Below are positions 1 through 64,000 of a stretch of 64,000 nucleotides of DNA, in pieces (within the stretch, counting starts at the first letter, position 1; every line of letters begins with the position of its first letter). The DNA is from Marinobacter caseinilyticus (lineage in GTDB: Bacteria > Pseudomonadota > Gammaproteobacteria > Pseudomonadales > Oleiphilaceae): the NCBI RefSeq assembly GCF_011074955.1, contig NZ_WUQJ01000020.1, forward strand, positions 124,001 through 188,000. The letters run 5' to 3'. Made by a program: the position numbers and the translations under genes. The notes below the pieces were generated by a model. That model was not told the origin of the DNA. It made no database searches and saw only the letters and a program-made list of their open reading frames with translations.

Positions 1-168
1 TACCAAACGCACGCGCCGCAGCGCGCCGAAGCTGCCTGCGAGCAGCAACTGGCGGACGATCTCCGCCAGCGTCGGTTTGATGATGACGACAGCGTCCATC
101 GGCTCTTACTGACATTGACCGAACACAAATTGAACCTCAGCAACCCTAAATACCTGGGCAAGCGTTAA
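1..168 (+). CDS. C-terminal fragment of an unidentified protein
   Basis: Frame 1 is open from the first base to a TAA at 166-168, giving the last 55 residues of a protein that starts left of the window. The tail is charged (ADDLRQRRFDDDDSVHRLLL) and ends NLSNPKYLGKR. I do not recognise the family. It lies 32 bp before the acyl-CoA ligase on the same strand, so the two could share a transcript. The open frame and codon use support a real coding end. Confidence 0.5.
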   Translation, partial: YQTHAPQRAEAACEQQLADDLRQRRFDDDDSVHRLLLTLTEHKLNLSNPKYLGKR

Positions 169-200
169 ACCAGGCCACGAACGACGTCTGGAGTCATGCG

Positions 201-1823
201 ATGACCGACAAATACAACGACGGGCTCGACAAACGAGCAGCCAACTATTCGGCCCTGACACCACTGGATTTTCTGCAGCGCTCCGCCACCGTGTTTCCAC
301 AAAAAATGGCCGTCATCGACGATGACACGATGCTGACCTATCAGACCCTGTTCGAGCGCTGTTGCCGTATGGCATCGGCCCTGACATCACTCGGAGTGGG
401 CACCGGCGACACGGTGTCGGTGCTCTGCCCCAACAGCCATGAAGTGCTGGAGTCCCACTATGCCGTGCCCATGTGCGGCGCCGTACTCAATACGCTCAAC
501 TACCGCCTCGACGCCGCCAGCCTGCGCTTTATTCTCGACCACGGCGAAGCGCGGGTGCTGTTTTATGACACCGAGTACGAGAAACTGGTGCGGGCCACCG
601 TCTCGGAAATGGACGTAACCCCCATACTGGTCAGCATCGAACGCCTGGCTGGCGCCTCGGACCAATTCGCCGACCACAGCTATGAGCAACTGCTGGCCCG
701 GGGTGAGCAAACGACGCAGTGGCAACGACCGGCCGATGAGTGGGACGCCATTTCACTGAATTACACCTCTGGCACCACAGGCAACCCGAAAGGCGTGGTG
801 TACCACCATCGCGGTGCCTATCTGGCTGCCATGAGCGACGCCATGGCGTTCAATATGAACGCCGACACGGTGTACCTCTGGACGCTGCCCATGTTTCATT
901 GCAATGGCTGGGCCTACACCTGGGCCATTACCGCCATTGGCGGCACGCATGTCTGTCTGCGCGCCATCGACTCCCAGGTCATCTACCAACGTATTGAAGA
1001 TTACAGCGTGACCCACATGTGCGGGGCACCCATCGTGATGAACATGCTGCTCAATGAACTGGGCGAGCGCGGACAAACACTCAGTCATCCGGTCCAGTTT
1101 GCCCTCGGCGGTGCCGCTCCTCCCAGCTCGGTTATCCGCAAAGCCCAGGCCATCGGCTTTGACATCACCCATCTGTATGGCCTGACCGAAACCTACGGCC
1201 CCGCTACCCTGTGTGTTCCAAAACCCGAGTGGTCGGACCTGCCGGTGGAAGAATTGGCCGTCAAAATGGCGCGTCAGGGTGTGGCCACTCTGACCGTCAA
1301 CGACGTTCGGGTATACAACGGTCACCGTGGCGAAGCCGTGCCCGCCGATGGCGAGACCCTGGGTGAGATTCAACTCCGCGGCAACACCTTGATGAAGGGT
1401 TACCTGAAAAACCCCGTCACCACCGACGCCGCCTTCAAGGACGGCTGGTTCAGCACCGGCGACCTGGCCGTGATGCACCCGGACAATTACATCGAGATCA
1501 AGGACCGCTCCAAGGACATCATTATTTCCGGGGGCGAAAATATTTCCAGCCTGGAAGTGGAGGAGGTGCTTTACCAGCACGCAGCGATTTCCGAAGCCGC
1601 GGTCATCGCCATTCCCGATGACAAGTGGGGCGAAGTGCCCGCGGCGTTTGTCCACCTGAACCAGGATGACGGGTCGGTGACCGAGGCTGCCATCATTGAT
1701 TTCTGTAAAGACCGGTTGGCGAAGTTCAAGGTGCCCAAACGAGTCACGATTGGGGAGCTGCCCAAAACCGCCACGGGTAAAATTCGCAAGAACGTGCTGC
1801 GGGATCAGTTCAGAACAGAATGA
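201..1823 (+). CDS. Acyl-CoA synthetase (AMP-forming fatty-acid/acyl-CoA ligase)
   Basis: ANL-superfamily enzyme of 540 residues that activates a carboxylic acid with ATP to an acyl-adenylate and then to the CoA thioester in the cytoplasm. Visible motifs are the phosphate-binding loop YTSGTTGNPKGV (about residue 188), the adenine-side YGLTETYGP, the hinge GWFSTGDLAVMHPDNYIEIK and the C-terminal PKTATGKIRKNVL carrying the catalytic lysine. The pattern LWTLPMFHCNGW is typical of the medium-chain and methylmercaptopropionate ligase (AlkK/DmdB-like) branch, so an alkanoate or DMSP-derived acid is possible, but the substrate is not decided by sequence. A TetR regulator follows 159 bp downstream and may control it. 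Confidence 0.9.
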   Translation: MTDKYNDGLDKRAANYSALTPLDFLQRSATVFPQKMAVIDDDTMLTYQTLFERCCRMASALTSLGVGTGDTVSVLCPNSHEVLESHYAVPMCGAVLNTLNYRLDAASLRFILDHGEARVLFYDTEYEKLVRATVSEMDVTPILVSIERLAGASDQFADHSYEQLLARGEQTTQWQRPADEWDAISLNYTSGTTGNPKGVVYHHRGAYLAAMSDAMAFNMNADTVYLWTLPMFHCNGWAYTWAITAIGGTHVCLRAIDSQVIYQRIEDYSVTHMCGAPIVMNMLLNELGERGQTLSHPVQFALGGAAPPSSVIRKAQAIGFDITHLYGLTETYGPATLCVPKPEWSDLPVEELAVKMARQGVATLTVNDVRVYNGHRGEAVPADGETLGEIQLRGNTLMKGYLKNPVTTDAAFKDGWFSTGDLAVMHPDNYIEIKDRSKDIIISGGENISSLEVEEVLYQHAAISEAAVIAIPDDKWGEVPAAFVHLNQDDGSVTEAAIIDFCKDRLAKFKVPKRVTIGELPKTATGKIRKNVLRDQFRTE

Positions 1824-1982
1824 AAAAACCGAAGACTCCCGCCCGACACAATCCGCGGCTGCGTTTGAACACCCGTCCATCACCAACGGCGTGGACGTTG
1901 TTCAACGTCGCCTCCAGACGGCGGCCTGAGCCCGGCCGACGATTAGGCCATCTTGGCGAGGCACCCTATCATCAGGTGCCCT

Positions 1983-2720
1983 ATGAGCGCTGAATCTGCG
2001 AGCCCGGAACAAACCATGGCACGAGCACACAGAAAGATTGGCAGTTACGAAGCCTTCCGGGAAGATCTGAGCCTGTCCAAGGACGAAACCTGTCGCGAGC
2101 TGTATCGACAGAACACCGCGATGATCCGTATCAAAAAAGAAAACGTTGCGGTGAAAAACCTGGTGCGAATCATCGACTCGACCTTGAAGCTCGCCAATTC
2201 CAAGGGTTTCTCGGCGATGACCCTGAGGGATCTGTGCGCTGACTCAGGACTGAGCATGGGAGGCCTGTACGCCTACATCAAGAACAAGGACGACCTGATA
2301 CACCTGATCCAGGGCCATGGTTTTATCATGACCCGGCGTACGCTTCTGACCTACATCGAACTGGAAACCGAAGCCCCCAAACGCCTCTTTGCCGCCATTC
2401 GCGCCCACTTGTACTTAAGTGAGCTGATGCGGGCCTGGTTCTACTTCTCCTTCATGGAAGCCAAAAGCCTGCCCCCCAGGGAAAAGAAAGACGCAGTTGC
2501 GATTGAGCGTGAAATCGACGACATTTTTCACGACATACTGGACCGGGGCGTCAGCGAACAGGTGTTTCGCGCGGTGGATACACGAACCCTGTCGGCCATG
2601 ATTAAGGCGCTCCTGCAGGACTGGTACCTTAAGCGCCGCAAATACCGGGACAACGACATCAGTGTTGAACATTACGCCGCAACGGTCGGCGATCTGCTGG
2701 ACCGATACCTCACGCATTAG
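1983..2720 (+). CDS. TetR/AcrR family transcriptional regulator
   Basis: DNA-binding repressor of about 245 residues. The helix-turn-helix is in the N-terminal third, around GFSAMTLRDLCADSGLSMGG and LYAYIKNKDDLIHL, the classic TetR recognition pattern. It is preceded by an unusual N-terminal extension of about 65 residues. The rest is a helical ligand domain. ATG at 1983 is chosen because AGGTG precedes it at good spacing; an upstream TTG at 1953 and an ATG at 2016 are alternatives. Position after the acyl-CoA ligase suggests regulation of fatty-acid or acyl-CoA metabolism, which is inference only. Confidence 0.8.
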   Translation: MSAESASPEQTMARAHRKIGSYEAFREDLSLSKDETCRELYRQNTAMIRIKKENVAVKNLVRIIDSTLKLANSKGFSAMTLRDLCADSGLSMGGLYAYIKNKDDLIHLIQGHGFIMTRRTLLTYIELETEAPKRLFAAIRAHLYLSELMRAWFYFSFMEAKSLPPREKKDAVAIEREIDDIFHDILDRGVSEQVFRAVDTRTLSAMIKALLQDWYLKRRKYRDNDISVEHYAATVGDLLDRYLTH

Positions 2721-2735
2721 TGCTGGCCATGGCGG

Positions 2736-3560
2736 TTATGTGTCAGCCTGCAGCAGGTCACGGTATGCCTGCAATAGGGATTCGTCTTCCCGGGGATAGT
2801 TCGGCGCCAGCCGCTGCAGACGTTCCGCCAGAATCGTCGCAACAATGGCCCGGGCGATGGGCTTGCGGTCACCCGGTATGATCAACCACGGCGCTTCGGG
2901 CGTGTGGGTAGCGGCGATCGCCTCTTCGGCCGCGGCCCGGTAGTTTTCCCGTTGTTGCCAACCGATGACGTCGGCCGCATCAAACTTCCAGCGTTTGCGT
3001 GGCGTGTCCAGGCGCGTGAGCAATCGGCGCTTGTGCTCGGCCGGGGACAGTTGCAGCCAGCATTTCACGACACTGGTGCCTTCCTGAACCAAATGCTGCT
3101 CAAACGCCCTGATGGCCTGGTATCGGGCCGGCCAGTCATACTGGTCCGGCGCACGCATCGGCCACAGACGTTCCGCCATCACTGCTTCGTGATGACTGCG
3201 GTTGAACGCCGCCACTTCACCGAAAGCAGGTAGGCAGGGCATCACCCGCCAGAGGAAATCGTGCCGTACTTCCGCTCCCTGAGGCCGCCCAAACGACCAG
3301 GCATGAAAACCCGCCGGGTCCATATAGGTGGCCAGGGTCCGAATCAGACTGTCTTTGCCACTGGCATCCATGCCATGCACGATCAGCAGCAGGGCTTTTT
3401 CCCGATTGGCCCACAGCCGGCGCTGGTATTCACCAATGGTTTCAAGGCTGGCTTCCAGCAACCCCGCCAACCCATCGTCCCGGCAATCGGAGGCATAGTC
3501 CGACAACGAGCGCCGTCGTGGCTGATACAGAAACGGGTGTTCCATTGAATGCACTGTCAT
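2736..3560 (-). CDS. Polyphosphate kinase 2 family protein
   Basis: PPK2-type P-loop kinase of 274 residues that transfers phosphate between polyphosphate and nucleotides. Walker A is HGMDASGKDS, the second signature is FNRSHHEAVMAERLWP, and a lid-like RLLTRLDTPRKRWKF follows; length is normal for a single-domain PPK2. ATG at 3560 is preferred over an upstream in-frame start at 3602 because GGGAG lies seven bases before it. The gene is convergent with the TetR gene (15 bp between ends) and divergent from tatD. Nucleotide specificity (AMP, ADP or GDP) cannot be read from sequence alone. Confidence 0.88.
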   Translation of the reverse strand: MTVHSMEHPFLYQPRRRSLSDYASDCRDDGLAGLLEASLETIGEYQRRLWANREKALLLIVHGMDASGKDSLIRTLATYMDPAGFHAWSFGRPQGAEVRHDFLWRVMPCLPAFGEVAAFNRSHHEAVMAERLWPMRAPDQYDWPARYQAIRAFEQHLVQEGTSVVKCWLQLSPAEHKRRLLTRLDTPRKRWKFDAADVIGWQQRENYRAAAEEAIAATHTPEAPWLIIPGDRKPIARAIVATILAERLQRLAPNYPREDESLLQAYRDLLQADT

Positions 3561-3703
3561 CACATGCTCCCGGCGAGGCGACCCACACTTTCCAGATGGC
3601 AAAACGTTGGGGTATGCCTATAGAAAAGGTAGACTACCTGCATTCATTCACTGCGGTTTGATGCTTCATATTGGCATTTTATTACGGGACCAGACGATCA
3701 CCC

Positions 3704-4510
3704 ATGAGCAAAAAACGACGCGAAATTCCGGTTTTTGATCACCCCATCATCGAAACCCATTGCCACCTTGACTACCTCAAAGACCGGCCACTGGAAGAGA
3801 CTCTGGCGGAAGCCCGGCGGGTGAACATCGAACGCATCATTACCATTGCGGTGTCACCGGACAACCTGGGCAAAGTTCGTGAGCTCGCGCAAGCCGCACC
3901 CTGGGTATACGGCACCCAGGGCGTGCACCCCCACGACGCCGAGAGTTACACCGACGACGCCGAAGCGGAAATCCGGGCGCACGTGGGCACTGAAAAAATG
4001 GTGGCGGTGGGCGAGATCGGACTGGATTATTTCTACGACAAAGCCGACCGGGACATCCAGCGCTCGGTGTTTCGTCGCCAGCTCCAGATCGCGTGTGATA
4101 CGGACCGACCCGTCGTGATTCACAGTCGCGACGCCGACGACGACACCATTGAAATTCTCACCGAGTTTGAAGACACCCTGACGCGACGGGGCGTCATTCA
4201 CAGCTTCACCTCAGGGCCGGGGCTTGCCCGCTATGCCATCAGCCAGGGATGGTGCCTGGGGTTTAATGGCATATCGACGTTCAATAAGGCGGAAAACGTC
4301 CGCGACATCATCCGCATGACGCCCCTTGAGCAACTGCTGCTGGAAACCGATGCGCCCTTCCTGACGCCGGTGCCCTACCGTGGCAAAGAGAATGCGCCGT
4401 TCTACATTCCCTTTGTGGCGGAAAAAATTGCCGAGGTGAAGGCACTGCCTCTGGCGGACGTCCTGACGACCACTTACCAGAATAGCCTGCGGTTATTTTT
4501 CCCCGGCTGA
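3704..4510 (+). CDS. TatD family metal-dependent hydrolase (putative DNase)
   Basis: TIM-barrel metallohydrolase of about 268 residues. Metal ligands are visible as ETHCHLDYL near the start, GEIGLDYFYDK in the middle, VVIHSRDAD, and LLETDAPFLTP near the end, the four TatD signatures in order. Family members are 3'-5' DNases or have unknown substrates. ATG at 3704 is preferred; a TTG at 3671 is in frame but lacks a clear ribosome site. It stands alone between the divergent PPK2 gene and the channel gene. Confidence 0.9.
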   Translation: MSKKRREIPVFDHPIIETHCHLDYLKDRPLEETLAEARRVNIERIITIAVSPDNLGKVRELAQAAPWVYGTQGVHPHDAESYTDDAEAEIRAHVGTEKMVAVGEIGLDYFYDKADRDIQRSVFRRQLQIACDTDRPVVIHSRDADDDTIEILTEFEDTLTRRGVIHSFTSGPGLARYAISQGWCLGFNGISTFNKAENVRDIIRMTPLEQLLLETDAPFLTPVPYRGKENAPFYIPFVAEKIAEVKALPLADVLTTTYQNSLRLFFPG

Positions 4511-4619
4511 TGTCCGCATTCCGAATCCAATACCGGGTAGCCGCACGTACAGCTAATGACGTCAGATCACTGCCCGAGCCTCCGAGAGGGGCCTGCCAAC
4601 CGTCAGGACAACCAATTTT

Positions 4620-5681
4620 ATGGTCAGGTTACAATGCGCTTTATGGCTGATGATGCTCATCTTCAGCACCCAGGCTTTCGCCCAGTCCACGCCGTTACGG
4701 GTCGGCATTACCCCGGTACCGCCCTTTGTCATGGCAACGGAGGACGGTGACTGGCAAGGCATCAGCGTTGATCTGTGGCGCAACATAGCCGACGACCTGG
4801 GCCTCGAATTCACCCTTGTCCCAGTGCCCTTCAATGACCTGCTGAACGGCGTAAAAGACGGCCAGCTCGATGTTGCCGTCGGCGCCCTGACCATGACGGC
4901 CGAACGTGAGGCGCAGTTTGATTTCAGCCACCCGTTTTACCAGACCGGCCTGTCCATCGGTGTGCCACAGGGTCAGGAGCCAAGCCTGCTCAGCAGTCTG
5001 CGGGCACTCATAAGCTGGCAGTTTGTCAGTGTTGTGGCTGCTCTGGCCGCGCTGTTGCTGGCTGTGGGGCTGGCGATTTGGGTGGTCGAGCGTAAACGCA
5101 ATGCCGATCACTTTGGTGGTTCGACGGCCGAGGGCATCGGATCGGGCTTCTGGTGGGCCGCGGTCACCATGACCACGGTCGGCTATGGCGACAAAGCACC
5201 GACATCCTTGGCGGGGCGTCTGATCGGTTTGGTCTGGATGTTTGCCGGTTTGATCATGGTGGCCAGCTTCACCGCCGCCATTACCTCATCGCTGACCGTC
5301 AGTAATCTGCAAAACCAGATCCAGGGTCCTGATGATTTGCCGGGCGCCAACGTTGCCACCATTGCCAACACCGCCAGCGAGGAATACCTGCTCGAGCAAC
5401 GCATCGGCCACACGCTTTATTCCGACCTGACCTCAGCTATGACCGCCACGGCCGCCGGCGACACAGACGCCATCGTCTACGACCGCGCCCTGATGCAGTT
5501 CCGCAACCAGCAACTGGATAACCGGCTGACGATTTTGTCCGGCACCTTCCAGCAACAGCTCTATGCACTCGCCTTGCCGGAAAACAGCCCGCTCAGGGGG
5601 CCGGTGTCGGAGAAAGTGTTGGAAATGACCGAGTCACCAGCCTGGGCCACGCTCATCGATCTATACCTCGGCCCGCGATAA
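4620..5681 (+). CDS. GluR0-like ligand-gated potassium channel (SBP domain + pore)
   Basis: A 353-residue protein with a signal peptide (about 1-23), the first lobe of a family 3 solute-binding domain, a transmembrane helix near 127-153, a pore loop with the K+ selectivity filter TVGYGD (about residue 184), a second helix through about 225, then the second solute-binding lobe (NQIQGPDDLPGANVATIA onward). This order, a binding domain split by a P-loop pore, is that of prokaryotic ionotropic glutamate receptors such as cyanobacterial GluR0. The expected product is an inner-membrane K+ channel opened by a periplasmic amino acid. It is not an ordinary ABC binding protein, because those lack the pore. 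Ligand identity is unknown. Confidence 0.88.
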   Translation: MVRLQCALWLMMLIFSTQAFAQSTPLRVGITPVPPFVMATEDGDWQGISVDLWRNIADDLGLEFTLVPVPFNDLLNGVKDGQLDVAVGALTMTAEREAQFDFSHPFYQTGLSIGVPQGQEPSLLSSLRALISWQFVSVVAALAALLLAVGLAIWVVERKRNADHFGGSTAEGIGSGFWWAAVTMTTVGYGDKAPTSLAGRLIGLVWMFAGLIMVASFTAAITSSLTVSNLQNQIQGPDDLPGANVATIANTASEEYLLEQRIGHTLYSDLTSAMTATAAGDTDAIVYDRALMQFRNQQLDNRLTILSGTFQQQLYALALPENSPLRGPVSEKVLEMTESPAWATLIDLYLGPR

Positions 5682-5769
5682 GCGGCAACCGGAACCGCGT
5701 TGCGCTGCGTTCCCGAACGTTCCTGCAAGCGCTCTTGGGGGCGAGCTGACGCCGGTTCACGGCCGGGGA

Positions 5770-6345
5770 TCAGCGAAACCGCCGGGCCTGGGTATACCGG
5801 TCACGCCAGTAGTAGCCGGTCAGGGACGATGCGGTCACCCCCACGGACGTCGATGAGTGAATGAAACGGTTGTCTCCCATGTAAATGCCGGCGTGCTGTT
5901 CCTTGCCCGCAACGCGGAAAAACACCAGATCACCGGGGCTGAGCTGGCCTCGATCAACTGCACGTCCGGCGGCCAACATCTGGGCCGTGGTGCGTGGCAA
6001 GGGCTGCCCCAATCCTTCCCGGTAAGCCGTGACGATGAACCCGGAACAATCGAACCCTTCCACCGATGTGCCACCGTATTCATAGGGCACCCCCTGGTAG
6101 CGCTCAAATACTTGCCATAACCGGGACGCCGTAGCCGAAGGGGCGGTTCCCGACTCGCTCCCGGGACTGACCGCCACTGCTCCCTGGTCAACGTCCCGCG
6201 GCAGCGTCTGGCTGGCACACCCGCCCAGCAGAAGCATGGCCGCCATGGCAACGCTGGCCAATCCGCCAAGACGAATCCGGCCTGGGAGACAGCCGGGCAA
6301 AAGGCGAGGCAGAGCCCGCCATGAATCACTGCGCATAAACGTCAT
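5770..6345 (-). CDS. NlpC/P60 family lipoprotein, putative peptidoglycan endopeptidase
   Basis: A 191-residue outer-membrane-type lipoprotein. The N-terminus is basic and hydrophobic and ends in the lipobox LLGGC; the C-terminal 120 residues form an NlpC/P60 cysteine peptidase. The catalytic Cys lies in GFDCSGFI, the His in EQHAGIYMG and the third polar residue in NRFIHSS. PLPRTTAQML and LSPGDLVFF are family signatures. It resembles MepS/Spr-type murein endopeptidases that cut peptide cross-links during wall growth. The gene converges with the channel gene and has no operon partner. Confidence 0.9.
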   Translation of the reverse strand: MTFMRSDSWRALPRLLPGCLPGRIRLGGLASVAMAAMLLLGGCASQTLPRDVDQGAVAVSPGSESGTAPSATASRLWQVFERYQGVPYEYGGTSVEGFDCSGFIVTAYREGLGQPLPRTTAQMLAAGRAVDRGQLSPGDLVFFRVAGKEQHAGIYMGDNRFIHSSTSVGVTASSLTGYYWRDRYTQARRFR

Positions 6346-6533
6346 GTCTGTCAGCCGTGGAAGTGAAACCCCACTCTATAAGTCAATTCCGGCTATGTCA
6401 GGTTAAAGATTGTCAGCATTGGCAATGCCCGATCTTTGCCCGCGCGTCGACCTGGAGCACGTTGAAAACGTCTCAATAAGCCATTTGACGATTCTGCAGG
6501 CCTTGAAGGCCTTACTGCGAGGCTTCGCCTTGG

Positions 6534-6558
6534 TTCCGGCGGCCTGGGACAGCCGGAA
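6534..6558. repeat. Short inverted repeat downstream of the oxidoreductase gene
   Basis: TTCCGGC at 6534-6540 and GCCGGAA at 6552-6558 form a 7-bp stem around an 11-base loop, 34 bp past the stop of the leftward oxidoreductase gene. It could end that transcript, but there is no U-tract, so the role is uncertain. The rest of the gap 6346-6591 shows no gene. Confidence 0.35.
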
Positions 6559-6591
6559 TCGCCAACAAACGTATTCAGAGGTTCCCCGGGG

Positions 6592-7587
6592 TCACAATTT
6601 TACGATCAGCTTGCCCTTGTTCTCACCACTGAAGAACAGATTCAAACCGGTCATCGCCGATTCCAGTCCTTCCAGCACATGGGCGCGATATTTAATCTGG
6701 CCTCTTTGCACGTAGGGCGTCAGTTTTGCCAGCAATTCCGGCACTTGGTGCAGGTGATCCGGCATGGTGTAGCCCTGAATGGTCAGGCGCTTCCTGATGA
6801 TATTGAGCCAGCTTGGCCCTGGCTGCGGTTCACGCGCGGTATAGTCGGCAATCATGCCGCACACCATGATGCGACCGTGGGCATTCATGCGCTCAAACAC
6901 CCGGTGCTGGATCGGACCCCCGGTATTCTCAAAATACAAATCGATACCATCGGGCACCAGGGCGTCGAGCTGAGCGCCTAAATCGTCCGTTTTGTAATTC
7001 ACGGCGCCATCAAAACCCAGCTCCCTGACGATCCAGTCAGCCTTCTCGTCGCTGCCCACCACGCCGACCACTGTCAGACCGTCAGCTTTCGCCAACTGGC
7101 CTACAATGGAACCAACCGAGCCGGCTGCGCCCGACACCACCAGCGTCTCTCCGGCCTGAGGTTTGCCAATATCGTACAAACCCTTCGTGGCCGTCAGTCC
7201 TGGCAACGCGAACACCGACAACACCATCTCGGCCGGCAGCGTGGGATCCAGCTTATTGACACCGGCACCGTCGCTGAGCGCCATCTGTTGCCAGCCAAAA
7301 CGACCCATGACATGGTCACCCTCGCTAAACCCGGAATGGCGAGAGGCCACGACCTCGCCGAAGCCGGAGGAGCGCATGACCGTGCCCAACTCGACCGGTG
7401 GAATGTAGCTGTCGGTGCTCGGCGACATCCAGCCCAGCATGGCCGGGTCTAACGACATGTGCGTTTGCTTGACCAGAAACTGCCCCTCCGCCAGCTCTGG
7501 TACCGTTTTCTCAACCACTTCGAATAAATCCGGCCCAATAGGACCACTGGGGCGTTTCACCAGATTGATTGCGGTATAGGTGCTCAT
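6592..7587 (-). CDS. NADP-dependent oxidoreductase, zinc-independent MDR (curcumin/leukotriene reductase type)
   Basis: A 331-residue medium-chain dehydrogenase/reductase. The Rossmann glycine motif is VVSGAAGSVGSIVGQLAKA, followed by the NADPH-side GSDEKADWIVRELGFDGAVNYK and the substrate-side YFENTGGPIQHRVFERM. The zinc-binding cysteines of alcohol dehydrogenases are absent, so it belongs to the double-bond reductase branch that reduces alpha,beta-unsaturated carbonyls with NADPH. The start has a GAGGAAT ribosome site. It is transcribed away from the HDAC-like gene, and a perfect long hairpin lies just upstream. Confidence 0.9.
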   Translation of the reverse strand: MSTYTAINLVKRPSGPIGPDLFEVVEKTVPELAEGQFLVKQTHMSLDPAMLGWMSPSTDSYIPPVELGTVMRSSGFGEVVASRHSGFSEGDHVMGRFGWQQMALSDGAGVNKLDPTLPAEMVLSVFALPGLTATKGLYDIGKPQAGETLVVSGAAGSVGSIVGQLAKADGLTVVGVVGSDEKADWIVRELGFDGAVNYKTDDLGAQLDALVPDGIDLYFENTGGPIQHRVFERMNAHGRIMVCGMIADYTAREPQPGPSWLNIIRKRLTIQGYTMPDHLHQVPELLAKLTPYVQRGQIKYRAHVLEGLESAMTGLNLFFSGENKGKLIVKL

Positions 7588-7613
7588 GCCAATTCCTCGT
7601 CTTTGGGTAACGT

Positions 7614-7651
7614 GCCCACCCTGGCGTTTGGTAACAAACGCCAGGGTGGGC
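7614..7651. repeat. Perfect 17-bp inverted repeat (hairpin) in a divergent intergenic region
   Basis: GCCCACCCTGGCGTTTG at 7614-7630 is repeated exactly in inverse at 7635-7651 with a GTAA loop. The stem begins 27 bp upstream of the oxidoreductase start, so it would lie in its leader. No T-run follows on either strand, which argues against a simple terminator. It may be a REP-type element, a regulatory hairpin or a miniature mobile element. Confidence 0.8.
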
Positions 7652-7901
7652 GGTGGATTGTCTTCTTACCACCATGGCTGGATCGGACGCTGGCAACAAC
7701 CTTTGTCGCGCTTTTACCGGAGCCCACACCGCCCGTTCGGCTGCGCGGGTAAAATGATTCGGCAGGTTGCAGATGGAATGTGACACGTCGGTGGTGGCAA
7801 AACGGCCGGCGGCACCCGACCTGATTACCCGTTGTAACCCGTTGAGCCGACACCCATGCTGTGCCAGAGTGCCCGCTGATCCATCGCGGGAGCGCCCCAT
7901 C

Positions 7902-8960
7902 GTGAAAACTGTCTTTTCGCCACTGCACAACCGCCGCTCGGCCAAAACGGAGCTCGATGGCGGCGTGCTCATCGAGCCCCATGAAAAGCCCTCACGGGCC
8001 GACACGATTCTGGCCCGGGTAACGCACCAGCAACTGGGCGAGGTCATCGCACCAACAGACTTCGGCCTGGCTCCCATTCTTCGCGTCCATACCGCCGAGT
8101 ACGTCGATTTTCTCAAGCGCTGTTGGGACGACTGGGTAGCCGCTGCCAAACCTGGGGAAGCCATCCCCGCGGTGTGGCCCGGGCGTGGCATGCGAAACCG
8201 GCTACCCAAAGATATCGATGGCCGCCTGGGCTACTTCAGTTTTGCCGCGGAAACGTCCATCACCGAGGGCACCTGGGATGCGGCCTGTGCCTCGGCCAAT
8301 GTTGCGCTGACCGCCCAGCAGTTGATTGCCAGCGGGCAGCGGGCAGCCTTCGCACTCTGCCGCCCACCCGGTCACCACGCCGCCGCTGACGTGTTCGGAG
8401 GCTACTGCTTCTTCAATAACGCTGCGATGGCCGCGCAAGCCTTTCTCGACCAGGGCGCCAAACGCGTGGCCATACTGGATGTGGATTTTCACCACGGCAA
8501 TGGCACCCAGAGCATTTTTTACAACCGGGACGATGTGCTAACCATCAGCCTTCATGGCGACCCCGACCTGGTGTTCCCGCATTTTCTGGGCTTTGCCGAT
8601 GAAACCGGCCATGACGCGGGCGAAGGCCACAACCTGAACATTCTCTACCCACCCGACACCCCCTTCAGCACTTGGCGCAAAGGTTTGGAAACCGCGTGCG
8701 ACAGAGTGGAACGCTATGCGCCGGATGCCCTGATCGTTGCGTTGGGCGTCGATACCTTCGAGCACGACCCCATCTCATTCTTCAAGCTCACCTCTTCGGA
8801 CTACCTCACGCTGGGTGAGCGGCTCGCCGACCTGGGAAAACCCACGCTGTTTACCATGGAGGGCGGCTATGACGTAGCAGCCATCGGAGTGAACGCGGTC
8901 AACGTGCTGGAGGGCTTTGAGCGTCGCCAGAACGCGACGCGACGCCTCTCTCCCAGCTAG
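7902..8960 (+). CDS. Histone deacetylase family protein (class II / acetylpolyamine amidohydrolase-like)
   Basis: A 352-residue zinc hydrolase of the arginase/deacetylase fold. Signatures are RPPGHHA (catalytic His pair), GYCFFNNAA, LDVDFHHGNGTQ (two zinc ligands), SLHGDPDLVFPHFLG and the C-terminal FTMEGGYDV. Family members remove acetyl groups from acetylated polyamines or other small amines, rarely proteins in bacteria. GTG at 7902 is chosen because GGAG lies about ten bases upstream; an open frame runs back to 7767 but its sequence does not look like this family. The nearby spermidine-synthase-like gene is 35 kb away, so no operon evidence supports polyamines. Confidence 0.88.
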   Translation: MKTVFSPLHNRRSAKTELDGGVLIEPHEKPSRADTILARVTHQQLGEVIAPTDFGLAPILRVHTAEYVDFLKRCWDDWVAAAKPGEAIPAVWPGRGMRNRLPKDIDGRLGYFSFAAETSITEGTWDAACASANVALTAQQLIASGQRAAFALCRPPGHHAAADVFGGYCFFNNAAMAAQAFLDQGAKRVAILDVDFHHGNGTQSIFYNRDDVLTISLHGDPDLVFPHFLGFADETGHDAGEGHNLNILYPPDTPFSTWRKGLETACDRVERYAPDALIVALGVDTFEHDPISFFKLTSSDYLTLGERLADLGKPTLFTMEGGYDVAAIGVNAVNVLEGFERRQNATRRLSPS

Positions 8961-9283
8961 CTTCCCGGCTCCGCACCGTGGTGGTCAGCGACACCGGGCG
9001 GCTGCCACCTATCCCGGGTGTTGGCGTCCCCGGGTGTGATTCTGCAGATTATTATGACTTTAGATAAAGATAAGCTTGGCATTGGCCGGCACATCGTAGT
9101 ACAGTGGCGTTCGTTGGAAAGATTTAGCAAAGCATTTCACGAATAAGACGCAGCACTGTCGTAGATAGTAGTACACCGTCCTGTTTTTGATTACGCACGT
9201 TTTTTGTTTCCGCACACCGCTGATCAGGCATCATTTGGATGACCCGACGGCACATTAAATAATTGATTTCAGGAAGTTTTTAT
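8961..9283. promoter_or_regulatory. Long leader region of the cold-shock gene
   Basis: This 323-base gap contains no gene. Its right half, from about 9080, is AT-rich and carries the promoter and probably a long 5' untranslated leader, as is usual for cspA-type genes whose mRNA folding senses temperature. A weak TTGGCA lies near 9075, but no promoter can be placed with certainty. AGGAAG about ten bases before 9284 is the ribosome site. Confidence 0.4.
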
Positions 9284-9490
9284 ATGTCTACAACTACCGG
9301 TACTGTTAAGTTTTTCAACGAAGCAAAAGGCTTTGGCTTTATTACTCGTGAAAGCGGCCCAGACGTTTTTGTTCACTTCAGCGCCATTCAAGGCGGTGGT
9401 TTCAAGACTCTGGCTGAAGGCCAGCAGGTTGAGTTCACCGTAACCGACGGCCAGAAAGGCCCTCAGGCGGAAAACGTTGTTGCTCTGTAA
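9284..9490 (+). CDS. Cold-shock protein, CspA family
   Basis: A complete 68-residue single cold-shock domain with RNP1 (KGFGFITRE) and RNP2 (VFVHFSAI) motifs. It is a small cytoplasmic RNA/ssDNA chaperone that melts mRNA structure. Start ATG 9284 has an AGGAAG site; an upstream in-frame start at 9263 adds seven residues that the family lacks. A strong intrinsic terminator follows within 20 bp, so it is monocistronic. Confidence 0.97.
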
Positions 9491-9506
9491 ATAACAGACA
9501 GCACGT

Positions 9507-9534
9507 AAAAAGGCAGCCTCGGCTGCCTTTTTTA
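9507..9534 (+). terminator. Rho-independent terminator of the cold-shock gene
   Basis: GGCAGCC (9512-9518), a TC spacer, GGCTGCC (9521-9527), then a run of seven T. The A-run before the stem also allows function on the other strand. Confidence 0.93.
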
Positions 9535-10046
9535 TTGCCTGCTCGAAAGTGCTTGTCGCACCACACAGGCCCTTACTCCCCCGCACAAACCGCTCTCCAC
9601 ACGACCGTGCTGGCCGCCCAGCCTTCCCACCGACCAAAAAAACCACAACCTGACTCATACACTGCCGAAGCCGGTCTTTTAATTCGGTTGGGGATGAACG
9701 TATCGTCTCCAGTTAACCTCTTTGCTGACCGAGTATCGGAGCATTGCCAATACCGGCGGCGCCAGCGGCCCCTGGCCCTCACCGACCACCCGAGCAACAA
9801 AGCTCATCGCGGATTGGCGTGAAAGCCAACGATCACCAAAGACTCGGCTGCCGACACCGTTCGCCGGTGCCACTGCATCACCTCAGACCACGGCAAGGCC
9901 CGATCGAGGCTCAGGGGCCTGCCGGCCGTCCCCAAGCGGATGCGTCGGCGCCGAAGAGCCTTCCGGCCGCATAGGTGGGCGCTCCCGTTCCACATAACCG
10001 AGCGCCACTGGAAACGCCACCTACCAGTGCCTGGACATACTGATCG
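9535..10046. other. 512-base gap without a recognisable gene
   Basis: Lies between the cold-shock terminator and the end of choV. Short open frames exist on both strands, but none has a ribosome site or a recognisable protein. I see no tRNA, repeat or clear terminator for the cho operon here. Confidence 0.5.
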
Positions 10047-11228
10047 TTAGCTGTCGTCCAGATGCTTGCCCAACATGGCGTGGTACAGCTCCCGATCACC
10101 AATGGCGCCCGTGATCTGGCCGTCTACTTCCACCAACAGGCTGTGACCGGTGAAATAACGGATTTCGACCGCGTCCCGCAACGGGGTGTCCGGCGCAATG
10201 CGGGTAGGCTGCTTGGCAAGACTGTCGATCGGCTGGCCCTCTTCCCACGGCTGAGTCTGAAACGTCTGACCAGCGCTGGTCACAATGGCTTTTTCAGCCA
10301 CATCCGGGGTGTGCAACCAGGTGTCGTAACGCTTGTTGAGGCAGCGATTGCCGTCGGCGTCTTCCTGCACCTGCTCGATTGGCAGCGCCAGCGACCGGGC
10401 GGCCAATACATTGAGCGGATTGGTGCTGGCAACAAAACTTTTAACGTAATCATTCTCTGGCTGCAGCACGATCGACTCCGGCTTACCATGCTGGACGATC
10501 TGGCCGTCCTTCATGATGGCAATGTGCGAGCCCAGCTTCAGGGCCTCGTCCAGATCATGACTGACAAACACAATGGTCTTCTGCAACTCGTCCTGCAGGG
10601 TCAGCAGTTCGTCCTGGAGCTGGTTCCGGATCAGCGGGTCCAACGCTGAAAACGGCTCGTCCATCAACAGAATTTCCGACTCCGTTGCCAGTGCCCGCGC
10701 CAGACCCACGCGCTGACGCATACCGCCTGACAGCTCATCCGGCCGGCATTTAGCCCAGCCCTCAAGACCCACCAGTTCCAGCTGCCGTGCGACCTTCTTG
10801 CGGCGCTCGGCTTTGCCGAGGCCTTGCAGCTCAAGACCAAAGCCGACATTGTCTTCCACCGTCAGCCAGGGCATCAGGGCGAAATTCTGGAAGACCATGG
10901 AGATGCACCGGGTACGAATATCTCGTTGCACCGTTTCGCTGGCCTGGGTGAAGTCCACCATGTCGCCATCGTGCTGAACGCGGATGGCCCCGCTGGTAAC
11001 ATCATTCAAGCCATTCACGCAGCGCAGCAGGCTCGATTTACCGGAGCCGGACAGCCCCATTAATACGCAAATCTCACCTTTTTTTATGCTCAGATTAGCG
11101 CCCTGAACACCCACCACCAGGCCGGTCTGCTCACGGATCGCAGATCGCTCCAGGCCCTGTTCAATCAGAGGGAGCGCACGCTGGGGCTGCTTGCCAAAAA
11201 CGACGTTAACATTCTCGATCTCAATCAT
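10047..11228 (-). CDS. choV: Choline/glycine betaine ABC transporter, ATP-binding protein
   Basis: A 393-residue ATPase of the ProV/ChoV type. Walker A is GLSGSGKSSLL, the ABC signature LSGGMRQRVGLARAL, Walker B EILLMDEPFSALD, and the switch His is in FVSHDLDEAL. The C-terminal extension is CBS-like and ends GDRELYHAMLGKHLDDS. It powers import by ChoW with ChoX. Its start ATG overlaps the choW stop by four bases, showing translational coupling. It is the last gene of the bet-cho operon. Confidence 0.95.
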   Translation of the reverse strand: MIEIENVNVVFGKQPQRALPLIEQGLERSAIREQTGLVVGVQGANLSIKKGEICVLMGLSGSGKSSLLRCVNGLNDVTSGAIRVQHDGDMVDFTQASETVQRDIRTRCISMVFQNFALMPWLTVEDNVGFGLELQGLGKAERRKKVARQLELVGLEGWAKCRPDELSGGMRQRVGLARALATESEILLMDEPFSALDPLIRNQLQDELLTLQDELQKTIVFVSHDLDEALKLGSHIAIMKDGQIVQHGKPESIVLQPENDYVKSFVASTNPLNVLAARSLALPIEQVQEDADGNRCLNKRYDTWLHTPDVAEKAIVTSAGQTFQTQPWEEGQPIDSLAKQPTRIAPDTPLRDAVEIRYFTGHSLLVEVDGQITGAIGDRELYHAMLGKHLDDS

Positions 11229-12082
11229 GATGACGCCTCCTGAGCACCCTTCTGACGGAAAAACCGGTCCATCCAGATGGCCAGCAATACAATGGCCAAA
11301 CCAGCCTCAAAACCTTTGCCAATGTCGACCGTGTTCAATGCCCGAACCACCGGCACGCCCAAACCGTCGGCGCCCACCAGGGCGGCAATCACCACCATCG
11401 AGAGCGACAGCATGATGCACTGGGTAATCCCGGCACCAATGGAGCTCATGGCCGCGGGCAGCTCAACCTTGACCAGCAGCTGGCGATTGGTGCAGCCAAA
11501 CGCCTTACCGGCTTCCACCAGCTCTTTGGGCACCTGGGAGATACCCAGATACGTCAGCCGTACCGGGGCGGCTATGGCGAAAATCACCGTCGAAATCACC
11601 CCCGGCACCACCCCGAGACCGAACAGGGTCAACGTGGGAATCAGGTACACAAACGGCGGAATGGTCTGCATCAAATCCAGCACCGGCTGCAAAAACTTGT
11701 ACAACCATCGGCTGTGGGCCGCATAGATGCCCAGCGGGACACCGATCACCACGCACAGCAGGGTGGCGTAGAGCACCAGCGACAGGGTCGCCATGGTGTC
11801 TTCCCAGTACCCGATGTTCCAGATCAGCAGAAAACTTGCGGCCGTAAATCCGGTCAGCCCCCACTGGCGGTGACGGAGATGCGCCGCCACGGTGAACAGC
11901 ACCACCATCGCACTGGGTGGTACCCACAACAGGGCGCCGGTCAGGCCGTGGATCATGCTGCTCAGGGTTTCGGAAACCGCGTCGAAAAAGCCGCTAAAGT
12001 TGACGACCAGAAAATCAACAACGCTTTCCATGAAGTCGCCGAAAGGCAATTGATGCTCGGTTATCCAGCTCATGGCATTCAT
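11225..12082 (-). CDS. choW: Choline/glycine betaine ABC transporter, permease
   Basis: A 285-residue inner-membrane protein with about six helices and the permease coupling segment around APVRLTYLGISQVPKELVEA and AFGCTNRQLLVKVELPAA, typical of ProW/ChoW. It makes the channel for choline with ChoV energising it. Linked by ATGA overlap to choV and separated from choX by 102 bp that hold a stem-loop. Confidence 0.95.
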   Translation of the reverse strand: MNAMSWITEHQLPFGDFMESVVDFLVVNFSGFFDAVSETLSSMIHGLTGALLWVPPSAMVVLFTVAAHLRHRQWGLTGFTAASFLLIWNIGYWEDTMATLSLVLYATLLCVVIGVPLGIYAAHSRWLYKFLQPVLDLMQTIPPFVYLIPTLTLFGLGVVPGVISTVIFAIAAPVRLTYLGISQVPKELVEAGKAFGCTNRQLLVKVELPAAMSSIGAGITQCIMLSLSMVVIAALVGADGLGVPVVRALNTVDIGKGFEAGLAIVLLAIWMDRFFRQKGAQEASS

Positions 12083-12144
12083 TCTTGTTGGGCGCGGGCC
12101 GAAACCGGCACCGAAAATGGAAGGTATTTGTTTCCGCTAACATC

Positions 12145-12176
12145 GGGTGCGCTGGGCCCTATTGGCCAGAGCACCC
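12145..12176 (-). promoter_or_regulatory. Intercistronic stem-loop between choX and choW
   Basis: GGGTGC (12145-12150) pairs with GCACCC (12171-12176), with CTGGGCC/TGGCCAG inside adding further pairs. No U-run follows. Such hairpins after a binding-protein gene often protect the 5' mRNA segment so that more binding protein than permease is made; that role is inferred. Confidence 0.55.
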
Positions 12177-12184
12177 GCCCGTCA

Positions 12185-13114
12185 TTACTTCAGGGAAGCC
12201 TTGACTGCCGCCAGCGCAGCGTCACCGTTCAGCGTGCTGACACCCTTCAGCCAGTCTTCCAATACCGCAGGGTTATTGGCCAGCCAGGCATGAGCGGCGT
12301 CCCGAGGCTCTTCGCCGTCGTTCAGGATGGCGCCCATTACTTCATTTTCCATGGCCAGTGAGAACGTCATGTTGCTCAACAGCTTACCCACGTTCGGGCA
12401 TTCACTCAGATAGCCTTTGCGAACGTTGGTATGAACCGTGGCGCCGCCATAGTTGGGGCCGAAAAAATCATCACCGCCATCCAGGTACGCCAGTTCATGA
12501 TTGGCGTTCATCGGGTGCGGTTCCCACGCCAGAAATACCACCCACTCATCACGACGGACAGCACGACCGACCTGGGACAACATGCCGGCTTCACTGGACT
12601 CGACCACCCGGAACTCACCCAGACCAAAGGCGTCTTTCTCAATCATGTCCTGGATCAGGCGGTTGCCGTCATTGCCAGGCTCGATGCCGTAGATGCGACC
12701 ATCAAACTGGTCGGTGTTTTTGGCGATGTCAGCAAAGCTGGTGACACCGGCATCGTAAACATACTGCGGTACCGCCAGGGTGTATTTGGCGCCCTCCAGG
12801 TTGGTCACTACCGTCTCAACGTCGCCGCTGTCGAGATAAGGCCGCACGTCCGCTTCCATGGTCGGCATCCAATTGCCCAGGAACACGTCAATGTCTTCGT
12901 TCTTCATTGAGCGGTAGGTGACGGGAACCGACAGCACTTTCGCGTCCGGCTCATAGCCCATGCCCGCCAGAACTTCTGAGGCCAGCGCCGTGGTGGCGGT
13001 GATATCGGTCCAGCCGACGTCAGCAAATTGTACCGATTTGCACTCGGCGTTCGGCGCAGCCAGGGCGGCACCACTGATAGCAAGGCCAGCACAGGCCAGG
13101 ATGATTTTTTTCAC
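12185..13114 (-). CDS. choX: Choline ABC transporter substrate-binding protein
   Basis: A 309-residue periplasmic binding protein with a clear signal peptide (MKKIILACAGLAISGAALA). It begins the mature part with CKSVQFADVGWTDITATTA and has the OpuAC/ProX-type features VFLGNWMPTMEADVRPYL and VVFLAWEPHPMNANHELAYL. The Trp-rich segments supply the aromatic box for the quaternary ammonium. It delivers choline, possibly betaine too, to ChoWV. Located directly after betA, which favours choline as ligand. Confidence 0.94.
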   Translation of the reverse strand: MKKIILACAGLAISGAALAAPNAECKSVQFADVGWTDITATTALASEVLAGMGYEPDAKVLSVPVTYRSMKNEDIDVFLGNWMPTMEADVRPYLDSGDVETVVTNLEGAKYTLAVPQYVYDAGVTSFADIAKNTDQFDGRIYGIEPGNDGNRLIQDMIEKDAFGLGEFRVVESSEAGMLSQVGRAVRRDEWVVFLAWEPHPMNANHELAYLDGGDDFFGPNYGGATVHTNVRKGYLSECPNVGKLLSNMTFSLAMENEVMGAILNDGEEPRDAAHAWLANNPAVLEDWLKGVSTLNGDAALAAVKASLK

Positions 13115-13142
13115 TTGTCGTTCTCCTTTCTCGGTTATCGTT

Positions 13143-13160
13143 CACAGCATTAGCGCTGTG
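13143..13160 (-). promoter_or_regulatory. Small stem-loop over the betA stop codon
   Basis: CACAGC (13143-13148) and GCTGTG (13155-13160) form a 6-bp hairpin that includes the betA stop codon, between betA and choX. No T-run, so more likely an mRNA stability or attenuation element than a terminator. Confidence 0.4.
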
Positions 13161-14850
13161 CATTCTTCCAATCAGGGTGTTCCCAGATGGGCGCCTTGGA
13201 CGGCGGTAGCGGCTCGAGGCCTAGGATGTGATCCGCGCATTTCTCGGCCAGCATGATGGTGGGCCCGTTCAGGTTGCCACTCACCAAGCTCGGCATAATG
13301 GAAGCGTCCACCACCCTTAAATTCTGGATGCCGTAGACCCGCGCCTGTTCGTCCACCACCGCCATCGGGTCGTCCGCGGCACCCATCTTGCAGGTGCATG
13401 AGGGGTGATACGCGCTGTCGGCGTACTCCCTGACAAACGCATCAATGCCTTCCTCCGACGTCACTTTGGCGCCGGGCCGTAATTCTTCGCCCCGGAACGG
13501 ATCAAATGCTGACTGGGCGAATATCTCCCGGGTCAGCTTGACGCTTTCACGCATCTCCCAGCGATCACGCTCGGTGCTGAGCAGGTTCGGCTCAATGATC
13601 GGGTGATCGCCGGGCTTGGCGGTTTTCAGTTTCAGATAGCCGCGACTGGTGGGCCGCATGGGGCCGACATGAACCTGAAAACCGTGGCATTCGGCATCTT
13701 TTCGGCCGTGGTCCAGGACCTGTGACGGTAAGAAGTGGAACTGGATATCGGGGTGCTGCACGCCTGCTTCGGAGCGGATGAATCCTCCAGCTTCCAGGTG
13801 CGCAGTTCGGCAGGCCCCCCAATCATGGCTCAGGAACCATTTCGCGCCGGCAATCGTCTTGCCCGGCTGGGTGGTGTACTTATAGAGCGTAACCGGCTGA
13901 GTTGCCTTGTGCTGAACATACAGCTCCAGATGGTCCTGCAGATTCTTGCCCACGCCGGGCAAATCCGCCACCACCGGAATGTTGTGCTCTTCCAGTTCGG
14001 CGGCCGCGCCAATACCCGACAGCATCAGCAATTGCGGGGAATTGATCGCACCACCGCTGACAACCACTTCCTTACGCGCCGCAACCCGAACGGTACGACC
14101 GTCCTGAATGTACTCGACCCCCACAGCAGTGGCGCCGTCAAACAGAATGCGGGTCGTCATGGCGCCGGTTTCAGTGGTCAGGTTCGGACGCGCCAGCACC
14201 GGCCTCAAATAGGCCTGGGCTGCACTCCAGCGCTTGCCATTGCGGATGGTCATGTCCATCTCGCCGACGCCTTCCTGCTGGTAGCCGTTCATGTCTTCGG
14301 TGTAGGGGTACCCGGCCTGCTGGCCCGCCTTGATGAACGCGCCGAATAACGGGTTGGGCTCGTCACCGGTATGCACATTCAGGGGGCCGTCGCCGCCCCG
14401 GTAGTCGTCCGCACCTTTCTCCCGGCTTTCCGCTCGTTGGAAATAGGGCAGGACATCCTGGTAGCGCCAGCCTGTGGCACCTTCGTCGTGCCAACGGTCG
14501 TAATCGTAGGCGTGGCCGCGCACATACACCATGGCGTTCAGGGTCGAGCCACCGCCCCAGACTTTGCCGCGGGGCCAGTACAGCCGCCGACTGTTCAGGA
14601 ATTTCTGCGGTTCGGTGTGGTAGTACCAGTTGTATTTGGCATCCATCAGGTTGTACATCAGCGCCGCGGGCATATGGATTTTCCAGGTGTCATCCCGCCG
14701 TCCCGCTTCAAGCACCAGCACTGTCTCTCCGGCGTTCTCGCTCAATCGATTGGCCAGAACACACCCAGCCGAACCGGTCCCGACAATGACATAGTCGAAT
14801 TCATGATCAAATTGCAAAGCTGTCTCCTTCACGCGAACCTTGGCATTCAA
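13150..14850 (-). CDS. betA: Choline dehydrogenase
   Basis: GMC-family flavoprotein of 566 residues that oxidises choline to betaine aldehyde at the inner membrane. The FAD dinucleotide motif YVIVGTGSAGCVLANRLSE is at the N-terminus. WPRGKVWGGGSTLNAMVYVR and SGGAINSPQLLMLSGIG are the two GMC signatures, and the catalytic His region is YHPSCTCKMG near the C-terminus. Length is normal for BetA. The gene follows betB by 21 bp in the bet-cho operon. Confidence 0.96.
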   Translation of the reverse strand: MNAKVRVKETALQFDHEFDYVIVGTGSAGCVLANRLSENAGETVLVLEAGRRDDTWKIHMPAALMYNLMDAKYNWYYHTEPQKFLNSRRLYWPRGKVWGGGSTLNAMVYVRGHAYDYDRWHDEGATGWRYQDVLPYFQRAESREKGADDYRGGDGPLNVHTGDEPNPLFGAFIKAGQQAGYPYTEDMNGYQQEGVGEMDMTIRNGKRWSAAQAYLRPVLARPNLTTETGAMTTRILFDGATAVGVEYIQDGRTVRVAARKEVVVSGGAINSPQLLMLSGIGAAAELEEHNIPVVADLPGVGKNLQDHLELYVQHKATQPVTLYKYTTQPGKTIAGAKWFLSHDWGACRTAHLEAGGFIRSEAGVQHPDIQFHFLPSQVLDHGRKDAECHGFQVHVGPMRPTSRGYLKLKTAKPGDHPIIEPNLLSTERDRWEMRESVKLTREIFAQSAFDPFRGEELRPGAKVTSEEGIDAFVREYADSAYHPSCTCKMGAADDPMAVVDEQARVYGIQNLRVVDASIMPSLVSGNLNGPTIMLAEKCADHILGLEPLPPSKAPIWEHPDWKNAQR

Positions 14851-14871
14851 TACCTGTCACGGGGCAGGCCA

Positions 14872-16335
14872 TCAAAAGGGCGCCTCCAGGGGGGCCATGC
14901 CGACATAAACCGATTTGATCTGGGTATAGTGGTCAAGGGCCGCACGGCCATTCTCTCGCCCCAGACCCGACAGCTTGTAACCGCCCACCGGCATTTCCGC
15001 CGGTGAGGCACCAAAACTGTTGATCCAGCAGATACCTGCCATCAATTGGTGAATGACCCGATGGGCCCGCACCCCATCACGGCTGAACACGCCAGCGGCG
15101 AGACCGTAATCGGAGTCGTTGGCGCGGCCAATGACCTCATCCTCGGTATCAAATGGCAGCACCGACATCACCGGGCCAAAAATTTCTTCACGGACAATGG
15201 TCATTGAGTCCGTGCAGTCGGCAAACACCGTGGGCGCGACGAAATACCCCTGTTCACACCCGGCCGGTTGTAAGGCGGTACCACCGGTCAGCAGGCGTGC
15301 ACCCTCGGCCTTGCCGCTGGCAATGTAGCCGAGCACCAGATCTCGGTGGCCAGCACTGATCAGCGCCCCGAAATTGGTCTCCGGATTTTCCGGATCACCG
15401 GCCACAATGTTGTTCTCGGTGCGCTCGACCAGTGCCTTCAGGAAAGCGTCGTAGACTTTCCGCTGCACAAACACCCGGGTGCCGTTGGTGCAGATTTCCC
15501 CCTGGGTGTAAAAGTTGCCCAGCATGGCGGCGGATACCGCCTGCTCCAGATCGGCATCATCAAAGATGATCAGCGGCGACTTGCCACCGAGTTCCATGGT
15601 GACGGACTTCAGGGTCCGGGCCGAGTCGGCCATCACCGTGCGGCCGGTTTTGGCTTCACCGGTAAACGACACTTTGGCGATCGCCGGGTCTGCGGTCAGC
15701 ATCTGCCCGACCCGATAGTCACCCTGCACGACATTGAAAACGCCGGCCGGCACGCCCGCCGCAATGTAGATTTCAGCCAGTTTAATGGCACCCAGCGGCG
15801 TTTCTTCCGACGGCTTGAAGATCATGCTGTTGCCACAGGCCAGCGCTGGCGCTGACTTCCAGCAGGCAATCTGCAGCGGGTAGTTCCAGGCGCCGATACC
15901 GGCGCACACCCCCAGTGGCTCACGCCGGGTGTAGAAAAAGTCCGGCCCCACCTGCTGGCTTTCACCCACAATGCTTGAGGCCTGGCCGCCAAAGTACTCC
16001 ACCGCATCGGCGCCGGTCACCACATCCACCACGCTGGCCTCCTGCCACGGTTTGCCGGTATCACGAACTTCCACTCCGGCCAAACGGTCGTTTTGCTCGC
16101 GCAGCATCGCGGCCGCCCGGTTCAGAATGCGCCCACGCTCCAGACCGGACAGCGCCGACCAGGTCTCGAAACCTTTTTGGGCACTGGCAACAGCGGCCTG
16201 CATGACGGAATCGTCGGCCTGTTCAACCTGGTAAATTACCTGGCCAGTGGCAGGGTTCACCACGTCAAAACGCGCGCCGCTCTGATTGGCCAGCGGCTGG
16301 CCGTCAACAAATGATTGATATAGAGGCAGTGACAT
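14872..16335 (-). CDS. betB: Betaine-aldehyde dehydrogenase
   Basis: Aldehyde dehydrogenase of 487 residues that makes glycine betaine from betaine aldehyde with NAD(P)+. The catalytic Glu motif is [10 protein letters not shown] and the catalytic Cys lies in [15 protein letters not shown]; cofactor binding is at [22 protein letters not shown] and [20 protein letters not shown] match BetB. Its start codon overlaps the betI stop (ATGA), so the two are coupled. Confidence 0.96.
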
Positions 16336-16931
16336 CAGTGGACTCCGTTGTTCGCATAAATGGCTTGATCGATGTAGGTCTTACACAAGGCGACCGCTTC
16401 GTTTGGCTCAATGCGACCCTCGCTCATGGCTGCGCGCAGCCAGAAGCCGTCAATTAAAGCGGCAATCGTTTGTGCCGTTGTGAGGGCCCGCTCCGGAGGC
16501 ATTAACTGATGCAGGTAGAACACGAGATTGGACAGCAGGCGCCGCTCATTAACACGCTGTAGACGCATCAGTTCGGGGCTGTGCATGGCTTGAGTCCAGA
16601 ACGCGAGCCAGGTTTTGGCAGACTGGGCATTGGTTTGAACACCCGAGAAATTGGCATCAACAATGGCCATCAGACGCTCACGGGGCTCATTGGGCCGCGC
16701 GGCCATCAGCGCTTGCACATCGTGCCGCAGGGAGGACAGCAGATACCGCATGGTGGCTTCCAGCAGCCCCTGCTTGCTCCCGAAATAGTGGCTCACAATG
16801 CCGACCGACAGTTCCGAGGCCCCGGCAATCTTGCCAATCGTGGCGCCCTGAAAACCATGCTGCTCAATCACTTTCAATGTCGCTTCGATCAACTGCTGCC
16901 GTCGAATGGTCTCCACACCCGGTCTTGCCAT
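16335..16931 (-). CDS. betI: Choline-responsive TetR repressor
   Basis: A 198-residue TetR-type repressor beginning with the BetI-typical [19 protein letters not shown]. The helix-turn-helix [20 protein letters not shown] is followed by [20 protein letters not shown]. Choline is the known inducer in the family. First gene of the operon, 20 bp downstream of two operator-like repeats, so it should repress its own operon. Confidence 0.95.
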
Positions 16932-16950
16932 GCCACCCTCATCACTCTGT

Positions 16951-16986
16951 TTGAACGAATATTCAATTTATTGAACGAGTATTCAA
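16951..16986 (-). promoter_or_regulatory. Double BetI-type operator
   Basis: TTGAACGAATATTCAA (16951-16966) and TTGAACGAGTATTCAA (16971-16986) are two near-identical 16-bp boxes with dyad ends TTGAA/TTCAA. They are 20 bp apart centre to centre, about two helical turns, and immediately precede betI. The TTGAACG half matches the known style of BetI sites. The promoter should overlap them. Confidence 0.85.
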
Positions 16987-17031
16987 CATTGACAGGTTAA
17001 TGGTTTGAAGACTAAAGATCAAACCCACACA

Positions 17032-17053
17032 AAAAGCCCGAAAATGGGCTTTT
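17032..17053 (-). terminator. Rho-independent terminator downstream of lysO
   Basis: AAAAGCCC and GGGCTTTT enclose a GAAAAT loop. Read leftward, the stem ends in a T-run, placing it 70 bp after the stop of the exporter gene and before the bet operon promoter. Confidence 0.85.
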
Positions 17054-17122
17054 GCAGGAACAAACGGTCAAATTACCGGCAATATTGCGGGGGAAAGTGC
17101 ATCTACCACGAAATAAAATGGA

Positions 17123-18028
17123 TTACAGGGCGAGGAAAAGTCCCATGAGAACGGGCGAGATAAACGACAAAATGAACCCGGAGGCGATGGCCACCGGCAC
17201 ACAATCAAGGCCACCGCTGCTGCGAATGATGGGTAGGGTAAAATCCATCGCCGTCGCACCGCCATAACCTATCGCCATCGCCGGCCGCTGGTTGATGACC
17301 ATGGGAATCAGCGCCAGCGCTATGATCTCCCTCAGCACATCGTTGAGGAAGGCCACACCACCCCAGGCTGGCCCCAAGGCATCCCCCACGACAATGCCAG
17401 ACAATGAATACCAGCCAAACCCGGACGCCAACGCCAGAGTGTCATGCCAGGGCAACGCCAGCAGCGGGACCAACATCAGTCCGGCCAGCATTGAACTCAA
17501 CGCCAGGCTGACGGCTATGCCCAGCCCCTGACGGTTAACCAGTAGCCGGCGCAACGACAACCCGACATTGCGAAGCTGAAGACCGATTAGCAGCAGCAAC
17601 ACCATCAGCGCCCAGGTTGCCACAGCCTCCACTTGCGGTAACGGCGGCAGGACAAAATAGCCCGCCAACAACCCCGCTACCACCGCCGAGAGTGGTTTTA
17701 CAGCCGACAAGAACAAGCGCTGATACCGCAACGGTCCCGACGCGACGCTGGGCGCCAACGTCATTGGTTGCCACCGATGCCACAACCAGAGCCCCAGCAT
17801 GTTGAACACAAACAGGGCAACCACCAGCATGGCCACTTGCGAGGCCATGGCGCCCAGTTGCCCCCAGAGCCCTTCCATCTGACCCAGACCGATTCCCAAC
17901 AACGCCAGAATAAAGTAGACCAGGCCCTCCACACTGTGATGCATCGCCGTCATCAGGGCCCGATGGTGCAATGGAATGGCAAAACCGAGAAACAGGGGCA
18001 CAAGAATCAGCAAGGCACCGGTAAGCAT
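17123..18028 (-). CDS. lysO: LysO family (YbjE/DUF340) membrane exporter
   Basis: A 301-residue integral membrane protein with about eight hydrophobic helices. The C-terminal half carries the conserved GFGWYSLSGIVVGDALGPAW segment, and GYGGATAMDFTLPIIRSSGG with the end SPVLMGLFLAL is typical of the family. LysO exports L-lysine and toxic lysine analogues in Escherichia coli. Single gene; no lysine riboswitch is visible in the 100 bp upstream. Confidence 0.85.
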   Translation of the reverse strand: MLTGALLILVPLFLGFAIPLHHRALMTAMHHSVEGLVYFILALLGIGLGQMEGLWGQLGAMASQVAMLVVALFVFNMLGLWLWHRWQPMTLAPSVASGPLRYQRLFLSAVKPLSAVVAGLLAGYFVLPPLPQVEAVATWALMVLLLLIGLQLRNVGLSLRRLLVNRQGLGIAVSLALSSMLAGLMLVPLLALPWHDTLALASGFGWYSLSGIVVGDALGPAWGGVAFLNDVLREIIALALIPMVINQRPAMAIGYGGATAMDFTLPIIRSSGGLDCVPVAIASGFILSFISPVLMGLFLAL

Positions 18029-18128
18029 GAAAACCTCAATTGGGGACGGGGCTGGCGTTCAGTCCCGGCGGGTAGCTCTAAAGGGAAGCGCTAATGGATA
18101 GCTCTACTGAAAAGCACTAGCGGGATGT

Positions 18129-18500
18129 TTAACCGATAGGTTCGTGTTGATCGGGATCGAATCGGTAGTCGCCTGCGTTGGCGTCCCGGTCCCGACGGAT
18201 GCTGCGGGCCAGGCGCTGAGCCGTGACCGACCAGACCACATGATGCTCCGGCCGGGCCTCGTAACTTTCACCCAGCAAGGCACCGGCAACCCCTCGCAGG
18301 GCGGCCTCGGCCTGGGCCGCAGTGTGATACGGGCCCTGGCATCGATGGCGCTCTGGCTGGTGTTCATCCGGTCCACTCATGGCGACCAGGGCCCAGATGT
18401 CATCGCCGACGTTTTTGATGTGCAGCTCTACCCGCCGCTCCCGGCGGGTCATCACCAATACACGCAGCGGACTGCGCCCATGAAAGTAATGCAGTTTCAT
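18129..18500 (-). CDS. Hypothetical protein
   Basis: A 123-residue soluble protein with no family I recognise. It is rich in Arg and His, starts MKLHYFHGRSPLRVLVMTRR and contains a possible small beta domain (VELHIKNVGDDIWALVAMSG) followed by a helix with AAQAEAALRGVAGALLG. Codon use matches neighbours. It lies 31 bp downstream of the DUF2288 gene on the same strand, so the two probably form an operon. Confidence 0.65.
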   Translation of the reverse strand: MKLHYFHGRSPLRVLVMTRRERRVELHIKNVGDDIWALVAMSGPDEHQPERHRCQGPYHTAAQAEAALRGVAGALLGESYEARPEHHVVWSVTAQRLARSIRRDRDANAGDYRFDPDQHEPIG

Positions 18501-18531
18501 CAGGCCTTCTTACAAAGTCGATTAGCGTCGA

Positions 18532-18852
18532 TTAGTGCAAACCACCACTGTGCCTGTCTTGAACCAGCACCCAGGGCGCAATCACCACGGCCCAGAGCTC
18601 GGCGTTACGGTCATACCAGGCCTGAGCCAGTGCCGGTGGCACATCACCGACCTGATCGGCACGCATCCATTGCTCAAACCGGGCCTTGTTATCGGCCGTC
18701 AGTTCCGCTGCCACGTCCAGCAGATCCAACTCAGGCGAAACCCTGACAACATGGCCGCGGGCATAATAGGTTTGCAGGTCTCGCCAACCTATTTGCGAGG
18801 TTTCAAGATTTAGCCTGGATTTCAGCTCATCCGTGGCATTTGTGGATGTCAT
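18532..18852 (-). CDS. DUF2288 family protein
   Basis: A protein of about 106 residues matching the DUF2288 pattern: LNLETSQIGWRDLQTYYARG near the start, VRVSPELDLLDVAAELTADN in the middle and AELWAVVIAPWVLVQDR at the end. Function unknown; cytoplasmic. ATG at 18852 is chosen over a GTG at 18870 because GAGGA lies five bases before it. Confidence 0.85.
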   Translation of the reverse strand: MTSTNATDELKSRLNLETSQIGWRDLQTYYARGHVVRVSPELDLLDVAAELTADNKARFEQWMRADQVGDVPPALAQAWYDRNAELWAVVIAPWVLVQDRHSGGLH

Positions 18853-18970
18853 AGGTGTCCTCGCGTTCACAGTCTGTCAATGGATGACGCCATTACCCGC
18901 CTCGCTCTCAAGCGTTTGCCATCCATTGATTTAGCGTCCCACGAAACCGGCACTATGACAACCACTGGTC

Positions 18971-19360
18971 TCAGCCTGCGCCACTTTCAGTCCAGATTTT
19001 GCGCACAGTATCCGCCAGCGTCATGGGGTCGAAGGGTTTCGCAATGACGTCTGACGCCCCGAGCGCCTTGTAACCCTCGATCTCACTGGGCTGGACTTTG
19101 GCGGTCATGAAGGCCACCGGAATAACCGCCAGTTCGGGCACCGACCGCAATGATTTGAGTGTTTCCGGGCCGTCCATGCCGGGCATCATGACGTCCAGCA
19201 AGATGAAGTCTGGCCGGAAATCCAGCGCAGCCCCGATCGCTTCTGTACCGGATTCACACAGCCGGACCTCAAAACCACCGACGGCCGATAGTGCCAGCTC
19301 GGCCACGGCCCGAATATCAGGTTCGTCTTCGACGTACAGAATTCGCCGTAAATCTGCCAC
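18971..19360 (-). CDS. Single-domain response regulator (CheY-like)
   Basis: A 129-residue stand-alone receiver domain: acidic pocket YVEDEPD, phospho-acceptor Asp in FILLDVMMPGMDGPE, Thr in FMTAKVQPSE and Lys in VIAKPFDPMTL. There is no output domain, so it signals through protein contact. The GTG at 19360 is chosen because GGAG lies about nine bases upstream; the open frame continues upstream into non-homologous sequence. It follows the receiver-HDOD gene in the same direction, suggesting a shared signalling pathway. Confidence 0.88.
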   Translation of the reverse strand: MADLRRILYVEDEPDIRAVAELALSAVGGFEVRLCESGTEAIGAALDFRPDFILLDVMMPGMDGPETLKSLRSVPELAVIPVAFMTAKVQPSEIEGYKALGASDVIAKPFDPMTLADTVRKIWTESGAG

Positions 19361-19465
19361 TATCTTACACTCCGCGTAGTGTGAAAACTGACTGAACCGG
19401 GCCGTGGTTTCGAAGCGCCATGGCGACTCGGCCGCCGTGCCCGAAATCCGGCATACCATAAGAAC

Positions 19466-20644
19466 TCACGCATTGGGCGCCGCATCCGGAGCGGCTGTTG
19501 TATCGTCATTCGGTGCATATAATGCCGGATCCAGCCCGATCCGACGCAGCAATTTCTGGCATTCGGCTGACGGAGACGAGTCAGTCGCCAGCAACGCCGC
19601 GGCTCTCATCATGACAAAGGCTTGCTTTACGCTGCCCGCCGGCAAGGCGTGCACCGCCCCGGTTAAGCTACGCAACTCCAGCGGCAGCTTCCACTGCACC
19701 TTAAGCGTGTTGCCCAAAGGCGCAGCCCATGCATTGAGCGCCTGCTGAATGTCCTCCTCCGACAACTCACCTCCCGCCGAGACAAACTGCTGAAGCACAT
19801 GCAAGGTTGCCAGCTCGCCCGCCCTGCTGAGCAGACCCGCGGTAAAGCATAGGCGGCCGTCCAGATGAAGTTTGGTGGCCAGCAACCGGGCTTGCTGCGC
19901 GGTTTTCTCCGCCAGGGTGCTGTAGGTCGATTCACGGTCCCGGAGCCGCTGATCCTGCAACGCGCCACCCAGTTGGAGCGAGAGCCCCAGCGCCTGATCG
20001 AGGCAGGTGCGTATTCCCAACACCTGAATGGCATCCCGCAGTGTTCTGACCGGCTCTCCCGATCGCCGGAACGAACTGCTGTTAGCAACGTCCAGCATCT
20101 TCGTCACCAGCCCGGTTTCATTGCACCAGCGCTCGGCAAGCTGGGCCGCCGACAATTCCGTATCCCGAGCCTGCAGCGCAAGCACCTCTGCGGTACTGAC
20201 ACTGGTGGGCAGTTGGATACCATGCTCACTGGCCGTTCTCAAAAACGCGTCCAGTACCGGTTCACTGTCCAGATCCAACGGCGTTGCCGGCAACACCTGG
20301 GCCAGTTTTTGATGGACCATTTCCACACTGAACGGTTTGGAAATAAACCCACTGACACGATAATGGGCAGCGGCCAGCACCGATTGCCGGTCGGTTCGCC
20401 CCGTCACCATCACAATTGGCAGGGCTTGGTCCTGGGCCCGGACGTGCTTGATAAAATCGAGGCCGGAACCGTCCGGTAAATTCCAGTCACAAATTAACAG
20501 GTCAAAGTGGTTTACCCGCCAGACCGCCATGGCGTCTCCAACCCCCGCCACTGAGCTGATCCGGTGCCGCGGATAGAGTCCGGACACAATGGTTTCCAGT
20601 AACTGGCCAACCAACAGATCGTCTTCAAGAATCAAGATTCGCAT
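19466..20644 (-). CDS. Response regulator with HDOD domain
   Basis: A 392-residue protein with an N-terminal receiver (ILEDDLLV; phospho-Asp in LLICDWNLPDGSG; SKPFSVEM) and, from about residue 140, an HDOD domain. The HDOD part starts LPTSVSTAEVLALQARDTEL and includes VTKMLDVANSSSFRRSGEPV. HDOD domains act as signalling outputs without known catalysis. The next gene downstream is a CheY-like receiver and the divergent neighbour is a hybrid kinase, together a plausible phosphorelay. Confidence 0.88.
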   Translation of the reverse strand: MRILILEDDLLVGQLLETIVSGLYPRHRISSVAGVGDAMAVWRVNHFDLLICDWNLPDGSGLDFIKHVRAQDQALPIVMVTGRTDRQSVLAAAHYRVSGFISKPFSVEMVHQKLAQVLPATPLDLDSEPVLDAFLRTASEHGIQLPTSVSTAEVLALQARDTELSAAQLAERWCNETGLVTKMLDVANSSSFRRSGEPVRTLRDAIQVLGIRTCLDQALGLSLQLGGALQDQRLRDRESTYSTLAEKTAQQARLLATKLHLDGRLCFTAGLLSRAGELATLHVLQQFVSAGGELSEEDIQQALNAWAAPLGNTLKVQWKLPLELRSLTGAVHALPAGSVKQAFVMMRAAALLATDSSPSAECQKLLRRIGLDPALYAPNDDTTAAPDAAPNA

Positions 20645-21032
20645 GGTGATACTTGCCCTTCAAAACAGCCGGTGCCGCCGGGACTGACGGTTTTCGGAAT
20701 CAAACCCTCGGACGTTACGACCTTAGCCCAAATAGTCAAACCCGGCCAAGCAATTGCTGGATTTCCTAAGGCGAATGATGCTCAAGCCCACCGTTGCGAA
20801 TTGATGGCTCTGTGTAAATTTTTGTCAGCCGCCCGGTTTGCCATTCATCATTTACCCTACACTGGTTGTAAGTGAGCCAGTTGCCTGACAAGCGATGCCG
20901 GCCCAATAGTTCATCGCCCTGCCTCACTCATTCCCATCCCGTAGCGCTGGCTATGATCGCGAAATCCCTTCGTGACGTATGTCTACGGTTAGCGCAGATT
21001 AGCTTTTTCTCAAGGACTCGGGAGCAAGATTC
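20645..21032. promoter_or_regulatory. Divergent intergenic region between HDOD regulator and hybrid kinase
   Basis: A 388-base gap with no convincing gene. It should hold the promoters of both flanking signalling genes. I could not place -35/-10 boxes or a clear operator. Confidence 0.4.
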
Positions 21033-23078
21033 ATGGATCGGACGTTTGTGACAAACAAACAGGGCCCGAACTCACTGTTCGAGGCATGGAGTTTGGCAGG
21101 GTTACTGGCCACGATCATGGCTGTGGCGGTCTATTTGCTGTTTAACGGGCTCACCGCGGCGTGCGCCATGCTGCTAGCGACCAGTTTATTGGCCAGCCGC
21201 CAGGCACAGAGGCTGCTTCGCCACCAGCGCCAACTTCAACACATTGCAGCCCATCAGCAGCAATCACACACGGCGCTCTCGGCGAAAATGGCCTCGCTGT
21301 TTGATGCCTCGCCAACCCCCACACTGCTGGTCGACTTGGACACTGGACGGCTCCTGGAAGCCAACCCCGCAGCCATCCGGTTACTTGGCACCGACTTTGA
21401 CCCCGCCCAAGAATCCAGCGTGTCAGACCTGTTCGATCTGTCGGGCCAAACCGGCAATACGATTTGGCCGATCATCAACACCGACGGTCAGTTCGGGCCC
21501 AGCCGTTATTCCATCAAGCGCGCCACCGGCGCCAATGTTGACGTCACCATACGCGGGTCGCGGGTCCGGGACCTCAACGGCCGTTCGATGATGTGGTGCT
21601 TCATGGCCGATCAAACCGAATTCAGCCGTCTGAAACGGCAAAAAGAAGAATTCCTGGCCACCGCCAGTCATGACCTGCAGACGCCCCTGACCGCCATTTC
21701 AGGTGCCCTGGGTTTACTGTCGGGTGGTGCCATGGGTGAGCTGAACGGGCAAAGCCGCGCACTGGTTGATATGGCGTTGAACAACAGCCAGCGCTTAACG
21801 GGCCAGATTCAATACATACTCCATGAAGACCGACTGGCCACAGCTCAACCGGCTGCCACCATCGAACCGCTGGTCGCGAGCGCTCTGTTCACCGGCATTA
21901 TCCAAACACACCAGTGCGAGGCCAATGAACGCCGGGTTGTGCTGGAACAGGGAACCGTTTCCTCCCGAGCCATGCTGGCTGATTTCAGTGGGCTGAAACA
22001 GATTCTCTCCGCCCTGATGGCGGACGTCATTCAGCATGCCCAGGCCGATACGGTGGTGCGGCTGACGTCGAGCTGTGACGTCGGCGATTACCTGACGATC
22101 CGCCTGGAGTCCCTCGCACGTAGCTGTGCCGACAGTTCTGGCGCTTCGGCCACGCCCGAAACAAGGTCCACGGTGACCACGTTGCCAGCCTGTTTCGAGC
22201 AAAGCGTTTCAGCCAGCCAAATATTGGCAGACGCCATGGGGGGCAGTATCAATTATGCAGCCGAACCCGGCCAGGTCGCCTGCTTCCGCATTGCCCTGCC
22301 CGTGGTGGAAAGTACCTCGGCGGACAAGGACAACTCGCGAATCCTGATTGTTGAGGACGATCTCGGCGTTGCGCTGGGAATACGCAAAATTCTCACTCAG
22401 CACCGATACTGTTCGGATATCGCACTCACGGGGCGCCAGGCCCGTCAGTTGATCAGCAAGAATTTGTACGACCTGATCACTCTGGATATGCGGCTGCCGG
22501 ATATCGACGGGGCAGACCTGTTTGATGAACTCCGGCGCCACACACCTCTGCAGCATGTTCCGGTGTTGATCATTTCGGCCCACGTTGAGCACGGCCAACT
22601 GCAACTGCGAGGAGGCGTCGAAACCCTTGACTGGCTGCCCAAACCCTTCGCACCGGCAACGTTGATGGACCGCTTGCAAGCACTGTTGAAGACGTCAGGC
22701 AAGTTGGAGGATGGCCACAATCCGCCTCATTTGCTGCATGTGGAAGACAGTCAGGACATTTGCGAGCTGGTAGCCCTGCAGGTTGGCGACAAAATGCAGT
22801 ACTCCAAAGCGGGCAATCTTGAGGAGGCTCGCACCAAACTGCAAGCAACAGACTACGATGCGGTCCTGCTGGACATCGGCTTGCCCGATGGTGACGGCTG
22901 GGAGTTGCTGGACGACGCCAAACTGGCGACCGGTCAAATCCCGGTTATCGTGTTCTCGGCGAGCCAGATGGCCCCGGAAAACCGAGAGAGGGTGGCGGCC
23001 AGCTTCAGCAAAACAGGGATTACCGAAGCTCAGCTGGTGGACAGCATTCGCACCCTGACTGCACGCGGCCATTCCTGA
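21033..23078 (+). CDS. Hybrid histidine kinase with two receiver domains; ATPase domain looks degenerate
   Basis: A 681-residue inner-membrane protein: two helices (about 20-58), a PAS-like domain (about 85-195, FDASPTPTLLVDLDTGRLLE), the dimerisation/H-box SHDLQTPLTAI (about 212), a region where the HATPase should be, then two receivers (about 437-550, LDMRLPDIDGAD; about 568-680, LLDIGLPDGDGWE). In the ATPase region the N-box Asn positions are replaced (ILSALMADVIQHAQ) and no DxGxG or GxGLG motif is visible; only a tail-like ADAMGGSINYAAEP remains. It may therefore act as a scaffold or phosphatase rather than an autokinase. Divergent from the receiver-HDOD gene. Confidence 0.87.
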   Translation: MDRTFVTNKQGPNSLFEAWSLAGLLATIMAVAVYLLFNGLTAACAMLLATSLLASRQAQRLLRHQRQLQHIAAHQQQSHTALSAKMASLFDASPTPTLLVDLDTGRLLEANPAAIRLLGTDFDPAQESSVSDLFDLSGQTGNTIWPIINTDGQFGPSRYSIKRATGANVDVTIRGSRVRDLNGRSMMWCFMADQTEFSRLKRQKEEFLATASHDLQTPLTAISGALGLLSGGAMGELNGQSRALVDMALNNSQRLTGQIQYILHEDRLATAQPAATIEPLVASALFTGIIQTHQCEANERRVVLEQGTVSSRAMLADFSGLKQILSALMADVIQHAQADTVVRLTSSCDVGDYLTIRLESLARSCADSSGASATPETRSTVTTLPACFEQSVSASQILADAMGGSINYAAEPGQVACFRIALPVVESTSADKDNSRILIVEDDLGVALGIRKILTQHRYCSDIALTGRQARQLISKNLYDLITLDMRLPDIDGADLFDELRRHTPLQHVPVLIISAHVEHGQLQLRGGVETLDWLPKPFAPATLMDRLQALLKTSGKLEDGHNPPHLLHVEDSQDICELVALQVGDKMQYSKAGNLEEARTKLQATDYDAVLLDIGLPDGDGWELLDDAKLATGQIPVIVFSASQMAPENRERVAASFSKTGITEAQLVDSIRTLTARGHS

Positions 23079-23116
23079 TTGACACCAGTATCAGCCGGGT
23101 GCCCCTATCCATGAAC

Positions 23117-23147
23117 GCCACCTGCCGGCTCAAAGCCGGCAGGTGGC
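23117..23147. terminator. Bidirectional hairpin between the convergent kinase and acnA genes
   Basis: GCCACCTGCCGGC (23117-23129) and its exact inverse (23135-23147) flank a TCAAA loop: a perfect 13-bp stem between two converging genes. There is no long T-run, so termination is likely but not certain. Confidence 0.7.
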
Positions 23148-23154
23148 CAACGTG

Positions 23155-25917
23155 TTAAGCCGCCTTGATCATTTCCCGCAGGACATAGTGCAAGATACCG
23201 CCATGCGTGAAGTAGGTGGCTTCGTTCGCCGTATCAATCCGCGACACCAGATCACAGCTTTCGGTGCTGCCGTCAGGATAAGTCACCGTCATTTTCAGCG
23301 TTGCCCCGGCTTTCGCCTCGCCCGACAGGCCACTGATGCTGATGGTTTCCTCACCCGTCAGTTTGAGCGATTTGCGGTCCACTCCGTCGGGAAATTGCAG
23401 CGGCATTACCCCCATCCCGATCAGGTTGGAACGGTGAATCCGCTCATAGGACTCGGCCACCACGGCCTTAACACCCAGCAGTCGTGTCCCCTTGGCCGCC
23501 CAGTCGCGGCTCGATCCGGTGCCGTACTCCTTACCGGCAATCACTACCAGGGGCGTGCCGTCGTCGATGTAGCGCATGGCCGCGTCGTAGATTGACGTTT
23601 CTTCCCCACTGGGCACGTGGCGAGTAAATCCGCCCTCAATGCCGTCCAGCATTTCATTTTTAATGCGCACGTTGGCGAAGGTGCCGCGCATCATCACTTC
23701 ATGATTACCCCGGCGCGACCCGTAGGAGTTGAAGTCTTTCGGCTCCACACCATGCGCCTGCAGGTACTTGCCGGCTGGGCTATCGGCCTTGATGGAGCCG
23801 GCCGGCGAGATGTGGTCGGTGGTGACCGAATCGCCGAGCAAGGCCAGGATGCGCGCCTCCCTGATATCGTCCACGGCGTCGGGTTCCGCCGTCATGCCTT
23901 CGAAGAAGGGCGGGTGCTGGATGTAAGTTGACTGTTCGGACCAGTCATAGACCTTGCTCTCCGGCACCTGGATGGCCTGCCAGGTTTCGTCACCGTCAAA
24001 CACGGCCGCGTATTCCGTGCGGAACATGTTGGTTTTGACCTTTTCTACCGCCTCGGCGATTTCCTGCTGCGACGGCCAGATGTCTTTCAAAAACACCGGT
24101 TGACCGTCCTTACCCTGGCCCAGCGGCTCTTTATTCAGGTCGAGCCGAACATTACCCGCCAATGCGTAGGCCACCACCAGCGGGGGCGACGCCAGCCAGT
24201 TGGTCTTGACCAGGGGATGAACCCGACCTTCAAAGTTACGGTTGCCGGACAGCACCGACGCGACCGCCAGGTCGCCGTCATGGATGGCCTTTTCGATCGG
24301 GTCCGCCAGTGGGCCGGAGTTACCGATACAGGTGGTGCAACCGTAACCGACCAGGTTGAAGCCCAACTGATCCAGTTCGCCCTGGAAACCCCCGGCCTTA
24401 AGGTACTCGGTCACTACTTTGGAGCCGGGCGCCAGTGAGGTCTTGACCCAGGGTTTGGTGATCAGCCCTTTTTCCAGGGCCTTACGGGCGACCAGGCCGG
24501 CTGCCATCATCACACTGGGGTTGGAGGTATTGGTACAGGAGGTGATCGCGGCAATGACGACCGCACCCGGGTCAAGCCGGACGGTTTCGCCGTTGAGATC
24601 GAAGGACTGGCTGGTGGCGTGATGGTAACTGTCCGAAACACCAACCGCCGCCTGACCGCCTTCCGCCACCAGGTTGCTCTCTTCCTGCGACGATGGATCC
24701 TTGCTGGTCTGATTCATCAGCAATTCAAACGTCGCTTTCATGTCCTTCAGCGCAACTCGATCCTGGGGCCGTTTTGGTCCTGCCAGGCTGGCCTCGACCT
24801 CCCCCATATCGAGTGCCAGGGTCGCGGTATAGTGCGGCTCATGACCCGGCTCACGCCACAGGCCCTGGGCTTTGGAATAGGCTTCGACCAGGGCAATGTG
24901 CTCGTCCTCTCGCCCGGTCAGTCTCATGTAATTCAGGGTCTGGTCGTCGACCGGAAAAAAGCCACAAGTCGCGCCGTATTCCGGTGCCATGTTGGCGATC
25001 GTGGCGCGATCCGCCACTGGCATGTCCTTGAGGCCATCGCCATAAAACTCGACAAATTTGCCGACTACGCCTTTTTTGCGCAGCATCTGGGTCACCGTCA
25101 GCACCAGATCCGTTGCGGTAATGCCCTCCTGGAGTTTGCCGCTGATCTTGAAGCCGACCACCTCGGGAATCAGCATCGAGACGGGCTGGCCCAGCATCGC
25201 GGCTTCGGCCTCAATGCCGCCAACGCCCCAGCCCAGAATGCCGAGACCGTTAATCATGGTGGTATGGGAATCGGTCCCCACCAGGGTATCGGGATAGGCG
25301 AACGTTTTGCCGCCCTGCGCTTTGGTCCAGACGGTTTTGCCAAGGTACTCGAGATTGACCTGGTGGCAGATGCCGGTACCCGGTGGCACCACCCGGAAAT
25401 TATCAAACGCCTGCTGGCCCCAGCGCAAAAATTCATAGCGCTCCTGGTTGCGCTCCATCTCAATCTGCACGTTGTCTTTGAACGCCGACGCATCACCAAA
25501 ATGGTCCACCATGACCGAATGGTCAATCACCAGATCTACCGCCGAAAGGGGCTTGATCAGCGCCGGGTCTTTGCCGGCCACTTTCATGGCGTTGCGCATG
25601 GCGGCCAGATCCACCACTCCGGGTACACCGGTGAAATCCTGCATCAGGACCCGGGCCGGCCGGTATTGGATCTCCGTGTCGGAATGACGCTTGTCGAGCC
25701 AGGACTTCATTGCCTTGAGGTGGGTCTCGTCAACCGTTTTACCGTCTTCATTGCGCAGCAGATTTTCCAGCAGCACTTTCAGGGAAAAGGGCAATTTATC
25801 GATGTCCCCGAGCTGCTTTGCAGCGGCGGGCAGACTGTAATAGTGAAATGTCTTGCCGTCGACATCGAGAGTTTTCAGCGTGTTATAGCTGTCTTGACTG
25901 ATACCTTCATTCGACAT
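23155..25917 (-). CDS. acnA: Aconitate hydratase A
   Basis: A 920-residue [4Fe-4S] enzyme that interconverts citrate and isocitrate in the TCA cycle. Cluster ligands are seen in [14 protein letters not shown] and [12 protein letters not shown]. The substrate-side motifs [20 protein letters not shown] and [18 protein letters not shown], and the swivelling C-terminal domain with [15 protein letters not shown], are all present and in the AcnA order. Length is normal. The gene stands alone, with the start preceded by a GGAGG-like site in the leader at 25918-25930. Confidence 0.97.
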
Positions 25918-26154
25918 GTTCGCCTCCTTGTTTACCGATCAGCAGGAATCTCACGGCATTGCCATATGCCAGTGTGGAGACAGCGGGTTCAGAGATTCCC
26001 AAATCAAAGCACTCTACTCACTATCGCAGCTCTTGGCCGGAGTTCAACAGCTGCGCCATGAATGTTCCTTATCATTTATATGAATGTAGGCTTTGGATCG
26101 TCGATGAGACAACCTTTTACCCTCCGGGGATGGCAATAACGTGGGGCGCAAGCG

Positions 26155-27996
26155 TCAGTGTTGCCGATCTCCATACAGCTGAGCGTAGAGGCCCTGGCGG
26201 GCAATCAGTTCGTCATGGTGGCCTTCTTCAATGATGCGGCCGTCCTCAAACACTACGGCCCGGTCCGCCTGTTTCACGGCACTGAGCCGGTGGGCGATGA
26301 TCAGTGTCGTGCGTTGCGCCAGAAAAGCTTCCAGAGCCCGGTGTAACTTGAACTCCGTTTCCGCGTCCAGCGCCGATGTGGCTTCGTCCAGTATGACAAT
26401 GGAGGGGTCCGACAACACCATCCGGGCAATGGCCAGTCGCTGGCGCTGGCCGCCCGACAATCGCACGCCCTGACGCCCGACCATGGTTTCCAGACCCGCC
26501 GGCATTGCCGCGACGGTCGCATCCAACTGGGCGATTTTCAGCGCCTCCCACAACTGGGCTTCGGTGGTTGTGCGCCCCAAGGTCAAATTCTGCCGCAAGG
26601 TGTCATTGAACAGGGCAGGATGCTGCAGCACCGTGGCTACATGCTCCCGAAGACGCGGCAGGCCAATGCGCTGCACCGGGACGCCATCGATCAAGACGTC
26701 GCCGGAATCGGGCGTATACATGCCCAGCAGCACCTGCACCAGGGTAGACTTGCCGCCGCCACTGGCGCCAACCACGGCCACTTTCTCTCCCGGCTCAACG
26801 TGCAGGTTAATGCCGCGCAGGACATTCTCATCCTCGCCGTAACTGAAGTGGATATCCCGGAGCGTCAGGCTCACCGTGTGACGGCCCTCAAACGGGTTCT
26901 GCAGGGCTGGATACCGGGGCTCCTGCTTCAACGCCAACAGGCGATTGATCCGCGCCAGCGCGGCATTGGCGGCGTAATAGGCGTACTGCATATTGAGCAT
27001 TTCCTGCACCGGCGTCAGCATGAACCACAGGTACCCGAAGACCGCGAACATCATGCCGATGCTCAGATCGCTCACCAGTACCGCCACCATGGCGGCGGCA
27101 CGAAAGACATCCACTCCGAACTGGAACAGCGCGAAGCTGGCCCGGCTGGCCGCATCACTGCGCCACTCAAACTGCACCGCATGGTCCCGCACGGTGCGGG
27201 CGTGGCCGATCAAATACCGCAGGTAATGCCCTTCCCGGTTGGCGGCACGGAGCTGGTGAATGGCGTCCAGAGTCTCAGTCAATGCCCCCTGGAACACCTC
27301 ATAGGCGCTGTTTTCACGACGCTTGAGTTCCTTGACCTGTTTGCCAATCACCGTGGTGACAAAAATCACCAGTGGGTTGAACAGCAGGATCAGCAGCGCG
27401 AGCTGCCAGTGCACCCAAAGCAAGACCAGTGCCGTCCCGATTACCGTGAGGCTGGCGACCAGGAAGCGGCTGATGGTGGTGCCCAGAAATTGGTCGATGG
27501 TGTCCAGGTCGGTAATGAAATGGCTGCTGACCGCACCCGACCCCAGGGTTTCGTATTCCGACATGGCCACCCGCTGCAACCTTCCGAGCAGTCGGGAGCG
27601 CATCCTGAACACCACGTCCTTGGAAATCTTCGAGAACTCCAGCGACTGCATGACATTAAACGCCAGCGCCGCTGATCGCATACAAAAGGCCACCAGCACC
27701 ATCAGGGCAATGTACACCACCGGCGTGTGAAGCGACGCCGGCAGAATGGCTTGCATTACCGGCAATACCGGGCCGGCCTGGTCCAGCAGGACCTCATCCA
27801 CCAGGACGGGCAGCAGCAATGGCACCGGCACAATCACGAGGGTCGCCAACAGCGCGAGAATATTGGCCCTGACCAGCTCGGCACGGTGTTTCAACGCCAG
27901 TCTGGCGATGGCACGCCAATGGTAACCACGTCGATCCGAGTCGCTGTTCTGGGACGGGATTTGCGCTTCACTGTTCATTTCTATCGGCGACTCCAA
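26155..27996 (-). CDS. ABC exporter, fused permease/ATPase
   Basis: A 613-residue half-transporter: about six membrane helices in residues 35-330 (MsbA-like fold), then an ATPase. Walker A is VGASGGGKSTLVQ, signature LSGGQRQRLAIARMVL, Walker B SIVILDEATSALD and H-loop LIIAHRLSAVKQ. It should dimerise and export a lipid, drug or peptide; the substrate is not evident from the single-gene context. Its upstream region carries a 13-bp tandem repeat. Confidence 0.92.
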   Translation of the reverse strand: MESPIEMNSEAQIPSQNSDSDRRGYHWRAIARLALKHRAELVRANILALLATLVIVPVPLLLPVLVDEVLLDQAGPVLPVMQAILPASLHTPVVYIALMVLVAFCMRSAALAFNVMQSLEFSKISKDVVFRMRSRLLGRLQRVAMSEYETLGSGAVSSHFITDLDTIDQFLGTTISRFLVASLTVIGTALVLLWVHWQLALLILLFNPLVIFVTTVIGKQVKELKRRENSAYEVFQGALTETLDAIHQLRAANREGHYLRYLIGHARTVRDHAVQFEWRSDAASRASFALFQFGVDVFRAAAMVAVLVSDLSIGMMFAVFGYLWFMLTPVQEMLNMQYAYYAANAALARINRLLALKQEPRYPALQNPFEGRHTVSLTLRDIHFSYGEDENVLRGINLHVEPGEKVAVVGASGGGKSTLVQVLLGMYTPDSGDVLIDGVPVQRIGLPRLREHVATVLQHPALFNDTLRQNLTLGRTTTEAQLWEALKIAQLDATVAAMPAGLETMVGRQGVRLSGGQRQRLAIARMVLSDPSIVILDEATSALDAETEFKLHRALEAFLAQRTTLIIAHRLSAVKQADRAVVFEDGRIIEEGHHDELIARQGLYAQLYGDRQH

Positions 27997-28077
27997 TACA
28001 CCTCCTCAATACTGACGCAACATTGCCTCAGCTAAGCGGGCACAGCACACGGGCACCTGTTGCGGTGACCAAACTCA

Positions 28078-28162
28078 GGTACTCCATACGGGTACTGCAC
28101 ACAGGTACTGCACACAGGTACTGCACACAGGCACTCCACACAGGTACTACGCGCAGATACTA
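28078..28162. repeat. 13-bp tandem repeat, about 6.5 copies
   Basis: Units begin at 28078, 28091, 28104, 28117, 28130, 28143 and 28156. The three central copies are identical (GGTACTGCACACA); flanking copies differ at one to four bases. It lies 80-165 bp upstream of the ABC exporter and about 180 bp before the zinc-finger gene. The rest of the 27997-28338 gap shows no gene. Confidence 0.9.
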
Positions 28163-28338
28163 CAAGGGTTACGGACCAACGGACCAGACAGCCCACTGCC
28201 CATAATAACGCATGGCATCCAGACCACGCACGCCGGCTGAGTGATGGCTAATTTACCCGCCGGTTAGCTGGCTCCTGACCCAATCATCTGCGATCATGAA
28301 TCTCGGTTTGGTCTCAACCCTCAGAATTCGGCGAACGT

Positions 28339-29832
28339 GTGAAAAACGACTGTCATTACCACCCAGGCGACCCCGCTAAATGGCATTGTGGCAAGTGCCT
28401 GACTTACTATTGCGCCAACTGCATGCCGGACGCCGATATGCGCAAGCAGCTTGCGCTGTGCCCTCGTTGTGGCGACAGCATGCGCTACCTGGGCGCCGCA
28501 ACCGAGGTTGAGCCGTTCTGGAACCGGCTCTCTGAGTTTTTCCGCTACCCATTCCATCCGGACCCATTGATCGTGATCGCCATTTGCACCTTGGTGCCGA
28601 TGCTGTTGAGCGCCAATCTCGTTGGCCTGATCGTCAGCCTGGTGCTGGCCTTTGTACTGCTCAAATACACCTACGACGTGATTCGACATACCGCTGAAGG
28701 TCATATGAAGCCCCCACCGCTGGCCGCCGCCTTCAGTGGAGGCGGCTTCGACATTGTATTCCTGCAGTTTGTGGTGTTTGTTCTGATCGGTGGTCTGATA
28801 TTCAGTGCCGGCCTGATTGGCGGGCCGCTATTGGCCATGCTGGCTGTGGCGTTTGTGATGCTCGCGCTGCCCGCCAGCATCATGGTACTGGCCATGGAGC
28901 ATTCGGTGGTGGCGGCGGTCAATCCGATAAACCTGGCGGCACTGATCTCACGAATTGGCTGGCCCTACTTTCTGCTCTATGGCTACCTGATTCTCCTCAC
29001 TCTGGCCTCCGGCGCAGCGCAGGAGTTTGCTGTCACCCACTTCGACCCTGTGTTCGCCCAACCGCTGGGAGGGTTCCTGAACAGCGCCTTTACGCTGGTG
29101 CTGTTTCACATGCTGGGGTATCTGTTGTTTCAGTATCAGGAAGAGCTCGGTTTTGCCAGCGACCTGCAAGGCGGTGATGAGCCCGGACAGGCCGAGCGTC
29201 GCGACCGCAGCGAGCGGTTGGATGCCGATATCGATATGAACCTGAAAGATGGAAATTATGACCGGGTCTTTTCAATCCTCCAGGATACCCTCAACAAGGA
29301 CTCCACCAACGCGCATCGCCTCGGTCAGCTGCACCAGCTACTCACCGCTCGCCAGGATACGGCGGAACTCTACCGCTATCATCCCCGGCTACTGGCGTGG
29401 CTGGCAAACAACAACGACGCCCCTGGCTTGGTGGGGCTGCTGACGACCCTGGAACGCGTCGAGCCCGGCTTCCGGCTCGACGATCCAGCGCTGACTGTGC
29501 GTTGCGCGGGCACCCTCTACCGACAGGGAAAGAGCAAACCGGCGCTGAAATTATTGCAGGATTTCCACAAGCGCTTTCCCGGCAGCGATCAGCTCGCACC
29601 CGCTTATATTCTCGCCGCCCAAACCCTGGCCAATGGCCTGGGTCAGTGGGACAAGGCCATCGCCTTTTTGAAATTTGTTCAGAAACGCTGCAAGAATCAC
29701 CCGCTTCACGACCAGATCGGCACCTACCTGGCCCAGGCTGAACAGCGGCAACCGCTGAAAGACCCCAAAGCCAACTTTTCCGTCGGCAGCGGGCCATCCT
29801 TCGGCGCACTGCCACAAACTCACGAGTTTTAG
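28339..29832 (+). CDS. B-box-like zinc-finger membrane protein with C-terminal TPR-like region
   Basis: A 497-residue protein. The first 45 residues hold a Cys/His cluster (CHYHPGDPAKWHCGKCLTYY, then CANC and CPRCGDSM) like a B-box zinc finger. Residues about 75-270 form five or six membrane helices, and the C-terminal 200 residues are helical with TPR-like patterns (LYRQGKSKPALKLLQDFHKR). Zinc-finger plus membrane proteins of this kind occur in proteobacteria without known function. GTG is the start. A rhomboid protease with a similar C-terminal TPR region lies convergently next door. Confidence 0.8.
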   Translation: MKNDCHYHPGDPAKWHCGKCLTYYCANCMPDADMRKQLALCPRCGDSMRYLGAATEVEPFWNRLSEFFRYPFHPDPLIVIAICTLVPMLLSANLVGLIVSLVLAFVLLKYTYDVIRHTAEGHMKPPPLAAAFSGGGFDIVFLQFVVFVLIGGLIFSAGLIGGPLLAMLAVAFVMLALPASIMVLAMEHSVVAAVNPINLAALISRIGWPYFLLYGYLILLTLASGAAQEFAVTHFDPVFAQPLGGFLNSAFTLVLFHMLGYLLFQYQEELGFASDLQGGDEPGQAERRDRSERLDADIDMNLKDGNYDRVFSILQDTLNKDSTNAHRLGQLHQLLTARQDTAELYRYHPRLLAWLANNNDAPGLVGLLTTLERVEPGFRLDDPALTVRCAGTLYRQGKSKPALKLLQDFHKRFPGSDQLAPAYILAAQTLANGLGQWDKAIAFLKFVQKRCKNHPLHDQIGTYLAQAEQRQPLKDPKANFSVGSGPSFGALPQTHEF

Positions 29833-29961
29833 GCGCCCGTGTCACTGGGACCGGGGTTTACCGTACCGCCACGTCACCGCCCCCCGATTCGCGGCTAAAG
29901 CCACTTCTGCCAAGCCACTCACTCAGGGCAGGGCCACCCATGAAAGGCGGCGGACGAGAAA

Positions 29962-31410
29962 CTAGAGGGTCTGAAGCATGGCGCGATAATGCCGGGCTTT
30001 GGGCACCATCTGACGTTTTTCAAATTCTTCCACCAACAGGCGGCAGGCCTCACCTGCGAGGTTGTCGTTGTTGCTTTCCTGCAATCGTTCGAATGCTTTT
30101 TCAGCGGATTTCAGGTCGTCGCTGCGCAAGCACGCGAACAGCACCCGGTTATGATCCTCGGCATCCAGCGGTGCATAGACGGCACCCTTACTCATGTATT
30201 CCTGCCAGATCTCAACCATGCGCTCGGGCTGACGAGAACTAATCGACTGATTCATCAATAACCGTGCGTGCTCCCGATAGCTGGGTAGGTCGGGCCGCAA
30301 TTTGGCAAGCTGATACAGATGTTCCAGCAGGACCGGCCGGTCAGGATAATGCAGTCGTAGCGCCTCAAACTGGCGTCGCGCCAGATCAAACTCCATCCGC
30401 CCCAGGCTGCCCATGGCCTGGGCGTAACTGGTGGTGAAACGCCGGTCCTGCTCCGACTCCTCCGGCTCAAAGAACTCGTCCTTGACCTGAAACCAGCTCT
30501 TGCCCAGCGCCAGCACCAAGCCAGCCCCTGCCAGCAGGCCACCGGCATGGGCCATGTAAGCAATGCCCGTGGCCCCGGCGAACCAGTAGTCGTAAATTTC
30601 CTTGCCCAGCCACACCGGCAGCAGTGCAATGGCTGGCGCTCGAAAGTAATTGAAATAGACCCAGACAAAGTAAAAAAATCGAATTTTGCGGATGCCATAA
30701 ATCGCAACGTACATGCCCATCAAGCCCGAAATAGAGCCGGATGCTCCCACCAATGGCATTTTGCTGCCAAGGGAAAATGCGGTGTACGTAAGCCCGGAAA
30801 ATACCCCGCACAGCAAATAAGCGACCAGATATTTACCCGGTCCCATGGCTTTTTCAACGGTGAAACCCAACAGGAACAAGAACAGCATGTTGCCCAGCAA
30901 ATGCCCCCATCCTCCGTGCAGGAACTGGTGGGTGACCAGTGCCGACAGGCGCAACTCATCCGGTATCAGCCCCATCCGGTTGGCACTCAGGCGTTCAATC
31001 AATTCGTTCTGGATCCGTGGGCGCCAGCTTTCCCAGACTTGTTGGTCCTGGGGCGCCCACAGCATATCGTGGTTCTCCAGCAAGTAGCTGTAAAAAGCGC
31101 GATCAAACAGCATCTGGCCCGCCATCCAGAGCCGGTCCTCCTGGGCCATGGCGCCTTGAAATGACTGCAACTCCTGCACCCGCTCGGATTGGTCGTAGAG
31201 GTTAATCTGTCGTTGCAGATAGTTCTCATACACCGGCGCTTCCAGAGCAACCAGGTCGGTATCCAGATACTGTTCCAGGGCAGTGGACATCAGGCGCGGA
31301 TCGGAGCCCTGATAGAACACAAACACCAGCAAGCAGGCCAGCATTAACCCCAGCGTGACCCAGGGCGGGCGTTTCCAGTTAATCGTATTCTCGACAGGAA
31401 CAATCAGCAT
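29962..31410 (-). CDS. Rhomboid family intramembrane serine protease with C-terminal TPR-like domain
   Basis: A 482-residue inner-membrane protease. Rhomboid motifs are HGGWGHLLGNMLFLFLLG, the catalytic serine in GASGSISGLMG (about residue 224) and the catalytic histidine in YMAHAGGLLAG (about 286). After the membrane core, residues 330-482 look like helical repeats (FDLARRQFEALRLHYPDRP) that may present substrates. Both catalytic residues are present, so it should be active. Convergent with the zinc-finger protein gene. Confidence 0.92.
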   Translation of the reverse strand: MLIVPVENTINWKRPPWVTLGLMLACLLVFVFYQGSDPRLMSTALEQYLDTDLVALEAPVYENYLQRQINLYDQSERVQELQSFQGAMAQEDRLWMAGQMLFDRAFYSYLLENHDMLWAPQDQQVWESWRPRIQNELIERLSANRMGLIPDELRLSALVTHQFLHGGWGHLLGNMLFLFLLGFTVEKAMGPGKYLVAYLLCGVFSGLTYTAFSLGSKMPLVGASGSISGLMGMYVAIYGIRKIRFFYFVWVYFNYFRAPAIALLPVWLGKEIYDYWFAGATGIAYMAHAGGLLAGAGLVLALGKSWFQVKDEFFEPEESEQDRRFTTSYAQAMGSLGRMEFDLARRQFEALRLHYPDRPVLLEHLYQLAKLRPDLPSYREHARLLMNQSISSRQPERMVEIWQEYMSKGAVYAPLDAEDHNRVLFACLRSDDLKSAEKAFERLQESNNDNLAGEACRLLVEEFEKRQMVPKARHYRAMLQTL

Positions 31411-31531
31411 CGGCGGTCACAATTCATCATAATTGGTCGGATCTACTCTGCTTTTTACCACAGCATGGCCTCATTTTCGCGCTGAAATACACCCTGACAC
31501 ACACCAACACCCAGATCAGGAGAATTCAGCC

Positions 31532-32284
31532 ATGCCCCATCTCATTCAAACCCGTCGCCTTCCGTCAGCCCAGCCGATATGGCTGAGCCTATGCGGGGGC
31601 GTGCTTGTCAGCGCACTGGCCGGCTGTGCGGGCAATCCGGATCAATCCGACCCCAGCCTTTCCGCCACCCATCCAGTGGCCAAGGCGGAACCGGTCACAA
31701 CCGTGGTGGCAAATACGCCCAAACCCACACCCACGGCAACTATCGACCAATCGCCAATTGTGCTTGAAACCATAACTGACAATAGTTCGGACCAGCCAAG
31801 TCATCGCCCGAACGCAACAAAGAAGGACACCGACATGACCGTACTCGTACTGGATGACCCGGAACTGATCACGAAAGCAGCGGCAATGGAAGCGGGCTCC
31901 ATCATGCCGGTCAACAGCCTGGAAGACAGCGCTCGCCGACCACACCGGACACGATTCCACTACGGATTCGACAAGCATCGCCTGAACGATGAGGACCTGC
32001 AAATCCTACGGGCACATGCCGCGTATCTTGTGGCACACCCGGAAGTCACCGTGCAAATTCATGGTCATACCGACAATTTTGGCGCTGAAGAATACAACGC
32101 CTTCCTGGCGCGGCTGCGGGCAGGTGCCGCCGCCAAACTGTTGCGCTCCGAGGGCGTGCGCGACGCCCAGATTCAGGTCACCGGTTGGGGCAGCACCAAG
32201 CCTCTGACCAACCCCGAGGACCATGCCGCCAACCGCCGGTTGGAACTTGAGTATCATACCGGTCAGATGGCGAAGGCGTTGTAA
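31532..32284 (+). CDS. OmpA family lipoprotein
   Basis: A 250-residue lipoprotein: signal peptide with lipobox ALAGC, a low-complexity Pro/Thr linker, then an OmpA C-terminal peptidoglycan-binding domain (about 145-245) with FHYGFDKHRLNDEDLQILRA, VQIHGHTDNFGAEEYNAFLA and GWGSTKPLTNPEDHAANRRL. The Asp and Arg that grip diaminopimelate are present (HTDNFG, NRR). ATG at 31532 has AGGAGA upstream. It may tether the outer membrane to the wall. The Pds sortase system 1.6 kb away often includes an OmpA-like PdsO, but the distance makes identity doubtful. Confidence 0.9.
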   Translation: MPHLIQTRRLPSAQPIWLSLCGGVLVSALAGCAGNPDQSDPSLSATHPVAKAEPVTTVVANTPKPTPTATIDQSPIVLETITDNSSDQPSHRPNATKKDTDMTVLVLDDPELITKAAAMEAGSIMPVNSLEDSARRPHRTRFHYGFDKHRLNDEDLQILRAHAAYLVAHPEVTVQIHGHTDNFGAEEYNAFLARLRAGAAAKLLRSEGVRDAQIQVTGWGSTKPLTNPEDHAANRRLELEYHTGQMAKAL

Positions 32285-32329
32285 TTAAGGTGCAGCAATC
32301 GAAGCCCTGACAAAGCCAGGTACTGCAAT

Positions 32330-32366
32330 AAAAAAGGCCACGCCGAGCAATCGGAGTGGCCTTTTT
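32330..32366. terminator. Bidirectional terminator between OmpA lipoprotein and MAPEG genes
   Basis: AAAAAGGCCAC and GTGGCCTTTTT flank a 14-base loop, giving U-runs in both directions between convergent genes. Confidence 0.92.
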
Positions 32367-32396
32367 AATGGGGCAGACAGCCTGCTCGGTAACCGT

Positions 32397-32786
32397 CTAC
32401 AGGGCGTTGATGAACACCAACACAGACATAGAGAGAATCGCCAACCAGTTAAGCAGGATGCCGACCATCCGTGCCTTGTGTGAACCGCCACGGCCCTGAG
32501 TCATCCCCCAGGCGTGAAGCAGTCGCCCGGCAACCAGCGCTAACCCAACCGTGTAAACGGCCTGGGACGTGACGCCGTTAAGCTCACCAATGGCCATCAG
32601 GATCAGGGTGATCGGTGCATTTTCAACCAGATTGGCATGAGCCCGGACCGCCGCTTCAAAATCGCGATCCTGATCGAACCCCATGCCTTTTTTGTGTTTC
32701 AGCCGGAAAGTCGACACCCGGAAGGCCAGAAACAACATCAGCACGCCAATGGCGCTGGCGTAAATCGCTGTAATGGGAATGATCAT
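32397..32786 (-). CDS. MAPEG family membrane protein
   Basis: A 129-residue protein with four hydrophobic helices. The MAPEG signature is FEAAVRAHANLVENAPITLI, followed by GRLLHAWGM. MAPEG proteins are glutathione-dependent membrane enzymes of eicosanoid or detoxification metabolism; bacterial roles are mostly unknown. It starts three bases after the GlsB-like gene ends, so the two form an operon. Confidence 0.92.
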   Translation of the reverse strand: MIIPITAIYASAIGVLMLFLAFRVSTFRLKHKKGMGFDQDRDFEAAVRAHANLVENAPITLILMAIGELNGVTSQAVYTVGLALVAGRLLHAWGMTQGRGGSHKARMVGILLNWLAILSMSVLVFINAL

Positions 32787-32789
32787 GCA

Positions 32790-33032
32790 CTAAGCCTTTT
32801 TTATCGCACTGACGATGGCCAGCAGCAGCACCGCCCCGACGGTCGCCGTGACCAACTCGCCAATGGCTCCCTGAGAGGCCAACCCCAGCAGCCGAAACAC
32901 AAAGCCACCAACGATGGAGCCCACAATGCCAATGCCGATGTTGGCCAGAACGCCAAAACCACGGCCTTTCATAATGAGTCCCGCCAACCAACCAGCCACA
33001 CCGCCAATAATCAGAAACAGAATAAGGTTCAT
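32790..33032 (-). CDS. GlsB/YeaQ/YmgE family stress-response membrane protein
   Basis: An 80-residue, two- or three-helix inner-membrane protein. The family pattern GGVAGWLAGLIMKGRGFGVL and NIGIGIVGSIVGGFVFRLLG is complete. Members are induced by stress, function unclear. Cotranscribed with the MAPEG gene. Confidence 0.93.
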   Translation of the reverse strand: MNLILFLIIGGVAGWLAGLIMKGRGFGVLANIGIGIVGSIVGGFVFRLLGLASQGAIGELVTATVGAVLLLAIVSAIKKA

Positions 33033-33155
33033 CGCTCACATCTCCTTGCAGGTTTGGGTACGTCCGCAACGGCACGGAACGTGTCATCAATGACCGATAG
33101 AGACTGCCCTGTTTTTACCAGGGCTTCAAGAAAATTGGTCGCGGTAACTGTCGGC

Positions 33156-33869
33156 TCAGACGGTTCGGACAGACAGGCGATCGATGGTCTGCTGCATTTT
33201 TTCGTGGCAACGTTGCATCAGATCGGGGATATCGCTGTTGGTCAGCCCGGCGGTCTCCACCGGCGGCAGAATTTCAACGGTCACCGGGCGGCGACGCCCG
33301 AGGAGCCCGGTGGTTTCCGGGTGGTAGGCGCTGGCGCAAACGATAGTAATGGGGGCGCCGGAGGCGACTGCGGCGTAAAATGCCCCTTTTTTGAACGCTT
33401 GTAGACCACGGCCGCGGCTGCGGGTGCCCTCGGGGAATACCCACAAGCTTTTGTTTTCACGGGTAATGGCAGCACTGGTCGCCTGCATGACACACACCGC
33501 CTGCTTGGACCGGCTGCGATTGATCATCACATTGCCACCGAGCCAGAACGCCTGACCAAAAAAAGGCACCCAGGCGAGCGCTGATTTACCCACCGTCACC
33601 GTGCGGGGCGGCAGCAAGTCGCCCAGTACAAACAGGTCATCGTTGTGTTGGTGGTTGGCGATCAGCACCGTCGGACGGTGCTCGGGCAGGTATTGGGCGC
33701 CGATCAGGGGTCGCTGCAGGCCCAGCACAAACCGCCCCGTTTTCGCCATCATCCGCCCCAACAGTCGGTTGTTGGCAGGGTTGAACGGGCGGGCCAGGCA
33801 CACCACCAAGCCCAGCATGCAAAGCACCGGAACCAGTAACCACGCCAAGATGGCCCGCAACATACCCAT
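33156..33869 (-). CDS. plsC: 1-acyl-sn-glycerol-3-phosphate acyltransferase
   Basis: A 237-residue membrane acyltransferase that makes phosphatidic acid from lysophosphatidate. Motif I is ANHQHNDDLFVLG (an NHxxxxD form: NHQHNDD), motif III is VFPEGTRSRGRGLQAFKKG, and an N-terminal helix anchors it. ATG at 33869 is preferred; an upstream TTG at 33890 is possible. Upstream of the GlsB-MAPEG pair, with a small hairpin (33106-33124) in the spacer. Confidence 0.9.
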   Translation of the reverse strand: MGMLRAILAWLLVPVLCMLGLVVCLARPFNPANNRLLGRMMAKTGRFVLGLQRPLIGAQYLPEHRPTVLIANHQHNDDLFVLGDLLPPRTVTVGKSALAWVPFFGQAFWLGGNVMINRSRSKQAVCVMQATSAAITRENKSLWVFPEGTRSRGRGLQAFKKGAFYAAVASGAPITIVCASAYHPETTGLLGRRRPVTVEILPPVETAGLTNSDIPDLMQRCHEKMQQTIDRLSVRTV

Positions 33870-33913
33870 GGAACTGCCCTGCTCGATCAAAAAAATAGGC
33901 GCCCAAGTGTACG

Positions 33914-34534
33914 CTATATTCCCGCATCAGCAAGCCCTGCCATGGTCTCAATCCGAATCGGCCGGACCTCTTCCGGCGGCACTTTGTGCGCCTCCACCAG
34001 GTACCTCATGGGGCCTCCACCGTCGAGGCTGTTGAACGGGTAGCACGTCACCAGCAGCAGACTGTCATCGGGCAAGGCCGCCAGGTTCATCAATTCCCGC
34101 CGGCTGTCAACAACTCGCAGACGGGTGACCCGGTAGCGGGTCCACTCACCCTGTCGGGTCTGGATCCGAATCAGGCTGTTGATCTTAACGGCCTGCAGCG
34201 ACTTGAAGTGCGTATCCCGGTGCCCGGCAATCACCATAGGTCCGGAGTTACCCGGTGTGGCGGTCCCCACCACCTGGCCCGGCCCGAAGGCCAGGCTCTC
34301 GCCATGCGTGCCGGCCAGGACGATCAGCGGCGCCGGTAAATCAGGCAGTTCGAGGCGCGCTACCGGCCAGGTATCGGCCCAGGGCCAGGGTTTGGTGGTG
34401 ACCTGCCGGGCCTGGCTTTCGGCCCAAGCCAGCGCCAGCAGCTCTTGTGCCATGAAGGCTTTCAGGGGAATCCAGAGCCCTACGGTGAACACCACCCCAA
34501 ACGCCACGGTCAGTGTCAGTAACAGCCGGCTCAC
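33914..34534 (-). CDS. Class GN sortase
   Basis: A 206-residue membrane-anchored transpeptidase. One N-terminal helix is followed by a sortase barrel with catalytic His in PMVIAGHRDTHFKSLQ, catalytic Cys in LLLVTCYPFNSLDGGGPMRY and Arg in the segment just after. GN refers to the Gly-Asn-type proteobacterial class of the Pds system. GTG at 34534 overlaps the stop of the target gene by four bases and has GGAGG nine bases before it, so target and enzyme are translationally coupled. Confidence 0.93.
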   Translation of the reverse strand: MSRLLLTLTVAFGVVFTVGLWIPLKAFMAQELLALAWAESQARQVTTKPWPWADTWPVARLELPDLPAPLIVLAGTHGESLAFGPGQVVGTATPGNSGPMVIAGHRDTHFKSLQAVKINSLIRIQTRQGEWTRYRVTRLRVVDSRRELMNLAALPDDSLLLVTCYPFNSLDGGGPMRYLVEAHKVPPEEVRPIRIETMAGLADAGI

Positions 34535-36693
34535 AGGAACACCCTCCGGCGCAACAGTATCAGTGCCAGACACGGCAGCAGCCCAATCAGTCCCAGCGCC
34601 ATCAATAGCGGTGACCAGGTGGCGGTCTGGGGGTAGCGCAACATCCCCGGTGTGCTGCCTGCGGGCAGCAGCGTTGGTATATGATCGGTGCGCACATCGG
34701 CATCCGCCGGCCGCACCGGGGTCTGATCAACGGCGATAAAACTAGTGTAGCGGGTAATCAGTTGATGGGCCAGTGCCAGCTCCGTGACCTCGGCCTGACG
34801 CGTTTCACTGACCACCCCCGACAAATTGGCGTCCATCAACCGGTTAATCTTTTCTTTCGCCCAATGGCGATGCAGCCCCGAGGCCGGCGCCGCCTTGGCC
34901 AAGGGCAACTGCTGTTGCCAGACACTGCCGTCCGGCAGCCGCCCCGACACCCGCAACTCACCCTCGGGGGCCTGGCCGTGCAACACCTGCACCATCGGCT
35001 CGCCCCGGAACAAGTCGCCGGGGCGCCGGGGGTACGCCTGCCCCGAGCCAGGCCACTGGGTTTCGATATCCACCAGTACCGGAGCCTGCATCTTGCCGAA
35101 CAGGTCGTCCAGCGGCTTTGACATCGTCGCCAGGTCACTGATCGCGGTGTAAGTGCCGCGGCCAAAACGGGCCGCTTCGCGCATGAAATGCATATTGGGC
35201 GCCGAACCGATGCCAACGGTAAACAGGCGGCTGGCGGCCAAATCCCGCTGGATCTGCCGGAACAGGCCCGCCTCATTGCCGACCGCGCCATCGGTGATGA
35301 ACACCACCTGGCGGACCCGGCTGCCCTGCTCTTCGGACCCAGCGCCGGTGCCATTTAACGGGCGGGAGCGCAGCGCAGCCTCCAACGCCGACGCCATTTC
35401 GGTGCCTCCGTCAGCGTTCAGCCCCCGCACGTAGCGGCGCGCCTGGGACAGGTTGGCCACATTGGCGGTCCTGGCCTTGTCATAAAGAGCCGACGTGCGA
35501 CTGTTGAACTGGATGACATTGAAGCGGTCCTGCGATGACAGCGTATCGAGGCCGCGCAGCAGCGACGCGCGGGCCTGACGAATGGACTCGCCTGCCATGG
35601 AGCCGGAGGTATCGATGACAAAGATCAATTCACGGGGCAGCACCGAACGGGCATCCAGTCCCGGCACCAGCAGTGCCAGCAGGTAGTCCTCGCCTTGCCA
35701 GCGTTCATGGAACACCGCCGCCGAAGGCGCCTGGCCAAGCACCGGCGACCAGCGCACCACCAGATCCCGGTCCATCACAATGTCACCACTGGAGGGCACC
35801 ACCGTGACCGTTTCGCCATTCCAGGTGCTGTTCAATCCATGGGTCGGGCTGGTCACTGCGGCTATCGGCAGGCCAGCGTTCAGTTGCAGTTCAATCCTGG
35901 CGCGGTGACTGTCGGCCGCTACGTCATGGGGCAACACCGTATGTGGGCTGATGGCGTTGGCGTCTGGCACCTGGCTGGTGGGGGCCGCCCAACCACCTTG
36001 CCAGTCGATGGGACCCGAGGCTTCCGAGATCGGCTGTCCCGGCATGTAACGCGGCGTGAGTGTGGTGGGCAGGCGCAATTCAAATTCACCCGACTGGTAA
36101 CGCACGGCCTGCTGGTAGCGCATCTCGACGGTGACCGTTTCCCCGGGCGGAATATTGGCCAGCCGGGTGGTGAACAGGTTTGGTCGCTGCTGGTCGACCT
36201 TCGCGGCCTGACGGCCCTCAGCCCTGGCTTTCTGATAGTCGTGCCTGGCCGCCTCCCGGGTCTTTATTTCACCGATGATCACCCGCTCGCCGGCGGTCAT
36301 CTTCAGGCTGTAGACGCTGGCGTTCTCCGGCAGCGGAAAAACGTAAACGCCCTCTCGCCAGGCCTGGCTGGTGTTCTCGAAGGCCTGAATCAAGCGGGTG
36401 TCGGCAATCAGGCCACTGACCTCAACCCGGTAGTCGGTTCGCAACAGCGTTGCCGGTTGCTGACCACCCGCCGCATCGACAAAATGAAAACGGCCGGCAC
36501 CGGCTGCGTCATCGACGGCCTCACGGGCCTCGGCAAATACCGGCTGCACGGCAAAAAACAGCACCACCGCCAGCCATAAACTGACGCCCTCCACGATGGC
36601 GCGCCGGCGTGGACCCGACAGGCGCAGGCTACGGTGTCGTCTCCCGGCGGGTGTCAGTGAAGAAACAGATGGCATTGAAATATTGGACGGCAT
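34531..36693 (-). CDS. Marine proteobacterial sortase target protein (VIT + vWA)
   Basis: A 720-residue secreted protein: long signal region to about residue 55, a VIT domain (about 75-210, with YVFPLPENASVYSLKMTAGE), a von Willebrand A domain (about 340-510, MIDAS motif FVIDTSGSMAGES), and a C-terminal sorting signal. That signal is YPQTATWSP, then a hydrophobic helix and LLRRRVFL. The dedicated sortase next door should cleave at this PQTA-type site and attach the protein to an unknown acceptor. Single target per genome is the rule for this system. Confidence 0.94.
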   Translation of the reverse strand: MPSNISMPSVSSLTPAGRRHRSLRLSGPRRRAIVEGVSLWLAVVLFFAVQPVFAEAREAVDDAAGAGRFHFVDAAGGQQPATLLRTDYRVEVSGLIADTRLIQAFENTSQAWREGVYVFPLPENASVYSLKMTAGERVIIGEIKTREAARHDYQKARAEGRQAAKVDQQRPNLFTTRLANIPPGETVTVEMRYQQAVRYQSGEFELRLPTTLTPRYMPGQPISEASGPIDWQGGWAAPTSQVPDANAISPHTVLPHDVAADSHRARIELQLNAGLPIAAVTSPTHGLNSTWNGETVTVVPSSGDIVMDRDLVVRWSPVLGQAPSAAVFHERWQGEDYLLALLVPGLDARSVLPRELIFVIDTSGSMAGESIRQARASLLRGLDTLSSQDRFNVIQFNSRTSALYDKARTANVANLSQARRYVRGLNADGGTEMASALEAALRSRPLNGTGAGSEEQGSRVRQVVFITDGAVGNEAGLFRQIQRDLAASRLFTVGIGSAPNMHFMREAARFGRGTYTAISDLATMSKPLDDLFGKMQAPVLVDIETQWPGSGQAYPRRPGDLFRGEPMVQVLHGQAPEGELRVSGRLPDGSVWQQQLPLAKAAPASGLHRHWAKEKINRLMDANLSGVVSETRQAEVTELALAHQLITRYTSFIAVDQTPVRPADADVRTDHIPTLLPAGSTPGMLRYPQTATWSPLLMALGLIGLLPCLALILLRRRVFL

Positions 36694-36893
36694 CGGTCAG
36701 ATTCCTTGCGTCGATGATGGCTGGATGACGCCCATTTCACTGCACCGAAAGGTCGATCCGGTGGCGGAATCTGGCAAAGCGACGGCAGAAAATGATCAAT
36801 TATGGCAATGCCGGCGGCAAACCTTGCGCCACAGGCCCAGCGTGATTAAATAAGGCCCTCAGTCTCCGGGACACACTGACACACGGAACCCCC
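36694..36893. promoter_or_regulatory. Divergent promoter region of the sortase module
   Basis: A 200-base gap between the sortase target gene and pdsR. Both transcripts must start here. TTATGG and GATTAAATAA near 36800-36853 are AT-rich promoter candidates; no operator repeat was identified. Confidence 0.4.
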
Positions 36894-37595
36894 ATGAAAC
36901 GCCACATCGCATTGATTGAAGACGAACCGGCCATTCGCGAAAACTACCGCGATGCCTTTGAGCGCAGAGGGTACCGGGTCTCGGCTTATGGCGACCGCCA
37001 CAGCGCCTACAGCGCTCTGCGCAGCGGACTGCCGGATCTGGCCATCATTGATGTGGGATTGGGCGATGAAATGGACGGTGGCTTCGATCTGTGCCGGGAC
37101 TTGCGCCAACTGTCCCCGACCCTGCCGATGATTTTTCTCACCGCCCGGGACAGCGACGCCGATTCCGTGTTGGGACTGCGTTTGGGCGCCGACGATTACG
37201 TCACCAAAGACATGAGCCTCGACCACCTGTTTGCCCGCATCACGGCACTGTTACGCCGCGCGGACGCCTGGGCCCAGTCGCGCCAGCAACCGGACGAAGT
37301 GCTGGAGCGGGGGCGCCTGCTGCTGAATGTGGACCGGATGACCGCCGAATGGGACCGCCAGCCGATTGACCTCACGGTGACCGAGTTCTGGATGCTGCAC
37401 GCGCTGGTGCACCACCCCGGGCACGTCAAGAACCGGACGCAATTGATGGAGGCCGCCAATACCGTGCTGGACGACAACACGGTGACGTCCCACATCAAGC
37501 GCATCCGGCGTAAATTTCAGCTCATCGACACAGACTTTGACGGCATTCACACCGCTTACGGTTTTGGCTACCGCTGGAATGCCCATGAGGCTTAA
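36894..37595 (+). CDS. pdsR: Dedicated sortase system response regulator
   Basis: An OmpR/PhoB-type regulator of 233 residues: receiver with IEDEPAIR, Asp in LAIIDVGLGDEMDGGF and Lys in YVTKDMSLDHL; winged-helix output from about 130 with DLTVTEFWMLHALVHHPGHV and VTSHIKRIRRKFQ. It directly precedes the kinase gene and is divergent from the sortase operon, which is the arrangement of the Pds system. It likely controls that operon. Confidence 0.93.
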   Translation: MKRHIALIEDEPAIRENYRDAFERRGYRVSAYGDRHSAYSALRSGLPDLAIIDVGLGDEMDGGFDLCRDLRQLSPTLPMIFLTARDSDADSVLGLRLGADDYVTKDMSLDHLFARITALLRRADAWAQSRQQPDEVLERGRLLLNVDRMTAEWDRQPIDLTVTEFWMLHALVHHPGHVKNRTQLMEAANTVLDDNTVTSHIKRIRRKFQLIDTDFDGIHTAYGFGYRWNAHEA

Positions 37596-37598
37596 CCC

Positions 37599-39605
37599 TT
37601 GAGCCTGAAACGTCAGTTGCTGGTCGCCAGCCTGCTGATGCTCTTGATCCCCTGGGCCGGCTTGCAGTTTGTGCTGGAACTGGACGCCGCGCTGCGGGAA
37701 CAGGCGGTGCAACAATTGCATAGCCAGGCCGACCGTCTCGCCCGCAGCGCCGCCGGCCAGGTGCCGGCAACGGACTCGGACTCGGTGCTCTATGCCGCCC
37801 CCCTGCAACGCACTCTCAATATCGACGGTTACAGCGACGACTGGCCCGGTTACGACGACACCGAAACCGCCGCCACGCCCACTGCCGGTTCCATCAGTTG
37901 GCAGCAGGCCGTTGATGACGATGCCCTTTACCTGTTCCTGCGGGTGTCCGTTACCAACCCCCGCTACTACGATCCGGGCCAACCGGAACAGCCTTACGAG
38001 CACCTGGTGCTATTTTGGCAGGACGGAGACCGCCGCCACCAACGCCTGATTCGTACGCCAGCGCCCGGGCCAGTTGTGGGCTGGCGCCCGGGACGCACAC
38101 CCGCTCCGGATTACCGCATCACCGGGTTCTGGCAGGCCACCGGCCAGGGCTATCAGCTGGAACTCAAGCTGCCCCGCCCGGCGGACAACGGCCGCTTCGG
38201 CTTTGAGGTGCGACGCCCGGCCCCAGTCAGCACGCCAGGCCAGGCACCAGACCACAAGGCCGTGGTCGCCATCGCCGGCCCCAGTCTGGGGGCGCCGACG
38301 TTGCCCCGGCTGGTAACCCGGTTACCCGGCCTGGAGCGTATTCTGGAGCGCGCATTGTTGCCCGGCCAACAGGCTCGGGTAGTGGCGCCAGACGGCTGGC
38401 TGCTGGCGCACAGTACGGTGCCGGCACCGAACAACCGGCCCGAATTCGACACCATGAGCCCGCTGGAAATCGTCGAGCAGATCAGTCTCAATGGCTTGCG
38501 GGCACTGGTTCGGTACTTCCAGCCGGAACCGCTGATAATGCCGGATACCGTCACCCGGATGGATCGGGACCGGCTGACCGGCGAAGGCATCGTCCGGCAC
38601 GGCGAGGGTCCGGTCAGCCTGATGGTTGTCACGTCCCTGGCGGACGGTCACCGGCTGGTACTGGAGCAGTCGCTGGAGCAATTGCTGGCGTTGTCGGGCA
38701 ATACCCTGGGGTCGGTGATTGCCCGCAGTACCTTGCTGATCATTGGCCTGATGCTGGTGCTGCTGGGCTACGCCAGCTGGCTGTCGTGGCGTATTACCCG
38801 GCTGCAGCGGGCGGTGCGGGCCAGCGTGGATAACGATGGCCGGATTGTGGCCGCCATGCCGACCACCGCGGCCCGGGACGAGCTCGGGGAGCTGTCGCGA
38901 CAGTTCAGTCAGATGGTGGACAACCTACAGGGCTACACCCGTTACCTTGAAAGCTTTGCCCGGCGCCTGTCCCACGAACTCAAAACACCGGTTGCCGTGG
39001 TGCGCTCATCGCTCGAAAATCTGTCACAGGACGACCGTCCGGAGCACCAGGCCACTTACATCCAGCGCGCCCATCAGGCCACCGACCGGCTCAGCCAGAT
39101 TCTGCAGGGCATGAGCGAGGCGGCACGGCTGGAGCAGAGTTTTGATCACGCGGAAAAGGAACGATTCGACCTTGCGACGGTCGCCGCCCAAGCCGCCGAG
39201 GCCTACCAGGCCCTGGCGCCGAACCATCGTATTCGCTACGTGGGGCCGCCCGCCGGCCGGTTACTGACGGGTTCACCCGAACTCATGGTCCAGTTACTCG
39301 ATAAGCTGGTGGACAATGCCCGGGATTTCACACCCGAACAGGGTGCCATCGAAATTGACCTTGCCTCCGCCCCGGCTGGGCTGGTGCTGAGCGTGTTCAA
39401 TGAAGGCTCAACGTTGCCCGACCATCTGGCCAGCGAGATTTTCAGCCCGTTCGTGTCGTTGCGCGAGGGCAACGATCAGGGCCATCTGGGCCAGGGCCTG
39501 TTAATCGTGCGCCTGATCGCCGAGCACCACGGCGGCAAGGTACAGGCGGCCAATCACCCGGTCCGCCAGGGTGTGTGGTTTCAAATCTGGCTGCCTACGC
39601 CGTAA
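37599..39605 (+). CDS. pdsS: Dedicated sortase system histidine kinase
   Basis: A 668-residue membrane sensor. An N-terminal helix is followed by a long periplasmic region (about 30-360), whose first part resembles a carbohydrate-binding-like domain (NIDGYSDDWPGYDD). A second helix near 370-395, HAMP-like linker, H-box ARRLSHELKTPVAVVRSSLE (about 460) and ATPase with LDKLVDNARDFTP, FNEGS and GHLGQGLLIVRL follow. The N-box is intact and the G2 motif is GQGL. TTG start with GAGG eight bases upstream; three bases after pdsR. It overlaps the convergent DUF815 gene by 11 bp. Confidence 0.93.
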   Translation: MSLKRQLLVASLLMLLIPWAGLQFVLELDAALREQAVQQLHSQADRLARSAAGQVPATDSDSVLYAAPLQRTLNIDGYSDDWPGYDDTETAATPTAGSISWQQAVDDDALYLFLRVSVTNPRYYDPGQPEQPYEHLVLFWQDGDRRHQRLIRTPAPGPVVGWRPGRTPAPDYRITGFWQATGQGYQLELKLPRPADNGRFGFEVRRPAPVSTPGQAPDHKAVVAIAGPSLGAPTLPRLVTRLPGLERILERALLPGQQARVVAPDGWLLAHSTVPAPNNRPEFDTMSPLEIVEQISLNGLRALVRYFQPEPLIMPDTVTRMDRDRLTGEGIVRHGEGPVSLMVVTSLADGHRLVLEQSLEQLLALSGNTLGSVIARSTLLIIGLMLVLLGYASWLSWRITRLQRAVRASVDNDGRIVAAMPTTAARDELGELSRQFSQMVDNLQGYTRYLESFARRLSHELKTPVAVVRSSLENLSQDDRPEHQATYIQRAHQATDRLSQILQGMSEAARLEQSFDHAEKERFDLATVAAQAAEAYQALAPNHRIRYVGPPAGRLLTGSPELMVQLLDKLVDNARDFTPEQGAIEIDLASAPAGLVLSVFNEGSTLPDHLASEIFSPFVSLREGNDQGHLGQGLLIVRLIAEHHGGKVQAANHPVRQGVWFQIWLPTP

Positions 39606-40374
39606 ACGTCCCGGAAAACTGCCGATAAAACTGTTGCGCCGTGCGGCCATTGCGCACCCCGCGTCCGAGTGCAAACCGGATTGCCTCCTGATGCAGGGGC
39701 TGGCGATCCGTCACCTCAGGGAACAGCGCGTCAATCGCTTGCAGGTAAACCTCCTGCGAGAACGCGTAAAACGACAACTGCAAACCAAAGCGATCGGCCA
39801 GCGAAACTTGCTCTTCAATTGCCTCTGCCGGGTGCAGTTCGCCGTTTTTCACCTCACTGCCAAGGTTGTCGGCCATGAATTCCGGCATCAGATGCCGGCG
39901 ATTGGAAGTGGCGTAGACCCGAATATTCTCCGGTGGCAACTCCAGTGACCCTTCCAGCACGCTTTTCAGCGCCTTATACGACGACTCACCGGTTTCAAAC
40001 GACAGGTCGTCGCAATAGATGATGAACCGAAAGGGTTGCGCGCTGAGGTCATCGACGATCTCCGGCAAGTCCACCAGGTCGTCCTTGTCGACCTCGATGA
40101 TGCGCAATCCCCGGGCGGCGTAGCGGTTGAGAAGCGCCTTGATCAAGGACGATTTGCCCGTGCCCCTGGCCCCCCACAGCAACGTGTTGTTGGCCGGCAA
40201 ACCGTCCAGAAAGCGTTCGGTATTCCGGGCCAACGCGGCCTGCTGCCGCTCAATACCCTGCAGTTCATGCCACTGCACCGGATCAAGCCGGGTAATGGCC
40301 CGCAGCCCTTGCCGGTGGCGACGCCAGACAGCGGCGTTGGTGGCGGTCCAGTCAATGGTTTGCAACGCTGGCAT
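39595..40374 (-). CDS. DUF815 family AAA+ ATPase
   Basis: A 259-residue AAA-type ATPase. Walker A is LLWGARGTGKSSLIKALL, Walker B FIIYCDDLSFE, sensor region VYATSNRRHLMPEF and C-terminal helices with ALGRGVRNGRTAQQFYRQ. Function unknown, cytoplasmic. ATG at 40374 is chosen because GGAG precedes it; upstream in-frame residues are not family-like. Confidence 0.92.
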   Translation of the reverse strand: MPALQTIDWTATNAAVWRRHRQGLRAITRLDPVQWHELQGIERQQAALARNTERFLDGLPANNTLLWGARGTGKSSLIKALLNRYAARGLRIIEVDKDDLVDLPEIVDDLSAQPFRFIIYCDDLSFETGESSYKALKSVLEGSLELPPENIRVYATSNRRHLMPEFMADNLGSEVKNGELHPAEAIEEQVSLADRFGLQLSFYAFSQEVYLQAIDALFPEVTDRQPLHQEAIRFALGRGVRNGRTAQQFYRQFSGTFTA

Positions 40375-40554
40375 ATCGGTCTGATCTCCACTTATTATTG
40401 TCGGGCACCCAACCAACAGATACCGCCATTGCGTACGGTTCCCAGTGTCCCGTTTGGTTCGCGAGCCGCCGGGGCAAGTCTGATAAAATACGGTGTTCAT
40501 TGTCCAGACTTATTCAGAGTTTCCCTTGCCTACACTTCAGGAGATGTGTCCAAC

Positions 40555-40998
40555 ATGGCCGTAAAATCCGTCGCGCTCGTCGCCCACGACAACAAGAAAA
40601 AGGAACTGGTGGACTGGGTAGCCGCCAACAACACCCGCTTTGCCAACCTCAAACTCTACGCCAGCGGCACCACCGGTAAACTGTTGAGCAAAAGCCTGAA
40701 CCGCAGCGATATCCACTGCCTGCTGAGCGGCCCGCTGGGCGGCGATCAGCAAATCGGCGCTAAAATTGCCGAAGGTGAAATCGACCTGCTGGTGTTCTTC
40801 TGGGACCCGCTTGAGCCCCAGCCCCATGATCCGGACATCAAAGCGTTGCTGCGCATCGCGGCGTTGTGGAACATCCCGGTGGCCTGCAACCGGGCGACCG
40901 CCGAATTCATCCTGACCTCCGCGTACATGACGGATGACCAGCACCGCCCCACCAAACCGGATTTTTCCGAATACACCGAACGCCAGGTTGGCCACTGA
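40555..40998 (+). CDS. mgsA: Methylglyoxal synthase
   Basis: A 147-residue cytoplasmic lyase that turns dihydroxyacetone phosphate into methylglyoxal and phosphate, a glycolytic overflow route. Phosphate-binding ALVAHDNKKKEL, ASGTTGKLL, the catalytic acid region LSGPLGGDQQIGAKIAEGEI and LVFFWDPLEPQPHDPDIKAL are all present. ATG at 40555 has AGGAGAT upstream. Divergent from the DUF815 gene. Confidence 0.96.
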   Translation: MAVKSVALVAHDNKKKELVDWVAANNTRFANLKLYASGTTGKLLSKSLNRSDIHCLLSGPLGGDQQIGAKIAEGEIDLLVFFWDPLEPQPHDPDIKALLRIAALWNIPVACNRATAEFILTSAYMTDDQHRPTKPDFSEYTERQVGH

Positions 40999-41029
40999 CC
41001 CGGCCGCCGGACACGAGACTGGCCTGGCA

Positions 41030-42022
41030 TCAGGCCGACGCGTCGGCCGCCAGCCGGCGCCGGATATGGGCAAACAGCGTTTGCTGGAATTGTGCATCCA
41101 GCGGGTACAGATGCCCCCGCCCTGACAACGGATGCACCGTGGCCCGGGGCAGGCGACGGGCCAAGTGGTCGCAGAACGACTGCGGGGTGAACGGGTCGTC
41201 GCTGCCCTGGAACAGGTCGATGGGCAACCCCACCTCCGCCAGCTGAAACCCCCAGTGCGCAAGTTCCGTTTCGAGGTCCCGGGCAATGGCCCAACCGGAA
41301 CTGGTAAAACATTCACGCTGGTCCTGCCGGAACAACGCCCACAGCCTGGGCTGCGCCAGTATCGCACGATCGTCTTCACTGGCCAGCCGCCAGACCTTGT
41401 TCATATACGCATTGGGCCGAATGCGGGCGCAGCCAGCCATCAGCATGACCACCAGCCGGAACAGCCACAGGCTGCCTTTCAGCATGGCGGGGCCGGGTAA
41501 GCCGGTACTCAGAAACCAACGTTTGATGGCCGGGTACTCCGCGGCGGTGTACTCCTCGAAATGGGTATAGCTCGACAGCAACACGGCACAGCTGACCTGA
41601 CGCGGCATTGCGTACGCGCACGCCAGGGTTCGCGAGCCGCCGCTGGACCAGCCCAGATGCGCGAAACGCTGGATTCCCAGCCGGTCGGTAAAAGCCCGGA
41701 CATCGTCGGCGTAATCCAGCAGGGTCCGATTCGGCTGATAAGTGGACTGGCCTATGCCGGGCCGGTCGAGGGCAAAAACCTGGAACCCGGCGGCCTGCGC
41801 CTGCTCGTGGAAAAACAGCGCTTCAAGGCGTGAGCCCGGCATGCCATGGCCAAAGAGCAGCGGGTAACCGTTGGGATCACCACAGGTGACGTAGGCCAGG
41901 GTCCGGCCATCGGGTAGTGACAGGGTCAGGTCGTGCCTTGGTGGTGTGTGCGCTTGTGGGGATGCGGGGCTATCCAAAGGCGTTTTTACAACGCTCTGAT
42001 TGTTTTGGGTCGTACCCTGCAT
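41030..42022 (-). CDS. Alpha/beta hydrolase
   Basis: A 330-residue serine hydrolase. Oxyanion region GHGMPGSRLE, nucleophile elbow GWSSGGSRTLACAYA, acid residue in FQGSDDPFTPQSF and catalytic His in GRGHLYPLDAQF give a full triad. The first 30 residues are a disordered, Pro-rich leader. Substrate unknown; lipase/esterase or epoxide-hydrolase-like activity is possible. Convergent with mgsA. Confidence 0.88.
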   Translation of the reverse strand: MQGTTQNNQSVVKTPLDSPASPQAHTPPRHDLTLSLPDGRTLAYVTCGDPNGYPLLFGHGMPGSRLEALFFHEQAQAAGFQVFALDRPGIGQSTYQPNRTLLDYADDVRAFTDRLGIQRFAHLGWSSGGSRTLACAYAMPRQVSCAVLLSSYTHFEEYTAAEYPAIKRWFLSTGLPGPAMLKGSLWLFRLVVMLMAGCARIRPNAYMNKVWRLASEDDRAILAQPRLWALFRQDQRECFTSSGWAIARDLETELAHWGFQLAEVGLPIDLFQGSDDPFTPQSFCDHLARRLPRATVHPLSGRGHLYPLDAQFQQTLFAHIRRRLAADASA

Positions 42023-42157
42023 GTTGATACCCCTCGGCTGGTCACTGACTGATCATAGCCCACGAACCGCCGGCTTGCTGAGTGGTTGAACGGCCCCGGC
42101 TTTGCTAAGCTGGCGCCCGACCCACCCCCTAGGAACGGCTGAGGCCGGAGGCGCAGG

Positions 42158-42715
42158 ATGCGACCACTTTCAATACAAAGACTCCCAACACGAATTCTCT
42201 CAGTATTAACCCCAGCATTACTCTCAGAACGAATGCCCACTTTCCGAAGGCACTTGGTTCGGACATTCTCAAGACAACCACGCTGGCTGGCACTCGTCGT
42301 TGCAATGGGCGCCGCAGTCCCAAATCTCGGCATGGCCGACATTTATCGCTGTGAGCGGGCCCATCAGACCGTATTTTCGGACAGTCCGTGCGGGCAGAAT
42401 GCACTAACCATCACCGTTGACCCGGCCCACACCGGCGGCCGGCTCGACACCGGAACCGACGTCACGTTCTGGCAGCCGCCCGAACGGGCCACCCGATCTC
42501 AACAGCCGGGCTGCCAGGCGGGCTACATCCAGTCCACGGAACTGCGCCGTTTACGGGTCAAACAACGGGTACGCGAGGGCATGACCGCAAAGCAGGTGCG
42601 CTACATCCTTGGCAGCCCGGACAGCCACGATGGCCAGTGGTGGGTGTACCGCCGCAAAGGCGAGGAGACCGGGCGTTACCTGATGCGTAACGGTTGCCTC
42701 GCCCGCTGGCGCTAG
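42158..42715 (+). CDS. DUF4124-type exported protein with SmpA/OmlA-like segment
   Basis: A 185-residue protein. After a hydrophobic stretch (ALVVAMGAAVPNLGMA) it has a DUF4124-like start (DIYRCERAHQTVFSDSPCG) and a C-terminal GMTAKQVRYILGSPDSHDGQ that resembles the BamE/SmpA repeat. ATG at 42158 has a strong GGAGG six bases upstream, but leaves an unusually long N-terminal region before the signal helix; ATG at 42233 is a more normal signal-peptide start with a weak ribosome site. Function unknown, likely periplasmic. Confidence 0.72.
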   Translation: MRPLSIQRLPTRILSVLTPALLSERMPTFRRHLVRTFSRQPRWLALVVAMGAAVPNLGMADIYRCERAHQTVFSDSPCGQNALTITVDPAHTGGRLDTGTDVTFWQPPERATRSQQPGCQAGYIQSTELRRLRVKQRVREGMTAKQVRYILGSPDSHDGQWWVYRRKGEETGRYLMRNGCLARWR

Positions 42716-42754
42716 GGTGCTGCCCCTGATAGGGCGCACCCATGGTCAGGCAGG

Positions 42755-43486
42755 CTAGTCGCCGGACGGCTTAATGCCCACATACACCGTGTTGGAAGAC
42801 TCGCCATTCTGCAACGGGTTGTAGAAGGTCACGATGTGGGACGCGGTATCGGTGAACAATTCGTTCAGCGTGATCATGAAAGTCTCATCGGGCGGATCAT
42901 TGGACCACAGCGCAAACACTCCGCCAGGGCGTAACTGTCGGGCCATTTTGCCGAGACTCCCGACCGTGTAGAAGCTGGCGTTGGACGCGTTCAGCAGCGC
43001 ACGGGGAGAATGGTCGATATCCAGCAAAATGGCATCGAACAGCCGGCCTGGCTGATCCGGATCAAAGCCGCCGGCGTCTTCGACCGCCAAGTCAAAGAAG
43101 CTGCCATGGACATACCGGCACCGGGGGTCGGAATTCAGCGTGTGTCCGAGCGGCACTTTTTCCTGCTGGTGCCAGCCGATCACTGTATCCAGCGCCTCCA
43201 CCACCAACAAGTCGCCCACCCGGTCATTTTTCAAGGCCGCCTCTGCGGTGTAGCCCAGGCCGAGGCCGCCCACCACCACGTCGAGATCCCGACCGGCGAC
43301 CGCAGCCAGGCCCAGATCCGCCAGGGCCACTTCGGCTTCGACAAACATGCTGGACATCAAAAATTCCTCGCCCAGCTTTACCTCGTAGATATCCCGATCC
43401 CCCATGGCCGGAATACGGCGGCGGCGCAGGGTAATCTCACCCAATGCAGAGGGCTGGCTGTCAATCTGCTCAAACAAAAGACCCAT
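42755..43486 (-). CDS. Spermidine-synthase-like methyl/aminopropyl-transferase fold protein
   Basis: A 243-residue Rossmann-fold protein resembling polyamine aminopropyltransferases: VVGGLGLGYTAEAAL is the nucleotide-binding loop, VVEALDTVIGWHQ the acidic ribose contact and AILLDIDHSPRALL the active-site strand. The gatekeeping motifs of true spermidine synthases are not evident (the usual D-G sequence is altered to LDID), so the reaction is uncertain. Not in an operon with polyamine genes. Confidence 0.78.
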   Translation of the reverse strand: MGLLFEQIDSQPSALGEITLRRRRIPAMGDRDIYEVKLGEEFLMSSMFVEAEVALADLGLAAVAGRDLDVVVGGLGLGYTAEAALKNDRVGDLLVVEALDTVIGWHQQEKVPLGHTLNSDPRCRYVHGSFFDLAVEDAGGFDPDQPGRLFDAILLDIDHSPRALLNASNASFYTVGSLGKMARQLRPGGVFALWSNDPPDETFMITLNELFTDTASHIVTFYNPLQNGESSNTVYVGIKPSGD

Positions 43487-43663
43487 GTTTTCGTCCAGTC
43501 GGTCGGTGGCGTGGAGTGTCTGGTTGAATGGTACCAGCTATGGCCGACAAGTGGCCCGAACCGGCCATAGCTTAACTCAATGTCTGTGTTTAAACGTGCC
43601 GTATTGATTCTTCGGGCCGCCGTCACCACTGTATCGGTATTCATTGACCAATGAGGCACCCCC

Positions 43664-44101
43664 ATGTCTGACACCGTTCATATCGCCTGCCCTCACTGCC
43701 TGAAAAGTAACCGGGTTCCCGCCAGCCGAATAGCCGACAAGCCACGCTGTGGGGCCTGCAAACAGGCGCTGGTGGACGGCGACCTGGCCGAATTGACCGA
43801 TGCTGGCATGGCACGTTTTCTCAACCAGTCCGACCTGCCGGTACTGGTGGACTTCTGGGCCAGTTGGTGCGGCCCCTGTAAAGCCATGGCCCCGGCGTTT
43901 CAGAGCGCGGCCCGGCAGTGGGGCGGCAAGGTCGCCTTTGCCAAACTCAACACCGAACAGGCCCAACAATCGGCCGCCCACTTCGGTATTCGCAGCATCC
44001 CCACGCTGATTCTGTTCCGCAACGGCAAGGAGATTTCACGCCAGAGTGGCGCCATGACCGCGCCCCAGTTACAGCACTGGCTGCAGGGCCAACTGGGCTA
44101 A
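43664..44101 (+). CDS. trxC: Thioredoxin 2
   Basis: A 145-residue TrxC: an N-terminal zinc finger with two CxxC pairs (CPHC and CGAC) precedes the thioredoxin fold with active site WASWCGPCKAMAP and the cis-Pro region IRSIPTLILF. Zinc-bound TrxC is typically OxyR-induced and reduces disulfides during oxidative stress. It stands alone, divergent from the spermidine-synthase-like gene. Confidence 0.96.
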   Translation: MSDTVHIACPHCLKSNRVPASRIADKPRCGACKQALVDGDLAELTDAGMARFLNQSDLPVLVDFWASWCGPCKAMAPAFQSAARQWGGKVAFAKLNTEQAQQSAAHFGIRSIPTLILFRNGKEISRQSGAMTAPQLQHWLQGQLG

Positions 44102-44121
44102 AGGGACAGCCCAGGTGCAGC

Positions 44122-44535
44122 TCAGCGATCGTTGCGGGGCGGAATTGCGTACGTGCCGACCGCGTGGGCAACCGGCTCCTCGTTGCCTTCCGAGTAGAGC
44201 AGTACATCGCCAACCGCGAGGGAACGGCCGCATTTGATCAGCCGGCACTCCGCAACGATGTCCTTGTCCGCCGCCGGCTTCCGCAGGAAACTGATGTTCA
44301 GATTGGTGGTCACGGCCAGTGGCACAATGCCGATTTCACCCAATATCGCCACATAGAGCGCACAATCGGCGACCGCCATCATCACCGGCCCCGATACTGT
44401 GCCGCCGGGACGCAGTTCATCGATTCCGATCTTGTGGCGCACGGTCGCCGACCGATCACCCACATCATCAATGAGGATGTTGCTTTGCGGAAAATCCGCC
44501 GCCATGAATTCACAAATTTGCTGCTTGGTGGCCAC
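44122..44535 (-). CDS. PaaI-type hotdog-fold thioesterase
   Basis: A 137-residue hotdog protein with RPGGTVSGPVMMAVADCALY (catalytic Asp region of the PaaI/YdiI branch) and TTNLNISFLRKPA. It should hydrolyse an acyl- or aryl-CoA thioester. Convergent with trxC, 20 bp apart. Confidence 0.87.
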   Translation of the reverse strand: MATKQQICEFMAADFPQSNILIDDVGDRSATVRHKIGIDELRPGGTVSGPVMMAVADCALYVAILGEIGIVPLAVTTNLNISFLRKPAADKDIVAECRLIKCGRSLAVGDVLLYSEGNEEPVAHAVGTYAIPPRNDR

Positions 44536-44912
44536 AACGACTCCAGATCAGATTGAGTGTGGGATTCTAAACTGCGTTCCACTCTACACCATTGCGTTGT
44601 CGTCTTGACGGCCCGCGGCGTTGCTCTTTTTCGGAGTTACGAGTGTGTCCGCCGAACCGGGGACGTCCAGGTTAGGCCTGAGGGGGCTGTCAGCCCTGTC
44701 TTCTGGGCACGTACAAACATCCGGAGCAGGACAAGTTAGGGCAAGTTCAAACCGGCTGTTTGTCAAACAAGCGAGGGCAGCATCGGGCTCGGTAAAACCG
44801 GGACGAATGTGTTTCAGGCCTGCTCACGTGACGCCATTGAAGGCCCGTTGAGCTGAGCCGCAACCAGCAACTTTCTGTCCCGGTCGTATTGATTGGGATT
44901 GTGCACAGAGCC
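44536..44912. other. 377-base gap without a gene
   Basis: Only short unlikely frames. GTTAGGC at about 44674-44680 matches an attC core but no paired arm was found nearby, so I do not call a site. Composition is GC-rich like the chromosome. Confidence 0.45.
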
Positions 44913-45404
44913 TCACTCCTCCTGCGGCTCCACCAACTGGAAGTAAGCGGTCTTGGGTGTTACACCGGGCTCCAGGGCCGCTGGGGCTTCAGTGCCCTCA
45001 ACCGGCAAAGACCGAATGAAGGCGTAGATCGCCCGAACATCCTGCTCTTCCATTTCATGCAAAGCCCACCACGGCATGGGCGGTCTTGGTTTGGCGGTTG
45101 TGACCACAGAAACCCACTCGTCTTCATCCATCTGGCTGGCAAACAGCCGCAGGTTGATCGGATAGGTCGTGCCCCAGGGGCCGTGCCAGCCTAGGGTGTC
45201 GCCCATTAACCACTGGCTTTCCGGCAACGTACCCTCACTCGGCATGTAACCGGACGAATGGCAGTCGTTGCAACCGGACATCATGATCAGATAACGCCCC
45301 CGGTCAATTTGCGCCTGATCACGGCTGGAAGAGTCGGCCAACATGGCGGCCGGAAGAATGGCACACAAAGACAACGTTACCGCCAATAACAGAGAACCTT
45401 TCAT
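44913..45404 (-). CDS. Class I c-type cytochrome (exported)
   Basis: A 163-residue exported protein with signal peptide (MKGSLLLAVTLSLCAILPAA). One heme-attachment motif GCNDCHSSG is about residue 45, and candidate Met ligands lie in KPRPPMPWWALHEMEEQD; the helix IYAFIRSLP is typical of cytochrome c C-termini. Periplasmic electron carrier, partner unknown. ATG 45404 has GGAGG five bases upstream. Confidence 0.88.
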   Translation of the reverse strand: MKGSLLLAVTLSLCAILPAAMLADSSSRDQAQIDRGRYLIMMSGCNDCHSSGYMPSEGTLPESQWLMGDTLGWHGPWGTTYPINLRLFASQMDEDEWVSVVTTAKPRPPMPWWALHEMEEQDVRAIYAFIRSLPVEGTEAPAALEPGVTPKTAYFQLVEPQEE

Positions 45405-45735
45405 AGGGACCTCCACTATCAGAACTGAACAGCGTTAAACGGAAATTGACGAAGCACTCAAAGGTGCGCATCGGCACGCCTTCAAGAATGGATGAAATGA
45501 TCTTTGCACCAGGGTGGTCCCAAAACGACCGACCCACTCATGGATCGACCCTTTCTTTCCTTGACCGGAAGGTAGTTCTCAAATTATCACCGCGGTGAAC
45601 ATTCAACAAGTGAGGAATTGAGGCTCGGCACCGAATAACCCGCTGTTCATGGCCGACGGTCAGGGTGCTGGGGCGCTCGATACTATCCTGGTCGCTCACA
45701 GCAAGCCCTTGATCTGTGTTATCCAATTGATACGC
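45405..45735. other. 331-base gap with one doubtful small frame
   Basis: A leftward 62-codon frame at 45538-45726 has no ribosome site and no family I recognise; it includes RVIRCRASIPHLLNVHRGDN. I see no terminator or repeat. Confidence 0.4.
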
Positions 45736-46281
45736 TCAGTGCTTACAGTGCGCCCTGAACCAATGCTGAATTTCTGTGGCCTCGTATTCAAGCTGGACGC
45801 CATTCAGGAGATCGGGAATCACGTGTCGGTACTTTACCTGAAAAAAGTGGACAAACTCGTGGACCAAACTGTCCAGTCTGGAGCTTTCGAGAACCAGGAT
45901 GGTATTTTGATCGGGGAAATAGTACGGGAACATGGCGTGAAAGGGGCCGGCGGTCTGTCTTAGCCAGAGATTGAATTCCTCCTCAGTCAATTCAAGGTCG
46001 GTCAATATGGCTGGCATGGGAACCGTGCGATCAATCGTGATCCCCATTTTCCGGGCCACCATCAAAAATAGTTCGTTGCTGTACTGCCTGAAATTTGAAA
46101 TATCCTTGATCTGCGAGGTCGGGAAGCACTCACTAACACCACCACCGTTGACGAGGCTCTCTTCCTGAGCCGTGCCATTCGAGGGCATGAAGGAAATCAA
46201 GGAAATCAGCGACACCCATACGCCCGCTCTGACAACAGAGAGCGGGGGCGCCCCGCCACACAGTCCCTTGCTGCTCTTCAT
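45736..46281 (-). CDS. Putative exported zinc metalloprotease (HExxH)
   Basis: A 181-residue protein with a likely signal peptide ending near NGTAQEE. The motif SLVHEFVHFFQVKYRHVI supplies HEFVH (about residue 140) as the zinc/catalytic HExxH, and the downstream Glu in LEYEATEIQHWF could be the third ligand, a gluzincin-like pattern. I do not recognise a named family beyond similarity in style to DUF6647-like zincins. Substrate unknown. Confidence 0.68.
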   Translation of the reverse strand: MKSSKGLCGGAPPLSVVRAGVWVSLISLISFMPSNGTAQEESLVNGGGVSECFPTSQIKDISNFRQYSNELFLMVARKMGITIDRTVPMPAILTDLELTEEEFNLWLRQTAGPFHAMFPYYFPDQNTILVLESSRLDSLVHEFVHFFQVKYRHVIPDLLNGVQLEYEATEIQHWFRAHCKH

Positions 46282-46639
46282 CCCGACCTTACCCTGATAC
46301 CCGCCGCATGACTCGAGTAGCGCCCCAACGAACGTCTCGCCCTTTATTGCGGGGTTGGCCTGTGAGCGACCCCTGTTCCCTGGGTCCTGGTTTCGGTGTC
46401 GCGAGAGTCAATGCGGATCAGGTTTGGCGCCCGGCAAACGGCGAGCGTTTCACAACCGTGTTCTCACACATGCTCCACCCTGTACACAGACCTACGGAGC
46501 CTACCGGATGTTCCAACAATGCAAATTCCATTCATCGCTAATGCCAGACACTTGCACAAAACGCATACACCAAGCCACGATCTTGCGGCAACGCCACGCT
46601 TAAAAGTGTCCGACCTCAGCACTGGGTCAGGCGCCGGTT
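46282..46639. other. 358-base gap without a convincing gene
   Basis: Several overlapping short frames on the + strand read as noise. The leftward sequence contains CGGACACTTTTAAGCG, similar to parts of the attC-like site near 59.9 kb, but no full site can be drawn. Confidence 0.4.
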
Positions 46640-47020
46640 TCACGACGCCGAATCCCTGTCCCACACTATATTTTTCTTGGACCTGTCAAAATACGGAGCA
46701 AACACGGAAAGCGCTGCAAAACGTTGCCCTGCTTCGAGTATCGGGCCATGTAGCGTGTTTTGGGGAATGAAGACCACGTCGCCTTTATGCACTTTCTTAA
46801 CTTCGTCACCCACTTTAAAGTCAACGTTGCCTTCAATGATAACGAGTATCTCGTCGTGATAATTTTGAGTATGAAGTGCATTGCCACTGTCACGAACGAT
46901 TCCCACGTTTGCCGTCAAATGCCGACCATCAAAAACGAACGCCCTTTTGATCGGATCATTTTTGGTCGATTCATCGGTTTCGAGCCGCTCAACTATCTGA
47001 TTGAGGTTTTTAAAGTACAT
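46640..47020 (-). CDS. Small cupin-domain protein
   Basis: A 126-residue single cupin. Metal-site motif 1 is reduced (ALHTQNYHDEILVIIEGNVD) with His and Glu present, and motif 2 is VVFIPQNTLHGPI. It is a small beta-barrel, perhaps a sugar- or ligand-binding or isomerase-like protein; not further assignable. ATG 47020 follows GGAGG. Lower GC than the neighbours and a GTTGGGC core 34 bp upstream suggest an integron-type cassette. Confidence 0.8.
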   Translation of the reverse strand: MYFKNLNQIVERLETDESTKNDPIKRAFVFDGRHLTANVGIVRDSGNALHTQNYHDEILVIIEGNVDFKVGDEVKKVHKGDVVFIPQNTLHGPILEAGQRFAALSVFAPYFDRSKKNIVWDRDSAS

Positions 47021-47054
47021 CACTTTAGTTTCCTCCCGAGACGATTACTTGGGC

Positions 47055-47116
47055 GCCCAACGCCCGGCACTGAGTGCCCGGATAAGTAAATCCAGTGCTA
47101 TAACTTATTAAATGCG
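47055..47116 (-). repeat. Weak attC-like site upstream of the cupin gene
   Basis: GCCCAAC (47055-47061, a perfect RYYYAAC) and ATTAAAT near 47110-47116 flank GCACT...AGTGC and GGA...TCC nested repeats. One core is good, the other degenerate, so it may be a decayed attC. Confidence 0.3.
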
Positions 47117-47458
47117 GGGTTACCCGAAAGTTCCATCCCTCGCAGCTCACTCAGATCGTCTTCTCTTTGCAGATTGCACGAGCCTGATCCCGGGACGCGG
47201 GAAACCGTGAACAAGTTTTGCGGTCATTGAGGCCGAAAAGAACCGAACTCAGCAATCATTCTAAAACCGTTCCCTGCACTTAAGGCCTGATTCCGTCCGA
47301 GGCCCAGGCTTTAACGCGGAGCTTGGTAGCAAATTGGGGCCGGCAAGTGGCGGGAAAACAGTGCGGCAGCAGCGGTTAGTAAAATGGCTATCGTTCACCA
47401 TCGAGCCCAGGCCCAGCCTGGTGTCATCTGGCTTTACCGGTTGATTATTGAAAGTGCA
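47117..47458. other. 342-base gap without a gene
   Basis: No start with a ribosome site and no conserved frame. Nothing else seen. Confidence 0.4.
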
Positions 47459-48094
47459 TTAACCGGCACTATCCACATGCTCCATGGCTTTATTGACAAA
47501 GCCATTGCAAAACACTGACCCGTAGCCACTCAGCAGCAAAGCAGGTGCTACAAAGATTGCGAGAAAACCTGCAGTAAACACAGATTCTGGAGCGGCACCC
47601 GACTCAAACCGCAGGACACTGCTCAACAAAATGCCAACGAATGCAGCCAGGGCGAATCGGCGAACAAACGTGAGCTTCGCGGCTCTGGTGAGCGACATTG
47701 TTTTTCCGGAAATGGTCGTAAACAATGTCCCTAACACATAAAGAACCAACGAAACCCCGCCCGCGAGGTGCATGACAGCTTCTACTCCATCAACATCATT
47801 TGGCCCAACCTGACTCTGGTCAGAACTAAAAACCAGCAGCCCCCCGGTCTCCATTGGTGCAAAAATATCACCGCCCCAGCTTACTAGCATGTCCAGGACA
47901 ATAATGGTGGCGTCCTGTGAAAACAGGGAAACCACCAACAGACTCGCACCCGCCCAAACCGCCAATGAAACAGAGGTCATCAAATATCCCAGGTAACTTA
48001 ATAACTGCTTTAACAACAGCCGCATCATGGGTGATCGCGGGACGCTGAATGTGAATTCGAATGTAATATTAGACAAACGCTCATTTCCTTCCAT
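47459..48094 (-). CDS. Hypothetical integral membrane protein (cassette-like)
   Basis: A 211-residue protein with about five hydrophobic helices (YLMTSVSLAVWAGASLLVVS; AGGVSLVLYVLGTLFTTISG; FALAAFVGILLSSVL; FLAIFVAPALLLSGYG). No family recognised. Its ATG lies inside an attC core (GTTAAATG), the same start arrangement as the membrane protein at 63512, which points to a gene cassette. Confidence 0.62.
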   Translation of the reverse strand: MEGNERLSNITFEFTFSVPRSPMMRLLLKQLLSYLGYLMTSVSLAVWAGASLLVVSLFSQDATIIVLDMLVSWGGDIFAPMETGGLLVFSSDQSQVGPNDVDGVEAVMHLAGGVSLVLYVLGTLFTTISGKTMSLTRAAKLTFVRRFALAAFVGILLSSVLRFESGAAPESVFTAGFLAIFVAPALLLSGYGSVFCNGFVNKAMEHVDSAG

Positions 48095-48251
48095 TTAACT
48101 GTTTGGGCCTCGCCACAAACAACACGCCCCCTTGGCGCATGAGCACTAATCTTCATCAGCTCAGAAGCCTTTGATGTGGGTTCCGTAGGAGACCGAGGGA
48201 CGTTACATTCAGCCGGGGAAGTCCACAGCGAAGTTAATTGGCTTGTTAATT
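48093..48251 (-). repeat. attC-like site between RraB-like and membrane-protein cassettes
   Basis: ATTTAAC (48093-48099, perfect RYYYAAC; read leftward GTTAAAT) and GTTAATT (48245-48251) bound 159 bp that separate two leftward genes. The RraB-like stop codon and the next ATG both lie within the cores. Internal arm pairing is poor, so confidence is moderate. Confidence 0.42.
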
Positions 48252-48645
48252 ATTCAACAACTGGAGTGCCCCAGCCATCGTAGTCGGCATTAAATCTGTT
48301 CGCTAACTTCAGCATTATAGAGTTTTCAGTATTTATGATTTTAATATCTAAAACAGTGTCACTAATTAAATCACCATACCAATAATGTGTACCTTCATGA
48401 ACGTTATCACCAACATTGGCAACACGGTAACCAAGAGACTCACCGTTAGCCATTAGCCCCTTAAGCGAATCAGCGCTATAGCAGTAGAAATGGTGTTCAA
48501 GAGGGTGTGGCTTGTTTGGATCAGAACCCGCATCAATGAGCGCTTGGATTATTTTTTCATTCATTTCCACATTCGGTGGAAATTCAGTTGCTTGAGTTCC
48601 ACTGAAACCCAGGGCGGCTATTACTGACATTAGAAGTTTTCGCAT
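48250..48645 (-). CDS. RraB-like domain protein with signal peptide
   Basis: A 131-residue protein. After a signal peptide (MRKLLMSVIAALGFSGTQA) it matches the ribonuclease E inhibitor RraB/COG3076 pattern: ALIDAGSDPNKPHPLEHHFY, LKGLMANGESLGYRVANVG and ADYDGWGTPVVE. Normal RraB is cytoplasmic; an exported copy cannot meet RNase E, so the role must differ. AT-rich; AAGGAGAG before ATG 48645. Flanked by attC-like sites. Confidence 0.75.
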   Translation of the reverse strand: MRKLLMSVIAALGFSGTQATEFPPNVEMNEKIIQALIDAGSDPNKPHPLEHHFYCYSADSLKGLMANGESLGYRVANVGDNVHEGTHYWYGDLISDTVLDIKIINTENSIMLKLANRFNADYDGWGTPVVE

Positions 48646-48654
48646 GACTCTCCT

Positions 48655-48738
48655 TACGCATTGACCGCTGGACACAGGTGCTGCTACGTCAGAGGCTTCC
48701 TGCGGTCATCGGCCACAGATTGAAGCGCCTTGTTAATG
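48655..48738 (-). repeat. attC-like site upstream of the RraB-like gene
   Basis: Read leftward it opens ATTAACAAGGCGCTTCAATC, a textbook attC left end, and closes near GGTCAATGCG just before the ribosome site. GTTAATG core is 48732-48738. The second core is degenerate. Confidence 0.5.
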
Positions 48739-49148
48739 GTCAGTGCCCGGGTGATTAATTCCTGACACTGAAACCCGACGGCTCTGCGCTAAACAGTTTG
48801 CACTGTCCCTGGTCCATCGCGCGAGGAACCAGAACACGAAACGGACGAATTTTTCAGTCTTTTACGGAGAGAAATACCGAATAGCGGCAAGTACTTGCAA
48901 ACAACCCCCTGCCCTAGTGTCTGAATCCTTTCCGGGGCCTTGATTATTGACAGATGCATGGCCGCCCCTGCACCCACGCTATCAAGCTGCCGCCTCGAAC
49001 CACTTCGGAATCCAATGGCGTTGCTTGACCGCAGGGGCAGTCCATGTCGCTTTTGTTCGGCGGTGGCCTTGGCATAACAAAGCGAAGAAAAGTCACTCGG
49101 TGGCAGCTCTTCAGGGCCGTAACGTACTGGCATGATTTACTATGTGTT
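48739..49148. other. Gap containing a degenerate attC fragment
   Basis: CGGTGGCCTTGGCATAAC at 49061-49078 followed by GCGAAG closely resembles the arm of the attC at 60937-61014 (CGGTGGCCTTGACGTAGC, then GAAGCGGAG), and AGTCACTCGG follows. No complete site or believable gene lies here, so it looks like cassette remnants. Confidence 0.45.
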
Positions 49149-49398
49149 TCACAGGTAGCCCGACTGATCCAAGGTGTATGCAACAGCAAAGATCGCGACA
49201 ACCACGCCAATGAGAACAAGCGCCGTTTTAAGCTTTTTTGCGGTCGATGCCAAACCACCCTCGGCCAGATTCATCAGGTGCGGAGTCAATTTGGAATTCG
49301 CTCTCTGCTTGCGTTCGAAACCATCGGAAGTGTCCGTTCATTTCCTTGATCTCATCCCGTATTTCGACGAGTAATTTCTCCGTTTCCCTATCCGCCAT
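49149..49398 (-). pseudogene. Small single-helix membrane protein gene split by a frameshift
   Basis: From ATG 49398 (TAGGAATC site upstream) the frame reads MADRETEKLLVEIRDEIKEM and stops at 49228. A second frame, shifted by one base, continues from the same area as MNLAEGGLASTAKKL, then a membrane helix TALVLIGVVVAIFAVAY and ends at 49149. Joined, they make a typical small protein of about 83 residues: coiled N-terminus, one C-terminal helix. One inserted or deleted base near 49330 would restore it. A sequencing error or programmed shift is also possible. Confidence 0.68.
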
Positions 49399-49425
49399 TT
49401 TTGATTCCTATGAACACATAACGTT

Positions 49426-49507
49426 GATGGCAACCGACGCCAGGAGTGTAGCGAAAAGAGTTAAACGCTGTATGCTTTTGGCCTCCGGTGGGCCGTCTGG
49501 CTAGCTG
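49426..49507 (-). repeat. attC-like site upstream of the split small gene
   Basis: ACATAAC (49426-49432; leftward GTTATGT) and CTGGCTAGCTGC at the other end, one base from the CTGGTTAGCTGC of the 60937-61014 site. Arms GGCAACCGACGCC and GGTGGGCCGTC pair in part. Confidence 0.42.
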
Positions 49508-49547
49508 CTTCGAAGTCCAAGTCATGGGTCTGTCCCGTTACTCGCGG

Positions 49548-50033
49548 CTAGGATTCTGGTTGATGAAGGGCCTTATAACGCTCCGCTAACTCAACTCGAA
49601 TGGCACGGCGTTCCTGGCCGTTGGCAAAGCGCCGGATTTGATCATCAGTGCGTGGTTTCAGTTTCGGCACATTGACAGCCTTTCCATTCTCATCCACCGC
49701 CACCATGGTGAAAAAGCAACTGTTGGTGTGTCTGACCAGTTTCTCACGAATGTTTTCCGTGATTACTTTAATGCCCACCTCCATTGATGTGCGCCCTGTG
49801 TAGTTGACACTGGCCAGAAAGGTAACCAGCTCACCGACATGAATGGGTTGGAGAAACATAACCTGGTCGACGGACAGGGTCACGACATACGCACCTGCGT
49901 AGCGACTGGCGCACGCATAGGCCACTTCATCAAGACACTTAAGCAAGGTGCCACCATGCACATTGCCAGAAAAGTTGGCCATGTCCGGCGTCATTAAAAT
50001 GGTCATGGTCAGCGTTGTCGATTCGAGTTCCAT
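49548..50033 (-). CDS. Acyl-CoA thioesterase, YciA/hotdog type
   Basis: A 161-residue hotdog thioesterase. The catalytic region is MTPDMANFSGNVHGGTLLKC with LDEVAYACASRYAG, and the second conserved block SVNYTGRTSMEVGIKVITEN is present. It hydrolyses acyl-CoAs in the cytoplasm. Single gene; ends the cassette-like stretch and looks chromosomal. Confidence 0.9.
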   Translation of the reverse strand: MELESTTLTMTILMTPDMANFSGNVHGGTLLKCLDEVAYACASRYAGAYVVTLSVDQVMFLQPIHVGELVTFLASVNYTGRTSMEVGIKVITENIREKLVRHTNSCFFTMVAVDENGKAVNVPKLKPRTDDQIRRFANGQERRAIRVELAERYKALHQPES

Positions 50034-50716
50034 AATGCGCTCTTGGTTATTTGGTCCTTCAACGTATGCGTAAACGATGCGGCGGCCTAAAACCGGCTGG
50101 CGATTATGGCCTCGTTAAACACTAGCACGGTCATTTACACTTTGCCCTGTATGCAGCGCAGGATTGCCTGATTGACAATTGCTTGCGTCAGTAAAAGACG
50201 CTTTCCAAACTAATCCAAAAGACTCCATCTATCCACCGGCGGCAGCTCTACCTAGCTGGGGTCCAGTGTGTCCGGATCACCGACTATTTGAGCGCGACTC
50301 TGCGCCTCTCTCAACATACATTCCTCAGGCGCCCCACTTAACGAATCCGTGATATCAGAAACGAAATATTAAATTTACTCGGTCGTCAGTGGGCCATTTG
50401 CGTCAAAAGACGGCACAGATGAAAGCAGCGCATTTGAAGAATGGTCGCCAGCGCTGCTTAGAATTGCGACAAGCATACACACCAGGCTTGTTATCGATCT
50501 CACAACCTGGAAGCCTTTTCAAATTATACTGCGCGAATGCAGCATGGAGGGGGCAAAGAGAGTTCCAAAAGAGTTCAAAGAGAGGCCAAACGCAAAATCG
50601 CCAAAAACATTTTTTGCGGACGTATCATCGGTTCCTTTTATCACTTTCAGGACTGATAACTTTCAAGACACACCCGTTCATGCAACCGTTGCAACGCGGA
50701 GCACAGCGGCGGCCCG
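50034..50716. other. 683-base gap; one protein-like frame without a start
   Basis: From 50373 rightward a frame without ATG, GTG or TTG start reads GPFASKDGTDESSAFEEWSP and FFADVSSVPFITFRTDNF; it looks more protein-like than chance and may be a gene fragment. ACTTAAC at 50336-50342 and GTTAAAC near 50114 match attC cores without paired arms. Nothing else stands out. Confidence 0.35.
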
Positions 50717-51154
50717 TCAGGGGTGCCCAGCGACTGGTTGCCCGGGTTCATCGGAAGGCCCGACCCAGAACAATGGATTATGGGCTATTTCCCATAGAAA
50801 GCCGTCAGGGTCGGAAAAATACCCTGCATAGCCACCCCACTCAGTCTTTCGGGCGGACTTGGTGACAGTAGCGCCGGCGGCGACAGCTTGGGCCATTACC
50901 TGGTCAACTTCGTGTTCGGAACCAACATTATGCGCCAGACTGAACCCGGCGAATCCATTGGTGGCGCCATCTACCAATGCGTCCGCTGCCAGGGCATCAC
51001 GCCCGTACAAAGCCAGCCAGGTGCCGTTCAAAGTAAAAAACGCGACTTCCGGGGGAGAGTCCATTCGAGGAAAACCAATGCCCGTCTCATAAAACCTTAT
51101 CGAACGCTGCAGGTCACTCACGCCCAATGTAATCATGCTGATCCGTGGTTTCAC
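50717..51154 (-). CDS. VOC family (glyoxalase/bleomycin-resistance fold) protein
   Basis: A 145-residue vicinal-oxygen-chelate protein: ISMITLGVSDLQRSIRFYET at the start, AGYFSDPDGFLWEIAHNPLF with the metal Glu at the end. Usual roles are lyase, dioxygenase or drug binding; the substrate is unknown. GTG 51154 follows GAGGGGGA. It starts 16 bp after the deacetylase gene, in the same operon. Confidence 0.87.
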   Translation of the reverse strand: MKPRISMITLGVSDLQRSIRFYETGIGFPRMDSPPEVAFFTLNGTWLALYGRDALAADALVDGATNGFAGFSLAHNVGSEHEVDQVMAQAVAAGATVTKSARKTEWGGYAGYFSDPDGFLWEIAHNPLFWVGPSDEPGQPVAGHP

Positions 51155-51170
51155 GATTTCCCCCTCAGGC

Positions 51171-52040
51171 TCAGCCGCCGAAAAGCGGCCGCACATAATT
51201 GAATATCTGACTTCTGGTCGTTAACCAAAGATTTTTTTCCTGGGAGCAACGCTTCACAATTTCCTCGAAGGCCCAGGCCCCGGCTGGCCGGCCGTAACAG
51301 TGACCATGAACGATCACATCCAGAATCAGCGTTTCCCGGTCACTCGCGAGCAGCTTGTCCAGCGTGCTCAAAAACATCTGCACAAATTGCTCTGGGGTCC
51401 TCCCGAATCGCATGGCATGAGGCAGATCGTTAAAATCAATAGTGACCGGAATCGCCATGATTTCGCTATCGGAGAATCTTTGAAGATAGGGTAAATCGTC
51501 GTCCAAGGCGTCTCCATGCCATTGGTAGCCATGCTGTGAAAGTCGGTGCTGCACCTCCAGATCCGAGGTTATTCTTGGACTGATCCAGCCATAAGGTCGC
51601 TCGCCCGTTGCACGTTCAATAAGTTGAGTCGATGTCACTATGTTGTCTTCTTTCTCCTGATGGTTCAAATAAGGAAAAAGTACATTCTGCCCATAACTGT
51701 GGCCTATTATTTCATGTCCGATCTCAGAGAGTCTCCTGAGCGTAGACGGATGATGTTCAGCAACCAGGCCAGACGTGAAGACACTCGTGGCAACGCCATG
51801 GCGCTCTGCAATATCAAATAATCGGCTACAGCCGGCGTTGGCATTATATCGTCCATAGCTATCCGCATTCGGATCAACCGCGTCGCCGGAAAGAACATTG
51901 CCCATCGGGTTGACGCTGGAGCATGCACCAGGCGTCCACATTTCATAAGCAACATTGAAAATGACGGCCAACCTTTTATTATCAGGCCATAGAAAATCAT
52001 TATGTAAACGCTCAGCTTCACATGAAATAACGTGAGTCAT
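51171..52040 (-). CDS. Polysaccharide deacetylase family protein (PuuE/allantoinase-like)
   Basis: A 289-residue NodB-fold hydrolase without signal peptide. It shows FDIAERHGVATSVFTSGLVA, GHEIIGHSYGQNVLFPYLNH, GWISPRITSDLEVQHRLSQH and DVIVHGHCYGRPAGAWAFEE. The family's first Asp motif is altered and the pattern fits the PuuE-like, cytoplasmic amide hydrolases better than chitin deacetylases. Context (VOC protein, divergent TRAP importer) suggests breakdown of an imported organic acid or amide; this is inference. Confidence 0.82.
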   Translation of the reverse strand: MTHVISCEAERLHNDFLWPDNKRLAVIFNVAYEMWTPGACSSVNPMGNVLSGDAVDPNADSYGRYNANAGCSRLFDIAERHGVATSVFTSGLVAEHHPSTLRRLSEIGHEIIGHSYGQNVLFPYLNHQEKEDNIVTSTQLIERATGERPYGWISPRITSDLEVQHRLSQHGYQWHGDALDDDLPYLQRFSDSEIMAIPVTIDFNDLPHAMRFGRTPEQFVQMFLSTLDKLLASDRETLILDVIVHGHCYGRPAGAWAFEEIVKRCSQEKNLWLTTRSQIFNYVRPLFGG

Positions 52041-52371
52041 ATTATTGTCCTTTCAGGCCCATGATCATGGCAGGATTATTATCGGCCAAAATATATCTCT
52101 TGTATAAAAATAATAAAAGTATTTTTGTAAATACAATTTCATGCATTTTAAAGTGCATTTAATTCATACAACCAACCTGAATGATATGCAAATCATGCTG
52201 AATAATATTAAGTTTGCGCTTATATTTTCTCTGCTCTATATTCTGATCGCCGACTGAAATCGGAGAACAATAAATGAAATCAAGATTGGTAAAATGGTGT
52301 TAGCCGATAAAACAACAACGGCCATGAAGCCTTAACTTGATTTCCAGTTTGCTTTGCACCGGAGAAAAACC
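52041..52371. promoter_or_regulatory. AT-rich divergent promoter region
   Basis: 331 bases between the deacetylase operon and the TRAP operon, much richer in A+T than its flanks. ATGCA (52141-52145) and TGCAT (52154-52158) form a short inverted repeat, and ATGCAAATCATGC occurs near 52186. These are candidate operator sites, possibly for the LysR protein encoded downstream. Confidence 0.5.
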
Positions 52372-53379
52372 ATGAAAATTATCAATCATAATTATCTGAT
52401 GTCTGCGTTGGGCAGCTTCGCCGTTGCTGTTTTGCTGGGCACTGCGGCCGCCAGTCATGCTCAGACTACGATCAAGCTTGGATGGACCACCGCCGACAGC
52501 AAAGTGGATCCGTATGCGATTGCCGCCCATTACTTTGCCGAGGAGCTTGAATCTGCGGCACCCGGCGAATTCAACGTCCAGTTTTTCCCGAATCATCAGT
52601 TGGGTGATGACACCGCCATGTTGCAGGCCATGCAGTTCGGAACCATGGGAGCGGGCGTCATTACCGGGACCCAGGTTGGCACACTGGAGTCTGCGTTCCA
52701 GCTCAATGACCTTCCGTTTCTTTACGCCAATAATCGCCAGGCACACAAGGTGCTTGACGGCGAGGTCGGCCAGAAGCTGATGTCGCTGCTGGATTCCAAA
52801 GGCATTGTCGGGCTTGGATTTCCTGAAGCCGGCTTCCGCCATACCATCAACAACAAAGGACCAATCCAGACGCCCGCGGACTTTAGCGGCGTGAAACTCC
52901 GGGTTCAGCCCAGCGACCTGTTCATTGCCAGCTTTCGCGCCATTGGCGCAAATCCGGTGCCGATGGCCTGGAGCGACGTTTTCACCGCCGTTCAGCAGGG
53001 TACCGTCGACGGTCTGGAAATCCCGCTGCCTGTGATATTCGCCAATAAGTATCCCGAGGTAACGGACTACCTGTCATTGACGAGCCATACCTACAATGCC
53101 CTGGCCCTGCTCATGTCCAAACAAACCTTTGAAAAACTCTCTGCGGAGAACCAGGCACTCGTTCGCCAGGCCGCCAAGCGCGCCATCAAGCGCCAACGCG
53201 AAACGGTCGCCGCCAATAACGAAGGGGTTCTTGAGCAAATCCAGGCGGCCGGCATGTCGGTCAATGAGGTCGACAACGTTGACGCCTTCCGGAGCATGGT
53301 TTCCAGCGTCTACGATGAATACCGCGGCAAAATCGGTGCGGACCTCGTCAACAAGGCACTCGAGCAAGTGGCAGAGTAA
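52372..53379 (+). CDS. dctP: TRAP transporter solute-binding protein (DctP type)
   Basis: A 335-residue periplasmic binding protein with signal peptide (SALGSFAVAVLLGTAAASHA). DctP features are FNVQFFPNHQLGDDTAMLQA, GVKLRVQPSDLFIASFRAIG with the carboxylate-binding Arg, and GTVDGLEIPLPVIFANKYPE. It captures an organic anion for the DctQM permease. ATG 52372 has GGAG upstream; a TTG 18 bases earlier is rejected. Confidence 0.93.
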   Translation: MKIINHNYLMSALGSFAVAVLLGTAAASHAQTTIKLGWTTADSKVDPYAIAAHYFAEELESAAPGEFNVQFFPNHQLGDDTAMLQAMQFGTMGAGVITGTQVGTLESAFQLNDLPFLYANNRQAHKVLDGEVGQKLMSLLDSKGIVGLGFPEAGFRHTINNKGPIQTPADFSGVKLRVQPSDLFIASFRAIGANPVPMAWSDVFTAVQQGTVDGLEIPLPVIFANKYPEVTDYLSLTSHTYNALALLMSKQTFEKLSAENQALVRQAAKRAIKRQRETVAANNEGVLEQIQAAGMSVNEVDNVDAFRSMVSSVYDEYRGKIGADLVNKALEQVAE

Positions 53380-53439
53380 CGGCCTTTGCCACGATCAAAT
53401 CCCGGCGACATTGCGACTCGTCAACTCGGAGCCATTCAG

Positions 53440-53940
53440 ATGTATCGCTATCTCGATAAGGTAGGACAGTACTTGGCGTACGGGTCCCAGGTCGCCGGGG
53501 CTTTGACCGCCTCGGTAATGGTTGGAAGTCTCCTGCTCGGCGTTTTTTACCGATATATACTCGGCGACTCCCTGGTGTGGAGCGATGAAGTCGCCTCCCT
53601 GGCGTTCACGTGGACCGTATTCCTTTTTGCCAGCACCCTGGTCCGGGATCACGGGCATGTGCGCATCACACTGCTGGTGGATGCGCTGCCGCCGCTGATA
53701 TCCGAGGTGGTTGAAAGAAGCATCATGCTGCTTATTCTCGGGTTCGGCCTCCTGATGCTTTGGACCGGCTGGAACTTCGCTGAATTCACTTCTGGCCAAG
53801 TCTCTCCGGCCGTCCGATACCCGGTCTGGATCAAAAATGCCGCCGTGCCAGGCAGCGGCCTTCTCATCAGTTTTCATGCTCTGGTTGTTGTCCTTCGCCC
53901 AGCGCCCATTCGCAACGTAGGGGAACCTGAACATGGGTGA
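53440..53940 (+). CDS. dctQ: TRAP transporter small permease (DctQ type)
   Basis: A 166-residue protein with four helices; LLLGVFYRYILGDSLVWSDE and VASLAFTWTVFLFASTLVRD are the DctQ signatures. ATG 53440 has GGAG upstream, rejecting an earlier TTG. Its end overlaps dctM by eight bases. Confidence 0.9.
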   Translation: MYRYLDKVGQYLAYGSQVAGALTASVMVGSLLLGVFYRYILGDSLVWSDEVASLAFTWTVFLFASTLVRDHGHVRITLLVDALPPLISEVVERSIMLLILGFGLLMLWTGWNFAEFTSGQVSPAVRYPVWIKNAAVPGSGLLISFHALVVVLRPAPIRNVGEPEHG

Positions 53941-55213
53941 CATTGGCGCAATCATGATGATTGGACTCATCGTCTTGCTGGCATTAGGTGTGCCGATAGC
54001 GTTTACGATTGGTCTGCTCGCCGCTATCGGTATCTGGATGGCGGACATCAACCCGATGATCTTGCCCCAACAGTTTATTGCCGGCAGCAGCGTGACAAGC
54101 CTGCTTGCCATCCCCGGCTTCATACTGGCGGGTGAGCTCATGAGTGCCGGGGGCCTGTCTCGGCGGTTGGTTCGCGTCGCTGAAACGTTCTTCGGGCATC
54201 TGACCGGTGGCCTTTCCATGTCGACCGTGGCCGCGGGCACTTTCTTTGGCGCGATTTCCGGTTCCGCCCCGGCCACCACCGCGGCCGTGGGCTCAATAAT
54301 GATCGATGAGCTTGAGAGCCGGGGTTACCAACGGGGATACGCAGCGGCGCTTTCCACCGCGGTCGGACCGCTGGGGCAAATGATTCCCCCGTCGATCCCG
54401 ATGGTGATCTGGGGTGTGCTTGCGGAAGAATCGATCGCCAAGCTTTTCCTGGCGGGCATCCTGCCCGGTTTGATTGCAGCCGCGGGATTTTGCATCGTGA
54501 GTGTTCTTTACGCCCGCTACTACGGCGTCGCGAAGGAGACCCGTGCCACGGGCAAAGACATCCTGTTTGCGCTGAAAGACGGCATCTGGGCCCTGCTTGC
54601 CCCCATTGTCATCCTCGGTGGCATCTACAGCGGGATGTTCACCCCAACCGAAGCGGCCATGGTGGGCGCGCTCTACAGCGCTGTGGTCGGGCTGTTTCTA
54701 TACCGGGACCTGGGGTGGCGGGAAATGCCATCGATCCTGATGAGCTCCATGAGAACCACCGGCGTCATCATGTTTATAATCGCCGTCGCCTATGGCTTCG
54801 CCTGGGTCATGGCCAGCGAACAGATCCCGGCCCGTCTCACCGAGGCGTTGCTTCTGCTCACAGACAATCCGATTATTCTGCTGCTTATCATTAACGTTCT
54901 GCTGCTTTTGCTGGGCGCGGTGATGGACAACATTTCTGCGATGGTCATCCTTAGCGGGGTACTCATCGGACTGGGTCAGCAAATTGGCCTGGACCCGATT
55001 CAGCTCGGCGCCATGGTGGTCATCAACTTTGCCGTAGGCATGGTGACACCTCCCGTCGGCTACTCGATTTTCGTCGCCTCCAGCATCAGTGGCCTGAACG
55101 TTGAAACCATTGCACGGCATATCTGGCCGTTCATGCTGGTTCTGATCACGGTTGTTGCCCTGGTGGCTTATGTTCCCGCAATTACCCTTTGGCTGCCGGA
55201 AAAGTTTGGCTAG
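53933..55213 (+). CDS. dctM: TRAP transporter large permease (DctM type)
   Basis: A 426-residue membrane protein with about 12 helices that moves the substrate with Na+. Typical DctM blocks are GVPIAFTIGLLAAIGIW, GTFFGAISGSAPATTAAVGS, PLGQMIPPSIPMVIWGV and VMDNISAMVILSGVLIG. Third gene of the TRAP operon. Confidence 0.94.
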   Translation: MGDIGAIMMIGLIVLLALGVPIAFTIGLLAAIGIWMADINPMILPQQFIAGSSVTSLLAIPGFILAGELMSAGGLSRRLVRVAETFFGHLTGGLSMSTVAAGTFFGAISGSAPATTAAVGSIMIDELESRGYQRGYAAALSTAVGPLGQMIPPSIPMVIWGVLAEESIAKLFLAGILPGLIAAAGFCIVSVLYARYYGVAKETRATGKDILFALKDGIWALLAPIVILGGIYSGMFTPTEAAMVGALYSAVVGLFLYRDLGWREMPSILMSSMRTTGVIMFIIAVAYGFAWVMASEQIPARLTEALLLLTDNPIILLLIINVLLLLLGAVMDNISAMVILSGVLIGLGQQIGLDPIQLGAMVVINFAVGMVTPPVGYSIFVASSISGLNVETIARHIWPFMLVLITVVALVAYVPAITLWLPEKFG

Positions 55214-55464
55214 TCTGACGCCCTGCCCTGTCTTTGAAGCCTGATGCCCCGGTGACCAGATCGCCGGGGATGGCCGCCCACTCCCGTTCATCACCCGTTC
55301 CCGCCTGAGTCCCAGTGCCCCTCAACCTCAGTATCTGGTTACCCGCATGGCAACCGTGCTGCCGAGCGTGAGAGCAACCCTCTGTGGCGGAATCCTCGCC
55401 GGTCTGCGAGACTCCGTGAAGACTTAAAAAATAAAACAAACACGAGCTGCGAGACTGTACGTCT

Positions 55465-56388
55465 ATGGTGAACTTAAGGGATTTTGATCTTAACTTGCTG
55501 GTTATTTTCAAGAACATCATGGAGCAGCGGTCAATTTCAAAGGCCGCAAACGAGCTGGGGTTATCACCTTCCGCGGTAAGCCATGCCTTGGGGCGCTTAC
55601 GCGGCATGCTCAACGATCAGTTGTTCTACCGGACGGCGAAGGGACTTGAACCCACGGACAGGGCCAAAGAGATTATTGTCCAGGTTGAGGACGGTTTAGC
55701 CTTTCTGTCGAATGCTATAAGCGCTCAGCAACAGTTTGTACCCGCAGACTCAAACAGAGTGTTCAGTATGCAGGTCGCTGATTATTTCTCGGGATTTTTC
55801 CTGCCGAGTTTCTCCAGCAGGATTCGCACGGAAGCACCCAATATCACCATAGATATTCTGCCTTTTTCCATTTCCACCGAAAGCGTATGGGATCGGGTTG
55901 ACGTGCAAATCAGACTGACACCAGGTCGGTTAAAACCAAAAGCCGTGCGCAGTAAAAGGTTAATGGCGGACGATGTCGTGGTGATTATGCGGCCAGACCA
56001 CCCCAGCGCCGCCGAGCCCATGACAGCGGAGTTATACGCCAGCTTACCGCATGTAAAGCTTTCACAGTCTTCAACGGGCACCACGGTCATTGACGATGCC
56101 CTCGCTGAACGAGGCCTCCAGAGGCATTCTGCTTTGATCGTCTCCAGTTGGGATACCATTCCCGACCTACTGCTGAAAACTGACTTGATTGCCATTGCAC
56201 CGAGTCGCCTTTTGTCCCTCGATCCTCGTCTCAAAGAACTCAAATCGGCGCCTCTGCCGTTGGAGGAAGTGGTGTTCTCCTTTGACCTCTGTTGGGACAA
56301 GAGCTCAGAGAACGAGTCAGGCCATAAATGGTTATGCGAAACCATCGTAGAAGTCTTTAATTCTGAAATCAGGCAGATTGATCAATAA
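55465..56388 (+). CDS. LysR family transcriptional regulator
   Basis: A 307-residue regulator: winged helix at 1-65 (NLLVIFKNIMEQRSISKAAN, LGLSPSAVSHALGRLRG), then a PBP-like sensor domain. It follows dctM by 250 bp on the same strand and is the likely regulator of the TRAP and deacetylase operons. Start ATG gives the usual MVNLRDFDLNLL beginning. Confidence 0.92.
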   Translation: MVNLRDFDLNLLVIFKNIMEQRSISKAANELGLSPSAVSHALGRLRGMLNDQLFYRTAKGLEPTDRAKEIIVQVEDGLAFLSNAISAQQQFVPADSNRVFSMQVADYFSGFFLPSFSSRIRTEAPNITIDILPFSISTESVWDRVDVQIRLTPGRLKPKAVRSKRLMADDVVVIMRPDHPSAAEPMTAELYASLPHVKLSQSSTGTTVIDDALAERGLQRHSALIVSSWDTIPDLLLKTDLIAIAPSRLLSLDPRLKELKSAPLPLEEVVFSFDLCWDKSSENESGHKWLCETIVEVFNSEIRQIDQ

Positions 56389-56406
56389 TGGGTGCGAACG
56401 TAAAAC

Positions 56407-56457
56407 AGGGTCAGGTCTTGAATCGTGCGATTGTGTGCAAGATCAAAACCTGACCCT
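56407..56457. repeat. 51-bp hairpin element with AGGGTCAGGT ends
   Basis: AGGGTCAGGT (56407-56416) and its inverse ACCTGACCCT (56448-56457) enclose a second inverted pair CTTG/CAAG. It lies between two convergent genes. The end sequence resembles small palindromic mobile repeats more than a terminator, as no T-run follows. Confidence 0.7.
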
Positions 56458-56484
56458 CAGTGAAATACCCGGCCCGATGAGGGA

Positions 56485-59400
56485 TTACGGCACGTATAAC
56501 GTCGCCTTGGTACTGAACAGAGAGACATCCTGCGTTGCACCGACGTCCCGCAACACGAAACTGGCGCCTGCATCCGCTGAAATGGCAAGGCCGTCGCTGG
56601 TGCCAACGTAAAGGACGTTGCCAAAGCTTCCCACGTACTCAACATTGAACGCACTCAGCCCTTCCAGGGCGGTGTTAATACTGAAACTGACGCCCTCATC
56701 GGTAGACACATTGAGATCGGTGGCGATGGCCGCGTACAGCGCATTGGCATCGGCATACAGGTCCCAGATGGCACTGACGCCCAGGCCGGAGTTGGCGCTG
56801 TTGCGGACCACCCAGTTGGCCCCCCCATCGGAGGTCACACTGATGCCGTCGCCGCCGCTGTCACTGCCCGCGTACAGCGTCGAGCCATAGGAGGCCAGGG
56901 TCTCGATGCGGTCCGTCGCCAGCCCGTCCGAGGCATACAGGCTTTGGTAGGCCACGCCGCCTTTGGTGGCAGGCAGGGACAAGCCGCCATCGGTGGCAAT
57001 AAACAGGGTTCCGTTGAGGTTCTCCAGGTCGTTGACGGTGTTATCGGCTAAACCATCTGCCACGGTATAGCGGGTAAAGCCGTTGCCATTGTCAATCGAT
57101 TCGGCAAGGCCGTTGTCCGTTGCCACGTACAGTGTGCTGCCGACAAAGGCGAGATCATTGAGCCGAGTACTACCCAGCCCCTGCGCAATGGACCGCGTTT
57201 CGAAGGTGACCCCGTCGTCGTCGGAAACACTCAGGCCGCTGTAGCCCGACACAAACAGCCGTCCACCGGACGCGGCAATGTCACGGACAATGTCCGCGGA
57301 CAGTCCCGGCAATGAGAAACTGGCTCCACCATCACCGGTCACGGAGAGACCACCCCCGCCGCTGATCATCACCTGACCGCCACCAGAGGTGATGGATGTA
57401 ACCAGATCGGCGCGCAAACCGTCTGCGGCTGTTACCGCGGCCCCGAAGCTGATGCCGCCATCATTGGAGACAAACAGTCGAACGTCAGTCCCGACCGACT
57501 CCTTCGCCGTGACGAACACATCGGTACCAGCCACTGCCAGTTGCAGCGGAAACTGCATCGTAATGGGCGCATTGGAAAAGCTCTGGCCCTGATCCGCCGA
57601 GGTGGAAACGCCGGCCCCGGTGAGCACATACCAGATGCCGTTAACACTGCAGGCGTCGTAGACGTCATCGGCCGCCAGGCCATCGCCGCTGTTGTAGAGG
57701 GTGAAACTCTCACCGTTGTCCGCTGACACAGACAGACCGGCATAGCTGCTCACAAAGACCAGACCTTCACACTGGCGGACGTCCAGCAAGGTGCTGTCCG
57801 GCAGGCCTTCCGCCACCCCCAGCGCCCCAAAACTCACGCCATAATTGCGGCTCACAAACAAGTCGGTGGAGGCAATGGCAAACAGGTCCTTGCCGGCAAA
57901 CGCCACGGCGGTCACGCTGCTCGACGCCAGCCCGTTGCCACTGTCGCTGTAGTAGTAATCACCAAAGGTATCGTCGGTAAACACCACGCCCTCGGAGGAG
58001 GCCAGCGCCACCCGACTGCCCTGTGAATCGATATCGTTCAGCAACAGGTTCGAGGAAAACCGGGAGTCCACGTTCACACGGTGCCAGCTCAGCCCATCAT
58101 CATCGGAGTAGAGCACAACATCATTCGAATCGCCCCACAAACGGCCGGACGCCGAGTCGTGGGAAAGATGTTCGGAGGCACTGGGATCCAGGCGCTGGAA
58201 GTCGTCCGCCTCAGGCCCGGTGCCGACCATCAGCCCATCTTCGGCGCCGACATAGAGCAGGCCCTCGTCAGACACCATGTACAGAGACTCCTTGACCGGC
58301 TCGGCGTTACCGGCAAGGTCCTCGGCATAGTAGCGGAGCCGCGTCACACCTTTCGGCAACGAAATGGCGCCGCTGGACGGCCCCTCAACCAGGGTGCCAT
58401 TGACAGGCGACAGCGCGGGATTACTGCCATCGGTGGTGTACACCAGCCGGGCGCACCCGGAGGTGGCATCGGTACAACTCAACATCACGTCAAGGGATGT
58501 ACCGGGATAGTAACCCGGCGCCTGGGCCCCAGTGGTTTGCGGGGCGACACAATCCGATGTCACGGCGAAGGAGAACTGTTCTGGCGCCGCCAGAGTATTG
58601 CCGGCCCTATCGGCAATGCCAATGTCCAGCGTCGCCTGGTAAACCGTGCCGCACTCAAGACGCACCAGCGGGTCGAGTGTCGCGGTGTAGCTCATCTCGT
58701 CATAACTGACCGTGCCGGGCATGCCGTTATCAAGATAAAAACTGCCTTCGTTGATGGTGGCCGGATCAATTGCCTCACTGAAGGTCACGACCACATCGGT
58801 GTTACGCGGCACGTCGGTCGCATCCGCCAGGGGGACGGTGGGCTGGACCACTTCCGGTGGTGTCAGGTCAACCGTGTAGACCTCTTGCACCTCCGGCTCG
58901 GCCCGGCCGGCATTATCGACGGAATAAAAACGCAGCACCGTCACGCCGCCACCGATACGGATCGAACCGCTATACGGTATCGACGGCTCACTGCCATCCG
59001 TCGAGTAGTAGGTGTTCGCGCAACCGGACCCCGCACCGTCATCACAGCTCAAAGTCACGTCAAGCTCCGTATTGAAGAGTCCTGACGTGCGCGACGGTGT
59101 GGTCGTAGGCGCGGTCAGATCCTGCGTCTGGAACGACCAGACATACGCGGACGGCATCGGATTCAGCGCTCTGTCAAAGGCCTGGATGTTTGCCTGGTAG
59201 CCGGTGTATTCCAGCAAGGGGGAATCGGGCGTAAACACTGCAGTCCTGCCGCTGTTCTGCAGGATAACGTCGCCAAAAACCGGACTGCCGCCGGACTCGG
59301 ACAGCTGGAAAGTGGCTCTGACAGAGGTCAGGTCGACGGACTCGTTAAACGTCACGGACAAGGCTGAACCAAGCGCTACGCCGTCCTGCGAATTCGCGGG

Positions 59401-59571
59401 GGAGGTCGAAACCACCGACGGGGGCGTTAAGTCTGTTGAACCCCCACTGCCACTGCCTCCACCACCACTGGTAACAGAATCAGTACCGTCGCTGCCACCG
59501 CCCCCACCACAGGCAGCCAGCGCAGCAGAAAGAAACACCCAGAGAAACGACCTCTTGGAAAAACGTATCAT
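56485..59571 (-). CDS. Large surface lipoprotein with Ig-like, chitobiase-C-like and propeller-like domains
   Basis: A 1028-residue lipoprotein: signal with lipobox LAAC followed by a Gly-rich linker (about 20-47), an Ig-like bacterial domain (about 50-150, PPSVVSTSPANSQDGVALGS), a chitobiase C-terminal-like domain (about 155-235, YYSTDGSEPSIPYSGSI), another Ig-like (about 237-340), another chitobiase-like (about 345-435), then about 590 residues of repeats such as GLSVSADNGESF and GLAESIDNGNGFTRY, a beta-propeller of the BNR/sortilin kind. Likely cell-surface binding or adhesion; no catalytic residues seen. Confidence 0.85.
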   Translation of the reverse strand: MIRFSKRSFLWVFLSAALAACGGGGGSDGTDSVTSGGGGSGSGGSTDLTPPSVVSTSPANSQDGVALGSALSVTFNESVDLTSVRATFQLSESGGSPVFGDVILQNSGRTAVFTPDSPLLEYTGYQANIQAFDRALNPMPSAYVWSFQTQDLTAPTTTPSRTSGLFNTELDVTLSCDDGAGSGCANTYYSTDGSEPSIPYSGSIRIGGGVTVLRFYSVDNAGRAEPEVQEVYTVDLTPPEVVQPTVPLADATDVPRNTDVVVTFSEAIDPATINEGSFYLDNGMPGTVSYDEMSYTATLDPLVRLECGTVYQATLDIGIADRAGNTLAAPEQFSFAVTSDCVAPQTTGAQAPGYYPGTSLDVMLSCTDATSGCARLVYTTDGSNPALSPVNGTLVEGPSSGAISLPKGVTRLRYYAEDLAGNAEPVKESLYMVSDEGLLYVGAEDGLMVGTGPEADDFQRLDPSASEHLSHDSASGRLWGDSNDVVLYSDDDGLSWHRVNVDSRFSSNLLLNDIDSQGSRVALASSEGVVFTDDTFGDYYYSDSGNGLASSSVTAVAFAGKDLFAIASTDLFVSRNYGVSFGALGVAEGLPDSTLLDVRQCEGLVFVSSYAGLSVSADNGESFTLYNSGDGLAADDVYDACSVNGIWYVLTGAGVSTSADQGQSFSNAPITMQFPLQLAVAGTDVFVTAKESVGTDVRLFVSNDGGISFGAAVTAADGLRADLVTSITSGGGQVMISGGGGLSVTGDGGASFSLPGLSADIVRDIAASGGRLFVSGYSGLSVSDDDGVTFETRSIAQGLGSTRLNDLAFVGSTLYVATDNGLAESIDNGNGFTRYTVADGLADNTVNDLENLNGTLFIATDGGLSLPATKGGVAYQSLYASDGLATDRIETLASYGSTLYAGSDSGGDGISVTSDGGANWVVRNSANSGLGVSAIWDLYADANALYAAIATDLNVSTDEGVSFSINTALEGLSAFNVEYVGSFGNVLYVGTSDGLAISADAGASFVLRDVGATQDVSLFSTKATLYVP

Positions 59572-59829
59572 GGAGCCACCCGTGAAAGCATTTTGTTATA
59601 GACAAAGGTTATAAATAAGAAGCTAGCAATTAATGACCACGGGCAAAACGGCTTCACACCAGTTATGCAAACTCTGTCACAAAGACGAGGGCGGCCAGGG
59701 CCTCTGGATCAATCACTGGAGAAAGGAATCAGGAAGAGATTCATCGGGTACTGAGGGCGCCTTGTTACACCGCCCGTGGCATACAGCTACTTGATCAAGG
59801 CCTGAAGTCGGTCATGCTTAGTCACGGAC
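59572..59829. other. Upstream region of the lipoprotein gene, no gene seen
   Basis: Holds the promoter of the lipoprotein (AT-rich near 59590-59625). No other element recognised up to the attC-like site. Confidence 0.4.
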
Positions 59830-59919
59830 ACTTAACGCCGAAGGTTATCAGCGCCGGAACGCGGCAAACGAACCCAAAAGCGCCCCGCTTTTAGTGTCCG
59901 GTTGACGGGCCGGTTGACT
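59830..59919 (-). repeat. attC-like site downstream of the Cys-rich cassette
   Basis: ACTTAAC (59830-59836, perfect RYYYAAC; leftward GTTAAGT, perfect GTTRRRY) and GTTGACT (59913-59919). Inside, AAAAGC/GCTTTT form a hairpin, and TGTCCGGTTGAC is shared with the site at 60258-60426 (TGTCTGGTTGAC). Confidence 0.55.
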
Positions 59920-59932
59920 GCACGCTTAAACG

Positions 59933-60247
59933 CTATTGCTTCCAGAATTCCCACCACCATTGACGGTGACGCGAATTCATTTCTTTTGCGCGGTCATAGC
60001 AAGCACCACACAATAAAGTAATGCCAGCAAAGGATTCGGATTCATCATTCCATTCGCCAACGCGATTCACCGTTTCCTCGCAGGCCGAACACCAAGAATC
60101 TGGCCGGGGGTTATCTGGGCGTTCCTCTGACGACCAAAAACCTCTTGGTAGTCCGTCTGTGAGACTTTGCACTATGTGTTGGCAAACAAACGTCGCCTGC
60201 TGTTTTCCGTGCTCACAGCATTCAACACAGTGTTCCTCGCTACTCAT
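59933..60247 (-). CDS. Cys-rich hypothetical protein (cassette gene)
   Basis: A 104-residue soluble protein with three cysteine clusters (CVECCEHG, WCSACEE, LCGACYD) that probably bind zinc, and an aromatic tail HRQWWWEFWKQ. No family recognised. It sits between two attC-like sites, so it is best seen as an integron-type cassette. Confidence 0.7.
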   Translation of the reverse strand: MSSEEHCVECCEHGKQQATFVCQHIVQSLTDGLPRGFWSSEERPDNPRPDSWCSACEETVNRVGEWNDESESFAGITLLCGACYDRAKEMNSRHRQWWWEFWKQ

Positions 60248-60257
60248 TGGGATTGCC

Positions 60258-60426
60258 TTTTAACGCCATAATTTGCGGGCGATTGAAGCGAAGTGTAAAC
60301 CGCTCCGCAAGATTGTTTTGTTATTAAATTTGTCAATTTTTCCTACCACTACTGCGGGGGGGGGGGGATTACCGAGGGAACCAAAAGCGGTACGCTTTTG
60401 GTGTCTGGTTGACCGCCTGGTTATGC
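60258..60426 (-). repeat. attC-like site with a G12 tract
   Basis: TTTTAAC (60258-60264) and GTTATGC (60420-60426) bound it; the hairpin CCAAAAGCG/CGCTTTTGG at 60381-60401 and the flanking TGTCTGGTTGAC match the 59830-59919 site. A run of 12 G at 60356-60367 lies inside. The PNPOx-like stop codon overlaps the right core. Confidence 0.45.
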
Positions 60427-60921
60427 ATGCTCCGACCACATCCCATCCATCATCACTGGGTAGGTGATGGGTTTGTAGTGGGTGAAATCAATATCCCTGA
60501 CATGGGTAAAGTCAGTCCAAAGCAGCCGCGCCCCTTTCATCCAATGAGACGGCTTAACCCGCTTTTCTATCCTCTCGATTTCTTCGGGTGTGGCTTCACG
60601 AACAGGCCCAACTTTGCCATAGAGCCTCACACCCGGTGGAGCAACGAAACGGCCTTTTAACAGCGACTTTAACCAGAAGAAGCGGCCCGCATTGACTGCC
60701 ATGATGCAAACATCAGGGTTCTGGTCGATGTTTTTACCCAAGGTCTCGGCGTAATGATCAAAGAAATATCCTGTCTGATCATCGCGGAGAAAGACAGTGC
60801 CGATGGGGGTAATATGGGGAGTGTTATCGGGATTAACGGTTGCGATAGAACAGTAGATACTCGAAGCCTGACCTTGTTCTAATACCGACTTCACTTTCTG
60901 CCAGTCGTCCTTGATGTTCAT
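60421..60921 (-). CDS. PNPOx-like split-barrel flavin/cofactor-binding protein
   Basis: A 166-residue protein of the pyridoxamine 5'-phosphate oxidase fold: ASSIYCSIATVNPDNTPHIT, GTVFLRDDQTGYFFDHYAET and VCIMAVNAGRFFWLKSLLKG. Related proteins bind FMN, F420 or heme; function not assignable. ATG 60921 has AGGAG upstream. It lies between attC-like sites and is probably a cassette gene. Confidence 0.8.
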   Translation of the reverse strand: MNIKDDWQKVKSVLEQGQASSIYCSIATVNPDNTPHITPIGTVFLRDDQTGYFFDHYAETLGKNIDQNPDVCIMAVNAGRFFWLKSLLKGRFVAPPGVRLYGKVGPVREATPEEIERIEKRVKPSHWMKGARLLWTDFTHVRDIDFTHYKPITYPVMMDGMWSEHA

Positions 60922-60936
60922 TGTTACTCCTTTTGT

Positions 60937-61014
60937 GCATATCGCTGAGCGCACCGGTGGCCTTGACGTAGCGAAGCGGAGACAAGGGCATCCGAGTGAC
61001 GCGCCTGGTTAGCT
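60937..61014 (-). repeat. attC site between toxin and PNPOx-like cassettes
   Basis: GCATATC (60937-60943) and GTTAGCT (61008-61014) flank arms that pair as CCTTG/CAAGG, CGG/CCG and CAC/GTG, with an unpaired T between CAC and CGG on the gene-proximal arm. The same CAC-T-CGG arrangement is in the site at 63511-63570. The toxin stop codon overlaps the GTTAGCT core. Confidence 0.72.
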
Positions 61015-61311
61015 GCTCCCAAGCATGTAAGCACGAAGCTGCCTCTCCTCTCGCATGACATAGAGGACAAAAACTCGCTTCACATCCTCACGATAAAAAA
61101 TGCGACATGGTGGAACGACGACTTCCCTATATACAGAATTAGGGAGCTCTGGAGGAATCCGCCCGGATTGGTGGAAATTTTCCAAGCAGTCGGTTTTATC
61201 GAAAACTTCTTCTACCAGGCGGCTTGCGGCGGCAGGATTATCCAGAGCAATGTACTCTGCGATTGCGCTTAACTCTTGAAGGGCCGGCTCAGTCCAGATT
61301 ACTTCAGCCAT
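61009..61311 (-). CDS. RelE/ParE family toxin
   Basis: A 100-residue toxin of the RelE/ParE superfamily: VIWTEPALQELSAIAEYIAL, DNPAAASRLVEEVFDKTDCL and REVVVPPCRIFYREDVKRVF, then VLYVMREERQL. Such toxins cleave mRNA at the ribosome or poison gyrase; which is not decided here. It overlaps the antitoxin end by 13 bp, the usual coupling. Part of a cassette with its antitoxin. Confidence 0.9.
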   Translation of the reverse strand: MAEVIWTEPALQELSAIAEYIALDNPAAASRLVEEVFDKTDCLENFHQSGRIPPELPNSVYREVVVPPCRIFYREDVKRVFVLYVMREERQLRAYMLGSS

Positions 61312-61556
61312 TTACTCATTTTCTCCCTGGCCTCACTTTGGCTGTACGTTCTTCCCTCAAGTACAGCACGCTCTCCTCGTGAGAGCCCCTCAAGCAGCTC
61401 AAGCCGACGCTGCATGAACTCGTAATCCTGCACATCAACAAGATAAGCCGATGGCTGGCCATGTTCCGTGATCAGTACCGGCTCTTTAGACAGGTGCAGG
61501 TCTGCCAAGATTTTTGTAGCTTGACGCTTAAGGTTTGTAACAAGCTCAACTTTCAT
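61299..61556 (-). CDS. Phd/YefM family antitoxin
   Basis: An 85-residue antitoxin: MKVELVTNLKRQATKILADL (DNA-binding fold), PVLITEHGQPSAYLVDV (conserved Phd core), then a toxin-binding C-terminus. It should neutralise the downstream toxin and repress the promoter through the palindrome just upstream. ATG 61556 is the likely start; a TTG at 61574 is possible. Confidence 0.9.
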   Translation of the reverse strand: MKVELVTNLKRQATKILADLHLSKEPVLITEHGQPSAYLVDVQDYEFMQRRLELLEGLSRGERAVLEGRTYSQSEAREKMSKWLK

Positions 61557-61580
61557 GGCCTCACCCTGATTCAAATTGAT

Positions 61581-61600
61581 AGTGACACTATAGTATCACT
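61581..61600 (-). promoter_or_regulatory. Toxin-antitoxin operator/promoter
   Basis: AGTGACACTATAGTATCACT is an almost perfect 20-bp palindrome (18 of 20 positions) about 25 bp upstream of the antitoxin start. TACTAT read leftward could serve as the -10 box. Likely autoregulatory site. Confidence 0.78.
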
Positions 61601-61619
61601 TTGCGGGTGAGGCAATTAC

Positions 61620-61680
61620 AGCTAACGCCAGCCAGCGCGGCTACGAAATTAAGTCGAAGCCGCAATGGAGTAGACGTCGC
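61620..61680 (-). repeat. Left remnant of an attC interrupted by the IS110 element
   Basis: AGCTAAC (61620-61626; leftward GTTAGCT) followed by a hairpin GCGGCT/AGCCGC with CGA/TCG inside (61637-61663). The matching core, GTTAAAT at 62876-62882, lies on the far side of the IS110 element. Confidence 0.5.
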
Positions 61681-61735
61681 CGTGCCTGGCCTTGTATGGA
61701 TAATTTCTGCGTTGTTTGGGTAAAGTGAGGCCCAC

Positions 61736-62821
<1,086 letters not shown>

Positions 62822-62876
62822 GAATCATGGCGAGGCGAAATGGCTTAATTTATGGCATTGACACCACAGTCACTTG

Positions 62877-63512
62877 TTAAATGCTTCCATCTCCGAATTT
62901 CTGTCGTCCAGCGCGAACAAACTCTTGGTGCTTAGCTACTACCTCATCTGCCGCATCGCCTATTTCCTCGGCCTCTTTCTGAAACTCAAGTTCTCGCTGA
63001 TGACCACCTTCGTAGTGATCAGGGCGAACAGCCTGAAATCCATACTTGTTCGGAGATGTGTACTTGCCAACTAACGTATTGAATTTCCGGGCAGCCGTAT
63101 AGAGTTGAACTTTTAGCTCTTCAACGTCTTTATCCTGGAACTCATGCTCTGCATTACCCCATTCATACAAAAATTCTTCGATGAGATTGATCTCATCTCG
63201 TTTGAACGAGCCCAAGAAATCATGAGTTTTCAGAAAATGGATTACCCCAGTGCTTGGCAGTAGCTCAAGAAGCTGCTTGAACAGAAATACGTCCGAGGGG
63301 TGGGCACCGGCGGCCTCTTCCTGAGTTTTGCGAGCGCCAGAATGGTCCTTCCAGTCAAACCCGACAAAAGCACCTAGCGATGCAAGAAAAACTACGATGG
63401 GTTCCCACTCAAAAGACCACCCCACAGGATTCCAAAAGAACCATGCTACCGTAGCCATAATACTCGCGAGGGAGAGATATTTTGCGACTTGCATCTTCAT
63501 ACTCATACTCAT
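62877..63512 (-). CDS. Hypothetical two-helix membrane protein (cassette gene)
   Basis: A 211-residue protein: two N-terminal membrane helices (YLSLASIMATVAWFFWN and PIVVFLASLGAFVGFDW), then a cytoplasmic helical domain with VIHFLKTHDFLGSFKRDEIN and EEFLYEWGNAEHEF. No family recognised. Its ATG is inside the attC core GTTAAATG at 63511-63517, and its stop TTA overlaps the next core at 62876-62882, so it is a complete gene cassette. Confidence 0.75.
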   Translation of the reverse strand: MSMSMKMQVAKYLSLASIMATVAWFFWNPVGWSFEWEPIVVFLASLGAFVGFDWKDHSGARKTQEEAAGAHPSDVFLFKQLLELLPSTGVIHFLKTHDFLGSFKRDEINLIEEFLYEWGNAEHEFQDKDVEELKVQLYTAARKFNTLVGKYTSPNKYGFQAVRPDHYEGGHQRELEFQKEAEEIGDAADEVVAKHQEFVRAGRQKFGDGSI

Positions 63513-63570
63513 TTAACGCCTCAAACACCGGCGCAGCTTTGCTGCGTCCGAGTGCTTTGACTTGTTATGT
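63511..63570 (-). repeat. attC site, canonical
   Basis: ATTTAAC (63511-63517) and GTTATGT (63564-63570) flank arms that pair closely: TCAAA/TTTGA, CAC/GTG, CGG/CCG and CGCAGC/GCTGCG around the central loop. A at 63551 and C at 63555 are unpaired on one arm only, the arm next to the upstream gene's stop codon. Such extrahelical bases set attC orientation and fit a leftward cassette. Confidence 0.87.
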
Positions 63571-63579
63571 GCTACTTGT

Positions 63580-64000
63580 TTATCGCCCATTTTGAAGATC
63601 CGTTAACGCTTGATCTAAATTACCCACAGCTTGGACAATAGTTTCAACAGCCGAGCGATCGAACTCGCCATCTCGCTGAGAATCATGGGTGCCACTATTT
63701 AGGTATCCCCATTCTATTGAACCGCCAGCCACTCCTAACAATGCATCCAGAGCTCCAATAGAGGAAATAACTGCATTAGACTGAATCGGATTCCTTCTCA
63801 AAGAAGAACGAATTTTACTGCACTTATTATTCAACTCCCACGGTGACCGTGGCCCGCTAAGCTTAAGTTCAATACGCCCATCTCCACGTCTTGCCATCCA
63901 AGTCCATAACCGGTCCGTTAGGCTTTCTATAGCTGCCCGAGAGTTATAAAGGGCTTCTCGTTTATCATCATTAGCGAATGCTTGCTGAGCTTTAAGATTG
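63580..64000 (-). CDS. C-terminal part of an unidentified protein, runs off the right edge
   Basis: The frame ending in TAA at 63580 stays open to the last base of the window, giving at least 139 residues; the first internal Met is at 63897, but coding clearly continues upstream (AFANDDKREALYNSRAAIES). It has SLTDRLWTWMARRGDGRIEL and KLSGPRSPWELNNKCSKIRS, a helical C-terminal region I cannot name. It is the gene whose 3' attC is 63511-63570, so probably a cassette gene. Confidence 0.6.
   Translation of the reverse strand, partial: NLKAQQAFANDDKREALYNSRAAIESLTDRLWTWMARRGDGRIELKLSGPRSPWELNNKCSKIRSSLRRNPIQSNAVISSIGALDALLGVAGGSIEWGYLNSGTHDSQRDGEFDRSAVETIVQAVGNLDQALTDLQNGR

Follow-up and report, generated by a model that had tools for sequence, protein, structure and literature searches.

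The attC site at the right end of the window

A hairpin-forming sequence at the right end of 64,000 bp of Marinobacter DNA raised the question of whether it is the recombination site of an integron and, if so, where the integrase of this integron might be located. This window is C13:124001-188000 of a draft Marinobacter genome (4.31 Mb, 37 contigs). Contig C13 comprises 352,704 bases, and positions to the right of the window are given for the segment L010 (C13:183001-203000), the window position being the L010 position plus 59000. A previous interpretation of the letters, here called the sequence-only reading, had described a canonical attC at 63511-63570 (Table 1) with two one-sided unpaired bases, in an orientation consistent with cassette genes running leftward on either side, and had expected the integrase, if there is one, to the right.

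The cores of attC sites follow the consensus RYYYAAC for R'' and GTTRRRY for R', and the integron integrase acts on the hairpin formed by the bottom strand of an attC, which it recombines with attI or with another attC. On the minus strand, the focal site possesses the R'' core ACATAAC, with one mismatch, and the R' core GTTAAAT, which fits the consensus. Its plus strand, the bottom strand of the attC, was predicted by single-stranded DNA folding to form a single hairpin with an unpaired 2x2 spacer and with T63547, A63551, and C63555 each bulged out on one side; the last two were the unpaired bases named by the sequence-only reading, and the first one had been overlooked. The folding energy was −15.7 kcal/mol compared to −6.5 ± 1.7 kcal/mol for shuffled sequences, with 0 of 200 shuffles as good, and the z-score was −5.27 for the plus strand and −4.9 for the opposite strand.

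A first, cruder score, which combined the mismatches in the cores with the pairing of the arms and the energy of the fold, assigned 19.9 to the focal site and up to 24.1 to the background. Because it failed to discriminate, this score was replaced by matrices and a covariance model trained on relatives. Twenty intI-adjacent stretches from other genomes (18 from the same genus and 2 from the same order) yielded 134 candidate attCs, of which 85 non-identical sites from 16 loci were used for a two-matrix score (PWM in Table 1) and 50 sites for the covariance model CM R1. This is a model of our own and not that of IntegronFinder, its training arrays came from within the genus and the order, and its alignment of 50 attCs contained two-sided compensated changes in 13 of the 18 pairs. 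The focal site was the top match of CM R1 in the window plus the 15 kb to its right (53.5 bits, E = 8.4e-10). Three further sites were reported on the minus strand, at 60258-60326 (39.4 bits), at 60937-61014 (38.5 bits), and at 61620-61699 (24.8 bits, E = 0.0035), the last one being a split site; with default filters, there was nothing beyond these four attCs up to an E value of 5. The matrix scores were 60.0 for the focal site and 41.1, 46.7, and 41.0 for the other three in the same order, compared to 34.3 as the top of 20 shuffles of the 64-kb window and 32.4 for the highest-scoring place elsewhere in the window, which was inside a coding gene. A control set of 600,537 bases, made up of window positions 1-59500 plus L013-L040 and inspected at the top two places on each strand of each source, contained six places with a score of at least 34 (in L013, L025, and L027), and all six were attCs according to the covariance model. 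Rfam contained nothing attC-like for the window, with four sub-threshold matches around the array, a result that says little. In the whole genome, CM R1 found at least 17 attCs at E ≤ 0.01 on the four contigs C5, C13, C15, and C28, a lower bound because 150 of 2,059 candidates were scored and at least the site at 60258 was missed.

With both cores, a bulged hairpin with spacer, and a CM score above the background, 63511-63570 is, judged by its sequence, a genuine canonical attC that is known in kind. That the hairpin instead arose by chance as a palindrome, or acts as a transcription terminator, could be argued from the frequency of simple inverted repeats and from the naive score, which did not separate the site from the background, but the E value of CM R1, the three neighboring sites of the same kind, the cassette-like spacing of the genes, and the absence of a T run leave practically no room for this explanation, which is refuted by the model scores. 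The attC is an ordinary one without departures beyond the usual sequence variation. Like the attC sites of chromosomal integrons, for example those of Marinobacter arrays and the VCR and aadA attC sites, it has the R''/L''/L'/R' layout, 2-nt spacers, and one-sided extrahelical bases, and it is similarly positioned and oriented behind a gene, differing in its short, variable loop. As a hairpin, the plus strand of the focal attC would be a substrate for an integron integrase, with attI or another attC as the partner.

The cassette array

The three further CM-supported attCs, including the split one, are located within 3.3 kb of the focal attC, on the same strand and among cassette genes (Table 1), and the array genes between the attCs are all leftward. 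The orientation of the focal attC was thus correctly described before, and the assignment of the rightmost region to an integron held as well. Neither of the two outcomes that the sequence-only reading had named as refuting it, a background score of the site in a covariance model or the lack of any other attC within about 10 kb, was obtained.

Table 1. Features of the array, of the inserted element, and of related sites (window positions unless a contig or locus is given)
Feature	Position	Strand	Evidence or comment
attC of first cassette	63511..63570	-	CM R1 53.5 bits, E 8.4e-10; fold z -5.27; PWM 60.0
First cassette gene, 878-aa SMC/RecF-like AAA ATPase	63580..64000, on to L010 (whole: L010:4580-7216)	-	ORF; Pfam SMC_N, AAA_23
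Second cassette gene, 211 aa	62877..63512	-	ORF; start overlaps R' core of focal attC
R'' half-core ATTTAAC of second cassette's attC, severed by IS	62876..62882	-	Sequence
IS110-type insertion element, 1180 bp, inside attC, with CT as core dinucleotide on either side	61693..62872	+	Ends common to copies in relatives
IS110-family transposase, 308 aa	61895..62821	+	Pfam DEDD_Tnp_IS110, Transposase_20; NCBIfam IS110 RNA-guided transposase 219 bits
Putative right-target guide GGTAACAAG in IS upstream non-coding region	61801..61809	+	Complementary to CTTGTTA at insertion point
Remainder of IS-split attC (L'', loop, L', R')	61620..61692	-	Rejoined site scores 56.4
Third cassette, antitoxin Phd/YefM	61299..61574	-	Pfam; 96.7% identical copy in G074 array
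Third cassette, toxin ParE	61009..61311	-	Pfam; 87% identical copy in G074 array
attC of Phd/ParE cassette, altered R' core GATATGC	60937..61014	-	CM 38.5 bits, E 2.5e-6; PWM 46.7
Fourth cassette, pyridoxamine-phosphate-oxidase-like protein	60421..60954	-	Pfam PNPOx_N
Half attC after PNPOx gene, left half only, R' side lost	60367..60426	-	By-eye resemblance to L062:1157-1245
attC upstream of last cassette	60258..60326	-	CM 39.4 bits, E 1.5e-6; PWM 41.1
Last cassette gene, 104 aa	59933..60247	-	ORF
Possible diverged terminal attC	59830..59919	-	By-eye resemblance only; PWM 15.8, within shuffle range
intI C-terminal remnant (~58 residues) beside nrdB/nrdA	L160:14108-14297 = C15:82107-82296		
attI-like sequences	G000 C5:188822-188977, C28:1-148, C36:1-148; G004 C1:1161146 and 3688295; G091 C1:1720920		

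The gene of the first cassette has its 3' part in the window and extends to 2.2 kb past the window end. Its product matched ATPase components of defense systems in 42 PADLOC families, the best being mad3 (E = 1.6e-20). Seven N bases are located within this gene at L010:6096-6102. The proteins of the second and the last cassettes had no match in Pfam, PADLOC, or NCBIfam, and that of the second cassette additionally none at E ≤ 0.001 in 123 other Marinobacter genomes. The array in G074 with the related Phd/ParE pair adjoins an open intI frame of 321 aa. The attC of the second cassette still reached 24.8 bits with CM R1 when the end of the inserted element took the place of R''. The half attC behind the PNPOx gene was not reported by the covariance model, and the possible terminal attC is weak and did not appear in the output up to an E value of 5.

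The array head and the missing integrase gene

The stretch L010:7270-7469, 2.3 kb past the window end, is 77 to 79% identical to the region between the first cassette and intI in the genomes G026 and G004. At least partial matches to this stretch were present in 38 of the 124 genomes searched, and of the 30 loci taken with it, 13 had an adjoining intI hit, whereas the others, including this array, had none. It contains at L010:7443-7458 the box CTGTATATTTATACAG, which aligns with its counterpart in intact integrons and which we take to be a LexA box. As judged by this homology, attI and a LexA-boxed integrase promoter are kept at the array head in the correct orientation.

In G026 and G004, intI starts about 12 nt after the end of this similarity. 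In C13, where the similarity to intact integrons breaks off some 12 nt short of the position at which intI would start, unrelated sequence follows and then a gene for 183 aa, which is also present in M. changyiensis. A profile search with TIGR02249 found no intI over the cut-off on the 352 kb of C13, and the only one over the cut-off in this genome is a complete gene of a different type on contig C24, 591 bases from the contig end. For this assembly, the expectation of an integrase on the right-hand side therefore holds for attI and the promoter but not for the gene itself. A complete integron, the integrase of which lies just rightward and was missed through the window border, would agree with the presence and orientation of attI and promoter and with the finding that 38 of 57 relatives, this genome not being counted, possess an intI above the cut-off. 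The entire contig without such a gene and the replacement of intI by unrelated sequence and the 183-aa gene refute this possibility for the sequence as assembled and make it very improbable.

Of a complete integron, attI and the integrase promoter are present by sequence homology and intI beside attI is absent, and of a CALIN, which requires at least two attCs and no nearby integrase, there are four CM-supported attCs, one of them split, and no intI. Since the intI gene is gone, the array is, on the sequence at hand, an attI-headed CALIN, or CALIN-like, and known in kind. It shares with a CALIN several attCs and cassettes on a contig without an intI over the cut-off, but attI and the LexA-boxed integrase promoter are retained here, with the integrase gene alone missing.

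A free-standing gene for a 103-aa SAM-like integrase N-terminal domain is located at L010:13396-13707, with Phage_int_SAM_4 as its sole Pfam match. It was the only TIGR02249 match on C13 at E ≤ 0.001 and is widespread in the genus. It was considered as a remnant of intI and rejected, being a separate gene in 97 of 124 genomes (own included) with 59 to 79% identity in the others. Matches at E ≤ 1e-10 occurred in 100 of the 124 genomes, in three of them (G008, G115, and G121) via intI only, and the identity to IntI N-termini was 32 to 37%.

The junction that replaces intI, L010:7470-7597, was absent from all 123 other Marinobacter genomes searched, so that the intI-less head depends on this assembly, and a misassembly is possible because the junction rests on one draft contig. 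The array and attI might then belong to an integron on the nrdAB side, a C-terminal intI piece of which is on C15. The loci fetched from 12 other genomes have intI, either complete or broken, next to nrdB/nrdA (families confirmed by Pfam), and on the nrdB/nrdA side on C15 of this genome, only a C-terminal piece of ~58 residues is left of this type of intI. Moreover, C5, C28, and C36 share a 520-nt repeat with an attI-like segment, which indicates that repeats did break the assembly. Against an assembly error, the copy of the attI region on C13 is only 84% identical to those on C5, C28, and C36 and is therefore not the collapsed repeat, C15 has an attC array of its own 6.5 to 10 kb from the intI remnant and nrdAB side, and C13 runs on for 162 kb beyond the junction. 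An assembly error is thus regarded as unlikely, and C13 may instead carry the head of the old nrdAB-side integron, which would have been moved elsewhere.

With high confidence, the focal site can be regarded as the attC belonging to the first cassette of a chromosomal Marinobacter array that is headed by attI and has lost intI, the next attC being split by a probably RNA-guided IS110-type element. Such an array would have lost its mobility and would be stable unless an integrase acts in trans, for which the complete intI on C24 may be one candidate. The locus matters because attI and the SOS-type promoter have persisted beyond the loss of the integrase gene, which makes it a clear example of a decaying integron, and because the adjacent insertion element provides natural guide-target pairs, with which an RNA-guided targeting of integron recombination sites is directly testable.

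The gene on the right flank presumably encodes an "LVIVD-like" protein. The eight closest of 29 named loci for this protein were all from Marinobacter, at 80 to 94%, with M. changyiensis at 94%, and 11 of the 29 were Marinobacter loci. A synteny search around this gene in 16 loci revealed the 183-aa gene alone as recurring nearby, both in M. changyiensis and, in fragmentary form, in L023, with the exception of a distant TRAP-transporter similarity in three loci. The M. changyiensis locus (L013) contained no attC at the position equivalent to that in C13, its attCs being on the other side.

The IS110-type element in the neighboring attC

The attC of the second cassette was interrupted by an insertion element between R'' and the rest of the site (Table 1). 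This insertion should fuse the second and the third cassettes into one unit. The element is single-copy in this genome. A DEDD transposase with a C-terminal Transposase_20 domain places it into the IS110 family, and structure matches indicated homology of the transposase to IS621 and ISCro4. Relatives at E ≤ 1e-60 were present in 17 of 119 other Marinobacter genomes. The flanks were analyzed for 26 loci, which gave 23 distinct two-flanked copies, and a score of 36 was used as the cut for rejoined sites. Seventeen copies rejoined to an attC at or above this cut, all 17 cut at the same point, and the shuffles, five per site, reached 13.7 at most. The remaining six copies (L086, L095, L096, L100, L101, and L103) yielded no attC above this score when their flanks were rejoined.

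The subterminal inverted repeats of the attC-targeting IS1111 elements are 11 to 13 bp long. No subterminal inverted repeats were found in the element here, the outermost 45 nt of its two ends matching each other in inverted orientation at 7 of 9 positions at best. Its non-coding regions comprise 202 nt upstream and 51 nt downstream of the transposase gene. The IS1111 type, as outlined in PMC11187229, includes the attC-targeting ISKpn4 and ISPst6 and has the longer non-coding region downstream of the transposase gene, with exceptions noted. In common with the IS1111-attC group as characterized there (ISKpn4, ISPst6, ISPa25), the element possesses a DEDD transposase, a specific position in the attC, and a non-coding region matching the target, whereas the longer non-coding region upstream of the transposase gene and the ends, with no subterminal inverted repeats found, are as in the IS110 type, to which the element is assigned by these features. 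With the IS621/IS110 bridge-RNA elements (PDB 8wt6; PMC11208160), it shares a homologous transposase, the upstream non-coding region, and the CT core on both sides, but here attC sites are targeted, and the RNA is a putative one.

The putative guide and its target

An alignment of 21 upstream regions contained the motif G(A/G/T)TAAC(A/C)AG, which, from TAAC onward, is the complement of CT(T/G)GTTA in the right flank. When the upstream region of this element is folded, the AACAA of the putative guide is unpaired. The variable guide base agreed with the flank of its own copy in 20 of 20 cases, as A-T 14 times and as C-G 6 times, with a permutation p of 2.5e-5. These 20 usable copies came from 16 genomes, of which three contributed two or three copies each; L086, with a flank that is one base shorter and does not fit the guide in register, was set aside. 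On the transposase tree, parsimony required four switches of the guide base, which is therefore not one inherited state. The complete covariation together with the switches supports the role of this putative guide. For a guide to the left-hand target, no significant match was obtained among the many offsets tried (best p 0.07).

The upstream non-coding region would thus probably yield an RNA that guides the element to the TAAC(A/C)AG end of attC sites. Judged from these sequences, this suggests that the element is an RNA-guided attC parasite of the IS110 type, unlike the described IS1111-attC group. By extension, and with somewhat less assurance, a Marinobacter lineage of IS110-type elements may parasitize attCs by an upstream bridge- or seek-type RNA, the guide of which switches between TAACAAG and TAACCAG and so tracks the two common attC variants. 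Acting separately from the IS1111-attC group, this lineage would split attCs and freeze cassettes, next to an IS1182-family element inserting into the R' core of the same sites. For follow-up, this putative attC parasite is more surprising than the attC itself, and the IS1182-family element with the same target preference should be included. In titles and starts of abstracts of the best-ranked literature matches, no IS110-type or IS1182 element was described as targeting attC, and the best-ranked matches on Marinobacter chromosomal integrons contained no mention of Marinobacter.

Other mobile and attI-like elements

The IS1182-family element was defined at L063:94-1923 with its transposase at L063:280-1851 (NCBIfam NF033551, 273 bits). 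Its loci were L063, L075, L087, L158, and L159 plus the 30 loci L162-L191, some of which had been fetched for their arrays, and its end sequence was present in 24 of 61 genomes. Its insertion point is the GTT within the R' cores of attCs: over all loci collected, 34 of 36 distinct outward flanks begin with AAC or GTT. Among three two-ended copies in the 40 loci examined, two rejoined to an attC (57.2 and 57.4) with a 3-bp GTT/AAC duplication, and the third was cut by a contig end.

Sequences similar to attI but without an integrase promoter were dispersed in several Marinobacter genomes (Table 1). The one on C5 heads an array of five attCs, for which no intI hit was obtained up to the contig end or in the repeat continuations of 8.0 kb on C28 and 5.3 kb on C36. 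Some of the others appeared, by eye, to be in mobile-element regions. Far from the array, a cspA thermoregulator RNA was located at window positions 9098-9535 (Rfam RF01766, 88.3 bits), the sole Rfam match at or above the gathering threshold.
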